Of a DNA stretch of 49,581 nt, positions 1-49,581 are shown piece after piece. Position numbers and translations under genes: made by a program. Every line of letters begins with the position of its first letter. The first letter of the stretch is position 1. Source of the DNA: an uncultured Lachnospiraceae bacterium (GTDB taxonomy: Bacteria > Bacillota > Clostridia > Lachnospirales > Lachnospiraceae); NCBI GenBank assembly GCA_947626435.1, contig CANQSB010000024.1, forward strand, positions 1 to 49,581, written 5' to 3'. Below the pieces are notes generated by a model that was not told where the DNA came from, made no database searches, and worked only from the letters and a program-made list of their open reading frames with translations.

Positions 1-474
1 TCATTATCAGCTATCAAGTATGCAAAGGTTAAACCTATCCGTGATGAGGACGGCGTAATCGTTGACTTTGAGACAACAGGCGACTTCCCTAAGTACGGCA
101 ACGATGATGACCGTGTAGACCTTATCGCTCAGGATATCGTTCACAGATTTATGACTGCTGTAAGAAGACATCATACCTACAGAAACGGTATTCCTACAAC
201 TTCTATCCTTACGATTACTTCAAACGTAACATACGGCAAGGCAACAGGCAACACACCTGATGGACGTAAGAAGGGACAGCCGTTTGCTCCCGGCGCTAAC
301 CCTATGCATGGCCGTGATACTCATGGCGCTGTAGCTTCATTGTCTTCAGTATCTAAGCTGCCGTTTAAGGATGCACAGGATGGTATCTCTAATACATTTA
401 CCATTATCCCTAACGCGCTTGGTAAGGAAGCTAAGGTCTTCTCTGGCGACATTGAAATTGATCTTAACAATTAA
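1..474 (+). CDS. pflB: Pyruvate formate-lyase, 3' end (partial; lacks glycyl-radical domain)
   Basis: The reading frame is open from base 1, so the 5' part, including the catalytic cysteine pair, lies outside the window. PFL converts pyruvate and CoA to acetyl-CoA and formate in the cytoplasm. The visible 157 residues match the last third of the PFL barrel: [34 protein letters not shown], and [16 protein letters not shown]. In ordinary PFL this is followed directly by the roughly 75-residue glycyl-radical domain. Here the protein instead ends 15 residues later with [12 protein letters not shown] and a TAA. The missing domain is encoded separately at 817. The ending looks purposeful rather than a random frameshift, because a diverged copy of the same tail and stop follows at 476-540. 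Identity is firm from family knowledge; the split architecture is seen directly. Confidence 0.95.
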
Positions 475-475
475 T

Positions 476-540
476 GTTATCTAACGCCGGAGAAGCCCTC
501 GGTCTTCTCTGGCGATATCGAGATTGACCTTAACAACTAA
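476..540 (+). pseudogene. Relic of a second PFL 3' end
   Basis: Forty bases ending at a TAA repeat the 3' end of the preceding PFL gene. They encode the same C-terminus ([12 protein letters not shown]) but differ almost only at third codon positions (GAC/GAT, ATT/ATC, GAA/GAG, GAT/GAC, AAT/AAC). The segment upstream (about 476-500) is a shortened, frame-broken match to the [12 protein letters not shown] region. Synonymous-only differences mean the copy diverged while coding, so it is best read as the tail of a paralogous PFL left by recombination between two pfl copies. It has no start codon and no function is proposed. Confidence 0.75.
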
Positions 541-569
541 TTTCTAACTGCGATTTTTGAGAGGAATAG

Positions 570-788
570 GTGCTGACTATGGACGAGAAATCTATGATTG
601 ACGACCTCGTGGCGCAGCTTGACGCGGGATTTTCCAAAGACAAGGCTGTAGGGCATTTCAATGTAGATGTTGACGAGGCGGCAAATTCTACAAAGGAAGT
701 AGAAACTCTTGGATGTACAGACTGTTCCAGAACTCCCTTAGCGTGCAGCGTACCTACGCTGCACCAGGGGTTAGACGATTATCAATAA
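570..788 (+). CDS. Small Cys-rich protein between PFL and its radical subunit
   Basis: A 72-residue protein (69 if the ATG at 579 is used). A GAGGA sequence sits just ahead of the GTG at 570, and the ATG at 579 is the alternative. I do not recognise a named family. The N-terminal half resembles the start of the neighbouring glycyl-radical protein: [14 protein letters not shown] beside [14 protein letters not shown], and [10 protein letters not shown] beside [10 protein letters not shown]. The C-terminal half is different: it carries [11 protein letters not shown], a C-x2-C-x6-C arrangement that could bind metal or form disulfides, and no RVSGYA radical loop. It sits 28 bases ahead of the radical subunit on the same strand, so co-transcription is likely. 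A role in assembling or protecting the split PFL is inference only. Confidence 0.7.
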
Positions 789-816
789 TATAAATTTTAT
801 TAGGAGGTATATTACT

Positions 817-1062
817 ATGGCAGACAACAATCAGACACAGGTTGACAACTTAGTATCATTATTAGACGGCTATGCTACAAAAGGCGGTCATCACCTTAAT
901 GTAAACGTGCTCAACAGAGAGACACTGCTTGACGCTCAGAAGCATCCCGAGAATTATCCTCAGCTTACAATCCGCGTTTCAGGCTACGCTGTAAACTTCA
1001 TCAAGCTTACACCTGAACAGCAGGCTGACGTTATCTCTCGTACATTCCATGAGCAGATTTAA
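817..1062 (+). CDS. grcA: Autonomous glycyl-radical subunit (PFL C-terminal domain)
   Basis: An 81-residue protein matching the PFL C-terminal domain from end to end: [19 protein letters not shown], then [15 protein letters not shown] with the radical glycine in RVSGYA (about residue 59), then [12 protein letters not shown] strong AGGAGG ribosome site ten bases upstream fixes the start. In E. coli the homologous YfiD/GrcA is a spare part that repairs oxygen-cleaved PFL, and there PFL keeps its own domain. Here the preceding PFL lacks that domain, so this protein is probably an essential subunit rather than a spare. The activase at 10904 would abstract hydrogen from its glycine. It is followed at once by a terminator. 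The gene symbol is given by domain similarity. Confidence 0.9.
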
Positions 1063-1079
1063 TTGGCTGAATAATAAAC

Positions 1080-1106
1080 AGGGGCTTGTCTAAAGCCCCT
1101 TTTTTA
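1080..1106 (+). terminator. Rho-independent terminator after the PFL subunit genes
   Basis: The stem AGGGGCTT/AAGCCCCT with a 5-base loop is followed by a T-rich run. It closes the pfl transcription unit 18 bases after the stop codon of the radical subunit. The T tract runs directly into the left edge of the first Rpn repeat unit. Confidence 0.85.
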
Positions 1107-2163
1107 TTTTAATCTTCTTTATAACCGTGTGCCAACGCCCATTTGCGGTATTTTTCTGCTTGTTCAAGCTGTTCAAGCGCCGCATCTTTCTGAGTCAATG
1201 CATCGGCAAGTCTAGCCTCTGACTCAGCAAGCCTAGCCTCTGACTCAGCAAGCCTCTCGGCATAATCTTCAAACTCTTCCCGCTCCCAGCAGCGTTTCTT
1301 AACTTCAAAGTCTGCACACAATTCATAGATTGTCTTAGATGCCTCGTTGATATAAACATCTTCTTTCGCCAACATTTTTACCGCCTCCCATGTCTTTGCT
1401 TTGAAAAGCTTCGCCCACTTGTCAATGCCGTATTTTTTGTCCTCATCTGTGGCAAGCTCTGTTTTATTTAAGTCTACCACACAGAGAGTAACGTTGTCAC
1501 TATAAATCTGCCCTGTTTTGACATTTGCGAGCTTATATGTGGCATAAAATTCAGGCTCTGCTCCTTCCAGTGAAAAATCAAGAAAGCCGATATGTATGAC
1601 AGGCTTGGCGTCTTTATACTTTCCGCCCCTGTTCAGGTTGTCGTAGGAACGGCATATATACGATACAGAGCGATTTCGCCAGTTGAACAGATTTGCAACC
1701 TGCATTTCAAGATTAATTATTATGAAATTATTGAGAATGACATTTACATCAAGCCACATCTGCTTTGAGTCAATCGACTCTCCCAGAATAATTGGGTTGG
1801 TAATCCTGACCTCCTTAATGTCATCCTCTGACAAATGCAGCAGTGCTTTGATAAGCCCGCGCAAAACGCGGTTGTTCTTCTGCAATACGGCACGGAACAT
1901 ATAATCGTTTGTCATATTGAAGGGAATTTCGCCTGTTGCTGTTTCATAGGTGACAGAGGCGCTTTCTTTTAAAGATATATTTTCTTTTGTCATTAAATAT
2001 GATATCCTTTCAAGTTTATTTTAGGCAAAATGTGCATTGAAAAACATAAAATGCACCTTCTTAATAAAAAAATGTCGCACAACATACGCACTATATCATA
2101 TTTAATTACATCTGTCCAATCGAAATGTAAAAATTCGTGTGAAATGTAAAAATTAATACAAAA
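1103..2163. repeat. Rpn repeat unit, left copy
   Basis: About 1.06 kb covering the first Rpn gene plus its roughly 170-base leader and promoter. The same unit occurs in the same orientation at about 9478-10542. Similarity starts at TTTAATCTTCTTTATAACCG and fades after AATGTAAAAATTAATACAAA. No terminal inverted repeats or target duplication were seen, so this looks like a duplicated gene unit rather than a classical insertion sequence. Confidence 0.8.
1109..1993 (-). CDS. Rpn-family PD-(D/E)XK nuclease (putative transposase), copy 1
   Basis: A 294-residue protein of the Rpn / PD-(D/E)XK nuclease-family transposase group. These are DNA endonucleases implicated in recombination and, in some members, phage defence. 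It opens with the typical FNMTNDYMF (residues 25-33). The catalytic core is visible as LDVNVIL (D82) and NLEMQ (E96, Q98), a D...E-x-Q arrangement. The last 60 residues are a charged coiled coil with an exact tandem repeat of AESEARL, ending in KYRKWALAHGYKED. The start lies about 11 bases after an AAAGGA ribosome site. The paralogue at 9484 is almost identical except for the number of C-terminal repeats. Both copies look intact. The neighbouring PFL genes are on the opposite strand. Confidence 0.88.
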   Translation of the reverse strand: MTKENISLKESASVTYETATGEIPFNMTNDYMFRAVLQKNNRVLRGLIKALLHLSEDDIKEVRITNPIILGESIDSKQMWLDVNVILNNFIIINLEMQVANLFNWRNRSVSYICRSYDNLNRGGKYKDAKPVIHIGFLDFSLEGAEPEFYATYKLANVKTGQIYSDNVTLCVVDLNKTELATDEDKKYGIDKWAKLFKAKTWEAVKMLAKEDVYINEASKTIYELCADFEVKKRCWEREEFEDYAERLAESEARLAESEARLADALTQKDAALEQLEQAEKYRKWALAHGYKED

Positions 2164-2165
2164 AG
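1994..2165 (-). promoter_or_regulatory. Promoter and structured leader of Rpn copy 1
   Basis: On the minus strand TTGGAC and TATAGT are separated by 18 bases, forming a plausible promoter about 120 bases upstream of the Rpn start. Just upstream are two direct repeats of TTTTTACATTTC, 20 bases apart. The transcribed leader contains a hairpin with GTGCATT/AATGCAC arms. All three features recur upstream of Rpn copy 2, where the hairpin arms differ in sequence but still pair. Regulation by this leader is inference. Confidence 0.55.
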
Positions 2166-2184
2166 CCCTTGGTTTTCCCAGGAC

Positions 2185-3492
2185 TTACTGCCCCCAATCA
2201 TATAGTTTCCAAGTACCGTCTGTTTCATCAAAGATAACCGTAAATCCCCATACCATTTCGCTTTCTTCTATTTCAAAAATTCCCTCTAAATGGATAATCT
2301 TTTTTTCCTGCAGCTGATGCTGCGCCCTATATTTGTTTTCATAATAATTGGATGTATTTGGAAAATAATCAATATAATGCAGGTCGTACTGCATATAAGT
2401 AAAATCCGCCGCATCGCTTAGCGGTCCTGATTCATAAATATGATTAAGTATATATTGTTTATCTCCTTTATTTGCTGCATTTACTATGTTAATAACAGTT
2501 TCTTCTGCCTGCTTTATTTCCCATTTGGTAAATCCGTTCATATCCGGCAGCAAATAGGCATTTGTAATCCATACTATAAACGCAATAATTGTTATGCTAA
2601 ACACAAAAGACATATGGACAGACTTTTTCAGGCTAATCCTGAAGTCAAAAATACGATTAACTCTTTTCATAACCTGTTCCCTGCTAAAGTTAAGGGAACC
2701 TTTAAGCCCGGATTGATATCCATTCACAGCCGCGTAATGTAATGCATATTCTTTAGGACTTACACTCGTATTCTTAATCACTTCATAGTCGCATCGGTAT
2801 TCCATATCCTCACGCAAAGCCTGCAGAAAAAATTTTTCATAATACGGAAGAAACCAATATATACAGCTTACTGCGTTAATTAATAATAACAGCAAATTAT
2901 GCCTTCTTATGATATGAACTTTTTCGTGATTCAAAATACTATTTAATATGTCACTTTCTGCCAATTCCTTTGGCACATAAATTACAGGGTGTATTCCATA
3001 CACCATGGGACCTATATCCTCTGTAATTACTACGTTAATACTTTTTTTACCTATCAAGATGAGTGAATGAATTCCTACGCATTTTTCTTTTATTTTTTTC
3101 CCAGTTCTTACAGCTATTAATATTTTTATAATGGCATTTACCAAGAAACCAATTGTCCATATAATCAGAGCAGCCGTGATAAATAAATTTTTGGCTGCGC
3201 TTTTACGCAATATACTTGAATTCCGCTGACTGCCCAGTATAGCTGCTAATTCAAAATATTCGTTTTGCCTGCTGTCCGATATACCCTTTACCCCGCTTAT
3301 GTAATTGATATCTCCAATAGCTGCTCCCGCTTCAGCAGTTAAATGCAACGGCAATAGCGAAATAATAAAAAAACCAATCCAATATACCGTCAATATTTGC
3401 GGATGTATTTTGTCCCCGTTGGTTTTGCGGACAAGCAGAATGATGCTGCCCATTATTGTAACTCCGACTATATTCCACAATGCCTCAGACAT
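2185..3492 (-). CDS. BlaR1-type M56 membrane metallopeptidase, copy 1
   Basis: A 435-residue membrane sensor-protease of the BlaR1/MecR1 (peptidase M56) family. The start at 3492 (MSEALWN) is chosen because GGAGG lies just upstream; an in-frame ATG 24 bases earlier has no ribosome site. Several hydrophobic segments flank a cytoplasmic zinc-protease region with HEKVH (about residues 189-193) and the family HPVIYVP segment. After the last membrane span is an outside tail of about 110 residues without the SxxK penicillin-binding domain of true BlaR1, so the signal is probably not a beta-lactam. In the family model, sensing activates the protease and leads to cleavage of the BlaI repressor, encoded just upstream at 3556. 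Confidence 0.88.
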   Translation of the reverse strand: MSEALWNIVGVTIMGSIILLVRKTNGDKIHPQILTVYWIGFFIISLLPLHLTAEAGAAIGDINYISGVKGISDSRQNEYFELAAILGSQRNSSILRKSAAKNLFITAALIIWTIGFLVNAIIKILIAVRTGKKIKEKCVGIHSLILIGKKSINVVITEDIGPMVYGIHPVIYVPKELAESDILNSILNHEKVHIIRRHNLLLLLINAVSCIYWFLPYYEKFFLQALREDMEYRCDYEVIKNTSVSPKEYALHYAAVNGYQSGLKGSLNFSREQVMKRVNRIFDFRISLKKSVHMSFVFSITIIAFIVWITNAYLLPDMNGFTKWEIKQAEETVINIVNAANKGDKQYILNHIYESGPLSDAADFTYMQYDLHYIDYFPNTSNYYENKYRAQHQLQEKKIIHLEGIFEIEESEMVWGFTVIFDETDGTWKLYDWGQ

Positions 3493-3555
3493 ATTAATCC
3501 TCCGTTGTTGCTGCACATGCGAATTCTTTACATTAAATCTAACTGCTCAAGTATT

Positions 3556-3927
3556 TTACTTATGATTTCTTATATAGTCCAATACACCTTCCAATTCTTC
3601 CAATGTGATTTTTTCATTTTCAGCAAAGCTCAATGCTGCTTGTTCCCAATGTCCATCATAAAACTTGTCAATCACTTCGCGTAATGCGTTTATTCCTCTT
3701 TTTCCCCTTGAATGGGTGGGCATAAAATACTGAACCTCTTTTTTAATTATTGTAACGTTCCCTTTTTTTACCAATCTGCTTACTAATGTTTTTATCGTAC
3801 TGTCTGCCCACTTTTTTTCTTTTTTTACCAGCTCTATGATTTGTTTCATAGTAATCGGATTCTTTTTTTCAAGAATCTCCAATATAACTTCTTCACTTTC
3901 CGTAATTGAATTATTTGCATTGCCCAT
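3556..3927 (-). CDS. BlaI/MecI/CopY-family repressor, copy 1
   Basis: A 123-residue winged-helix repressor. The N-terminal 75 residues fit the BlaI DNA-binding domain: ITESEEVILEILEKKNPITM, a recognition region around WADSTIKTLVSRLVKKG, then a beta wing. The remainder is the helical dimerisation part that the partner protease would cut. It sits 63 bases upstream of the M56 gene and is probably co-transcribed with it. Two TACA-N3-TGTA dyads overlap the promoter immediately upstream, which implies autoregulation. Whether the ABC operon upstream is also under its control is not shown: no matching dyad was seen ahead of that operon. Confidence 0.9.
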   Translation of the reverse strand: MGNANNSITESEEVILEILEKKNPITMKQIIELVKKEKKWADSTIKTLVSRLVKKGNVTIIKKEVQYFMPTHSRGKRGINALREVIDKFYDGHWEQAALSFAENEKITLEELEGVLDYIRNHK

Positions 3928-3958
3928 CAGTTGGAATCCCCTGTAATTTATTATCTAT

Positions 3959-4001
3959 AGTTTACACTTTGTAGCCTCTTTTTGTCAAGTTACAAATTGT
4001 A
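3959..4001 (-). promoter_or_regulatory. BlaI-type operators over the blaI-blaR promoter
   Basis: Two dyads of the form TACA-N3-TGTA lie at 3963-3973 and 3991-4001, with centres 28 bases apart. On the minus strand TTGACA (3983-3988) and TAAACT (3959-3964) form a promoter with an 18-base spacer. One dyad lies just upstream of the -35 and the other overlaps the -10. TACA/TGTA dyads are the known BlaI/MecI target type. A decayed version occurs at 10573-10616. Confidence 0.75.
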
Positions 4002-4046
4002 AACTGATAAAACAAAAATTACATATAACCCGCCACGCAAAGATAA

Positions 4047-4916
4047 TCATTCTGCAAAATATAAATATACATCCTCCAAATTGGGGAGCACCTCGCGAAT
4101 TTCACCGACCTGAAGGCATTTGTCTGAAACTATCCGCATACATGTTTTATCCCCAACCAACATAATATTTGCAATTTTATATTCTGAATGTTCATAAAAT
4201 TTCTGCTCATCATGCCCAACCACTGCCTCAAATACCTTATGTTCAATCTCCTTCAAAAGTATATCAGAAGCATTCTTACGCACCAATAAGCCATCCTTTA
4301 AAATCAGTATTTCCTTTGATATATATTCTATATCGGATACCACGTGCGTTGCAATCAGTACAATTTTATCTTTTGATATTTCGCTGATAAAATTTCTTAT
4401 GCGTATTCGCTCTTTGGGATCAAGCCCTGCTGTCGGCTCATCCATTATCAATATCGGGGGACTATTCAATAATGCCTGCGCTATCAAAATGCGCTGTTTC
4501 ATTCCGCCCGAATATGACTTTAGCTTCTTATAGCGACTCTGCTTCAGGTTTACAATTTCAAGCGTCCAATCTATTGTTTCTTTTGCCTCTTTCCTTTTAA
4601 GTCCCTTCAGTGCTGCCATATACCATAAAAACTGCTCACCTGTAAAGTCATCATAAATTCCCTGCTGCTGCGGCATGTATCCAAGCATGCCACGGTATCT
4701 TGAACCCATATGGAATATGCTAAGACCATCAAGCGTAATTGTGCCGGCATCAGCTTTCAAATTGTCCGTAATAATATTCATCAGAGTACTTTTACCTGCC
4801 CCATTGGGTCCCAGAAGTCCATACACACCCGAAGTAAAATCAGCGCTAAAATCATTTAACGCATATGTTTTTCCGTTATTATAACTCTTTTTAATTCCAT
4901 TAAGTTTTAATACCAT
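4047..4916 (-). CDS. ABC transporter ATP-binding protein
   Basis: A 289-residue ATPase subunit of an ABC-2-type exporter. Walker A is GPNGAGKS (36-43), the signature is YSGGMKQR (135-142), and Walker B is ILIMDE (155-160) followed by PTAGLDP and the H-loop ATHV. The last 70 residues are a C-terminal extension of the kind seen in multidrug or antimicrobial-peptide exporters. It follows the large membrane protein at 4987 by 70 bases on the same strand, so the two probably form the transporter. Downstream are blaI and blaR. Substrate unknown. Confidence 0.93.
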   Translation of the reverse strand: MVLKLNGIKKSYNNGKTYALNDFSADFTSGVYGLLGPNGAGKSTLMNIITDNLKADAGTITLDGLSIFHMGSRYRGMLGYMPQQQGIYDDFTGEQFLWYMAALKGLKRKEAKETIDWTLEIVNLKQSRYKKLKSYSGGMKQRILIAQALLNSPPILIMDEPTAGLDPKERIRIRNFISEISKDKIVLIATHVVSDIEYISKEILILKDGLLVRKNASDILLKEIEHKVFEAVVGHDEQKFYEHSEYKIANIMLVGDKTCMRIVSDKCLQVGEIREVLPNLEDVYLYFAE

Positions 4917-4986
4917 CTCAATCCCCCATGCTGCTTTAGCGGTTCAAGAGCCAATGTTCAAAATTTTCAGATATCGCCCATATTTC

Positions 4987-7047
4987 CTATGGAATCAGAA
5001 AAATCATATTAAAACTCCAATTAAAATGATATGCAATAAGGGCACATATACCAGCCACTCCAATGCCTATAAATATAATTACTGTTTCATTCCTGATTAT
5101 TCTGGAAACAGCCTGTCCAAAACCGCATACTGCCATAAAACTCAATGCCTTTAAAACAAATACCAGCGCAAGCATAGCTCCTATGGAAATAGTGGCAGAA
5201 AAATTCTGTGTTGTAAAATCACACAGCTTATGCTTTGCCGTGGAAAAATGGTCGATCATATAGTATTTTGTAAGCAGCGGCGATTCCATAATAACATAAA
5301 TCATGCATGCGCATATCGCCACACACCGATGCTTGCTGCGCTTTAATTCCTTTCTTCCCCTCAGTGTAGAGCGTATAATCAGAGCCATATCCTTTTTTTC
5401 ATCTACAGTATAAATACTGCTTATAAAAAATATCAACAGCACTGTACCTGCAAACCAAATCTTTACATCAGCTGCGCTGTCCTGCCATAATTCCATATAT
5501 GCCAATTCATCAACCATATATTTTTTCCGTATGTCCCCGCCTCTTTTTTCCAATTCTTCAAGTTGTTTCTGAACCTTAGCAAATCCATCTTCATACATTT
5601 TTAAATAAGCATCATATACCTGTCTGTCAATAATGTCTGTATCGCCCGAATCAACCGCTTCCCGCAGGCTTTCTATATAAGCTGCCTCATTTTCAATATA
5701 ATCATATGTGTCTTCGGTTATTGCTCCTTCCAAATTGCTCAAATATACATGATATGCCGCAGTTTCTGCCGACCCATAGTAGCGCACCATATTAATATCC
5801 TCAAATTCCAAAAACCACCAGAATAGCAGCAAAACCAGCGCCAACGCTTTTTTCTGTTGAAACATTACTTTGTACAATTCATAGTATGTCAGACTCAGAT
5901 GTCTGCTCAAAAAACTCATCTTTCCCCGTATATATTGAAACAGCGTCTCAATACGGCTTTCGCTTTTTATTTGACAGGTTTTATGAAATATATATATGCC
6001 AGCCGATGAGAAAACGACAATCAGCATAAGCGCGGTCCAAAAAGCCGCCTTATTTTTTCCTATCGGATAACCTAAAATGTTTAAATTGTAATACTCACCA
6101 AGTACCTGCTGCATATCCCAGCAATAAAACGGATTTACGCTTTTTATGATTCCGAATGTGCCGCTAAGTGAAAACACCTTGCTAAAGGCATATTCTGCTA
6201 AGAGACCCGCCGCTGAAACGCATGCTGCCATAACGGCATTTTTCAACAACATTCCGACTGCAAAAAATATGCATATAAATACTACAGCTATGCATATGCG
6301 TATAAGCATCATAGCTATAAGAGCTTCCCTGACTGTCAGCATATATGTACAGTTGCGAAACGCATCTGAGGACTGGACGGTTCTGTCCAAATCGCCATAT
6401 CCATAAACAATTCCAAAAGTCAAGGCAATACTGCCTTCAAGCATAACAGTAAATACAGCCGACGCTGCAAGAATTGTAAAAAGCTTTGCCGCTGCAAGGG
6501 TAACATGTCCTCTTTCATTACATTTCAACAAAAGCACAAGATTTTTGTCCCTTTCCCAAAACATAACATAATAGCTTAATACCGCAAGAAAAATCAGCAG
6601 AAATACAATCCCAGCATTGTATTGTGCAAAAGCATCTATTCCATAGCAGTTATCCGACTTTATTACAATATTTAAAAGGGGATAAAAATCCTCATTGCTT
6701 TTTATCAGATTTCGGTACACATAACTATTTTCGTCAAGGAAAAATGAGACTTCCTGCATTTTTTCAGAGCGCTGCTGCATTTCGTTTACAAGTTGGAAAT
6801 AGTCTTTTGCATATGCTGCTTGCGCGTCAGCCTCATTTTGATAATAGCCTGAAATATCAGCTGCTTTATTTCCGCTTAGAAAATCATTATAACATTCCCT
6901 CTGCTTATATATGTAAAAAAACCTATCCGTGGATTTCTCATAAGCATATGCCATAAAAACATTGCAGATTATGAGCAGCATGGAAACCATAAGAAATATT
7001 TTCCTTTTGCACAGTTTGACTATCTCATATTTTATGAGCTCCTCCAT
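4987..7047 (-). CDS. ABC-2-type transporter permease, two-module
   Basis: A 686-residue integral membrane protein beginning MEELIKYEIVKLCKRKIFLM, the usual cytoplasmic lead-in and first span of ABC-2 permeases. Two similar halves are visible: a span, an outside loop of about 100 residues rich in Tyr, Asp and Glu, then a bundle of five or six spans. The second half restarts near LSLTYYELYKVMFQQKKALA. This resembles two fused permease modules. It starts four bases after the upstream lipoprotein ends, which indicates translational coupling, and it precedes the ATPase. The role as the membrane partner of that ATPase is inferred from context. Confidence 0.8.
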   Translation of the reverse strand: MEELIKYEIVKLCKRKIFLMVSMLLIICNVFMAYAYEKSTDRFFYIYKQRECYNDFLSGNKAADISGYYQNEADAQAAYAKDYFQLVNEMQQRSEKMQEVSFFLDENSYVYRNLIKSNEDFYPLLNIVIKSDNCYGIDAFAQYNAGIVFLLIFLAVLSYYVMFWERDKNLVLLLKCNERGHVTLAAAKLFTILAASAVFTVMLEGSIALTFGIVYGYGDLDRTVQSSDAFRNCTYMLTVREALIAMMLIRICIAVVFICIFFAVGMLLKNAVMAACVSAAGLLAEYAFSKVFSLSGTFGIIKSVNPFYCWDMQQVLGEYYNLNILGYPIGKNKAAFWTALMLIVVFSSAGIYIFHKTCQIKSESRIETLFQYIRGKMSFLSRHLSLTYYELYKVMFQQKKALALVLLLFWWFLEFEDINMVRYYGSAETAAYHVYLSNLEGAITEDTYDYIENEAAYIESLREAVDSGDTDIIDRQVYDAYLKMYEDGFAKVQKQLEELEKRGGDIRKKYMVDELAYMELWQDSAADVKIWFAGTVLLIFFISSIYTVDEKKDMALIIRSTLRGRKELKRSKHRCVAICACMIYVIMESPLLTKYYMIDHFSTAKHKLCDFTTQNFSATISIGAMLALVFVLKALSFMAVCGFGQAVSRIIRNETVIIFIGIGVAGICALIAYHFNWSFNMIFLIP

Positions 7048-7050
7048 TAT

Positions 7051-8349
7051 TTATCCCTCATATGGAATGGTTTCCATTTCAATCGGTTTGCCGTTATAGC
7101 TGCCTATACCACTTTTATCCCATTTAAGGACACCCCAGTTTTCAGAATTTTCAGAATCATCATATATCAGGTACATACATTCGGAAGTTCCTGGTCTTGG
7201 GGCGCCTACGGGCAGCGTAATATCAGACGGAAGCATATATGTGTCTACCAGCTTAAGTTCTTTGTCATATACCCAATAGGTTTCGTCATCTTTATCATAT
7301 TCAAAAAAACCAAGCTGCGAAAGCTCTACCATTGCAATATCCGTCTTATACAAATATTCCTCATCGCAAGAAAAGGTATGCCCCATTTGTATATTTTCCA
7401 TACATACCTCAATGTTTGAACCATCCAAATCGGCAGCATACATAACGGCGGGTTTAAAATAATCCTGTTCATATCCGCTCACAGCTTTAATCAACAGCCT
7501 CCCATTCCATAAACAACAACCTATTACCTGTACGCCTTCCTGCCGTTTAGAAATGGTTAACTCCTTATTCTCCCTTTTATTCAAATCATAAATATATGTT
7601 TTCGTAAACCTATGCATTTCACCGTCGGACTCCAATGTTGTCGCTGCGTCCAGCAAGTAATAAATATAATTGCCATAGCATTGAATGTGTGCGATTACAG
7701 GACCTTCGGCTTCATCGCTGGTTATCGAAAAAATTGTCATCGGACGCTTAACAATATCTTTTAAGTCTATTGCTTTCAATGCTACTGCATCAATCAGTTC
7801 TGATTGTCCGTCTTTTTCCTTTTCCATGTACTTTTTCTCGACATAATAAAAAATGTCCCTGTGAATCCCCCAGCGCTGTATCCACCTGTCATCCGAAAAC
7901 TGATATGCTAATTCTTTTTTAGCTCCATCGGCTGATATCCGATAAAGCTTCTGCGTATTTCCCTCATCAAACCACAGTGTAGCCTCCAAACAATATATAA
8001 AACCATTACAGTATGAAATCCCTTTGCAGAATTCGTTGTTATCAGCCACATAGGCATTACACTTTTCTTTTCTTATCTGCTGAGTTTCCTTGTCATGCAG
8101 ACAATCGACCTTATTGCAAAGCGGCAGGATTTTATTCGTTGTTTCATCAAGATAATATATAAAATCCCCATGCCTCAGGTAATAGCAGCCTTCCCCTTTC
8201 TGAATGTCCATATATTCCCCTATGTCATTCATCTGCATATACTGGAAATCGCTGCCTTCCACATATGCATTGGGAAGGCTTTCCCTTCCGCATGCGGACA
8301 ATATGAACAGGCTTATTATTATAACAACTACTGCTTTTCTTGCTTCCAT
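7051..8349 (-). CDS. Lipoprotein with repeated beta-strand (propeller-like) segments
   Basis: A 432-residue exported lipoprotein. The start at 8349 is preferred because AGGAGA lies seven bases upstream; the ATG at 8376 has no such site. The signal peptide ends in a lipobox, LSAC (Cys near residue 20). The mature part has recurring Tyr-rich segments such as GDFIYYLDE, GFIYCLEA, GNYIYYLLD and EEYLYKTD. That pattern is common in DUF5050-like or propeller-like surface proteins of Clostridia. It is coupled to the ABC permease, so it may be a surface partner or ligand sensor of the exporter. That role is inference, and I cannot name a family with certainty. Confidence 0.75.
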   Translation of the reverse strand: MEARKAVVVIIISLFILSACGRESLPNAYVEGSDFQYMQMNDIGEYMDIQKGEGCYYLRHGDFIYYLDETTNKILPLCNKVDCLHDKETQQIRKEKCNAYVADNNEFCKGISYCNGFIYCLEATLWFDEGNTQKLYRISADGAKKELAYQFSDDRWIQRWGIHRDIFYYVEKKYMEKEKDGQSELIDAVALKAIDLKDIVKRPMTIFSITSDEAEGPVIAHIQCYGNYIYYLLDAATTLESDGEMHRFTKTYIYDLNKRENKELTISKRQEGVQVIGCCLWNGRLLIKAVSGYEQDYFKPAVMYAADLDGSNIEVCMENIQMGHTFSCDEEYLYKTDIAMVELSQLGFFEYDKDDETYWVYDKELKLVDTYMLPSDITLPVGAPRPGTSECMYLIYDDSENSENWGVLKWDKSGIGSYNGKPIEMETIPYEG

Positions 8350-8421
8350 TTGCTTTTCTCCTGTATGGGATATCATTGCATAAAAATCATTATTTGCAAT
8401 AGTTTTATTTTTCCGTGGGTT

Positions 8422-9213
8422 TTATTCCATATTTATTTTGTATAACCCATCATTTAAATCAATATATAACCCGCCATCATAAATATAAAAAGAATTTATC
8501 GGCAAATCGGATCCTGCATCATATGTTCCTGCTTTGTCCCATTTATCCTGCCTGTCATCCAATTTATATAAGCAATATGCGCCTTCTTTCCCATCACGCT
8601 CCAAATCTAAAAGGGCATATAAAGCATCTGCTGAAGCATCAAGCGCAGGCACATACCCATAACGGCAATGTTCTATGTCATTGTCCACAGATACACTTTC
8701 CCAGTTCGCGCCGCTGTCAGTAGTTTCAAACAGATAGCCATCGCCCCTTAGCTGTGTTCCAATGTAAAGGCGCTCTGAGGATAATGCCGCAAAGCTTGTG
8801 GGATATCCGTCTATTTTGCTGCTGATGTCAATTTTGTCATATGTTTTCCACCTGTCATTTGTGGAATAGATATACTTCTCCATCAATCCTGCTGCCGGAC
8901 CGCCGCAGTAGAGGAGATAACCATTATCCTCGTCAAGCATATCAAGAAAAACGTCGCTTTCTCCGTGCTCAACTGGTATGGTATTCAGAATGTCTTTATT
9001 GGCATTTTCGGAAACTACAATGTCCTCGGTTTCAAATGAGTCAGAATTTTCAAACGAAGCGGAAATTCCAAAATTATAATCATGTTCTGATGAATCCATG
9101 TCCACCGAAACCAGTTCAAGCTGTTGAGCATCAGTGTGTGCAGATGTACACCCACTTACGCTTAACGTTGCTGCAGTTATAAATAAAGCCATTTTACGAA
9201 TTTTAACATTCAC
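8422..9213 (-). CDS. Lipoprotein with Asp-box (BNR/sialidase-type) repeats
   Basis: A 263-residue protein with a short signal peptide and lipobox SVSGC. A linker rich in Ser, Asp and Glu is followed by a domain with several Asp-box-like turns: STNDRWKTYDK, ETTDSGANWESV (the best match to S/T-x-D-x-G-x-x-W) and DDRQDKWDKA. Such repeats form sialidase-like or YCF48-like beta propellers. Catalytic sialidase residues are not evident, so binding rather than hydrolysis is more likely. It heads the ABC operon (lipoprotein, lipoprotein, permease, ATPase), with about 70 bases to the next gene. Confidence 0.72.
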   Translation of the reverse strand: MNVKIRKMALFITAATLSVSGCTSAHTDAQQLELVSVDMDSSEHDYNFGISASFENSDSFETEDIVVSENANKDILNTIPVEHGESDVFLDMLDEDNGYLLYCGGPAAGLMEKYIYSTNDRWKTYDKIDISSKIDGYPTSFAALSSERLYIGTQLRGDGYLFETTDSGANWESVSVDNDIEHCRYGYVPALDASADALYALLDLERDGKEGAYCLYKLDDRQDKWDKAGTYDAGSDLPINSFYIYDGGLYIDLNDGLYKINME

Positions 9214-9477
9214 AGCTGCTAACCCCCTTTGATATTAAACTAACCGCATATTCGTATCTACGACTACTCCTGATATATTCACTGATTGCAATCGCTATAT
9301 ATCCCAATTAGTACAGCATAAATTAAGTTCTTTATACATTCATTTTCAGAAAAGCTTGATTTTTCAGCATTTGCAAAAGTGTTTCCCAACCTGGAGGCAT
9401 TGCCAGACAAAAATACGCTGCTAGTCTTATACTCATTATACTTTTACACGTTCTCCTGAACCATATGCTCAGATGTT
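9214..9477. other. Intergenic region upstream of the ABC operon
   Basis: About 260 AT-rich bases between the Asp-box lipoprotein and the second Rpn unit. They should contain the promoter of the ABC operon on the minus strand. I see no TACA/TGTA dyad of the type found ahead of blaI, no convincing promoter pair and no gene. Confidence 0.5.
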
Positions 9478-9483
9478 CTATTT

Positions 9484-10368
9484 TTAATCTTCTTTATAAC
9501 CGTGGGCTATTGCCCATTCGCGGTATTTTTCCGCCTGTTCAAGTGCCGCGTCTGCAGCATCCCTCTGTGCAAATGCAGCATCTCTCTGCGCCAGTGCATC
9601 CGCAAGCCTAGCCTCTGATTGGGCAAGCCTCTCGGCATAGTCCTCAAATTCCTCCCGCTCACAACACCGTTTCTTAACCTCAAGGTCTGCACAAAGCTCA
9701 AAAATTGTCTTAGACGCATCTTTGATATAAGCATCTTCCTCCGCCAACATTTTTACCGCCTCCCATGTCCGTGCTTTGAAAAACTTCGCCCATTTGTCAA
9801 TGCCATATTTTTTGTCTTCATCTGTGGCAAGCTCTGTTTTATTTAAGTCTACCACACATAAGGTAACATTGTCACTATAAACTTGCCCTGTTTTTATATT
9901 TGCAAGCTTATATGTCGCATAAAACTCAGGCACCACTCCTTCCAATGAAAAATCAAGAAATCCAATATGTATGACAGGCTTGGCATCTTTATACTTGCCA
10001 CCTCTGTTCAAACTGTCATAGGAACGGCACATATACGATACAGAGCGGTTCCGCCAGTCGAACAGATTTGCAATCTGCATTTCAAGGTTAATGATTATGA
10101 AATTATTAAGAATAACATTTACATCAAGCCACATCTGCTTTGAGTCAACCGATTCTCCCAGAATAATAGGGTTGGTAATCCTGACCTCCTTAATGTCATC
10201 CTCTGACAAATGCAGCAGCGCTTTGATAAGCCCGCGCAAGACACGGTTGTTCTTCTGCAACACAGCGCGGAACATATAGTCGTTTGTCATATTAAAGGGA
10301 ATTTCGCCCGTTGCCGTTTCATACGCAACAGAAATAGTTTCTTTTGCATGTAAATTTTCTTTTGCCAT
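9484..10368 (-). CDS. Rpn-family PD-(D/E)XK nuclease (putative transposase), copy 2
   Basis: A close paralogue of the gene at 1109: same FNMTNDYMF opening, LDVNVIL and NLEMQ catalytic core, and HGYKED end. The start at 10368 (MAKENLHAKE) corresponds to the start of copy 1; the longer frame upstream runs through the leader hairpin and has no counterpart there. The C-terminal coiled coil differs in repeat make-up: one AQSEARL unit followed by AQRDAAF and AQRDAAD, against tandem AESEARL in copy 1. No disabling mutation is visible. The gene could act in trans on its own repeat partner, but that is speculation. Confidence 0.87.
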   Translation of the reverse strand: MAKENLHAKETISVAYETATGEIPFNMTNDYMFRAVLQKNNRVLRGLIKALLHLSEDDIKEVRITNPIILGESVDSKQMWLDVNVILNNFIIINLEMQIANLFDWRNRSVSYMCRSYDSLNRGGKYKDAKPVIHIGFLDFSLEGVVPEFYATYKLANIKTGQVYSDNVTLCVVDLNKTELATDEDKKYGIDKWAKFFKARTWEAVKMLAEEDAYIKDASKTIFELCADLEVKKRCCEREEFEDYAERLAQSEARLADALAQRDAAFAQRDAADAALEQAEKYREWAIAHGYKED

Positions 10369-10542
10369 TAAATATGATATCCTTTCGAGTTTATTTAGAC
10401 AGAAAGTGCATTTTAAAGACAAAAAACACACTTTCTTAGTCCGAAGATGTCACACAACATACGCACTATACCATATTTAATTGACTCCTGTCCAATCGAA
10501 ATGTAAAAATTCGCTTGAAATGTAAAAATTAATACAAAAAAT
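10369..10542 (-). promoter_or_regulatory. Promoter and structured leader of Rpn copy 2
   Basis: This matches the leader of copy 1: TTGGAC and TATAGT with 19 bases between, two upstream TTTTTACATTTC-type repeats, and a leader hairpin. Here the hairpin arms are AGAAAGTGTGTTTT and AAAATGCACTTTCT, which pair using G-U wobbles. Base changes relative to copy 1 largely keep pairing, which hints that the hairpin matters. Confidence 0.5.
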
Positions 10543-10903
10543 ATAAATTTTTTCTCTTGAATGGGAATTGAATTTACACCGCGTAACCCTTTTTATCAAG
10601 TTACAGATTATAAACTATAATTGTTTCATATCTCCACCAATATCCTGCCATTGACATAGCAAAAAAGGCTTAGTCCGCCTTTTCATTTCTTTCTGTTCGT
10701 AGTACAATTATAATAATGAAACAACAGCTGAAGGGATGCAAATGTTATGGCAGAGATAATTTTTTCAGATTTTTATAGGTAAATATATTATCATACATTT
10801 TTTTCATATTATTTACCACTTTTACCCAAATATAGGGTATAATATTATTTATAGGATAATTTTATGCCAATTTTTTATTATAAGAAAATGAAAGGTTGAT
10901 ATT
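10543..10903. other. Region upstream of the PFL activase gene
   Basis: AT-rich, with no supported gene. It holds the decayed BlaI operator (10573-10616), a short hairpin AAAAGGC/GCCTTTT near 10662-10683, and a TATAAT at 10838-10843. That TATAAT may be the -10 of the activase promoter, although no clear -35 stands at the right distance. Confidence 0.5.
10573..10616 (-). promoter_or_regulatory. Decayed BlaI-type operator-promoter
   Basis: This segment aligns with the blaI operator-promoter at 3959-4001. TTTACACCGCGTA corresponds to TTTACACTTTGTA, ATCAAG to GTCAAG (the -35 region), and TTACAGATTATAAAC to TTACAAATTGTAAAC. Each dyad has lost symmetry at one end (TGTA to CGTA, TGTA to TATA). It lies about 30 bases beyond the Rpn copy 2 unit with no blaI or blaR next to it. 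It is probably the remnant of a deleted second blaI-blaR pair. Confidence 0.65.
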
Positions 10904-11665
10904 ATGAAGGGAAGAATACACTCACTTGAATCATTTGGCACGGTTGACGGACCAGGCGTGCGTTATGTCGTCTTTGTGCAGGGCTGCCCTATGAGATGCG
11001 CCTACTGTCACAATCCCGACACTTGGGAGATGAACGCGGGTACTCTTATGGAGCCTGCGGAAATTCTTGAAAATTACGAGAGAAACAAGCCCTTTTACAA
11101 GGGCGGTGGCATCACGGTAACAGGCGGCGAGCCGCTCATGCAGATTGACTTTCTGCTTGAGCTTTTCACCATGGCAAAAGAACGCGGCATCCACACCTGC
11201 ATTGACAGCTCAGGCATCGCCTATAAGCCAAACGCCAACCCCGAATGGCTTGCAAAGCTTGACAAGCTCTGCGCCGTCACCGATTTGGTTATGCTCGACA
11301 TCAAGCACATCGATCCCGAAAAGCACAAGGAGCTTGTAAAGCAGCCAAATGACGGCATACTCGCGTTTGCAGAATATCTTGACAAAATGCACGTTGACAT
11401 ATGGATACGCCACGTCGTAGTCCCAGGCATCACGGACAATCCCGAAGACCTGCACAAGCTCGGTTACTTCATCGGCGGACTAAGCAACCTAAAGGCTCTC
11501 GACGTCCTCCCATACCACACCATGGGCAAAAAGAAATACGACGAGCTAGGCATACCATACCGTCTCGAAGGCGTACCCGAAATGGACAAAAGCCGCGTAC
11601 CCGAACTGAAAAAACATATCCTCAACGGTATCAAAGAACGCCGCGGCATACCCTATACAGAATAA
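10904..11665 (+). CDS. pflA: Pyruvate formate-lyase activating enzyme (radical SAM)
   Basis: A 253-residue radical SAM enzyme that uses a [4Fe-4S] cluster and S-adenosylmethionine to create the glycyl radical on PFL. The cluster motif is CPMRCAYC (C28, C32, C35) after GPGVRYVVFVQGC. GGITVTGGEP is the family GGE motif, and DIKHIDPEKHKEL is typical of PflA. The length is normal and AAAGG precedes the start. In many Firmicutes pflA lies directly after pflB; here about 9.8 kb of Rpn and BlaRI/ABC material separates them. Its substrate here is presumably the separate radical subunit at 817. Its last quarter is noticeably cytosine-rich at third codon positions. Confidence 0.97.
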   Translation: MKGRIHSLESFGTVDGPGVRYVVFVQGCPMRCAYCHNPDTWEMNAGTLMEPAEILENYERNKPFYKGGGITVTGGEPLMQIDFLLELFTMAKERGIHTCIDSSGIAYKPNANPEWLAKLDKLCAVTDLVMLDIKHIDPEKHKELVKQPNDGILAFAEYLDKMHVDIWIRHVVVPGITDNPEDLHKLGYFIGGLSNLKALDVLPYHTMGKKKYDELGIPYRLEGVPEMDKSRVPELKKHILNGIKERRGIPYTE

Positions 11666-11710
11666 ACCCATACACCATTAGCCTATTAAAATAATAGCCA
11701 CACGCCAATT

Positions 11711-11737
11711 ACCAGCCCAAAAAGTGTTATACACCCC
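11711..11737 (+). repeat. Extra half-site of the 165-bp palindrome
   Basis: ACCAGCCC, four variable bases, then AGTGTTATACACCCC. The same string occurs at 11783-11809, where it forms the outer left arm of the palindrome. This isolated half-copy has no opposite arm of its own. Confidence 0.6.
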
Positions 11738-11787
11738 AACAACACAAACTTATGACTAGCAGCATCATGGAATATACCAATAACCAG

Positions 11788-11952
11788 CCCTAGCAGTGTT
11801 ATACACCCCATGAAGACCTTTTGAAGGCGTCGGCACTAAGCTCAATGGCGCTGTAAAAGCGTAGCTCCTTTTACAGCGCCATTGAGTTTAGTGTCCGCTA
11901 CGCCTTCAACAAGCGCAAGCGGGTCTTCATGGGGTGTATAACACTGCTAGGG
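11788..11952. repeat. 165-bp intergenic palindrome
   Basis: The outer 31 bases on each side are perfect inverted copies, from CCCTAGCAGTGTTATACACC inward to ATGAAGACC. Complementarity then continues through GAAGGCGT and CTCAATGGCGCTGTAAAA to a loop of about 10 bases, with roughly 10 extra bases in the right arm. It contains no open reading frame of note. It could be a MITE-like or REP-like element, or a giant mRNA hairpin between pflA and the ferredoxin gene. It is too long for a simple terminator and lacks a T tract. Confidence 0.8.
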
Positions 11953-12177
11953 CGTCCCATTGCCACACACCCCCTTCTATATATAAGCGGGCAACTCACT
12001 CACATCAATATAAATAATGAAATTTCCCACACATTTTTTCTACTTTAACCTTGTATTTCCCACTCTTTTATATTAAAATATCTATATTAACAGGCATTAT
12101 ACACAAAAGCCCGTTAAACCAACGTGATTTGGCGGATTACCGCTGTAAATTTTATCATATAAGGAGGAACTTAAGCT

Positions 12178-12348
12178 ATGGCATACCAGATTTCTGACGC
12201 TTGCGTATGCTGCGGAGCCTGCGAGGCACAGTGCCCCGTAGGAGCTATCAGCATGGGCGACGGCAAGTTTGAGATAGACGCTGACAAGTGCATTGACTGC
12301 GGTTCATGCGCGGGCGCATGCCCTACAGGCTCTATTTCTCAGGCATAA
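12178..12348 (+). CDS. Clostridial-type 2[4Fe-4S] ferredoxin
   Basis: A 56-residue low-potential electron carrier. Two cluster motifs are complete: C9-x2-C12-x2-C15-x3-C19-P and C38-x2-C41-x2-C44-x3-C48-P, plus an additional C11. The start follows AAGGAGGA at a normal distance. Size and spacing are those of classical clostridial ferredoxins that serve pyruvate:ferredoxin oxidoreductase, hydrogenase and Rnf. It stands about 500 bases after pflA, beyond the large palindrome, and is followed by its own terminator, so it is probably a single-gene unit. Confidence 0.95.
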   Translation: MAYQISDACVCCGACEAQCPVGAISMGDGKFEIDADKCIDCGSCAGACPTGSISQA

Positions 12349-12370
12349 GCAAACATATTTTAAAAACATT

Positions 12371-12400
12371 AATGCCACGCTTTTTATGCGTGGCATTTTG
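12371..12400. terminator. Bidirectional terminator between ferredoxin and MerR-like gene
   Basis: A perfect ten-base stem, AATGCCACGC/GCGTGGCATT, with a short T-rich loop and T/A tracts on both sides. It lies between two convergent genes and can serve both. Confidence 0.85.
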
Positions 12401-12419
12401 TTGTTTATCCCAAACCAAT

Positions 12420-13385
12420 TTATTTTACCTCAACAGCCTTTTTAAAAAAGCTAAACTCCCTCTTAGGCTTTTTCTCCTTCTCCTTAATGAATTTTACAGT
12501 ATTGTCCTTTATTGCCTCGGCTTCTTTTGTTTTCGAGCCGTTTTTTTCTTTATCCTTTTCCTTGTCCAGCTTTTTCAGAATAGACTTAGATGCCTTCTTA
12601 GCGCTGTATTGGCGCAAAAGCTCGTCTATCCTCTTATAGTATTCCTCGTCCCGCTGCTTGTCGCTCTCCTGCTTTGACGCTGTCCTCTCGTCCTCGCGCT
12701 CCTCAAAAAGCCTGAACTGGTAATCAAGCTCCTTGCAGATGTCCGATTTCACGTTGTCCGTAATGCGCTCAGTGAGCGTATGTACCATAGCCTCATTGTT
12801 TTCCGCTACCGCTTCCTTTATAAGCTTCTGGAATAAATACTGGAGCCTTACCATCTGCTCCTTCTGCGTATCTGCATTATTGGCGCTCAGCTGTGTGCTG
12901 CTGCCGTTCTCCTTTTGCGGAGTATCCTTTATCTGAATTGCAAGCTCATTATTTTCACGCTTTTCGTTATTTTCACTGCTTTCGCCGTGTTCATTCTTTT
13001 GCTGGCTCATGTGGCGTTCGCTTTTAAATTCCTTCCATTTTGCCTCGTCCCCAGGCTTTAGCTGGATAACCTTCATATCGCCGTTTTTGCCTATCTTTGT
13101 AAGCTGCTTTTGTGCAAAGGGATTGTCCGCTCTCATATCCATAGACTCCTCCTGTCCGCCCTGAATCTGCTCAAGCACCATTCTGACTGCCTTTAGCTGC
13201 AGTCCTTGATCCTTGAGATTCTTGATTTTTATGAATCTGTCGATGTCCTCCTGAGTGTATATCCTGTGCCCTTGCTCATTGCGCTTTATCGGAAGCTCCA
13301 GCTCCTCCTCCCAGTATCTTAGTACATGCGACTCCACATGGACTTCTTTTGCAGCTTCGTTGATTAAATATCTTTCCTTTACCAC
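12420..13385 (-). CDS. MerR-like DNA-binding protein with long charged tail
   Basis: The start is taken as GTG at 13385, because AAAGGAG lies seven bases upstream; the longer frame to 13439 has no ribosome site. The protein then begins VVKERYLINEAAKEVHVESH and has 321 residues. The first 75 residues fit a MerR-type winged helix: HVLRYWEEEL, then HRIYTQEDIDRFIKI, then LKDQGLQLKAVRMVLE. The rest is low-complexity, very rich in Lys, Glu and Gln, with coiled-coil potential and no sensor domain. It lies downstream of dnaB on the same strand but behind a terminator, so it is probably transcribed separately. Function unknown; a chromosome- or replication-associated role would be guesswork. Confidence 0.75.
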   Translation of the reverse strand: MVKERYLINEAAKEVHVESHVLRYWEEELELPIKRNEQGHRIYTQEDIDRFIKIKNLKDQGLQLKAVRMVLEQIQGGQEESMDMRADNPFAQKQLTKIGKNGDMKVIQLKPGDEAKWKEFKSERHMSQQKNEHGESSENNEKRENNELAIQIKDTPQKENGSSTQLSANNADTQKEQMVRLQYLFQKLIKEAVAENNEAMVHTLTERITDNVKSDICKELDYQFRLFEEREDERTASKQESDKQRDEEYYKRIDELLRQYSAKKASKSILKKLDKEKDKEKNGSKTKEAEAIKDNTVKFIKEKEKKPKREFSFFKKAVEVK

Positions 13386-13456
13386 TTTTATACTCCTTTC
13401 TTCGACTAAGTGTAAACGCAAAGCTGCATATATATTCAATTAATATATTAATATAT

Positions 13457-13490
13457 CAAAAGAGGACACGCCGCAATTTGCAATGTCCTC
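13457..13490 (-). terminator. Terminator downstream of dnaB
   Basis: Read on the minus strand, GAGGACA and TGTCCTC form a seven-base stem with a loop of about 15 bases, followed by TTTT. It ends the gdpP-rplI-dnaB unit. Confidence 0.65.
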
Positions 13491-13558
13491 CTTAGTATAT
13501 CCCGTATTTATCATTCCAAAAGTGAACACGGCAGCCAAAAATCCTTCTCGCATCATTG

Positions 13559-14896
13559 TCATTTCGCCAGATTTGCAAACTGCGTGTAATCAGGCAGCCA
13601 TGCGAGATTTATCGTGCCTATTGCGCCGTTTCTCTGCTTAGCTATGTTAATCTCGGCGACGTTTTTAAGCTCCGTGTCCTTATTATAATAGTCGTCGCGG
13701 TATATAAACATCACGACGTCCGCGTCCTGCTCTATCGCGCCTGACTCCCTTAAATCTGACAGCATCGGCCTGTGGTCGGGGCGCTGCTCCACGGCGCGCG
13801 AAAGCTGCGACAGCGCTATAACAGGAACGTTAAGCTCACGCGCAAGCGCCTTTAGAGACCTCGATATATCGGAAATCTCCTGCTGTCTTGATTCAGTCCT
13901 GCCTGAGCCAGACATAAGCTGCAGGTAGTCAATTATTATCATCTGCAGGTCATATTCAAGCTTAAATTTACGGCACTTTGAACGCAGCTCAGCCATGCTT
14001 ATGCTCGGCGTGTCATCTATGATAAGCTTTGATTTTGCAATAACATCGGCGCTCTCAACAAGACGCTCCCACTCGTCGTCCTTCATGTTTCCTGTGCGGA
14101 TTGCTTGTGAATTGACTTTTGATTCCAGTGAAAGCAGCCTGTTGACAAGCTGCTCCTTTGACATTTCCAGTGAAAATATGGCTACCGCCTTATTGTCCTT
14201 GAACGCCACATGCTGGGCTATGTTTAATACAAATGCCGTTTTTCCCATTGACGGGCGCGCCGCTACCAGTATCAAATCCGACGGCTGCATGCCAGCGGTT
14301 TTGTAGTCCAAATCCAAAAAGCCTGTCGCTATGCCTGTCACCGCGCCTCCGCTTTTTGACGCCGCCTCTATCATATTCATAGTGTTCATGACAACCTGCC
14401 TGATAGGAACAAAATCGCCATTATTCCGTTTTTGGACTACATCAAAAATCTTTTTTTCGGCATCATCAAGAATATTTTCAAGCGGCTCCTTTTGTGAATA
14501 ACAGCTATTTGCTATCTCCTCATTTACGCGTATCAGCCTGCGCATAACTGATTTTTCCGCCACTATGCTGGCATAACGCTTAATATTGGCAGAGGTCGGC
14601 ACTGCCCTCATTATGTCGCCTATGTATTCAAGGCTGTATATTTCAGGCGGCGCTCCTTTTTCCTTAAGCCTGTCCTGAAGCGTTATCAAATCGACGGGCA
14701 CGCCCTCGTCATGCAGCTCAACCATTGCGTCAAACAGTATGCCGTACTGCTTTCCATAAAAATCGTCGCCTGTTATATACTCGGAGGCTACGGTTATGGT
14801 CTCCGCGTCTATAAGCATTGCCCCTATCACGGACTGCTCTGCCTCAATGCTGTTGGGCAGGACTCTTTTAAGCACTGCCTCGTCTATGTCAGCCAT
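13559..14896 (-). CDS. dnaB: Replicative DNA helicase
   Basis: A 445-residue hexameric 5'-3' helicase that unwinds DNA at the replication fork. The N-terminal primase-interacting domain (PNSIEAEQSVIGAML) is followed by the RecA-like ATPase. Walker A is ARPSMGKT (213-220), Walker B is IIIDYLQLM, and the C-terminal motif is LSQLSRAVEQRPDHRP followed by LRESGAIEQDAD. Length is normal and no intein is present. It sits 30 bases downstream of rplI, the conserved Firmicute order. Confidence 0.97.
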   Translation of the reverse strand: MADIDEAVLKRVLPNSIEAEQSVIGAMLIDAETITVASEYITGDDFYGKQYGILFDAMVELHDEGVPVDLITLQDRLKEKGAPPEIYSLEYIGDIMRAVPTSANIKRYASIVAEKSVMRRLIRVNEEIANSCYSQKEPLENILDDAEKKIFDVVQKRNNGDFVPIRQVVMNTMNMIEAASKSGGAVTGIATGFLDLDYKTAGMQPSDLILVAARPSMGKTAFVLNIAQHVAFKDNKAVAIFSLEMSKEQLVNRLLSLESKVNSQAIRTGNMKDDEWERLVESADVIAKSKLIIDDTPSISMAELRSKCRKFKLEYDLQMIIIDYLQLMSGSGRTESRQQEISDISRSLKALARELNVPVIALSQLSRAVEQRPDHRPMLSDLRESGAIEQDADVVMFIYRDDYYNKDTELKNVAEINIAKQRNGAIGTINLAWLPDYTQFANLAK

Positions 14897-14926
14897 TGCA
14901 ATACCACCATTCTGTATATTCTCAGC

Positions 14927-15373
14927 CTATACGCTCTCCACATGAACCCTGAGCTTTGCCGTCACCTGAGGGTGCAGCTTTACAGGCACCTCAAAACTGC
15001 CTGCCGCTTTTATAGGCTCACTTATCTGTATCTTCTTTTTGTCTATGTCCTTGCCGTACTGCTCCGCGACTGCCTTGGCAATTTCCTTTGATGATACCGA
15101 GCCAAATGCCCTGCCGCCTTCGCCTGCCTTTATTTCAGTCTTTACCGTCATTTTTTCAATTTCAGCCGCAAGCGCCTTTGCCTCCTCAAGCTGCTCGCGC
15201 GCTATCTTTTCCTCATTCTGCTTTTGGAGCTTCAGGCTGTTCATATTTGCGTTTGTCGCCTCCTGCCCCAGCTTTTTAGGTATGATGAAATTCTTTGCGT
15301 AGCCGTCTTTTACCTCTACGATTTCTCCCTTTTTCCCTAATGATTTGACATCTTCCAACAGTATGATTTTCAT
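14927..15373 (-). CDS. rplI: 50S ribosomal protein L9
   Basis: A 148-residue protein that binds 23S rRNA. The N-terminal domain is diagnostic: MKIILLEDVKSLGKKGEIV, then VKDGYAKNFIIPK, followed by the long connecting helix and the C-terminal domain with GRAFGSVSSKEIA. Its ATG overlaps the gdpP stop by one base (TAATG), indicating translational coupling. Confidence 0.97.
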   Translation of the reverse strand: MKIILLEDVKSLGKKGEIVEVKDGYAKNFIIPKKLGQEATNANMNSLKLQKQNEEKIAREQLEEAKALAAEIEKMTVKTEIKAGEGGRAFGSVSSKEIAKAVAEQYGKDIDKKKIQISEPIKAAGSFEVPVKLHPQVTAKLRVHVESV

Positions 15374-17415
15374 TATATTGCCCCTTCCTCAAGCATCTGG
15401 TTTAATGTGGTCTTGATTATATTGATTGCGCGCTCGGGCGAAGTGTCCGCAAGCTGCGCGCCTGCGATATTCATATGGCCGCCGCCGCCAAGACGCTCCA
15501 TTATTACCTGTACGTTTACCTCGTCAATCGACCTCGCCGAAATATATGATTTTCCATTGTAATCCGTAACTACAAAGCTTGCCTTTATGCCATTCATATT
15601 TAGCAGCTCGTTTGCCGCCTGCGCGCCTATCTCCGTGGGGCTTTCAAGCCCATCTGCAGGACATATGCCCATTGCGTAGGCGTTTTTGTAAATCTCGGCG
15701 TTCCTTACCGCCTCCGCCTTTGCCTTGTACTCATTGGCGTCATCTCTGAACATCTTGCGCACGCGCGTCACGTCCGCGCCGCAGCGCCGCAGAAACGCCG
15801 CAGCCTCAAAGGTTCTGACGCCTGTTTTTGCCGTGAAATTGTTTGTATCAATCATAATGCCCGAATACATACAGTCGGCCTCATTATTTCTGACCTTTAC
15901 AGTGCCGGCTATATACTGCAGTATCTCCGCCACCATCTCACAGGTGCTTGACGCATACGGCTCTACATATGAGAGCGTCGCATTTTCGATTATTTCCGAA
16001 CTCTGCCTGTGGTGGTCTAGCACCACAACTGTCTTGCAGCCCCTGATAAGCTCAGGGCACTCCGTGATGCTTGGCTTATTTACGTCTACAACCACAAGCA
16101 CCGTATTGCTGCCCGCAAGCTCCTGCGCCTCGGCAGTACTTATGATAAAATCCTCCTCGTACACATTCCTGTCCCTGAAAAGCTCGACTAGCGGCTTGAC
16201 AGAATTTGTGATGTTGTCTATAACTATATGCGGTTTCCTTTCAAGCGCCCTCGCTATGCAGCTCACGCCCACCGCCGCGCCAAACGCGTCGGCATCAGCA
16301 AGCCTGTGCCCCATAATAAGCACCCTGTCTTTGCTTGTAATTATCTCCTGCAGCGCGTTTGCTTTGACTCTCGCCTTTACGCGCGTGTTCTTTTCCACCT
16401 GCTGGCTCTTGCCGCCGTAATATGCTATCGAATCGGGCGTCTTGATAACAGCCTGGTCGCCACCCCGCCCGAGCGCAATGTCAATCGCGTTTCTTGCGTA
16501 CTCCATGCACTGGTTGTATGTCGGCGCGTCAAGCCCCACGCCTATGCTGACCGTGAGCGCCATCTCATTGCCGATGTTTACGGTCTTTACGTCTTCAAGC
16601 AGGTCAAAGCGCGCCTCCTTTATCGCAAGCAGCGACTTTTTACGCATAATCACAAGATACTTGTCCTTTTCCGTCTTCCTCACTATGCCGTCAAGCGATG
16701 AAATATACTTGTTTATTTTCCTGTCTATCAGCGCTATCAGAAGCGAGCGGCGCACCTCCTCGACGCTTTCAAGCGCCTCGTCATAGTTGTCAATGTAAAT
16801 CAGTCCCATGGCAAGGCTCTGGTCGTCAATCTCGCCCAGTGCTTTTTTAAGGTCGGTCTCATCAAAGAGGTAGCCCGCAATCAGCAAATTGCCGCCATCG
16901 CTGTCCAATACCTCGCTGCTCTCCAGCACCTCATCTATCGAAATTTTTTTCAGTCTGAAAAGATAGTCATGCTCCTCAAAGGAAACCTCCATCTCCGTCT
17001 GCTGCTCAAACTCCAGCTTATCCCTTGTAATATACGGGAAAATTGACGTTATAGACTTGCGGTAGCCCTTTTCCTTGTGAGTTATCTTCTCAAACGCAAT
17101 GTTTGTCCATATAATCCTGCCGTTTTCGTCCATGAGCACATGCGGAAGCTCCAAATCCCTCAAAAGCCTGCGCTGTATCTGCCCATACTGAGTGGCAAAG
17201 CTTATAAATTCATTTAATATAAGCGGCTTGTTGTGGTTCAGGAGGGCAAGCATCACTATAAGGTAAAGCGCAAGAAACGCCGTGACGCACAGTCCCGCTG
17301 TTATATCCAGAAAATATATTCCCACATTGACAACCGCCAATATAAATCCTAATATCAAGGTAGCCTGAAGGTAAGACCTCAAATGCCCCTTGAGCCTAAT
17401 CCTTTTTTGCTTCAT
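15373..17415 (-). CDS. gdpP: Cyclic-di-AMP phosphodiesterase, DHH/DHHA1 family
   Basis: A membrane phosphodiesterase that hydrolyses c-di-AMP to pApA. The start at 17415 (MKQKRIRLKG) follows GAGGGG; the longer start at 17427 overlaps that ribosome site. The order is two membrane spans (residues about 15-60), a PAS-like domain, a degenerate GGDEF domain ending in GRGGDQA, then DHH (GHRLADADAFGAA, VVVDVNKP, LDHHRQS) and DHHA1 with GGGGHMNIAGAQL. The 680-residue length is normal. The gdpP-rplI-dnaB order is typical of Firmicutes and supports the assignment. Confidence 0.95.
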   Translation of the reverse strand: MKQKRIRLKGHLRSYLQATLILGFILAVVNVGIYFLDITAGLCVTAFLALYLIVMLALLNHNKPLILNEFISFATQYGQIQRRLLRDLELPHVLMDENGRIIWTNIAFEKITHKEKGYRKSITSIFPYITRDKLEFEQQTEMEVSFEEHDYLFRLKKISIDEVLESSEVLDSDGGNLLIAGYLFDETDLKKALGEIDDQSLAMGLIYIDNYDEALESVEEVRRSLLIALIDRKINKYISSLDGIVRKTEKDKYLVIMRKKSLLAIKEARFDLLEDVKTVNIGNEMALTVSIGVGLDAPTYNQCMEYARNAIDIALGRGGDQAVIKTPDSIAYYGGKSQQVEKNTRVKARVKANALQEIITSKDRVLIMGHRLADADAFGAAVGVSCIARALERKPHIVIDNITNSVKPLVELFRDRNVYEEDFIISTAEAQELAGSNTVLVVVDVNKPSITECPELIRGCKTVVVLDHHRQSSEIIENATLSYVEPYASSTCEMVAEILQYIAGTVKVRNNEADCMYSGIMIDTNNFTAKTGVRTFEAAAFLRRCGADVTRVRKMFRDDANEYKAKAEAVRNAEIYKNAYAMGICPADGLESPTEIGAQAANELLNMNGIKASFVVTDYNGKSYISARSIDEVNVQVIMERLGGGGHMNIAGAQLADTSPERAINIIKTTLNQMLEEGAI

Positions 17416-17517
17416 GTATCCCCTCATTAAGCCGCCAGCCGCAGCTTATGCTAATCGTATAAATTAAGTATATCATTATTTTCCATAAAATTCCATAGCA
17501 TATTTTGTCAGTCATTG

Positions 17518-18768
17518 TCATAAACTGCTGTTTTTTGCGTAGAGCTTAACAAGATTTATCAGTATTCCAACTACCGCTTCCATATCCTCGATAACAGCAA
17601 ATTCATTTCTGCCATGATGCCCCTCAGAGCCTGTGCATATATTGGGACAGGGCAAGCCGTCAAAGGAAAGCCGCGCTCCGTCAGTGCCGCCTCGTATCGC
17701 CGAAATTTTAGGCTCTACGCCCGCCTCTCTCATAGCCTGCGCCAGATTGTCCACAATATGCATATGCGGCTCTATCATCTCGCGCATATTGCTGTAGGAA
17801 TCAGTTATTTCCACATGGAAAAGCTTTTCGCCGTACTTTTCGTTTAAGCGGTCAGCCGTCTTTGCAAATATCTCCTTGCGCTGCTCAAACCTTTGCCTGT
17901 CGTGGTCGCGTATGATAAAGTCCGCCGACGCCTCCTCAACAGTGCCATTAATATCCGTGATATGGAAAAAACCCTCATAGCCCTCCGTATTCTCGGGACA
18001 TTCATTCGGCAGACCGCCTGCAAACTCGTATATCATCTTAATGGCGTTTCTCATAATATTTTTCGCATAGCCTGGGTGTACGCTTTTTCCTGTAACACGA
18101 AGCTTTGCGGCAGCGGCGTTAAAGCACTCAAAGCTCATATCGCCAAGCTCGCCGCCGTCAACAGTATAAGCGTAATCCGCGCCAAAGCCCTTGATGTCAA
18201 AAAACTCGACTCCGTTGCCAACCTCCTCGTCGGGAGTAAAGCCGATACAGATTTTGCCGTGCCGCACTTCGGGATTCTTTAGGAAATATTCAGCCATAGC
18301 CATTATTTCCGCCACGCCCGCCTTGTCATCGCCGCCAAGCAGGGTGCTGCCGTCCGTCACAATAATGCTTTTGCCTTTACAAGACTCCAGCATAGGAAAC
18401 TCGCTCACCCGCGTGACTATATTCTTTTCGGCGTTTAAGACAATGTCGCATCCGTCATAGTTTTCAATTATGCGTGGCTTTACATTCTCGTCGCTCACGG
18501 CATCGGAGGTGTCCATATGCGCTATAAAACCGATTGACGGCGCGCTGCTGTCTGCGCCAAGATTTGAAGGAATTGACGCATATACATAGCAGTGCTCTCT
18601 GTCATAACGCACCTCCGACGCACCCATCTGCGTAAGCTCGTCCGCCAAAAGCGCCGCAAGCTTGTGCTGCTTTTCTGTAGAAGGCACTTTATCCGAAAAT
18701 TCTTCTCTTGACTGGGTGTCGATCTTCACGTACCTTAAAAAGTTTTCTATTACCCTGGAATACGACAT
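17518..18768 (-). CDS. pepT: Peptidase T (tripeptide aminopeptidase)
   Basis: A 416-residue cytosolic zinc exopeptidase (M20B) that removes the N-terminal residue of tripeptides. The start at 18768 (MSYSRVIENFL) follows GAGGA and gives the usual family length; the frame extends 29 codons further without a ribosome site. Motifs are GFIAHMDTSD (metal ligand His and Asp), LLGGDDKAGVAEIMAM, FTPDEEVGNG (catalytic and metal Glu), YTVDGG, and IRGGTDGARLS with GHHGRNEFAV near the end. About 100 bases separate it from gdpP downstream. Confidence 0.95.
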   Translation of the reverse strand: MSYSRVIENFLRYVKIDTQSREEFSDKVPSTEKQHKLAALLADELTQMGASEVRYDREHCYVYASIPSNLGADSSAPSIGFIAHMDTSDAVSDENVKPRIIENYDGCDIVLNAEKNIVTRVSEFPMLESCKGKSIIVTDGSTLLGGDDKAGVAEIMAMAEYFLKNPEVRHGKICIGFTPDEEVGNGVEFFDIKGFGADYAYTVDGGELGDMSFECFNAAAAKLRVTGKSVHPGYAKNIMRNAIKMIYEFAGGLPNECPENTEGYEGFFHITDINGTVEEASADFIIRDHDRQRFEQRKEIFAKTADRLNEKYGEKLFHVEITDSYSNMREMIEPHMHIVDNLAQAMREAGVEPKISAIRGGTDGARLSFDGLPCPNICTGSEGHHGRNEFAVIEDMEAVVGILINLVKLYAKNSSL

Positions 18769-19269
18769 TTCTTCCTCGTTTCTGCGCCGTTTGAGAGTGT
18801 CAGACGCAAATATTTTTATATATGATGATTTTATGCGGATATCAGCTGTTGGCAAAAAGTGGTTTTTTATGCTGCTTTTCTTAATATATCACTATATGGC
18901 GGATTAGTCAAATATTACGGGAATTCTGCGGCATTATTGAGGTACTTATTAAATTTTTGTTTTTAATTTTTGCGATACCCCACCCCCATGCCAACACCCA
19001 GAAACCGCTTAGATATGCCTGCCGCGCATACCTAGGCCGCAAGGGCGTGTTTTCTTATACAATGGTCCAACACCCGGAGGGCGATTTGCCTGGACGGCAA
19101 ATCGAGGCACACGGAGCCACGGACGGCGACTTGTGCCGGCCTCGTCCTCACTAAAACACCTAAATCCATTGTATTAGAAAATCCGTCCTCGCGGACTGTG
19201 TATGCGAGGCAGGCATATCTAAGCGGTTTCGTCCGCTTCAGCCAATACCTGTTTCCACCATCATCACCC
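18769..19269. other. Intergenic region upstream of pepT
   Basis: About 500 bases between pepT and the Gx-family membrane protein gene, both on the minus strand. Its main content is the 228-bp palindrome at 19002-19229. The remainder near 18860-18990 is AT-rich and should contain the pepT promoter. I see no credible gene; the open frames here run through the palindrome. Confidence 0.55.
19002..19229. repeat. 228-bp intergenic palindrome
   Basis: The arms begin AAACCGCTTAGATATGCCTG on the left and end with its exact complement on the right. Pairing continues imperfectly over about 64 bases per side, to ACAATGG/CCATTGT. The interior of about 100 bases contains smaller inverted repeats such as GATTTGCC/GGCAAATC. 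It is more GC-rich than the flanks. It does not share sequence with the palindrome at 11788 but has a similar design and also lies between genes. Confidence 0.75.
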
Positions 19270-19761
19270 TCACCCCACATACTTTTTCAATATCCCCTCA
19301 ACCTGTCTCGCCACCACCCCCACAGCCATCCCAGCAACCGCTCCGCCTATCATAAGCAACGGCAAATAATACACAATCCCCCAGCTTTCCAGCACGCACA
19401 CCGCCACAATAAACTGCCCAATATTATGCGCCGTACCGCCCGCAATACTCACCCCAACTATAGAAAACCCCTTCAGCCTCTTTAAACCCAGCATCACCAA
19501 AAAACTCACCACGCCCCCCGCCATACTGTAAATAAGCGATGCCATATTCCCAAACATAAACGCCGACAACACAATCCTCGCCACTAAAATAATAAACACC
19601 TGCCTAGGCGGCATATAATACAGTCCCATCAGCACGACAAGATTAGCCAACCCAAGCTTAATTCCCGCCACGCCCACAGAAAACGGAATCAACATCTCTA
19701 CATATCCCAAAATCATCGCCAATGCCGTAAGCATTGCAGAATACGCAATTTTACGCGCCAT
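19270..19761 (-). CDS. Gx transporter family membrane protein (HepA-I-like)
   Basis: A 163-residue membrane protein matching the Gx transporter / heptaprenyl diphosphate synthase component I family. The start at 19761 (MARKIAYSAMLTALAMILGY) gives the family N-terminus; a 22-residue upstream extension is not supported. About five hydrophobic spans are visible, with the conserved VGVAGIKLGLANLV, FMFGNMASLIYSMAGG and GGTAHNIGQ segments. The family resembles small substrate-binding ECF-type proteins, and its true role is not settled. It lies about 180 bases downstream of apbE, a pairing often seen in Firmicute flavin or quinone redox clusters. Confidence 0.85.
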   Translation of the reverse strand: MARKIAYSAMLTALAMILGYVEMLIPFSVGVAGIKLGLANLVVLMGLYYMPPRQVFIILVARIVLSAFMFGNMASLIYSMAGGVVSFLVMLGLKRLKGFSIVGVSIAGGTAHNIGQFIVAVCVLESWGIVYYLPLLMIGGAVAGMAVGVVARQVEGILKKYVG

Positions 19762-19937
19762 TATAATACCCCATTCCTTATATAAAAAAGGCTTTTTAAC
19801 ACCCCAACCGTCGGATTTGCGCGCCAACGCAATCCCTATGTCGTATCAATACATTTACCCTAATACAAATCAGCCAGAGAAAAAGCAGATCCTGCCGCAA
19901 ATTCGCCAGACAGCACAGGCAAATTCAACCGACTTCA

Positions 19938-20999
19938 TTAACGAATTATCTCATATTCCAGTTCCGACGCAAAGCTGCCATCAAGTCCCTCCGTCACATA
20001 AAGCTTTCCCTGTTCATCAAAAAGTACAAGTTCAAACTCGCCCTTATGCCCGCGCCAAAGCTCCACCGCCCTGTCATACCCCATCACAAAAATCGCCGTA
20101 GAAAGCCCGTCCGCAAGCGTCCCATCACTACACACCACAGTCGCGGAAACAAGCCCGCTGTCCGACGGCTTTCCCGTCCTAGGGTCTATTATATGATGGT
20201 AAATTTCACCGTCCTTTTCAAAATACCTCTCATATCCCCCCGAAGTAACCACCGCCCTGCTGCTGCCAGCTCCGCCCGAAAATCCTTCAAAGGAAAGTAT
20301 TCCCAAATAAGGCAACGCCCCATCAGGACTTTTGACCGCGATTTTCCACTCGCTCCCATCAGGCTTTGAGCCATATATCTGTACATTGCCGCCAAGATTC
20401 AGTATCGCGCCGCCTATGTCGTATTCCGCCAAAACCTCCGCGACACGCTGCGCCGCATATCCCTTCCCTATGCCGCCAAAATCAAGCTCCATTTGCCGCG
20501 GCATTTCCAACCTGCCTGACTCACGCGAATATTTAAGCCTCGACATATCGACATACGCCAAAAGCTCCGAAAGCTCCTCATCATCAGGCACCCTGAACTC
20601 GCCGCCCGCAAATCCCCAAGCCTTCATCACGGGATAAATCGTTATGTCAAATGCGCCCCCGCTCATCTCATTTATTTCAATCGACCGCTCCAAAAGATAC
20701 CCCAAATCTTCCGAAAGCACGCCCTCCTTTTCAGCATTAAGCCGCGAAACCTCGCTGTCAGCGTTACCCGTAGATAACAGCTCATCTATACGCCGTATTT
20801 CAAGAACAGCCCTGTCAAGTGCCTCCTCGCCTTCAGCGCCATATGCCGTAAGCTCCATATAAGTGTCCATCGCAAACACCGACCTTGACGCGCTTTTACC
20901 CGTTCCATAATGTTTAAGCAGCAGACACGCAATTATAACGCATACCAATAAAGCAGGAATACTCCTGCAGACCTTCCCACTAAACCGCCTATTTCCCAA
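19938..20999 (-). CDS. apbE: FAD:protein FMN transferase (ApbE)
   Basis: Attaches FMN covalently to Thr/Ser of exported flavoproteins. A TTG at 20999 follows AAAGGAG at five bases and is the best-supported start; ATGs at 21014 and 21047 lack a ribosome site. The N-terminus has a hydrophobic span with IIAC, a possible lipobox. ApbE motifs are VFAMDTYMELTAYG, DFGGIGKGYAAQRV, AILNLGGNVQIYG, TSGGYERYF, HIIDPRTGKP and LADGLSTAIFVMGYDRA (Mg-binding Asp). No flavinylated partner is visible in this window. Confidence 0.93.
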   Translation of the reverse strand: MGNRRFSGKVCRSIPALLVCVIIACLLLKHYGTGKSASRSVFAMDTYMELTAYGAEGEEALDRAVLEIRRIDELLSTGNADSEVSRLNAEKEGVLSEDLGYLLERSIEINEMSGGAFDITIYPVMKAWGFAGGEFRVPDDEELSELLAYVDMSRLKYSRESGRLEMPRQMELDFGGIGKGYAAQRVAEVLAEYDIGGAILNLGGNVQIYGSKPDGSEWKIAVKSPDGALPYLGILSFEGFSGGAGSSRAVVTSGGYERYFEKDGEIYHHIIDPRTGKPSDSGLVSATVVCSDGTLADGLSTAIFVMGYDRAVELWRGHKGEFELVLFDEQGKLYVTEGLDGSFASELEYEIIR

Positions 21000-21050
21000 A
21001 GTGGCTCCTTTCATTATACAACCAGTCACTTGAAACACTTCATTCAACTA

Positions 21051-21079
21051 AAAAATTGGCTGCCCTCTCGAACAGCCAA
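21051..21079 (-). terminator. Terminator of the rpsF-ssb-rpsR operon
   Basis: On the minus strand the stem TTGGCTG/CAGCCAA with a 10-base loop is followed by TTTTT. It lies 23 bases downstream of the rpsR stop codon. Confidence 0.85.
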
Positions 21080-21101
21080 CTCTTACAATTATTATTTTTG
21101 A

Positions 21102-21365
21102 TTAATCAATCGTGTAAGGCATCAACGCAACATGACGCGCGCGCTTGATAGCTACCGTCAAAGCCCTCTGATGCTTAGCGCAGTTGCCTGTAATTCTCCT
21201 CGGAAGGATTTTACCTCTCTCAGAAACATACCTGTTGAGCTTGCTGACATTCTTGTAGTCAATTACATTGTCCTTACCGCAAAATACACATACTTTCTTT
21301 CTACGACGTATGCCGCCTCTCCTTTTCATCGGGGAATCAGCTTTTTCAGTTTTATTAAAAGCCAT
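21102..21365 (-). CDS. rpsR: 30S ribosomal protein S18
   Basis: An 87-residue small-subunit protein. The start at 21365 ([18 protein letters not shown]) follows a clear AGGAGG; the upstream in-frame extension is not needed. KVCVFC plus the later CAKHQR provides the cysteines of the zinc-binding form of S18. [20 protein letters not shown] and [20 protein letters not shown] are diagnostic. Last gene of the rpsF-ssb-rpsR operon. Confidence 0.97.
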
Positions 21366-21449
21366 GATAAAGCCTCCTATTCTTAAAAATCTTATACAAC
21401 GGAAAACGCACTTTGCAAATTTCCCATTGTAATTAACCAAAACAGATTA

Positions 21450-21902
21450 TTAGTTAAATGGCAATTCCTCATCTATTCCGTCAGGAATATTCATAAAATC
21501 ATCGCTTGCCGACATAGGCGCCGCCGACTGCTGATTTGAACTGCCGCCATCAAAGCCTCCTCCGGCGTTTGATGAGCTATTCTTGCTCTCGGCAAATTCC
21601 TGGTCATCCACGATAACCTCCGTGGTATAAACCTTGACGCCGTCTTTATTGGTATAGCTGCCTGTCTGTATACGACCTGACACGGCAATCTTCGTGCCCT
21701 TGCGGAAATACTTCTCCGCAAACTCACCCGACTTGCCGAACGCGACGCACGGAATAAAATCCGCCGTGTTTTCGTCATTACCGCGATTAAATCTTCTGTC
21801 TACCGCAAGCGTATATCTTGCAATTGCCATAGGGCTTGCGCCCTGTGAATATCTTACTTCAGGGTCTCTTGTTAAACGTCCCATTAAAATTACTTTATTC
21901 AT
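21450..21902 (-). CDS. ssb: Single-stranded DNA-binding protein
   Basis: A 150-residue protein with an N-terminal OB fold (MNKVILMGRLTRDPEVRYS, YTLAVDRRF, GKSGEFAEKYFRKGTKIAV, GRIQTGSYTNKDG). A flexible Gly/Ser/Gln linker leads to the acidic tail MNIPDGIDEELPF, which recruits repair and replication proteins. AGGAG lies just ahead of the ATG. It sits between rpsF and rpsR as in most Firmicutes. Confidence 0.96.
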   Translation of the reverse strand: MNKVILMGRLTRDPEVRYSQGASPMAIARYTLAVDRRFNRGNDENTADFIPCVAFGKSGEFAEKYFRKGTKIAVSGRIQTGSYTNKDGVKVYTTEVIVDDQEFAESKNSSSNAGGGFDGGSSNQQSAAPMSASDDFMNIPDGIDEELPFN

Positions 21903-21926
21903 TTAGTTCTCCTAATCCGTATGCGT

Positions 21927-22217
21927 TTATTTGCCGTCCTGTTTAACGCACAAATATCTGATGACATTTTCCATAAGACGCACTCGTGACTCGACCTCAC
22001 CCGGAACCGTAGGCTCACCGTCAAACTGAATGAAGTAATAGAAGCCTTCCCTCATCTTGCGAATCTCGTATGCAAGCCTCTTCTTGCCCCACTCGTCCAC
22101 ATTCGTAATAGTGCCGCCGTGCCTTGTAATAATGTCCTTTACCCGCTCAATAGTAGCGTTTCTGTCGTCATCCTCAAGCTTAGCGCTTACAACAACGGCC
22201 AATTCATATTTGTTCAT
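21927..22217 (-). CDS. rpsF: 30S ribosomal protein S6
   Basis: A 96-residue protein that binds S18 on the small subunit. The start at 22217 (MNKYELAVVVSAKLEDD) follows AGGAGG; the longer frame to 22280 runs through that ribosome site. Typical segments are DIITRHGGTITNVDEWGKKR, LAYEIRKMREGFYYFIQF and ENVIRYLCVK. First gene of its operon. Confidence 0.96.
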   Translation of the reverse strand: MNKYELAVVVSAKLEDDDRNATIERVKDIITRHGGTITNVDEWGKKRLAYEIRKMREGFYYFIQFDGEPTVPGEVESRVRLMENVIRYLCVKQDGK

Positions 22218-22283
22218 CTTGTTACCTCCTTTTGGTCTTTGGCTTCTCCCCGAAGGAAAAGCAAGGATTTTATATATCACGGA

Positions 22284-22317
22284 AATTTATGTTAGCATAT
22301 TTTCTTTTTTTTTTCAA
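22284..22317 (-). promoter_or_regulatory. Promoter of the rpsF operon
   Basis: On the minus strand TTGAAA and TAACAT are separated by 17 bases that include a run of adenines, about 70 bases upstream of the rpsF start. This is a normal housekeeping-type promoter spacing. Confidence 0.5.
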
Positions 22318-22361
22318 GAGTTTTGTAATTTTTTATGATATTTTTTTGCCTGACAGCGGTT

Positions 22362-24359
22362 TTAATCCTTCCTACCAAACTTATTTTTCACAAAAAGCTG
22401 CACCTCGTAGGGCTTCAAAAACTCCATGCGCTCGCCTTCCAGCATCACATAGCTGTCATGCAGGCTGTAAACCTTTTCGTCATTTGTATGATTAATGACA
22501 AACAACCAGATTTTGCTGTCATTTTCGCGCGTCATCAGTTCTACGCCTGCGGGCGCGCTGCCAAGTGTCGCGACTCCGCTTTGGTTTACAAAGTACTCCA
22601 CCAAATCCTCCATAAGCTCTTCGCCCGGCTCTGTGCCGACATACCAGACAACGCCGTTTTCATATTTATTTTCCGTAACGGCGGGCGTCTGCTTGTAAAA
22701 GCCTGTGGAATACTCGGCAAGCTGCTTTGCGCCTTTTAGTTTTATTATATCGCACCATTTTTGCGTTTCATACTCATTTTTCCCAAATAATACGCCACCC
22801 GTCGTTTCAAGCAGGCAGTCGTACTCAGGCACCTCTATGCCGCATATGTCGCCAAGCCTCCCCGGCAGCTCGCGGTCAGTCATGCAAAGGTTTGTCGCGT
22901 CTTTTACACCAGTGCGCATTGTGAGGATAAGCCTGCCGCCTGCCAACACATAATCGATATACCGCTGCTCCAACTCCGGCGTCATCAAATACTGCAGTGG
23001 CGCGACCACAAGCTTATACTTTGAAAAATCCGCCGTGTCAGGTATAAAGTCCACCGGGATTTTTTTGTCATAAAACGCCTTGTGGTACTTATAAAGCTGC
23101 CCCACATAGCTTAATTCAGGATGATGTGGCTGTATGTCAAAGGCGTAATTTTGCCTGAAATTGTGGACGATAGCCACCTCCGCGTTTGGCATGCTGCCTT
23201 CAAACTCGTCCATATATTTTGAAAACCTGTGCGTGAGCTGCTTTGCCTCCTCATATGTGCGCCCCGGATTGCCACTGTGCCCTAATATGCCGTGCCAATA
23301 CTGTTCTGTGCCCATAGCGCATGTGCGCCACCTGAAAAACACAACCGCGTCAGCGCCATGCGCCACCGACTGCATTGCCCACACGCTCATCTGCCCCGGT
23401 TCAAGCGCCCTGCCCATTATCTCCCAGCCTGCCATTCCCGCCTGCTGTTCCATAATCCAGAACGGCATATTTTTATACCCGCGCACCACATCATGTGACG
23501 CCGCAAGCTCATTGTCGGGCTGGTGCGGCTGCTTCTGCCAATGTCCCGCGGGGTAAATGTCATTCGACACAAAATCAAGCAGTTTTCCTAAATCATAATA
23601 GTCCACTTTATTGTCAAAGCACATATAGTTATGCGTGATAAAATGCTTCGGGCAGTTTTCCCTGATGATATCCGCCTGCATTTTGGCAAAGTCAACAATC
23701 AAATCGGAGCAGAAGCATTTCCAGTCGAGCATCGCTGAAGGATTCTCGCCGACAGCCGTAATAAGCGGCGTGCTTATCTGCGAAAAGCTGTTGTAGCCCT
23801 GGCTCCAGAACGCCGTACCCCATGCGTCATTTAATCTATCTATCGTGCCATATTTTTTGATAAGCCATTTTTGAAAATTCGCGCGGCATGAACTGCACAT
23901 GCATAAATCGCCATGCGAGTTGCCCAGCTCATTGTCAATCTGCCAGCCTATCACGCCCTCATTATCGGCAAACCTTTGTGACATTGCCGTTACAAACCGC
24001 CTTATATGCCCGCGGTAAACTTCATTTGACTGGCAGTCATGATGCCTGCCGCCAAAAAATCTGCGTCTGCCCTGTCGGTCAATCGGCTGTATCTCAGGAT
24101 TTTTGCGAACTATCCATGCGGGCGGAGCGGCTGTAGGGGTGCCCAGTATAGTTTTGATGCCGTATTTGTTTAAAAGGGCAACCGCCTCTTCAAGCCACTC
24201 AAAATGAAATTCGCCCTCCTCCGGCTCCATTTTAAACCATGAAAATTCTGCCATTCTCACTACCTGAACGCCCATTTCCTGCATAAGCCTTGCGTCAATC
24301 TCCCAACGCTCGCGGCTCCAATGCTCAGGATAATAGTCAACCCCAAAATGTATACCCAT
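22362..24359 (-). CDS. Beta-galactosidase, GH42 family
   Basis: A 665-residue cytoplasmic retaining beta-galactosidase. The N-terminal TIM barrel starts GVDYYPEHW and includes GTPTAAPPAW. The acid/base is E144 in GWQIDNELG, and the nucleophile is E304 in WIMEQQAG. C109, C153, C155 and C158 form the structural zinc site of many GH42 enzymes. The trimerisation domain and short C-terminal beta domain follow. No signal peptide, so the substrate is probably imported galactosides or plant-derived galacto-oligosaccharides. No transporter or regulator stands beside it. Length is normal. Confidence 0.94.
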   Translation of the reverse strand: MGIHFGVDYYPEHWSRERWEIDARLMQEMGVQVVRMAEFSWFKMEPEEGEFHFEWLEEAVALLNKYGIKTILGTPTAAPPAWIVRKNPEIQPIDRQGRRRFFGGRHHDCQSNEVYRGHIRRFVTAMSQRFADNEGVIGWQIDNELGNSHGDLCMCSSCRANFQKWLIKKYGTIDRLNDAWGTAFWSQGYNSFSQISTPLITAVGENPSAMLDWKCFCSDLIVDFAKMQADIIRENCPKHFITHNYMCFDNKVDYYDLGKLLDFVSNDIYPAGHWQKQPHQPDNELAASHDVVRGYKNMPFWIMEQQAGMAGWEIMGRALEPGQMSVWAMQSVAHGADAVVFFRWRTCAMGTEQYWHGILGHSGNPGRTYEEAKQLTHRFSKYMDEFEGSMPNAEVAIVHNFRQNYAFDIQPHHPELSYVGQLYKYHKAFYDKKIPVDFIPDTADFSKYKLVVAPLQYLMTPELEQRYIDYVLAGGRLILTMRTGVKDATNLCMTDRELPGRLGDICGIEVPEYDCLLETTGGVLFGKNEYETQKWCDIIKLKGAKQLAEYSTGFYKQTPAVTENKYENGVVWYVGTEPGEELMEDLVEYFVNQSGVATLGSAPAGVELMTRENDSKIWLFVINHTNDEKVYSLHDSYVMLEGERMEFLKPYEVQLFVKNKFGRKD

Positions 24360-24478
24360 AATCTTACCTCATTTCCGCGCCTTCACTCGCGCACAACAGA
24401 TTTACGGCAGACAACGCCCTTTCCACATGCCAAAATAAAAAATTTATCTGCTCCTGCATAAGCGGCAGCCTAAAGTCA

Positions 24479-24754
24479 TTAGCCAAGCAATATCAACAAT
24501 GCCGCCAAAACCACAGCTACAACCGTCATCAAGCCAAGCTTAACATACCATTTCCCCGATGTCTGCGGTATAAAATCAAGCACAAAATACATCACCGCAA
24601 ATATGACAAACAGCCACAGCGGCGCAAGCATTAAAATAATGTTTTCCATAAAAAACATCGTACACAAAAGAAAACCCAATACTGTCCCCACAAGCGCAAT
24701 GACTGCGGCGACATAAAAATTTCCCTTTAAAATACGCCCTAATTTTTCCTTCAT
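24479..24754 (-). CDS. Small membrane protein, unknown function
   Basis: A 91-residue protein with three hydrophobic segments (about residues 13-35, 38-62 and 71-91) separated by short charged turns. The N-terminus MKEKLGRILKG is basic, so it is probably cytoplasmic. A GGAG ribosome site precedes the ATG. Not recognised. It stands between the GH42 gene and an alpha/beta hydrolase on the same strand, but nothing indicates a link to either. Confidence 0.65.
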   Translation of the reverse strand: MKEKLGRILKGNFYVAAVIALVGTVLGFLLCTMFFMENIILMLAPLWLFVIFAVMYFVLDFIPQTSGKWYVKLGLMTVVAVVLAALLILLG

Positions 24755-24822
24755 ATAATAATCTCCATTCTGCCAACAGGCTGGTACGCGGACAAATGCA
24801 AATACTTGATATCCCGCGTTTG

Positions 24823-25851
24823 TCAGCGCTCCGCTCTATCTGTCAAGCCCGCGATATACTCCCTGACCTTGCCCATCACTTCGCTGTTTTCCCAAAATTC
24901 CCTGTGTCCTATATTTACGGTCACAAAATCGCAGCCATTGCCATAAGCCTGAAAAAGCCTTGCAGAGCTCTCATATGGAACTGTTTCGTCTATATTTGAA
25001 GCCAGTATAAGCGGCTTGACCGACACATCCTTTGCAAACTTCTCCGCCCGCATCTTGTATGACACCAAAAGGCGCAGCGGACCGTGGAAAATATTCAGCT
25101 TATTGTTATAAAGGTCATAGCCATCGGCATACGGCGCCATAAGCACTAAGCCTTTCGGATTCCTCTGACTCGCCACATAATTTGCCACGCCCGTGCCAAG
25201 ACTATAACCCATAATTACTATATCGTTTATGTCGCTTCTCTGGTCAAAATAGTCATATACGGCTAATCCAAATTCTTTAAGGCTTTTGTCCGATGGAACG
25301 CCTGCGCTTTTACCATACCCTGGATAGTCCACATAGGCAAAATTGCACTTTGAAAATGTGACAAGCCTGTCATTTTCTTCCATAAGCCATGCCATTCTTG
25401 CCGAGGAATTATCCTCGTTTCCTCCATAATAAAGCACAAGAGGCGCACCGTCATCGGCATTATGCATAAGCCATCCCGAATATTCGCCTCCATTTATTTC
25501 AATTTTTTCAATGGTATCTTCATAATCTGCCATGCTGTTGTACGCCTTTTCATCAAAGCTCGTCTTAAAAAGCACGGCTGGCGCAAACGCATACACCGCG
25601 ACAAGCAGAAGCGCGGCAACCGCAATGACAGAAAACAAAATATTTGCCAAAAGCATCGCCTTCAGCTTAAGCTTATCCGCCACAATGTCAAATACAAGCT
25701 TCAGCACGAAAATAACAGCCGCCGCGCAAAACATCACAACAGCCGCGCGCTTTACGCCGGCGGACTTAAACATAAACCAGACGAAGGTTACAATCGTACT
25801 GAAAAGCAAACCCGAAAGCAGCGCTCTTTTAAGCTTAGTTTTTATTTCCAT
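24823..25851 (-). CDS. Membrane-anchored alpha/beta hydrolase
   Basis: A 342-residue protein. The first 90 residues contain three hydrophobic spans; the rest is an alpha/beta-hydrolase domain, probably outside the membrane. The oxyanion region is VLYYGGNEDNSS and the nucleophile elbow is MGYSLGTG. The acid is the Asp of ASNIDETVP, and the His is in NIGHREFW near the C-terminus. The pattern matches the YfhR/BEM46-like serine hydrolases. Substrate unknown. Confidence 0.85.
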   Translation of the reverse strand: MEIKTKLKRALLSGLLFSTIVTFVWFMFKSAGVKRAAVVMFCAAAVIFVLKLVFDIVADKLKLKAMLLANILFSVIAVAALLLVAVYAFAPAVLFKTSFDEKAYNSMADYEDTIEKIEINGGEYSGWLMHNADDGAPLVLYYGGNEDNSSARMAWLMEENDRLVTFSKCNFAYVDYPGYGKSAGVPSDKSLKEFGLAVYDYFDQRSDINDIVIMGYSLGTGVANYVASQRNPKGLVLMAPYADGYDLYNNKLNIFHGPLRLLVSYKMRAEKFAKDVSVKPLILASNIDETVPYESSARLFQAYGNGCDFVTVNIGHREFWENSEVMGKVREYIAGLTDRAER

Positions 25852-25888
25852 TTGTATATCCCCCGTTTTGAAAAATTAGGCGTGCGCG

Positions 25889-26587
25889 CTATATTCTCGT
25901 GACAAGCTGCTCGACAAGCTTTGCCGAATGGGCCGCTGCCGCACGCTCAAACTCAGGATAATCCATATGGGCGCTGCCGTCCGCCTTATCCGATATTGCA
26001 CGGATTACGACATACGGGATTTTGTTCAAAAATGCCGCATGCGCTATTGCCGCGCCTTCCATTTCCGCGCAGGAGCCGCCGAAATTTTTGATAAGCGAAT
26101 CCTTCACCGCGCCGTCTGAAATGAACTGGTCGCCGCTCACCACTCTGCCCTCGTACACGGAAATGTCAGGATTTACCTCCCTGCAGACAGCCATTGACTG
26201 CTCCACTAGAGTCCTGTCCGCCTTGAAAAACGAGGTCTCCATCTGTGGGATAATGCCAAGCTCATAGCCAAGCGCCCTCACGTCCATATCATGCTCGCAT
26301 GCGTCGCTTGAAACCACTATGTCGCCGATATTTATCTCCGCCCTAAGCGAACCTGCAACGCCTGTATTAATCACAGCGTCTACATTAAATATGTCCGCCA
26401 GAATCTGCACGCACATGCCAGCGTTTACCTTGCCAATACCGCACTGGACAATCACAACGTCCTTGCCGTTAAGCTTTCCCTCGTGAAATTTCATGCCCGC
26501 CTTTTCGACTATTTTAATCTGTTCGAGCTTTGATTTGAGCTCTGAAACCTCAAGCTCCATTGCTCCGATAATTCCTATTTTATTCAT
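25889..26587 (-). CDS. mtnN: 5'-methylthioadenosine/S-adenosylhomocysteine nucleosidase
   Basis: A 232-residue cytoplasmic enzyme that cleaves adenine from S-adenosylhomocysteine and methylthioadenosine. It starts MNKIGIIGAMELEV, with GIGKVNAG and INTGVAGSL as the nucleoside-phosphorylase fold motifs. MEGAAIAH and the catalytic Asp in ISDKADGS are complete. Its product S-ribosylhomocysteine is the substrate of LuxS, encoded about 0.6 kb downstream of its own start side at 27170, so the two steps of the activated methyl cycle are close together here. Confidence 0.96.
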   Translation of the reverse strand: MNKIGIIGAMELEVSELKSKLEQIKIVEKAGMKFHEGKLNGKDVVIVQCGIGKVNAGMCVQILADIFNVDAVINTGVAGSLRAEINIGDIVVSSDACEHDMDVRALGYELGIIPQMETSFFKADRTLVEQSMAVCREVNPDISVYEGRVVSGDQFISDGAVKDSLIKNFGGSCAEMEGAAIAHAAFLNKIPYVVIRAISDKADGSAHMDYPEFERAAAAHSAKLVEQLVTRI

Positions 26588-26686
26588 TTTAACTTTCCTC
26601 CATACCGCCTTTTGCGGCTTAAATATTGTTGAAAATACTGCCCTTGCGCTGCTTTGCAGCTTTTTTATCCTTGAAAAATGCCAGAC

Positions 26687-27118
26687 TTATAGCATTTCCC
26701 GTGCAAAACTCATCGCTTGCTTTACCGCGGTCTGCTCCTTTGCCAAGGCAATTATCTCGTCATACTGTTTATACATTTTCTGCACCTCGTTTTCCAAGGT
26801 GTAATAATGCCCTATATACGGCACAAGCAGCACCATAAAGAGAAATATGAGCGCAAGCATCGGCATATAGCATGCAATACAGTATATCCCCAGCGCGATA
26901 ATTGTCATAAGCGCGAATGTGACTGTCACTATCAGATGTATAAGGCGTTCATGCTGGAAAAATGACACTTGTGTCAGATGTTCATTCAATACCGCCTGCC
27001 AGTCTGTTCCTTCGGGCATATCCGCTATAAGCCTGTCTATCCTTTCCCGATAACCTACAATTCTTTTTTTCATTTTTACACCCATTCCGACCCAAAAGCA
27101 TCCTGCCAAGATAAGCAC
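26687..27118 (-). CDS. Small membrane protein, unknown function
   Basis: Up to 143 residues. The frame opens with a GTG at 27118 without a ribosome site; ATGs at 27085 (MGVKMKKR) and 27073 are possible alternatives, so the start is uncertain. The middle has two strong membrane spans (IVTVTFALMTIIALGIYCIA and MLALIFLFMVLLVPYIGHYY), flanked by amphipathic charged helices. Not recognised. It lies between luxS and mtnN on the same strand and may simply be carried in that unit. Confidence 0.6.
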   Translation of the reverse strand: MLILAGCFWVGMGVKMKKRIVGYRERIDRLIADMPEGTDWQAVLNEHLTQVSFFQHERLIHLIVTVTFALMTIIALGIYCIACYMPMLALIFLFMVLLVPYIGHYYTLENEVQKMYKQYDEIIALAKEQTAVKQAMSFAREML

Positions 27119-27169
27119 AAACGTGCCAAAATCTCAAACAATGCTATGGCAGTCCTTCATGCCACCGCA

Positions 27170-27649
27170 TCACTGCGGATAAACAAGCCTGTCCTCGCTT
27201 ATGCCGTATAAGACATTTTTGAGATAATGGTCTGCGAGGTAGTTTGCCATGCCCAAATTCATATCGAGATAGTTTCCGCAATCCTTGGGGCTTGCGCCAG
27301 GCACTTCGTCCTTGTAATCGCGGATAAACTCGTACATCTCAATCATAAGCGGCACTATATCCTTCGATTCATAGTCGCCCGCAAGCAGCAGATAAAAGCC
27401 GGTCCTACAGCCCATCGGTCCGAAATAAATCGTCTTATCCTTATAATCCTTATGGTTTCTCAAAAAGGTCGCCCCCAAATGCTCTATCGTATGCACCTCC
27501 GCCGTATTCATTACAGGCTCCTCATTAGGCGAGGTCATTCTCAGGTCAAATGTGGTAATCGTATTTTCGCCCACCTTGTCCTTTCTCGATACATACACCC
27601 CCGGCTGCAGCTTAATGTGGTCGATTGTGAAGCTTGCTATTTTTTCCAT
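27170..27649 (-). CDS. luxS: S-ribosylhomocysteine lyase
   Basis: A 159-residue metalloenzyme that splits S-ribosylhomocysteine into homocysteine and DPD, the precursor of autoinducer-2. The metal site is HTIEH (H53, H57) with C124 in PKDCGNYL, and the catalytic Cys is C81 in GPMGCRTGFY. GGAGG precedes the ATG. Length is standard. It completes the SAH recycling route begun by mtnN. Confidence 0.97.
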   Translation of the reverse strand: MEKIASFTIDHIKLQPGVYVSRKDKVGENTITTFDLRMTSPNEEPVMNTAEVHTIEHLGATFLRNHKDYKDKTIYFGPMGCRTGFYLLLAGDYESKDIVPLMIEMYEFIRDYKDEVPGASPKDCGNYLDMNLGMANYLADHYLKNVLYGISEDRLVYPQ

Positions 27650-27857
27650 ATAAAATCCTCCATTTCCAATTAAATGCCAAAATTTTCCACATACTGTATT
27701 GTCCGTTTCCAGCTAAAGCGTGCATAATGAATTTTATCCGCAAATCCAAACCATTCAGCATAACGCCATTACGTAAATCTGGCATACGAAAAACACTAGT
27801 TTAATTTTACAATAAATGGGTATGTATTTCAATCCTTTAGCGCCTTTTTAGAAATTA

Positions 27858-27904
27858 AAAAAGCCAAAAGCCTTGATTTTAAAAATCCAAAGCTCTTGGC
27901 TTTT
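27858..27904 (-). terminator. Terminator after the paralogue pair
   Basis: A long hairpin on the minus strand: AAAAGCCAAGAGCTTTGG pairs imperfectly with CAAGGCTTTTGGCTTTT, followed by further T residues. It begins 15 bases downstream of the stop codon of the second paralogue. Confidence 0.75.
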
Positions 27905-27919
27905 ACTGACTGTTATCTT

Positions 27920-28975
27920 TTATTTCCCCATAAGCATTTTCAAAAGCTCGTCGGCGCTGTCCGCCATAATGCCGTCCTCGCTGCCGCAGCCCTCGTATCT
28001 TGCGTGGTAGGTTACTCTGCCGTCGTCCCACAGCTTCGCGCCAAATTGAAGATATATCAAATTACCCTCGTATGCTTTTTCTGCCTCTTTCATTTCCTTG
28101 ACGGCTTTGTCAATTTTTTCAAGCAGTTCATCATCTAAATTTTTAACGTCGTGGGCATCAAGAAGCACATTGAATTTAGCGCAATATCTCCATAAACTGT
28201 CCTCCCTAAGATTTGAATCGGCGCTCGTATAATAATTGAATCTTGTATCATGACCGTCCGTGGAATATTTAGCCTCTAAAGCGTCTATGTCTGAATATTG
28301 CCCGAATACAGGATTTTTAAGGCTGCCTGTCTTCATGCACCTTCTTTGAAACCAATCCCACTCAAGACTTGATGCCTCAGCAAAAAGCGCATTTATCGTC
28401 GGATCGCTTTTAAGTGTCTGGCTGCGATCATTGATTGGCTGCTTTGAAAAGTGCAGGGTTTTTGCTTCCTGGAACTGTAATTCAACCGCGTCATCGGCTG
28501 ATACCTCGATGTCACGAATATCTATCTTGTCATATGCGTGAGGTTCGTAATCAGCAGGCTGAGAGGCTATATGTAGGTCATAATTTTTTTTGATTAGCAA
28601 ATCAAACGCCCTGTTATGCAGTTCACGCGCCCTCGCGTATGTATCAGGATCATCCAGCCTAAAAAGCTCCTGTATATCCCATGTATCGCTGGTGCTGCTG
28701 TACCTTGCTTCCTTTTTCAATTTGGCTGAATTGTTTTCCCACGCTTCTCTTGCAGCGGTTACTCCTGCTTTTTTGGCATTGCTTATAGTATTAACGGGAG
28801 TGTTTTCAAGCTTTGCCTTGCCTTCATTGGATATTTCCGATTTAATGCCTGAAGATGTATCTTCTTTGTCCAAACCAGCCATTTTAAATTGAGGGGTTAG
28901 ATTGTTGAGTACAGAGTTTGCCTGAATATTGGCTATTGGTGTTTGGTTCACGTTAATGGTTAAACTATTGGGCAT
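27920..28975 (-). CDS. Unknown protein, tandem paralogue B
   Basis: A 351-residue protein with AGGAGG eight bases ahead of the ATG. I cannot assign a family. It begins NSLTINVNQTPIANIQ, has no signal peptide or membrane span, and has only one conserved Cys (EGCGSEDG near the C-terminus). It is rich in charged residues and tyrosine. A central YSTDGHDTRFNYYTSADS block and the end QFGAKLWDDGRVTYHARYEG are shared with the upstream paralogue at 29163. The N-terminal half is only loosely similar between the two. It is the last gene of a likely blaI-blaR-paralogue A-paralogue B unit. Function unknown. Confidence 0.75.
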   Translation of the reverse strand: MPNSLTINVNQTPIANIQANSVLNNLTPQFKMAGLDKEDTSSGIKSEISNEGKAKLENTPVNTISNAKKAGVTAAREAWENNSAKLKKEARYSSTSDTWDIQELFRLDDPDTYARARELHNRAFDLLIKKNYDLHIASQPADYEPHAYDKIDIRDIEVSADDAVELQFQEAKTLHFSKQPINDRSQTLKSDPTINALFAEASSLEWDWFQRRCMKTGSLKNPVFGQYSDIDALEAKYSTDGHDTRFNYYTSADSNLREDSLWRYCAKFNVLLDAHDVKNLDDELLEKIDKAVKEMKEAEKAYEGNLIYLQFGAKLWDDGRVTYHARYEGCGSEDGIMADSADELLKMLMGK

Positions 28976-29162
28976 ATGTTTTTCCTCCTAAAATCTTTTT
29001 TAACTCTTTCATCGTACTTATAGACTGTGCCTCTTTTCAACGACAATGTAATGTTTTAATATATTGATTCCTTCTGTTATACTCACACGCATTTAGATTT
29101 CCTTCCTGCCCATCACATGGCATTAAATTATGTGACATACAATGGACAGGAATTAGAAAATC

Positions 29163-30221
29163 TTAGTGTCCATCCGTATATTTCCCCATAAGCATTTTCA
29201 AAAGCTCGTCGGCGCTGTCCGCCATAATGCCATCCTCGCTGCCGCAGCCCTCGTATCTTGCGTGGTAGGTTACTCTGCCGTCGTCCCATAGCTTTGCCCC
29301 GAATTGAAGACGCTTCAAATTGCCCTCATATACTTTTTCTACCTCTTTCATTTCCTCAACGGCTGTATCAATTCTTTTACGCATGCTTTCATCTAAATTT
29401 TTGACCGCATGCGCGTCCAAGAGAACATTAAACTTGGCATCATACCGCCATAGACTGTCCTCGCTCAGCTTGGAATCCGCGCTCGTGTAGTAGTTGATCC
29501 TTGTATCATGTTCATCCGTGGAATATTTATTCTCCAAGGCATCTATGTCAGCAAACTGCTTGGCTACAGGATTGCCCGTCCAACGATCTGCTCCCTTGGC
29601 GGCATTTTTAAATATCTGTTCTTTAAGCCATAAAGATCGAATACCAACTAATTCATTATAACGATTTACCAATGACATCGACTCTAAATTATCGGAAAAT
29701 TTCATATCGTATTCACTGTCAAACTGTAACCCATCCACATTTTCGACCTTATCAGCATCTATTTGCATTTCGTGATAATCAGACTTGTCATAAAGCTTAA
29801 ACTCATAATTGTCTGGCATACCCTCAGCATATGTAAACTGATACCCGCTGGGTGGCAGCTCATCAAGCCTCTGTTTCAGTTCTTTTATCTGTGCATATAA
29901 ATCGGGATTATCCAGCCTAAGTCTTTCATCTATATTATACTGATCAGAATAACGCGCCTCCCACTTTAAAACCGAAGAATTACTTTCCCAGTCTTCCCTG
30001 ACGGCAGTTTCTCCTGATTTTTTTACATTATCCTTATTTGCATTAATAGCACTGTTCTCAAGCTTTAATCTGCCAAGCTTTGATATTTTCAATTCAACGG
30101 CTGTCTGTGCATTTTCCTCGTCCAAACCAGCTACCTTAAATTGCGAGAGACTATTCATGGAATTTTTCTGAATATCGGCTATAGGCGTTTGATTGATATT
30201 GATGCTTAAATTATTTGACAT
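29163..30221 (-). CDS. Unknown protein, tandem paralogue A
   Basis: A 352-residue paralogue of the gene at 27920. The start region NNLSININQTPIADIQ and the AGGAGG leader are conserved. The middle (about residues 95-200) differs strongly, while the last 40 residues are nearly identical to paralogue B, even at the DNA level. No signal peptide, membrane span or recognised domain. It begins 50 bases after the second BlaR1-type gene on the same strand, with no terminator seen between, so it is probably controlled by that pair. A toxin-antidote, surface or defence role would be speculation. Confidence 0.75.
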   Translation of the reverse strand: MSNNLSININQTPIADIQKNSMNSLSQFKVAGLDEENAQTAVELKISKLGRLKLENSAINANKDNVKKSGETAVREDWESNSSVLKWEARYSDQYNIDERLRLDNPDLYAQIKELKQRLDELPPSGYQFTYAEGMPDNYEFKLYDKSDYHEMQIDADKVENVDGLQFDSEYDMKFSDNLESMSLVNRYNELVGIRSLWLKEQIFKNAAKGADRWTGNPVAKQFADIDALENKYSTDEHDTRINYYTSADSKLSEDSLWRYDAKFNVLLDAHAVKNLDESMRKRIDTAVEEMKEVEKVYEGNLKRLQFGAKLWDDGRVTYHARYEGCGSEDGIMADSADELLKMLMGKYTDGH

Positions 30222-30271
30222 ATGTTTTTCCTCCTAAATTTTAATATTTTTTAATAATAATGAAGCCTAAA

Positions 30272-31372
30272 TTATTTATCTTCCCTCACCTCAAATCCAT
30301 CTCCTGCCATCATCATTGCCATTTCTTTACTTATTACAGTTTGCTTGTCTTTAGCATGTACAATATATTTTTCTCCCTGCTTTATGATATATGTATTTTC
30401 GGGTGTTATTTCAAAAGTATTACTGTCCGTCACGATTTCAGACTGCGGGGGGGCATACGATGACCGAAAAATAAAAGAATAAGATACTATCAAAACCAAC
30501 AGCATTATCATTCCGATAAATACATTGGCATGATTTTTTTGTACAACCCCCATATCCGCCACAATCTGAAAGCGCTCTAAAATGCTGTCTGAATGGTTTT
30601 CTATCAGTCCTGCCATTCCTACATACTTGTTTATCTGCCTGCTCTCACGGAATGCCTTCAGCATAACTGTCAGATAATCCGCCCTCTCATTTTCACTAAG
30701 ATGATTGACAATGCTTAAATCGCAGCGTATTTCCAAGCTTTGATCCAAATCCTTCTTCAACAGATATACAATAGGATTCCACCAGTATATTCCGCACAGT
30801 ACCGCGATAAGCTGTTTTATCAGTATGTCATGGCTGCGAATATGCGTATATTCATGCATCAGAATATATTGCAGCTCATCATTTCCATATTCCCTGTCAG
30901 GCAGCAGGATTTTGGGGCTGAGTATGCCGAAGCTGCAGGGGGATTTTACATAAGCAGTCTTGATTATTTCTATGCGCCTTTCACACCAGTTCTCATCTAT
31001 ATCACATTTTATCCTCGGAATGTTTCTTATATAAACAATCGCTTTAAAATATGATACCAAATATTTTAACAAAATACACAGGCTGCCTATTATCCATATG
31101 ACGGTAAAAAGCTCATAAACCCGAACAGAGCCAATCTTATAATAAAGCAGATCATGTATTTTATTGTAAACCTTTCTCCAGGGAACGGTATATGACCATG
31201 GCAGCTCTATCGGCAGCGCTATCCTTACCGCGCAAAACAAGTAAAGAAATATTATGGTTGATATGCTGCATACATGAAGCAGCTTTGTCCTAGTGCGCAA
31301 AAAATAAAATAATATGATCAGAATGCTGCTCCACCAAATTGTCATCAGGATAGAAAAAATATTAATCTGCAT
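30272..31372 (-). CDS. BlaR1-type M56 membrane metallopeptidase, copy 2
   Basis: A 366-residue sensor-protease. Membrane spans lie near residues 5-25, 35-55 and 95-115. The zinc-protease region has HEYTHIRSHD and the family YVKSPCSFGILSPKILLP segment, followed by a WWNPIVYLL span. After the last span (VFIGMIMLLVLIVSYSF) only about 65 residues face outside, with no penicillin-binding domain. The ligand is therefore unlikely to be a beta-lactam. It overlaps the blaI copy 2 gene by 11 bases and precedes the unknown paralogues. It is only distantly similar to copy 1 at 2185. Confidence 0.88.
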   Translation of the reverse strand: MQINIFSILMTIWWSSILIILFYFLRTRTKLLHVCSISTIIFLYLFCAVRIALPIELPWSYTVPWRKVYNKIHDLLYYKIGSVRVYELFTVIWIIGSLCILLKYLVSYFKAIVYIRNIPRIKCDIDENWCERRIEIIKTAYVKSPCSFGILSPKILLPDREYGNDELQYILMHEYTHIRSHDILIKQLIAVLCGIYWWNPIVYLLKKDLDQSLEIRCDLSIVNHLSENERADYLTVMLKAFRESRQINKYVGMAGLIENHSDSILERFQIVADMGVVQKNHANVFIGMIMLLVLIVSYSFIFRSSYAPPQSEIVTDSNTFEITPENTYIIKQGEKYIVHAKDKQTVISKEMAMMMAGDGFEVREDK

Positions 31373-31784
31373 CTTGCTTTTCTCCAGATTTTCTGAGTGT
31401 GCTGATGATCTCCTCCAGCTTAGCTATCACTTCGGCATCGCGCTCACTGCTGTTTTTGTCGGCAACTCCCAAAAAGGCGGCTGTGATATCTGCTATTGAT
31501 TTTATGCCCATACCGCGCTTCATCATAACCTCCGCATAATATTCTTCCTTCGTCAAGGCGGGGGCAAGCCTACGCGAATACGTTTTTGTATTTTTTTCAA
31601 GCCCTGTTATTTTGAGATACCCCATATCCGAGAGCGAACGGACAGTTTTAAATAATGTTGCCGATGTCCAGCCCTCCGATTCCAACTGCTGCGCCATCTC
31701 TGCCAAAGTCAGGGGTTCGTTTATTTCCCATAAAATATTGAGAAGTTCTTCTTCTCTCTGCGTAAGACAGTCTTTCTTTTTCAT
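31362..31784 (-). CDS. BlaI/MecI/CopY-family repressor, copy 2
   Basis: The start at 31784 (MKKKDCLTQREEELLNILW) follows GGAG at seven bases, giving 140 residues. The winged helix is clear: PLTLAEMAQQLESEGWTSAT, then LFKTVRSLSDMGYLKITG. The C-terminal helices form the dimer and cleavage region. Its recognition helix differs from copy 1, so the two pairs probably bind different operators. First gene of a unit with the M56 protease and probably the two paralogues downstream. Confidence 0.9.
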   Translation of the reverse strand: MKKKDCLTQREEELLNILWEINEPLTLAEMAQQLESEGWTSATLFKTVRSLSDMGYLKITGLEKNTKTYSRRLAPALTKEEYYAEVMMKRGMGIKSIADITAAFLGVADKNSSERDAEVIAKLEEIISTLRKSGEKQDAD

Positions 31785-31825
31785 AGTAATCTCCATTTTT
31801 TTAAAATGCTATCGAATTTACTTTT

Positions 31826-31864
31826 TTTATAATCGTTGTAATTATTATATCGTCAACTATCTGT
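31826..31864 (-). promoter_or_regulatory. Probable promoter and operator of blaI copy 2
   Basis: On the minus strand TTGACG is followed 17 bases later by ATTATA. An imperfect dyad TTACAACGATTATAA covers the -10 region. This resembles the BlaI layout at 3959-4001 but is less symmetrical. Confidence 0.4.
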
Positions 31865-31902
31865 ATTTTCTTAACATATTTTCTTAATTTTTTTACCGAT
31901 AA

Positions 31903-31948
31903 AAAAGCCATTCCTTAAAGCATATAGCCTTAAAGAATGGCTTTTTAT
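31903..31948. terminator. Terminator downstream of the TrpB2 gene
   Basis: AAAAAGCCATTCTTTAAGG pairs with CTTTAAGGAATGGCTTTTTT on the minus strand around a short loop. A and T tracts on both sides allow function in either direction. It lies 17 bases after the stop codon of the gene at 31965. Confidence 0.85.
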
Positions 31949-31964
31949 TTTCACTGCAAATCAA

Positions 31965-33344
31965 CTATTTATCCACCTTAGGCAGCCCGTCAAAACCTTT
32001 CTGCAGATCCTCATCTGTCGGGATATAATCCGTCATCTCGCCGTCGTGGAATTTCTCATATGCAACCATATCGAAGTAGCCCGTACCCGTCAGCCCGAAA
32101 AGTATCGTCTTTTCCTCGCCTGTCTCCTTGCACTTGAGCGCCTCGTCTATTGCGACGCGGATTGCGTGCGCGCTCTCAGGCGCGGGAAGTATGCCCTCAA
32201 CTCTCGCAAACTGCTCCGCAGCCTCAAACACTGATGTCTGCTCCACCGCAACAGCCTCCATATAGCCGTCATGATAAAGCTGCGAAAGCGTCGAGCTCAT
32301 GCCGTGGAAGCGCAAGCCGCCCGCGTGGTTCGGCGAAGGGATAAAGCCGCTGCCCAGCGTGTACATCTTGGCAAGCGGGCAAATCATTCCTGTATCGCAG
32401 AAATCATATGCAAATTTTCCGCGCGTAAAGCTCGGGCATGACGCAGGTTCTACCGCAATAAAACGGTAATCCTTCTCGCCGCGCAGCTTCTGCCCCATAA
32501 ACGGCGAAATCAAGCCGCCAAGGTTAGAGCCGCCGCCCGCGCAGCCTATTATAATATCAGGCTCGATGCCGTATTTGTCCATGGCGGTCTTTGTCTCAAG
32601 ACCTATCACGGACTGATGCAGCAATACCTGATTCAGCACGCTTCCCAGCACATAGCGGTAGCCCTCGTTTGAAGTCGCAACCTCCACCGCCTCGGAAATG
32701 GCGCAGCCAAGGCTTCCCGTCGTGCCAGGGTGCTCCGCAAGTATCTTGCGCCCTACGTTTGTCGTCTCTGAAGGCGACGGCGTCACGGACGCGCCGTATG
32801 TCCTCATCACCTCGCGGCGGAAAGGCTTCTGCTCATACGAAACCTTTACCATATATACCTTGCAGTCGAGTCCCAGATAAGCGCACGCCATGGAAAGCGC
32901 CGTACCCCACTGTCCCGCTCCTGTCTCTGTAGTCACGCCCTTTAAGCCCTGCTGCTTTGCGTAGTACGCCTGTGCAATAGCGGAATTGAGCTTATGGCTT
33001 CCGCTCGTGTTATTGCCCTCGAATTTGTAATAAATCTTTGCAGGCGTCTGCAGCTTTTCCTCCAGACAGTACGCCCTCACAAGCGGCGACGGGCGGTACA
33101 TTCTGTAAAAATCACGTATCTCCGCAGGTATTTCAATATACGCCGTGGTGTCGTCAAGCTCTTGTCTTACAAGCTCGTCGCAGAAAACTCCTCTAAGCTC
33201 GTCAAAGGTCATAGGCTGCAGCGTGCCTGGGTTCAGGAGCGGAGCGGGTTTGGTCTTCATATCCGCCCGCATATTGTACCATGACTTTGGCATCTCATCT
33301 TCTTCAAGATAAATTTTGTATGGGATATTTTTTTCCTGTTTCAT
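31965..33344 (-). CDS. TrpB2-type PLP-dependent tryptophan synthase beta
   Basis: A 459-residue PLP enzyme of the TrpB2 (tryptophan synthase beta-like) family, longer at the N-terminus than TrpB1. Family features are the RPSPLVRA substrate loop, K118 in GSHKLNSA (PLP Schiff base), ETGAGQWG, and the phosphate-binding GCAGGGSNLGG. No trpA or other trp gene is near, which fits TrpB2, thought to salvage indole with serine or phosphoserine. It lies 16 bases downstream of pgi, possibly co-transcribed. The assignment to the family is firm; the exact reaction in this organism is not shown. Confidence 0.92.
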   Translation of the reverse strand: MKQEKNIPYKIYLEEDEMPKSWYNMRADMKTKPAPLLNPGTLQPMTFDELRGVFCDELVRQELDDTTAYIEIPAEIRDFYRMYRPSPLVRAYCLEEKLQTPAKIYYKFEGNNTSGSHKLNSAIAQAYYAKQQGLKGVTTETGAGQWGTALSMACAYLGLDCKVYMVKVSYEQKPFRREVMRTYGASVTPSPSETTNVGRKILAEHPGTTGSLGCAISEAVEVATSNEGYRYVLGSVLNQVLLHQSVIGLETKTAMDKYGIEPDIIIGCAGGGSNLGGLISPFMGQKLRGEKDYRFIAVEPASCPSFTRGKFAYDFCDTGMICPLAKMYTLGSGFIPSPNHAGGLRFHGMSSTLSQLYHDGYMEAVAVEQTSVFEAAEQFARVEGILPAPESAHAIRVAIDEALKCKETGEEKTILFGLTGTGYFDMVAYEKFHDGEMTDYIPTDEDLQKGFDGLPKVDK

Positions 33345-33360
33345 TGTTACCTCACTGTAA

Positions 33361-34707
33361 TTAAAGTCTCTTCAACAGCTCTTCCCTGGCTGCCTCATAG
33401 CCTGGCTTGCCAAGAAGCGCAAACATATTCTTCTTGTAGCTCTCTACGCCTGGCTGGTTAAACGGATTAACGCCGAGCAGATATCCGCTGAGACCGCACG
33501 CAAACTCAAAGAAATAGAACAGCTCACCTAAATAAAATTCATTTACCTCGGGAACCTTTACCATAAGGTTAGGCACCTGTCCGTCCGTGTGTGCAAGCAC
33601 TGTGCCGTTCATGGCGCTCTTATTTACGAAGTCTACCGTCTTGCCAGCAAGGTAATTCAAGCCGTCAAGGTCTACGGGCTCTGTGCCGATTGTGATTTCC
33701 TCCCTTGACTTCTCGATATTCAAAACCGTCTCAAACATAATTCTTGCGCCGTCCTGAATGAACTGTCCCATTGAGTGGAGGTCGGTCGTAAGGTCAACGC
33801 TTGCGGGGAAAAGCCCTTTCTGGTCTTTGCCCTCCGACTCGCCAAAGAGCTGTTTCCACCATTCTGAAACGTAGTGCGCGCTCGGCTCATAATTGCAGAG
33901 GATTTCGATTGCCTTACCTTTTCTCAAGAGAATATTTCTAAGTGCCGCGTACTGCATAGCGTCATTTTCCTCAAACGGAAGCTCCAGCGCCCTCTTTCTG
34001 CCGCTTGCCGCGCCCTCCATAAGCTTGTCTATGTCCGCGCCGCTTACTGCTATCGGGAGCAGACCCACTGCCGTAAGCACTGAGAAACGCCCGCCTACGT
34101 CATCAGGCACTACGAATGTCTCATAGCCCTCCTCTGTAGCAAGGTTCTTTAATGACCCCTTCGCCTTGTCAGTGGTAGCGTAAATCCTCTTTGCCGCGCC
34201 CTCCTTGCCGTATTTCTTTTCCATCATCTCTTTAAATACACGGAAAGCGATGGCAGGCTCGGTCGTCGTGCCCGACTTGCTTATCATGTTGATAGAGAAA
34301 TCCCTGTCGCCGATAACATCAATCAAGTGCTTGATGTAAGTAGAGCTGATTGAATTGCCGACAAAGTAAATCTCGGGAGTCTTTCTGATGCTCTTGTCCA
34401 CCATATTGTAAAAGCTGTGGCGCAGAAACTCAACAGCCGCCCTTGCGCCAAGATATGAGCCGCCGATACCGATAACAAGCAGGACATCGCTGTCGCCCTG
34501 AATTTTTTTCGCCGCCTCTTTAATCCTTGCAAACTCCTCCTTGTCGTAATCCACAGGAAGGTCAATCCAGCCAAGAAAGTCATTTCCCGCGCCGTTTCTG
34601 CTTAAAAGTACCTCCTTAGCGTCAAGCGTCAGCTTTTTCATGTACTCAACCTCGTGCTCGCTTACAAACTGCGCCGCTTTTGAATAATCAAATGTTACCT
34701 TGCTCAT
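33361..34707 (-). CDS. pgi: Glucose-6-phosphate isomerase
   Basis: A 448-residue cytosolic enzyme interconverting glucose 6-phosphate and fructose 6-phosphate. The sugar-phosphate site is [13 protein letters not shown] and [15 protein letters not shown]. The catalytic region is [17 protein letters not shown], with SMGQFIQDG and [13 protein letters not shown] near the end. This is the shorter, Firmicute-type form. Confidence 0.97.
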
Positions 34708-34821
34708 TTGTCCTCTGCTCCTTTTCTAAAAATATTTATATCTGGCATATGCAAAGCCTCTTTGCAGTCGCCAAATACTGATAATAATATTTTAGCAAAA
34801 TTTTCCTTATATTTCAATCAT

Positions 34822-35517
34822 TTATGCTTTGTTTCCTATAAAACTGCGCAGCAATTCTTCAAGCTCACGCGCCTCCTCCTGCGAAAAGGAAACCCGTTCT
34901 TCCTGCGGCGCTGATTTTTTACTTTTTTCGTCCTCCTCATCTGATTTTTCCTGTTCAAGCTCCCACATAAGCTTTTCTTTTTCGAGTATGCCGTGTTCAA
35001 GGCGCTGGGCGACTGTATTTTCAAGGTAATCCGTGAGATTTGTCTTTAGCATCTGCCTGCGGTTTGGCATGTCCACTATCGACACGACGCTCAAATACAG
35101 GTAAATCCCCAAAAGGCTTATGATGTAAAACGGCAGAAGGCTTATAAAGCCTATGCCCTCGACTATGCCCTTGCATACGCCAAAGCCCGCCACGAACACG
35201 CCCGCAAGCATCAGCTGCCCCGAAAGGTGCTTCATAAAGCCCATGCTCATGCCGACAAAGCGTATGCGGTTGATGAACTTGTCCACAAAGACTGATATGT
35301 TGGACACGCCGCCGTTTAGCTTGTAGCAATTCACGAAGCGCTCCTTGCACTGCGTAAGGAGCTTGTTTTCCACGCCTGAAAATGTGTCCGCCGCCTGTAT
35401 CATGCGCTGGTAGGTGATGCCGATTGCCGCCTGAAAAGCTATGCCGAGCGCCATCAGTATGAGCGTCAGCATTATTATAAATGACTGGTCAAAATAGCTG
35501 ATAATTTCATTTAACAT
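34822..35517 (-). CDS. Membrane protein of unknown function
   Basis: 231 residues from the ATG at 35517 (MLNEIISYFDQS), which follows GGAGGG. It has a hydrophobic first span (IIMLTLILMALGIAFQAAIG), two more spans in the middle (LSGQLMLAGVFVAGFGVCKG and FISLLPFYIISLLGIYLYLS), and a long C-terminal cytoplasmic tail very rich in Glu, Lys and Ser with coiled-coil character. Not recognised. Located about 110 bases upstream of pgi on the same strand. Confidence 0.7.
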   Translation of the reverse strand: MLNEIISYFDQSFIIMLTLILMALGIAFQAAIGITYQRMIQAADTFSGVENKLLTQCKERFVNCYKLNGGVSNISVFVDKFINRIRFVGMSMGFMKHLSGQLMLAGVFVAGFGVCKGIVEGIGFISLLPFYIISLLGIYLYLSVVSIVDMPNRRQMLKTNLTDYLENTVAQRLEHGILEKEKLMWELEQEKSDEEDEKSKKSAPQEERVSFSQEEARELEELLRSFIGNKA

Positions 35518-35887
35518 ATGTTTTCCCTCCAAAATGATTAATTTGCTTTAAGTATAATCATTCGCGCGGCGCGTATCAAGACGCGCGGGTGGAAAATCGT
35601 TCGTCAAATTGAGGGCGGATTTGACAGGGGGCGACAGGGTTTTGTCAATTTTGTCATTTCAGTGTATATTTCTCTATTTTTGTTAATGTCTTGCTTATTG
35701 CAGCGGTTTAATCCAATCAATACTCAAATTTTGATTCGTTCATGATTGAAATTTTGGTGAAAATAAATTTTTTTTATGATTTTTTTGAAAAAATGTAATG
35801 GCTCTATTGCAGTATTTACAATGCTTTCAGCCATGTGGGGTGAAAATTTTTTGGAAAATTTTTGAATATTTTTGAATATTTCTTCCC
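35518..35887. other. AT-rich intergenic region at the strand switch
   Basis: About 370 bases between the leftward membrane-protein gene and the rightward GT2 remnant. It contains A/T homopolymer runs and a repeated GAATATTTTT. The promoter of the leftward gene should be here. I see no supported gene or clear structured element. Confidence 0.5.
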
Positions 35888-36454
35888 TTGATGTCTGCTG
35901 CATATACCCACGTAGGGTACTTAAAGCCGCAGTTTTACAGTGTTTTCGCTGCATTGCGATTTATAATACGTGAAAAGCTCGGGATTGCAAGTGTGTCTGT
36001 GCGGACAAACCCGGAACTTAGGCCGTCCAGATTGTTCAACAGTATATGGGGATATGTGAAGAAATCCATGATCACGATACTGCGGGCGTATATGATGTAC
36101 AAGCCACTCAAATGCTTCACGTTCCTTATGCTGCCGCCTATGGCGCTGGGGATTGGGTACATACTCAGGTATTTCTGGTTTGTGTTCAATGGGACGGCAA
36201 CAGGGCATGTGCAGTCGCTGATACTGGCGTGCATGTTGCTGATTATTGGGTTTTTGACTTTTATGATAGGGCTTATGGCTGATACGCTTGCGGCAAATAG
36301 GCGGCTGCTGGAGGACACGCAGTACCATGTGCGGCGGACGGAGTATGACGCGCTGTATATGCAGCAGAAGGTTGAGAATGAGGCTGTGAGAACCTACATG
36401 GTTGTAGGGGAAACGCAGCAGCATGAGAATGAAAGAAGCAGTTCTGCTATATAG
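35888..36454 (+). pseudogene. Remnant of a GT2 membrane glycosyltransferase (C-terminal part only)
   Basis: The 188-residue open frame matches only the C-terminal third of DPM1-like family 2 glycosyltransferases. Visible are VRTNPELRPSRLFNSIWGYV, then YMMYKPLKCFTF, two membrane spans, and a cytosolic tail beginning LLEDTQYHVRR. The catalytic GT-A domain with its DxD motif is missing, and the first 25 residues do not fit the family. No good ribosome site precedes the ATG at 35888. Probably left by deletion of an older gene at the edge of the polysaccharide region. Confidence 0.7.
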
Positions 36455-36492
36455 CCTGAAAGGCTTTATATAGATTAATTGATTACAGTATG

Positions 36493-36528
36493 GCACCTTG
36501 ACAACTGCATACTTTGCATTAGGAAAAA
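36493..36528 (+). repeat. 36-base dispersed repeat, copy 1
   Basis: GCACCTTGACAACTGCATAC and the next 16 bases recur at 47997-48032 with 32 of 36 positions identical. Both copies lie upstream of genes in the accessory right half of the window. Function unknown. Confidence 0.6.
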
Positions 36529-36540
36529 ATGTTGTATAAT
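36513..36540 (+). promoter_or_regulatory. Possible promoter of the AAA-ATPase gene
   Basis: TTTGCA and TATAAT are separated by 16 bases, ending about 68 bases before the ATG at 36608. The -35 part overlaps the end of the dispersed repeat; the -10 is absent at the second repeat copy. Confidence 0.4.
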
Positions 36541-36607
36541 GAGCTCCGAACGGCTATAATGAGATTGTGGGTTAAAAACGATTTCGTTATTGGCAGGAGG
36601 GACGTAT

Positions 36608-38317
36608 ATGCTAGGCAGACCAGCTTTAGGGTACCAGAATTATGAAGAGGTCATCACAGAGAATATCCTTTATATTGACAAGACGAATTTCATAAGCGAA
36701 TGGTGGGAATATGGTGACAAGGTTACGCTTATAACAAGACCTCGCAGGTTTGGGAAGACGCTCAACATGAGCACGATAGAATGTTTTTTTTCCAATAAAT
36801 ACGCGGGGCGTGGAGATTTGTTTGAAGGAAAAGCTGTATGGGATGCAAGGGGTTCTGACGGTGAATACAAGTACAGGCATCTGCAAGGAACATTTCCGGT
36901 GATATTTATGAGCTTTGCGTCTGTTAAGACTGGAGATATTGAAGGAATTAAGACCGCAGTAAAGCAGGTTATTTCAGATGTGTATGACAGGCATAGCAAT
37001 ATGATGTCAGACAAGGCATTTAGCGCCAAGGAAAAGGAATACTACAATACCATAAAAGATAATATGTCGGACAGCGCAGCGTTTATGGCAATTAATCGAC
37101 TCAGTGGATATATGGAAAAATTATATGGAAAGAAAGCAATCATACTGCTTGATGAATACGACACCCCGATGCAAGAAGCGTGGCTTACGGGGACATGGGA
37201 TGAGGCTGTCAGCTTTTTCAGGAGCTTTTTTGACGCCACGTTCAAAACTAACAGCCATATTTACAGAAGCATCATAACAGGTATCACAAGGATATCCAAG
37301 GAGAGTATTTTCTCGGGACTTAACAACTTAGAAGTGATAACGACAATATCAAATAAATATGCGCTATGTTTCGGGCTGTCGGAGGAAGAAGTATTTACGG
37401 CACTTGAGCAAAACGGGCTGGGCACTGAAAAGCAGGATGTGAAAAAATGGTACGATGGTTTTACGTTTGGCAAGCATACGGATATTTATAATCCATGGTC
37501 AATTATATCATTTATAAGCAGCAACGGGCGCTATGCCACATACTGGTCGAATACAAGCAGCAACGGGCTTGTGAGCATGCTGATTCAGACAGGAAGTTCT
37601 GCTATTAAGACGACCATGGAAACGCTTCTGGATGGCGGAAGCTTCGAGACCGAAATAGACGAACAGATAGTGTTCAGCCAGCTTAACGGTAATACAGGCG
37701 CCATATGGAGCTTACTGCTGGCTACCGGATACCTCAAGATTGACAGGCTGGTACAGGTGGGAAGGTTCAAAAAGGAATTATACACTTTAAAACTCACCAA
37801 CATGGAAGTTGAGATTATGTTTTCAGATATGGTAAAGGAATGGTTTGGTGGAAATGCGGAAACATATTATAATGATTTCATAAAGGCAATGCTCGCCGAC
37901 GATAAAAAAGCGATGAACCGCTACATGAATAAGGTGGCGCTTGCGACATTCAGCAGTTTTGACGCGGGTAACAAGCCATCAGAATACGCTGAACCTGAAC
38001 GGTTTTATCATGGTTTTGTATTGGGGCTGATAGTGGATCTCGCGGGAAGGTATGATGTAACGTCTAACCGCGAGAGCGGATTCGGGCGGTATGACGTGAT
38101 GCTTGAACCGCTTAATGAGAAAGATGACGCGATAATTATAGAGTTTAAGGTCTTTGACCCTGATGATGAGAAGACGCTTGATGATACGGTCCAAGATGCA
38201 CTCAAACAGATTGAGGAGAAACGTTACAGCGCCTCACTGGAAGCTAAGGGGATAGCGCCTGAAAGGATACGCAGGTATGGGTTTGCGTTCCGCGGGAAGG
38301 AATGCCGTATAGGCTAA
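36608..38317 (+). CDS. AAA-ATPase-like protein with PD-(D/E)XK nuclease domain
   Basis: A 569-residue protein. The start at 36608 ([14 protein letters not shown]) follows AGGAGGG; the frame upstream opens only at a TTG. Family features are [12 protein letters not shown], the P-loop TRPRRFGKT (43-51), and Walker [12 protein letters not shown] (177-187). Then comes [16 protein letters not shown], and a C-terminal nuclease with the D of GRYDVMLEP and E-x-K of IIIEFKVF. The architecture is that of AAA-ATPase_like plus PDDEXK_9 proteins, abundant and multi-copy in gut anaerobes. The role is not established; a mobile-element or defence link has been suspected for this class. It appears intact. Confidence 0.9.
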
Positions 38318-38388
38318 AGAGGTAAGCGAAGCCAATATTTGAAAAAATACAAGTAACAAATAATTGAACATAATAAAAATATAAAGGG

Positions 38389-38454
38389 AAAACTCCCAAT
38401 GCAAGGTATGCAGTTGTCTAATGACACAGCAAACCATGCATTGGGAGTTTTTTT
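38389..38454 (+). terminator. Terminator-like hairpin ahead of the polysaccharide cluster
   Basis: A perfect 14-base stem, AAACTCCCAATGCA/TGCATTGGGAGTTT, encloses a 36-base loop that itself holds a small inverted repeat (TTGTC/GACA). A run of T follows. It ends the AAA-ATPase gene but also lies only 20 bases before the first cluster gene, so it could act as an attenuator for that operon. Confidence 0.75.
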
Positions 38455-38473
38455 GTGGAGAAATGGAGAAAGC

Positions 38474-39205
38474 ATGATGAGCATTAAACAAGGTTTCCTA
38501 ATAAAAAAGGATAATGGCAGGATAACCGTAAACTGGCAAAAAACCACGTCAGTGCTATTAAATGAGCTCCATGTTGACCTAATATATGAGTTCCGTCGAT
38601 ACCTGCAGGGCAGCCTGCTTGATGTAGGCTGTGGTGAGAAGCCGTATAAGCTTATATACGATGGCACCTGCGAAAAAAGCATTGGTATCGATGTTGAACA
38701 ATGCAGACATGACCAAAAGGATGTTGATATATTTGCGAGTGCAGACAACATGCCTTTTGATGATGAATCGTTTGACACGGTATTATGTACCAACGTTTTA
38801 GAGCATGTGGCCGATATGGAAGAAGCGTTCAGAGAAATAAGCAGGGTTTTGCGGTCTGGCGGTTATGCAGTCATATCAGTACCTTTCTTATATCCGGTTC
38901 ATGAAAGCCCATATGACTATTATCGTTTTACAAGATATGGGCTTGAACATAAACTTATCAAAAATGGTTTTGAGGTAGAAAAAATCGTTAGCCTTGGCGG
39001 GGTAGGGATGTTCATTATGGTATATATCAACTTTCTCTTTGGCAAAGTTTTTAAAAATAAAGTTATACATTGGATATCATGCCTTATCCAGAAAGTCAGT
39101 TATATCATTTATAGGAAGTCTTTCCTACAAAATCTAATAAAAGGCAAAGGGAAAATAGACAAAATCATAACGGTAGGGAATTTTATTATTGTCCAAAAAG
39201 TCTAA
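38474..39205 (+). CDS. Class I SAM-dependent methyltransferase of the glycan cluster
   Basis: About 243 residues. ATGs at 38474 and 38477 both follow GGAG; the longer frame from 38399 would run through the terminator hairpin and is rejected. Motif I is LLDVGCGEKPY, and the post-I acid lies in IGIDVEQC. CTNVLEHVADMEEAFREISR is motif IV, followed by VLRSGGYAVISVPFLYPVHE and DYYRFTRYGLE, typical of methyltransferases in surface-polysaccharide loci. First gene of the rightward glycan cluster; the acceptor is probably a sugar but unproven. Confidence 0.85.
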   Translation: MMSIKQGFLIKKDNGRITVNWQKTTSVLLNELHVDLIYEFRRYLQGSLLDVGCGEKPYKLIYDGTCEKSIGIDVEQCRHDQKDVDIFASADNMPFDDESFDTVLCTNVLEHVADMEEAFREISRVLRSGGYAVISVPFLYPVHESPYDYYRFTRYGLEHKLIKNGFEVEKIVSLGGVGMFIMVYINFLFGKVFKNKVIHWISCLIQKVSYIIYRKSFLQNLIKGKGKIDKIITVGNFIIVQKV

Positions 39206-39235
39206 AATACAAAACCACAAATGGAGCACAGATAA

Positions 39236-40417
39236 ATGATAGAAAAGAAAAAATTACTTGTCACAGCATCCACTTTCCCACGATGGAAAAATGATACTGA
39301 GCCAAGATTTGTCTTAGACCTATGTACTCATATGACGGATAAATTTGATGTGACTGTACTAGCGCCTGCAGCGCCAGGCGCCGCCGATAGGGAAATTATG
39401 GAAGGAGTCAATATAATCCGATACCATTACTTTCCAATACATAAATGGGAGACACTCTGCTACCCGGGCGCCATTGTCCCGAGGATAAAGGGAAAAAAAA
39501 TTCGTGCGCTACTTGTACCCTTTCTGCTGGCATCACTGTGGTTAAAACTTTTACTGATACTTCCTCAGTTTGATGTGGTACACGCCCACTGGCTAATCCC
39601 GCAGGGGATTGTTCAGTCATTTTTTAAGAAGCCTTATATCGTAACAGGGCACGGCGGCGATGTAGCTTCCTTAAATATGGGAATTATCAAGAGGCTTAAA
39701 GTCCGCTGCCTGAAAAGGGCAAACCGTGTGACGGCTGTTTCCGTTCCCTTAAAAGAAAAGATGCAGGAGCTACTTCCAGGTCTGGAGCCTTCTGTCATCT
39801 CAATGGGCGTGGACACATCTAAGTTTAGTAAACAATATCATGTTCCCAACTATTTCGGTCAGGGAAACAAAAAGGTTGTGCTGTTTGTTGGACGCCTTGC
39901 CGAGAAAAAAGGCGTCAGATACCTGATTGATGCAATGCAGGATATTGATGCCCTGCTGGTCATTGTCGGGGATGGCCCGTTAAAGACAGAACTAATGCAA
40001 CAGGCAAAGCAAATAAACCTGCAGGGAAAAGGTGAAAAAATCATCTTCTTGGATGCCAAAACCCATGATGAACTAAAAACAGTATATGCGTCGGCAGATA
40101 TCTTTGCGGCGCCTTCTGTTACTGCTTCTGATGGGGATAAGGAGGGACTTGGTTTGGTAATCCTTGAGGCAATGGCATCTGGACTTCCAATTGTGGCGAG
40201 CAAATCTGGAGGCATCATAGATATTGTGAAAGACAATGTGAATGGATTGCTATGTGAAGAAAAATGCGTCTGGCAACTGGCGGATAGCATATCTGCCCTG
40301 CTCGATGATCCCAAATTATATGAAACTTTGGTTCAGAATGCGATTGGAACTGCCAATAGTTATGATTATTCCGTATCAGGCAGAAAATATTGTGCATTGA
40401 TACGGGAGATCTGTTAG
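39236..40417 (+). CDS. Glycosyltransferase family 4
   Basis: A 393-residue GT-B fold enzyme that transfers a sugar from a nucleotide donor, probably at the cytoplasmic face. The N-terminal half has DVVHAHWLIPQGI and VTGHGGDV. The C-terminal donor domain has LFVGRLAEKKGVRYLIDAM, VGDGPLK and the E-x7-E region EGLGLVILEAMASGLPIVAS. GGAG precedes the ATG. Sugar specificity cannot be read from the sequence. Confidence 0.93.
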   Translation: MIEKKKLLVTASTFPRWKNDTEPRFVLDLCTHMTDKFDVTVLAPAAPGAADREIMEGVNIIRYHYFPIHKWETLCYPGAIVPRIKGKKIRALLVPFLLASLWLKLLLILPQFDVVHAHWLIPQGIVQSFFKKPYIVTGHGGDVASLNMGIIKRLKVRCLKRANRVTAVSVPLKEKMQELLPGLEPSVISMGVDTSKFSKQYHVPNYFGQGNKKVVLFVGRLAEKKGVRYLIDAMQDIDALLVIVGDGPLKTELMQQAKQINLQGKGEKIIFLDAKTHDELKTVYASADIFAAPSVTASDGDKEGLGLVILEAMASGLPIVASKSGGIIDIVKDNVNGLLCEEKCVWQLADSISALLDDPKLYETLVQNAIGTANSYDYSVSGRKYCALIREIC

Positions 40418-40538
40418 ATGTGAAAACCTACAGGCATAACTAAAAAATGAGCATGCAATCATCATTAGTACAATGGACAAAAGCATCACTTTGGTAATTT
40501 GTGGATAATTGAAAAATAAAATTATAAGGACTTTAATA

Positions 40539-41534
40539 ATGCATTACAGTGTAGAAAATAACAACGAAACAACACCATTAATCAGCGTAGTAATTCCTAT
40601 ATATAATGTATCCCAATACTTACCGCGGTGTCTTGAAAGCGTTTTGGCACAAACGTATGCAAATTTGGAAATCATTTTAGTTGATGATGGCTCGACTGAT
40701 AATTCAGGTGATATTTGCGAAATGTATGCAAAAAAGGACAGACGCATCATTACAATACATAAGAAAAATGGAGGATTATCAGACGCGAGAAATTTCGGCA
40801 TTCATCGCGCAAGCGGCAAATATATTGCTTTTATTGATTCAGATGATTATGTGGACGTTAATTTTATCTTTATATTATATGAAAAAATAGAAAAATACCA
40901 CGCTGACGTTTCCATATGTGGATATATCAATGCACCTAAAAAAGAATTATTTCGACACTCCATCAGGCATTATTACACTATTCTTTTTGACTCAAGGAGC
41001 ATGTTAAAACAATGGCACAGTAAATACAAGCATTATGAAACAATGGCTTGGAACAAAATGTATAAAACGGATTTATTTATTAAAAATGAAATTTTTTACC
41101 CATTTAAGCGGAATCATGAAGACGTGCTTACTACCCATCTTCTGATTAATGCTTCCAAGCGGATAGCGTTGACTAATAAACCGTTATACTATTATGTTCC
41201 TCGGATAGGCAGTATCTCAAAAACATATACTCTCAAAAATATTGAGGACTGTCTATATGCACAAAACGAGAGGTTAAAATGGTTTAAAAAGCAGGGCTAT
41301 CTTGAATCCTATGAAAGACTTTTTATTAAATTATTAAAATATTATATGTTGACATACTCCGTAATTGAACCTTCAGTATTTAATGTCTGCGGAGATAAAT
41401 TATATCAACATTTTTGTATTGCTTTAGACGAAGCATTAGTTTTTAAGACACTGAATACAGGCGATAAATTATTGTTACGGCTTTTTTCTAAGTACCATAG
41501 ATTAATTAGATTTATTATGAGGCGAATGCATTGA
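40539..41534 (+). CDS. Glycosyltransferase family 2
   Basis: 331 residues from the ATG at 40539, which follows AAGGA; the frame extends ten codons upstream only to a TTG. The GT-A fold is clear: PLISVVIPIYNVSQYLPRCL, ILVDDGSTDNSGDIC, GGLSDARNFGI and the metal-binding FIDSDDYV. AWNKMYK and HEDVLTTH are the acceptor-side motifs. Its stop overlaps the next start by four bases. Confidence 0.93.
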   Translation: MHYSVENNNETTPLISVVIPIYNVSQYLPRCLESVLAQTYANLEIILVDDGSTDNSGDICEMYAKKDRRIITIHKKNGGLSDARNFGIHRASGKYIAFIDSDDYVDVNFIFILYEKIEKYHADVSICGYINAPKKELFRHSIRHYYTILFDSRSMLKQWHSKYKHYETMAWNKMYKTDLFIKNEIFYPFKRNHEDVLTTHLLINASKRIALTNKPLYYYVPRIGSISKTYTLKNIEDCLYAQNERLKWFKKQGYLESYERLFIKLLKYYMLTYSVIEPSVFNVCGDKLYQHFCIALDEALVFKTLNTGDKLLLRLFSKYHRLIRFIMRRMH

Positions 41535-43300
41535 ATAAAAATAGAACAAAGTTTTTTACATGGGAAATTTTAATATTTTTAATAGGATTATGTCCACGGA
41601 TTTTAGTCAATCTTCCTATGATGACCACTAATGGCGGTCATGACGATTTGGGGATGCTTATTATTCCTTCTATTTTGGCAAAGTATGATTGGAGTGGTCT
41701 AATTCCCAACACGGCATATTATGGCTTTGGGTATTCCATAATATACACGCCATTTTTAGTTCTGTTTAGGCATAACAGCTATTTATTTTTTCAGTTTATT
41801 TGGGGAATCAATGCTGTTTTTCAATCATTTACGGGAATCATTGTATATCGTTTACTTACCAAGCATTATAAAATGACTAATAATCTACATTCATTTTTTT
41901 TGAGTATTATTATGTCCTATATGACATATACCGCTGCCTGCCGATTGGAAAATGATTGCATTATGCCATTATTGACATGGATTATTCTTTATATAATTAC
42001 TATCCTTTATGAAGAAAAAGCAAACCCTAAACGACAATTTTATTATTCACTGTTGCTTATTTTGGTGTTAAGTTACACATTATCCATCCATTCTCGTTCT
42101 TTTATATACTGGATAGGAGCAGGTGCTATAATCATTTTTGTGCGACTTACACAAAAGCGATGGATCGTAAATGTACCTGTTTTCTTTCTATGTGGTATTG
42201 GATTTTATGCTGCAATTACGGTATTAATACGGTATATCCAAAACAACCTTTGGGGGACAACAAATGTAACTAATTCTACAAGCGTTATTGGAGATATGAT
42301 AACCGAGGGAGCTCTCAGCCTTTTGTCTTTTAGCAGCATAAAGGCGCTAATTTCTCTTATTTCATCAAATCTTTATGCCATAACGCAATACACTAACACC
42401 TTTTTTCTAATTGGCTTCGTTGGCTTTATAATGCTTTTTATTAAAAAAATCAGGTTCGACATCACCGACATATCCGTTCAATACATAGGGATGTTCTTTT
42501 CGTTTATCTGTTTTATGATAATGTATTGCGGTTTTTGCATTGCAAAAACTCCCTTGCAGCATTCCATGATGCTCTTGGGGGAGGCAACTGCGCACTCATT
42601 TTATATTCGCTACTATTTGAATTTTGGCGTTCCTCTGATTTTATTTGGTTATATGATTTTTTTGGATATTTCAAAACCATTTGCCAGAACAATATTAAAA
42701 TATGCATTTATCTTTTTTTTGTTATGTTATGCTGGAACCGTTCTTCTATTAGGGAATTACCATATCCGTGATGCATGGAACGCTTTTGGCGTCAAATATT
42801 GCGGCGATGCAGACACTCAGATGACTATGTTCCATTACGTAATAGTTTTTGAGAGTTGCGTGGCGATTGTATGCATCTTAGCATTTCTGTCCAAGCATAG
42901 TCATTCCGTCATGCTATTGGCAGCAACTATTTTATGTATATATCAATATGCTTATCAAAATCTAAATGCTTCGCTTGATTGGTCGAATAACTATTATTCA
43001 AAGGGTGACGCATTTGAATCTGCTGTATTGCATCCATCATCAGACGTATTGGCAGGATGCAAAATATACGTTGAAAACAAGAGCGCTGCCTACGCACTGC
43101 AATTGCAGAATCCTGAATATACAATTTTTGGGGGCATACCGGAATCCACTGATGAAAAATCAATTATACTATGCAATTATGCAAAAGATGAACTTAAAGA
43201 TATGGGATTCTATTTATTAACTCTTTCAGATGATGAGAATTTATATATTTCTGACGCAGAACTATACGCGATATTATCTCAAAAGGAGCAAAATGAATGA
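41531..43300 (+). CDS. Polytopic membrane protein of the glycan cluster (possible GT-C)
   Basis: A 589-residue membrane protein with about 11 to 13 spans. It starts at a TTG that overlaps the preceding stop (TTGA), so translation is coupled. An early outside loop carries GGHDDLGM, an acidic pair where GT-C glycosyltransferases hold their catalytic Asp. The last 120 residues are soluble. The fold and context suggest a lipid-linked sugar transferase or a polymerase, but I do not recognise a specific family. No other polymerase candidate is visible in the cluster. Confidence 0.72.
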   Translation: MNKNRTKFFTWEILIFLIGLCPRILVNLPMMTTNGGHDDLGMLIIPSILAKYDWSGLIPNTAYYGFGYSIIYTPFLVLFRHNSYLFFQFIWGINAVFQSFTGIIVYRLLTKHYKMTNNLHSFFLSIIMSYMTYTAACRLENDCIMPLLTWIILYIITILYEEKANPKRQFYYSLLLILVLSYTLSIHSRSFIYWIGAGAIIIFVRLTQKRWIVNVPVFFLCGIGFYAAITVLIRYIQNNLWGTTNVTNSTSVIGDMITEGALSLLSFSSIKALISLISSNLYAITQYTNTFFLIGFVGFIMLFIKKIRFDITDISVQYIGMFFSFICFMIMYCGFCIAKTPLQHSMMLLGEATAHSFYIRYYLNFGVPLILFGYMIFLDISKPFARTILKYAFIFFLLCYAGTVLLLGNYHIRDAWNAFGVKYCGDADTQMTMFHYVIVFESCVAIVCILAFLSKHSHSVMLLAATILCIYQYAYQNLNASLDWSNNYYSKGDAFESAVLHPSSDVLAGCKIYVENKSAAYALQLQNPEYTIFGGIPESTDEKSIILCNYAKDELKDMGFYLLTLSDDENLYISDAELYAILSQKEQNE

Positions 43301-44097
43301 TACCGAAAATTATACATTATTGTTGGTTAAGCAATGAAGCGTTTCCCGAATCAATCCAATCCTGTATCAATTCATGGAAAAAACATATGCCAGAATACGA
43401 TTTTATTTTATGGGATACTAAACGCTTTGATATCAATTCCAATTTGTATGTAAAGCAAGCATATGAAAGCAAAAAATATGCCTTTGCGAGTGATTACATT
43501 CGATTATACGCCTTATACATGTATGGCGGTATTTATTTAGACAGTGATATCATGGTATTTAAAAGTTTTGATGAATTATTAGATCATGAAGCATTTACAG
43601 GTTTTGAAACAGATGAAAAAATTGCGGCATGGATTTTTGCATCCGAAAAGGGAAATCCCCTATTCAAAGAGTTGTTGGAATACTATGAACAAAGAAAATT
43701 TCTTTTTCCAAATGGCTCCTTTGATACCACTCCGAATGTTGTGCCTGTCACAAGCACATTATACAGACATGGATTGCGGGGTAATGGAGCAATGCAGACA
43801 TTAGACCACATTACAGTATTTCCCAGAACATATTTTTGCCCTCATATACCTTATGGAGATTATCCCGATTGCTATTCTGAAAATACTTATGCACAACACT
43901 TATTTAATGGTGCATGGATAAGTCCCGAGGAGAGAAAATTAATTTCGCAAAAACATTCTATTGAAAAGCAATACGGAAAAATTGTGGGACTTGTTTTTTA
44001 TGGCATACAAATACTCCGCAAAGAAGGCATACACCCCTTTATTCAGAAACTTAAAGTTCATATTCAAGAACAACAACAGGAAAGAATAAAAAAATGA
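43297..44097 (+). CDS. Glycosyltransferase family 32 (DXD type)
   Basis: A 266-residue enzyme of the capsular polysaccharide GT32 group. It begins IPKIIHYCWLSNEAFPE, then FDINSNLYVKQAYESKKYAF, with the DXD motif in YGGIYLDSDIMVFKSF. HLFNGAWIS near the C-terminus is also typical. It overlaps both neighbours by four bases (ATGA), indicating tight coupling. Donor and acceptor unknown. Confidence 0.9.
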   Translation: MIPKIIHYCWLSNEAFPESIQSCINSWKKHMPEYDFILWDTKRFDINSNLYVKQAYESKKYAFASDYIRLYALYMYGGIYLDSDIMVFKSFDELLDHEAFTGFETDEKIAAWIFASEKGNPLFKELLEYYEQRKFLFPNGSFDTTPNVVPVTSTLYRHGLRGNGAMQTLDHITVFPRTYFCPHIPYGDYPDCYSENTYAQHLFNGAWISPEERKLISQKHSIEKQYGKIVGLVFYGIQILRKEGIHPFIQKLKVHIQEQQQERIKK

Positions 44098-45143
44098 AAA
44101 ACAAAATTTCCCAAACCCAAACATGTATAGTAGCATATGCCGCTGATAATAATTATGCAATTCAGTTAGGCGTTTCCCTCTATTCGCTATTTTACTCAAG
44201 CAAGGATATTGACATCATAGCATACGTTTTTTCCGATAACATTTCTTTGGAAAATAAACAGCGGCTTACTGAAATTGCGGAAGAATTTAATCAACGTATT
44301 AAAATAATCGAGATGCCGGATTTAAATGACTTAGCTGAGCAAAACCTTGCAATCAATTACCGCTCAAAATCTGCCTATTGCCGACTCTTTTTTACTCAAT
44401 TATTGCCATCTGATATCGACAAAATAATTTGGCTTGATTGTGACACATTAATAATCAATTCAATTTATGAATTATATAAAATAAATATTGACAATTATGC
44501 TATTGCTGCCGTAATAGACGCCACAGCTTCTTTTAAACGTCTGCACATATTCAGGTGCAGCGATACTTATTATAATTCAGGCATACTTTCCATAAATCTT
44601 AAATATTGGCGCGATAATTCTGTTTATGAAAGAATGCTGGCAGAAATGCGCTATAGAAAAGGAAACAGTATAGACGAGGATCAATCATATTTAAATTGTG
44701 TTTTGAAAGGCGAAATAAAAACCATTTCTCCGCGATTCAATTGGATGCACCAATTTTATAAGGCTGTTGACGATTATTTAGGCTACCTGAAAATAAGTGG
44801 TTATAAAAAATGCGAAACGTATTCGTCAGAAGAATTCGCTAATGCCTTTTCAAAAATAATTGTCATTCATTTTGCTGGTGATACTACTTCAAGACCTTGG
44901 ACATCAAATTGTACTCACCCCGCCATGCAGCTTTGGATGAAATATTTGAGTCACACAGAATGGAAACATTTTCAAGTTCCAGTGTCCCAAAATACTTGCG
45001 CGGAAAAATACAGAAGGATTCAAAACCTATATAACTATTATGTACTTTCACATTCTTTGCCTATAATAAGAAAAATTCATGTATATAGAAAACATAAATT
45101 TTGGATAAGAAACTACAATAAAAAAGTAAATATTGTACCATAA
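44094..45143 (+). CDS. Glycosyltransferase family 8
   Basis: A 349-residue GT-A retaining enzyme of the LgtC/GspA type. ADNNYAIQLGVSLYSL opens the fold, IIWLDCDTLII carries DxD (D115, D117), and YYNSGILSINLKYWR and the DEDQSYLN segment follow. IHFAGDTTSRPW provides the C-terminal His motif. It likely adds glucose or galactose, inferred from the family. Last of four overlapping genes. Confidence 0.93.
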   Translation: MKNKISQTQTCIVAYAADNNYAIQLGVSLYSLFYSSKDIDIIAYVFSDNISLENKQRLTEIAEEFNQRIKIIEMPDLNDLAEQNLAINYRSKSAYCRLFFTQLLPSDIDKIIWLDCDTLIINSIYELYKINIDNYAIAAVIDATASFKRLHIFRCSDTYYNSGILSINLKYWRDNSVYERMLAEMRYRKGNSIDEDQSYLNCVLKGEIKTISPRFNWMHQFYKAVDDYLGYLKISGYKKCETYSSEEFANAFSKIIVIHFAGDTTSRPWTSNCTHPAMQLWMKYLSHTEWKHFQVPVSQNTCAEKYRRIQNLYNYYVLSHSLPIIRKIHVYRKHKFWIRNYNKKVNIVP

Positions 45144-45271
45144 GGAGAAATAATAACTTGATTGAACATATAAAAAAACACGAATGTTTTTTAGATTAAA
45201 GTCAATCTTACCTTTATATATAATGTGTCGATTGGACTATTTCTTGACTAAAAAGTCTGTGAGGTAATGTT

Positions 45272-46216
45272 ATGTTTATTGTTGATATCGGAGGAGGATT
45301 AGGAAATCAATTATTTCAGTATGCTTTTTCTATTTGGTTGCACAAAAGATATCCTACGGAAGATATTGTTTTTGATATAAGTAGCTATGATTTGATTAAT
45401 GAGCATAATGGATTTGAATTAAATAAATATTTTGAGTTTAATGAAAAAATAGTTGATAATAATGTATTAAAAAAAGTTAAGCCAGAAAGATATTTTATAT
45501 GTAAATATTTTAAAAGATTAAGTTTTCGAAAAAAATTTTTTATTAAAAAAGTAATAACTCTTTTCGAAAAAATATCATATACAACCAAAAACATACAAGT
45601 AATAAAAGATACGCCAACCAGTGACTATAATAGAGGTTTATTGGAAATAAAAGATAGCAAAAACAAAATATTTTATTTTCAAGGCAACTGGCAAAATATT
45701 ATGTATTATGAAGAAATACAGGACTTATTACTGAGTAAAATAAAGTTTAAGGAAAATTTAAAATTAGAAGCTCGAGAAATTGCAAATAGAATAAGTTCAG
45801 ATTCCAATTCTGTTTGTATACATATTAGGAGAGGGGATTATGTAAACACAAGATTTGACTTATGCAATCATCAATATTATAAAAAAGCAGTTGATAAAAT
45901 GTACCTATTGGTTGGACACTCTAATATTAAGTTTTATGTTTTTTCAGATGACTTGGAATTCGCAGAAAATTTAACAAAATTTATTAAAAATAAAGAAATG
46001 GTAAAAACAGGATCATCTGGCACAGATATGTTTTTAATGTCAATTTGTCACAATTACATATTGGCTAATAGTACTTTTTCATTCTGGGGGTGTTTTTTAA
46101 ATAAAAAACCTAATAATGTGATATTTCCTAAATATATGTATATATTTAAGGATATGTATTATAGGTTTAGCGTTCCAAAGGGTTGGGTTGAAATAAATAA
46201 TGTTAGTAATATTTGA
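45272..46216 (+). CDS. Alpha-1,2-fucosyltransferase-like, GT11
   Basis: A 314-residue GT-B enzyme. DIGGGLGNQLFQYAFS at the start and VCIHIRRGDYVNT (the GDP-fucose-binding HxRRGDY) define GT11. The later FYVFSDDLEFAEN and NYILANSTFSFWG segments fit as well. It would add L-fucose to a terminal sugar of the surface glycan. No GDP-fucose synthesis genes lie in the window. Codon use is much more A/T-rich than in the housekeeping block. Confidence 0.92.
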   Translation: MFIVDIGGGLGNQLFQYAFSIWLHKRYPTEDIVFDISSYDLINEHNGFELNKYFEFNEKIVDNNVLKKVKPERYFICKYFKRLSFRKKFFIKKVITLFEKISYTTKNIQVIKDTPTSDYNRGLLEIKDSKNKIFYFQGNWQNIMYYEEIQDLLLSKIKFKENLKLEAREIANRISSDSNSVCIHIRRGDYVNTRFDLCNHQYYKKAVDKMYLLVGHSNIKFYVFSDDLEFAENLTKFIKNKEMVKTGSSGTDMFLMSICHNYILANSTFSFWGCFLNKKPNNVIFPKYMYIFKDMYYRFSVPKGWVEINNVSNI

Positions 46217-46258
46217 ATTGATTTTCCTCAAAATACTATAACATTGGAGTTGCTGATA

Positions 46259-47770
46259 ATGATACAGGGAAATGTAATATTAAAAAATAGCATAGTAGGC
46301 TTTTTATATCAAATTGTACTATTGTTTATACAGTTTATAACGAGAATAATTATTCTTCGCTATATTGGAATAGAAATGGTGGGTATAAGTTCTACGTTAT
46401 CTTCCATATTGGCTACGTTATCTTTAACTGAATTAGGGTTTCAGACAGCAATTGTTTATTTTTTATATGAACCTTTACATAATGATAATAAAGAAAAAAT
46501 AAGTCAACTTATGGTTATACTGAGAAAAGTATATATTATTATAGGAATTATTTTTTTGCTATTTTCTATAGGATTAATTCCAATACTAAATTTATTGATG
46601 AAAGGAGTTGCAATCAATAAACAAGTAATAGAAATACATATTCTACTATCATTAAATAATGCAATGACATATTTTGTGGCGTATAAACGAGCATTACTTT
46701 ATGCGGATCAAAAAGAGTATATAACTAAAATTTTTGATTTAATTTTTAATTTTTTATTTGGTGTATTGGGAATTGCTATTATTGTATTATTTAATAACTA
46801 TGTAATGTTTCTTGTAATACAGATATTTCAGGTTTTGACATGTAATATTTCGCTTCATATTTACACTTCAAAAAAATATTTATTACACAAAAATAAATTT
46901 GATTGGAAGCTTTTTAAACAAATTTTGAAAGAAGTGAAAAATATCTTTTGGGAAAAAGTCGCGGGGTATGTTTATGGTGCAACGGATAACCTAATAATAT
47001 CTGGTTTTTTAGGAACAATATATGTAGGGTACATCTCAAACTATAATGTCCTTATTAATGCAATTAAACAATTTGTAAATGCTATATTTAATTCAATGAC
47101 ACCCGTAATAGGGAAAATGTTGTTAGATGGTGATATATCAGAAAAGGCTGAGGAAAAGTTTATAACTTATTCTTATATACGTTATTTTTTAGCTTCTGTA
47201 ATTATACTGCCATGGATTTTTTTTATCAATTATATTGTTAAAGTGTTTTTTGGAAGCCAATATATTATGGAACAGGTCATAATATATCTCATGGCAGCTG
47301 ATTTATATATCCATATTGCATATTCTGGCAATTGCGAATATATTAATGCGGCAGGATTGTTCAAGGAAGATAAGATAATTGCTTTTATGGGTGCAATTAT
47401 AAATATAATTATTTCCTTAATAGGTGCATTAAAATGCGGAATAGAGGGTGTATTGCTGGGCACAGTAATAAGTCAGGTTTTTTTTTGGATAACTAGAAGC
47501 TGTATAGTGTATTTTAAAATCTTAGGTCTAAATTTAAGAAGCTATTTTTTGTATATAAAAAAGAATATAATGTGGTTATTTATGCTTGCAATATGTATGA
47601 TTCCAAACGTGTGCATAGAAAAAAGCCACATAGTGAGTGGGAGGTATATGGAATTAATTTTTAATATGTTAATTTGCTTTTTGAGTGTATTTATTGGGCA
47701 GTTGATACTATTTTGTTTAACCGAGGAACCTAAAAAGGCTATTCGATTTATATTAAAAAGCAAATTATGA
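46259..47770 (+). CDS. Polysaccharide flippase (Wzx/MOP-type)
   Basis: 503 residues from the ATG at 46259 (MIQGNVILKN), nine bases after GGAG; the frame upstream opens only at a TTG. About 12 to 14 membrane spans are visible. The start NSIVGFLYQIVLLFIQFITR and the repeated helical bundles fit the MOP superfamily of lipid-linked oligosaccharide flippases. In this cluster it would move the finished repeat unit across the membrane. Very A/T-rich like its neighbour. Confidence 0.88.
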   Translation: MIQGNVILKNSIVGFLYQIVLLFIQFITRIIILRYIGIEMVGISSTLSSILATLSLTELGFQTAIVYFLYEPLHNDNKEKISQLMVILRKVYIIIGIIFLLFSIGLIPILNLLMKGVAINKQVIEIHILLSLNNAMTYFVAYKRALLYADQKEYITKIFDLIFNFLFGVLGIAIIVLFNNYVMFLVIQIFQVLTCNISLHIYTSKKYLLHKNKFDWKLFKQILKEVKNIFWEKVAGYVYGATDNLIISGFLGTIYVGYISNYNVLINAIKQFVNAIFNSMTPVIGKMLLDGDISEKAEEKFITYSYIRYFLASVIILPWIFFINYIVKVFFGSQYIMEQVIIYLMAADLYIHIAYSGNCEYINAAGLFKEDKIIAFMGAIINIIISLIGALKCGIEGVLLGTVISQVFFWITRSCIVYFKILGLNLRSYFLYIKKNIMWLFMLAICMIPNVCIEKSHIVSGRYMELIFNMLICFLSVFIGQLILFCLTEEPKKAIRFILKSKL

Positions 47771-48048
47771 TTGTAAGTACTTAATTCATAAGTGAGGAAT
47801 GAGTGGTAAATGAAAAATGACCTATTGAGTAAATTTTAATTAATGTTATAGCATTGCGAGTATACTAGCCAATATTGATATGCTTATATTTTTAGAAAAA
47901 ATTGCACCTTACTATGAAAATAAATTTAATCACGCAGCCCCTAAAGGTTAAATATTGTTTGTTTAGATATGGCTGTAGAGCAATAACCGCAGCACTGCAC
48001 CTTGACAATTTCATACTTTATATTAGGAAAATCTTTTTCCCTTTGAAG
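47771..48048. other. AT-rich intergenic region with the second dispersed repeat
   Basis: About 280 bases after the flippase. The second copy of the 36-base repeat lies at 47997-48032. No gene, terminator or convincing promoter was found. Confidence 0.5.
47997..48032 (+). repeat. 36-base dispersed repeat, copy 2
   Basis: Same element as at 36493-36528, with four substitutions. It precedes a decayed glycosyltransferase gene, whereas copy 1 precedes the AAA-ATPase gene. Confidence 0.6.
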
Positions 48049-48551
48049 ATGGTTTGCAAACATTTATTCGCGTGATAACATATATTCGAACGCAAGTTTA
48101 CTGCCTAGTAAAAGTACCGCTAAAAAGTTGGAACAAGACCTATTAATTGCACCTGATGATAATAAAATTTGGGGAGTTCATATAAGAGGTACCGCTTTTA
48201 AAAATAAGAATAAAAATCATCCAATAGCAATCCATTATGAACAGTATCTGGAAAAAATAAAGGAACTATATACGTGAGGATGATAAAATATTTGTTGCCA
48301 CAGATGAACAAGTAGTTATTACCAGACTAACTGAAATATATGATGACAAAATTTTATTTTATAATGATGTATTACGCTCTGATAACAACGAACCCGTACA
48401 TAAATCAAGCAATAGCAGAGTCCATCATAAATATTTATTTGGATATGAGGTACTGCGCGATATGGTGACTCTGTCATGTTGTAAAGGTTTTATTGCCGGA
48501 AAATCACAAGTTAGTTTAAGTGTGAGGATTTACAAAAAAGTCTCAAAATAA
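48049..48551 (+). pseudogene. Frameshifted sugar-transferase relic (fucosyltransferase-like)
   Basis: Two adjacent frames together read as one protein. The first contains KIWGVHIRGTAFK and YEQYLEKIKELY, then stops at TGA near 48277. The second continues one frame over with EDDKIFVATDEQ, KILFYNDVLRS, FGYEVLRDMVTLSCCKGFIA and ends at 48551. HxRGT, then FVATDE, then a late surface motif is the layout of NodZ/alpha-1,6-fucosyltransferase-like enzymes. A single-base shift breaks the gene, and no start codon with a ribosome site is seen at the 5' end, so it is also truncated. Confidence 0.7.
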
Positions 48552-48623
48552 GATATTTGACAAATGCTGTATTTTAGACAATGGAATATATATGTAGATG
48601 AATCTAAAAGAAAGGTAAAAATT

Positions 48624-49427
48624 ATGATTAAGAAAATTTTTAAAAAAGTATTGCAACCTATTTTAGGCAAAAAAGAATATTTTAACGTATGGAGTAAAAT
48701 ATATTGGTTATCTTTGGAAGGTCAAAATATAGGGAGGGGGGGGGATTACGCAACGAGCGGTGAATTGTATGTTATGCACATTTTGCAAAAACTATTCAAA
48801 CATAATAATGAAATTATTATATTTGACGTAGGAGCAAATATTGGAGGCTATACACAAGAGTTAAGAAATCATTTTGCTTCGGCATATATTCATTGTTTTG
48901 AACCGGCTAACAAAACATTTATAAAACTGGTTAATAATCTTAGCAGCTATTCAAAAATAAAATTAAATAACTGCGGAATTGGTGATACCCAGTCAGAAGC
49001 TATTCTTTATTATAACGAGAATGACATTGGCTTGACAAGCTTATACAATAGAGAATGCGTGAATTATACAGCTACTGAGACAATTAAAGTCGATACCTTG
49101 GATCATTATTGCAATGAGAATGAGATTGAAAGAATAGATTTTCTTAAGATGGATATTGAAGGCAACGAATTAAACGCTTTACACGGAGCTCAAAATTTGA
49201 TTCGCAATGGCAGAATCTCTGTAATTCAGATAGAATTTGGCGGATGTAATATTGACTCAAGAACATTTTTCAGGGATTTTTGGAATCTTTTAACTCCAAC
49301 TTATTCAGTTTATCGGGTTATGAAAAATGGACTTTTGGAAATTGAAGAATATAAAGAAACGTTAGAACTTTTTGTTACAACCAATTACATATTTATAAAC
49401 AAGAACCTAAAAAATAAAGGAAAGTAA
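48624..49427 (+). CDS. FkbM-family methyltransferase with an internal G9 tract
   Basis: 267 residues from the ATG at 48624 (MIKKIFKKVLQP), preceded by AAAGG; an upstream ATG at 48564 has no ribosome site. Motif I is IIFDVGANIGGYTQE, with HCFEPANKTF and the family motif IDFLKMDIEGNELNALHGA. It would O-methylate a sugar of the surface glycan. At 48736-48744 a run of nine G encodes part of GRGGD. Gain or loss of one G would truncate the protein early, so the gene could be phase-variable. As read here it is in frame. Confidence 0.9.
   Translation: MIKKIFKKVLQPILGKKEYFNVWSKIYWLSLEGQNIGRGGDYATSGELYVMHILQKLFKHNNEIIIFDVGANIGGYTQELRNHFASAYIHCFEPANKTFIKLVNNLSSYSKIKLNNCGIGDTQSEAILYYNENDIGLTSLYNRECVNYTATETIKVDTLDHYCNENEIERIDFLKMDIEGNELNALHGAQNLIRNGRISVIQIEFGGCNIDSRTFFRDFWNLLTPTYSVYRVMKNGLLEIEEYKETLELFVTTNYIFINKNLKNKGK
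48736..48744 (+). repeat. Poly-G tract (G9) inside the FkbM gene
   Basis: Nine consecutive G in an otherwise A/T-rich gene, about 40 codons from the start. Homopolymeric G tracts of this length are known slip-strand mutation sites in surface-glycan genes of several bacteria. Confidence 0.7.
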
Positions 49428-49433
49428 TGAAAC

Positions 49434-49456
49434 TCCCCGCAGCAGAGCAGCGGGGA
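49434..49456 (+). terminator. Hairpin after the FkbM gene
   Basis: The stem TCCCCGC/GCGGGGA with a 9-base loop begins seven bases after the stop codon. The following sequence is A/T-rich but has no T tract, so termination is likely but not certain. Confidence 0.45.
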
Positions 49457-49581
49457 ATATATCCTGAGAGATTAAAATAATCCTGAATTATTCATGGGAC
49501 AATTTCTGAATTGATAACTGTACCATGAACCTTAAAATTGATTCCTGCAGCCATAACATCACTCAATTAATCTGTCAAAAG

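Follow-up and report, generated by a model that had tools for sequence, protein, structure and literature searches.

Organization of the locus

The window, i.e., the whole stretch of 49,581 nucleotides analyzed here (contig CANQSB010000024.1), began at a contig break within pflB, the gene coding for pyruvate formate-lyase (PFL), and carried the 3' part of this gene followed by two small genes on the same strand (Table 1). The 5' part of pflB, with its start codon at 16708, was located on contig C47; the end of this contig overlapped the window by exactly 77 bases. An earlier note on this DNA had described a PFL that stops before its glycyl-radical domain, and a radical domain encoded further on as a separate 81-residue protein with its own ribosome-binding site. 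Both features were recovered, the radical-subunit reading frame beginning 342 bases past the pflB stop, and a third gene, absent from the earlier note, was found between them (hereafter the middle gene, encoding the middle protein). The terminator scan returned 2 sites against 0.5 expected, both corresponding to the two strands of the single hairpin behind the three-gene unit. The PFL activating enzyme was encoded in the window as well, about 10 kb downstream of the split-PFL genes, with an activase family match above cut-off.

Table 1. Features of the split-PFL locus in the window (contig CANQSB010000024.1)
Feature	Position	Strand	Remarks
pflB 3' part, split-PFL catalytic subunit, 157 aa	1..474	+	stop TAA 472-474 precedes glycyl-radical domain
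Decayed tandem repeat of pflB 3' end, including TAA	502..540	+	34/39 bases identical to 436-474
Middle protein gene, 69 aa	579..788	+	outside any named family
AGGAGG, likely ribosome-binding site for the radical subunit	802..807	+	
Radical subunit GrcA3, 81 aa, RVSGYAV	817..1062	+	NF038360 162.1 bits, cut-off 158
Intrinsic terminator-like hairpin 3' of the three-gene unit	1080..1110	+	8-pair stem 1080-1100, T-rich tail
pflA, PFL activating enzyme (radical SAM)	10904..11665	+	TIGR02493 299.3 bits, cut-off 231.75

Other genes were observed around the unit. Just upstream of pflB, the opposite strand encoded a small cysteine-containing DUF1858 protein (L036:3132-3326, contig C47). The window also contained two transposase genes of the PD-(D/E)XK nuclease family (PDDEXK_2; 1109-1993 and 9484-10431), a BlaR1-type peptidase M56 gene with a penicillinase-repressor-type gene (2185-3516 and 3556-3927), and, after these two, an ABC transporter ATPase gene (4047-4916). 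A longer version of the pflB 3'-end repeat, with more than one extra copy, was seen between pflB and the middle gene at locus L086.

A truncated catalytic chain

The window part of pflB matched the PFL-like family, and its Gly_radical match was confined to model positions 1-50 of 106, positions 49-106 being covered by the separate 81-aa reading frame; the glycyl-radical domain, which a PFL carries on the same chain, was here a separate protein. A close relative with pflB on one contig (L085) represented the catalytic chain in comparisons. The L085 chain matched TIGR01255 with 1101.7 bits (cut-off 994.2) over model positions 2-665 of 744, and E. coli PFL could be tiled over residues 10-680 by this chain and over residues 678-757 by the small protein of the window, almost without overlap. 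Aligned with the E. coli enzyme, the L085 chain ended at the equivalent of residue 680, with a short new tail added. The split chain thus has in common with E. coli PflB an above-cut-off family match and the catalytic Cys-Cys pair (residues 406-407 in the window's own pflB, C418-C419 in E. coli), and differs from it in ending before the radical domain that the E. coli chain includes. The ACCVS motif was intact in all 78 distinct split chains of at least 640 aa.

The radical subunit

The small protein displayed the RVSGYAV motif, with a glycine equivalent to the PFL radical site, and was assigned to NF038360 (GrcA3), for which the second copy in the same genome scored 161.7 bits and four relatives 160.8 to 171.5 bits. 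It fell short of TIGR04365 (GrcA), with 101.8 bits against a cut-off of 170. E. coli GrcA/YfiD (PDB 6owr) is likewise a stand-alone radical domain with RVSGYAV, and 61 residues of the window subunit aligned to YfiD residues 66-126. The window subunit differs in having no counterpart of the disordered N-terminal half of YfiD, as described in the accessible text of PMC8683613, and in being encoded next to a catalytic chain devoid of a radical domain of its own. GrcA3, compared by name and score, is the window subunit itself; its name implies a spare, whereas here no other radical domain was found for the enzyme, the subunit itself being encoded by two genes.

The second gene was located on contig C8 (L035:1675-1920), downstream of a Crp/Fnr-type regulator. 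Such a neighbor was present at 15 of the 16 solo radical-subunit loci examined in the genus (L218, a linked copy, left out) and at none of four outside the genus. A separate set of 92 stand-alone radical subunits was chosen by motif. This arrangement would fit a replacement supply after oxygen damage.

The spare-part function of E. coli GrcA needs a full-length PFL in the same cell, and the search of the window's own genome (95.8% complete, 98 contigs) yielded no PFL-like gene besides the split one. That the small protein is an E. coli-type spare, with a full-length PFL elsewhere as the main enzyme, is therefore most improbable, despite the NCBIfam name (autonomous glycyl radical cofactor) and despite one genome (G763) in which a split and a full-length PFL occurred together: the split chain was conserved with its stop and its short new tail. 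The claim of the earlier note that the radical domain is a subunit and not a spare was upheld in that the truncation was kept across genera and families with the Cys-Cys pair intact. Current database naming conceals what is probably an essential subunit of the enzyme, the radical piece.

Conservation of the split

With the middle-protein profile, begun in one genus, 58 loci were detected in named genome records, including Kineothrix alysoides, the Lachnospiraceae isolates A4, COE1 and 28-4, and metagenome-assembled genomes labelled Eisenbergiella, Acetatifactor and Roseburia. Gene order was uniform, with a truncated pflB upstream at 57 of the 58 loci and the radical subunit downstream at all 58; the contig of the single exception started too late to include pflB. 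The survey of relatives suggested in the earlier note thus gave the same truncated PFL at 57 of 58 named loci. Relative to pflB (frames 0/1/2), the middle gene was distributed 17/13/25 and the radical subunit 25/19/11 among the 55 loci at which all three genes were long enough to score. The small genes occupied all three frames, which indicates separate genes and argues against read-through, recoding or sequencing error. The contig break at the window start and the repeated pflB end would be expected of an assembly error, pseudogene or programmed recoding, an explanation left with next to no probability by the near-universal truncation, the free choice of frame and the intact catalytic motif; sequencing error, decay of pflB and read-through were ruled out on conservation and free frames.

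Within the order, the middle gene was found in 60 of 392 sampled genomes, from 24 of 173 genera and four family codes, and a split PFL was present in all 40 of these 60 genomes that were tested. Among 20 same-family genomes listed without the middle gene, all had a Gly_radical match and a split was seen only in G641. Fifteen further relatives of the order, not separately searched for the middle gene, gave a Gly_radical match in 10 cases and a split in none. Across the phylum, sampled evenly with 398 genomes, GrcA3 matched above cut-off in the window's own genome (G000) and in G260; a PFL C-terminal query matched 204 genomes of this sample, and of 28 PFL ends inspected from these matches, two were split (G000 and G260) and 26 continued into the domain.

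In the window's genus, the truncated PFL end was present in 21 of 24 genomes (all except G002, G005 and G008). Two genomes of the genus (G011 and G014) had an extra full-length glycyl radical enzyme of another kind, 34% identical to the split chain over 122 residues and 22% over 472 residues. Taken together, the comparisons support the central claim of a naturally split PFL at this locus.

The middle protein

In the window, the N-terminal half of the middle protein resembled the helix and beta10 strand of the radical domain (containing GHFNV), and its C-terminal tail read GCTDC-x5-ACSVPT. The best-kept positions among 96 distinct middle proteins were the start helix (I-D-D-L/I-V...LD), G-H-x-N-V/I and the tail C-x5-A-C-x-V-P-T. 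Tail cysteines were spaced as Cx6C in 90 of these proteins and as Cx5C in 6. The patterns that selected the 96-sequence alignment and the 115-locus survey described below include cysteines, and cysteine conservation is in part by construction; the loci found by profile, independently of cysteine patterns, had the cysteine pair in those inspected. Six of 116 loci (L178, L189, L198-L201) yielded no middle gene for the alignment.

Comparison of the N-terminal half (hereafter the anchor) with the radical subunit by hhalign gave an E-value of 5.6e-6 and a score of 31.8, the best of 40 column-shuffled controls reaching 13.6. Several middle proteins also matched the radical subunit directly by BLAST, and one of 11 scanned matched NF038360 at 4.4e-4. 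On these alignments, the N-half of the middle protein and the docking part of the radical domain (helix and beta10 strand) are homologous. The homology was limited to this half: the radical loop SGYA occurred in none of the 96 distinct middle proteins, which do not qualify as Gly_radical domains. Apart from the GrcA3 match at 4.4e-4, Pfam and NCBIfam gave weak matches and no model covering the middle protein, and the middle-protein profile had no sequence match in the PDB at E-values up to 10.

Phages, plasmids and viruses were considered as a source of the middle protein and rejected, the protein being unmatched in phage and plasmid collections and none being confirmed in viral contigs. In one genome (G729) the middle gene had a stop and looked like a pseudogene, yet it ended in GCTDCAK and might be functional as a short form. 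Middle genes of genus g314 lay away from pflB, the L184 copy beside a gene for a YitT-family membrane protein; the neighbor of the L188 middle gene appeared, by eye, similar to this YitT-family gene.

Cysteine tails of split enzymes

The survey comprised 115 distinct split loci. A middle gene was linked to pflB at 100 of them; 12 lacked one and had two or more cysteines in the pflB tail instead; at the remaining 3 (genus g314), pflA separated pflB from the radical subunit, and the middle gene was found at another place in the genome. None of the 100 loci with a linked middle gene had a cysteine in the PFL tail. Catalytic chains with a grafted C-terminal cysteine pair were those of L261-L263, L201 and L239-L246 (GCAEC, ECGNQAC, ECPTC and variants), with cysteines spaced as CxxC or Cx4C. 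In genus g293 the grafted tails read ...ECGNQACNIPNIMESIDNE or ...ECPTCADIPNIMDSIDNE, with close variants, and in genus g288 ...GCAEC. The g293 tail was present in nine of ten genomes, the tenth giving no match.

Whole-genome searches for the middle gene, in assemblies some of which were incomplete (65-100%), found none, either in the tail-bearing genomes (nine of g293, three of g288) or in the five g288 genomes with a re-fused PFL; two weak matches (E 0.07 and 0.09) fell where the radical-subunit gene begins, just past the pflB match. The full-length, re-fused PFLs (L210 and L264-L267) had neither a middle gene nor a cysteine-pair tail, their last 110 residues containing one cysteine in L210 and none in the other four. 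By comparison of these loci, a cysteine tail was shown to accompany the split and to be missing after re-fusion. Since the lineages without the anchor kept the cysteines on the catalytic chain, the cysteine tail and not the anchor is, from these alignments, the part always retained in the split PFLs of the sample.

History of the split

The tree of catalytic chains was built on 97 rows and 423 columns; near-identical split rows were dropped from the trees, and further redundant rows from this one. All 62 split rows and the five re-fused rows fell in one clade (support 100/98), and the five re-fused g288 rows formed one clade of their own (100/100). A clade of split rows only was rejected (p-AU 0.0016), this group having been named after the tree was seen. 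According to this topology, the split had a single origin within the sampled tree. Most simply read, the tree would have the cysteine tail moving to the catalytic chain twice (in g293 and in g288) and the radical domain being re-fused once, in g288, where the middle gene and the cysteine pair are gone. The radical domain of the re-fused enzyme in G541 was closest to the stand-alone domain of its tree neighbor L206 (87%). Split, tail-fused and re-fused enzymes would thus stand as natural replicates, with a cysteine tail wherever the enzyme is split and none after re-fusion.

Related structures and published systems

Among PDB sequences, the split catalytic chain was matched best by 38la and 38lb ("Formate acetyltransferase"). 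The 38la chain stopped where the split lies, perhaps as a cut construct; 38lb, which lies outside the sample, had a tail reading ...ALGKSGNVMFGECDMCEMKELD with the cysteine pair CDMC and 36 residues beyond the visible stretch. Neither entry matched in the radical-domain search, and no chain like the radical subunit or the middle protein was found in them. Given the NCBIfam name GrcA3 and these two entries without a radical domain, the split may be known to others, possibly to a structural group.

A description of the split PFL or of GrcA3 was not found in the literature searched, which includes few subscription journals, nor in the accessible portions of PMC11528403, PMC8683613, PMC13252398, PMC12590467 and PMC5704485. 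The same literature yielded no description of the middle protein or of the association of cysteine tails with the split, and both are apparently undescribed.

AlphaFold2 models computed from 25-row alignments had a mean pLDDT of 47.2 for the catalytic chain with the middle protein and of 38.2 when the radical subunit was added, values too low for docking to be read from either. In a structure comparison with the first of these models, PFL-type enzymes dominated over residues 34-644, and 38la and 38lb were not among the 50 matches listed.

Proposed role of the middle protein

The earlier note had envisaged a two- or three-component enzyme, and the comparative evidence favors three. A three-part PFL, in which a cysteine arm acts on the catalytic chain as long as the radical subunit is detached, is considered probable, if only just. 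The inferred complex, docking place and thiol chemistry would be as follows. The 679-aa catalytic chain holds the Cys-Cys active site, and PflA would make the radical on the glycine of the 81-aa subunit, which would supply a helix, the beta10 strand and the radical loop to the barrel. When the radical subunit leaves, for activation or after oxygen damage, the barrel would be open and the catalytic cysteines exposed. The anchor of the middle protein would then seat on the catalytic chain, probably in the groove vacated by the radical subunit, and the cysteine arm would reach the active-site cysteines and keep them reduced and guarded, like the C-terminal cysteine arm of ribonucleotide reductases. 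Two points weigh against this proposal. PFL turnover is redox-neutral, and a reductant is consequently unneeded at each turnover, which would leave the arm a role in repair or guarding only; and the spacing of the cysteines differs among middle proteins and grafted tails.

In ribonucleotide reductases, according to the available part of PMC5704485, a C-terminal cysteine pair delivers electrons to the active site. The grafted tails of split PFLs are also C-terminal cysteine pairs, a likeness that is analogy only. A stronger form, in which the detachable radical domain requires the dithiol arm throughout the lineage and this arm, borne by a radical-domain mimic or by the catalytic chain, swings into the vacated barrel to reduce or cap the Cys-Cys pair each time the radical subunit leaves, is put forward tentatively and is the less probable of the two; if true, the arm would be a new kind of maintenance subunit for a radical enzyme, convergent with that of ribonucleotide reductase.

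The middle protein could instead be a placeholder or decoy that plugs the groove and holds the catalytic chain stable and off until displaced by the radical subunit, the cysteines then being of little weight or serving stability only. The resemblance of its N-half to the docking half of the radical domain and the lack of a radical loop in all 96 proteins would agree with such a role, which is nevertheless rather unlikely, as the two lineages without the helix/beta10 anchor keep the cysteine pair on the catalytic chain.

Alternatively, the middle protein might help in assembly or activation by bringing the radical subunit or PflA onto the catalytic chain. In the accessible text of PMC8683613, binding of YfiD to E. 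coli PFL cut at residue 695 was undetectable by ITC, and both the N-half of YfiD and PFL residues 696-733 were needed for binding. A truncated chain with a free radical domain is thus not automatically functional, and an assembly role of the middle protein remains a serious rival on account of these binding needs: recognition elements of this sort are those reported in E. coli, in that same portion of PMC8683613, and the anchor resembles part of the 696-733 stretch. Against it, the tail-fused lineages have lost the anchor and kept the cysteine tail; such a role is about as improbable as that of a placeholder.

A metal or iron-sulfur subunit, as in benzylsuccinate synthase, is very unlikely. 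Two cysteines are too few for a [4Fe-4S] cluster unless it is shared, and among the 100 linked middle reading frames 19 had only two cysteines (65 had three, 13 four and 3 five), as had the grafted GCAEC tail. The accessory subunits of benzylsuccinate synthase are likewise small partners of a glycyl radical enzyme, and small accessory subunits with [4Fe-4S] clusters are described for another glycyl radical enzyme in the accessible part of PMC12590467. In contrast to the benzylsuccinate synthase type, for which four cluster-binding cysteines and a family match would be expected, the middle protein matched no small-subunit model of Pfam or NCBIfam.

PFL has a key place in the pyruvate metabolism of fermenting anaerobes and serves as a model for the killing of radical enzymes by oxygen. 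With the oxygen-fragile part as a separate subunit, the split enzyme would offer a direct system for radical-domain exchange, activation by PflA and recovery from oxygen, recovery in E. coli having been studied on damaged protein. The middle protein adds a small conserved subunit, without a family name, from a common gut lineage, and what the cysteine arm does could be tested by simple swaps between the split, tail-fused and re-fused forms found in nature.

Another glycyl radical enzyme with a possibly separate domain

At locus L204 (genome G240; 473-3120), another glycyl radical enzyme, 26% identical to the split PFL, also seemed split. Its 765-aa chain covered Gly_radical positions 2-47, and the next reading frame, of 106 aa and in another frame, covered positions 42-106. 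This case could be a frameshift; if real, it would represent a second, independent split.
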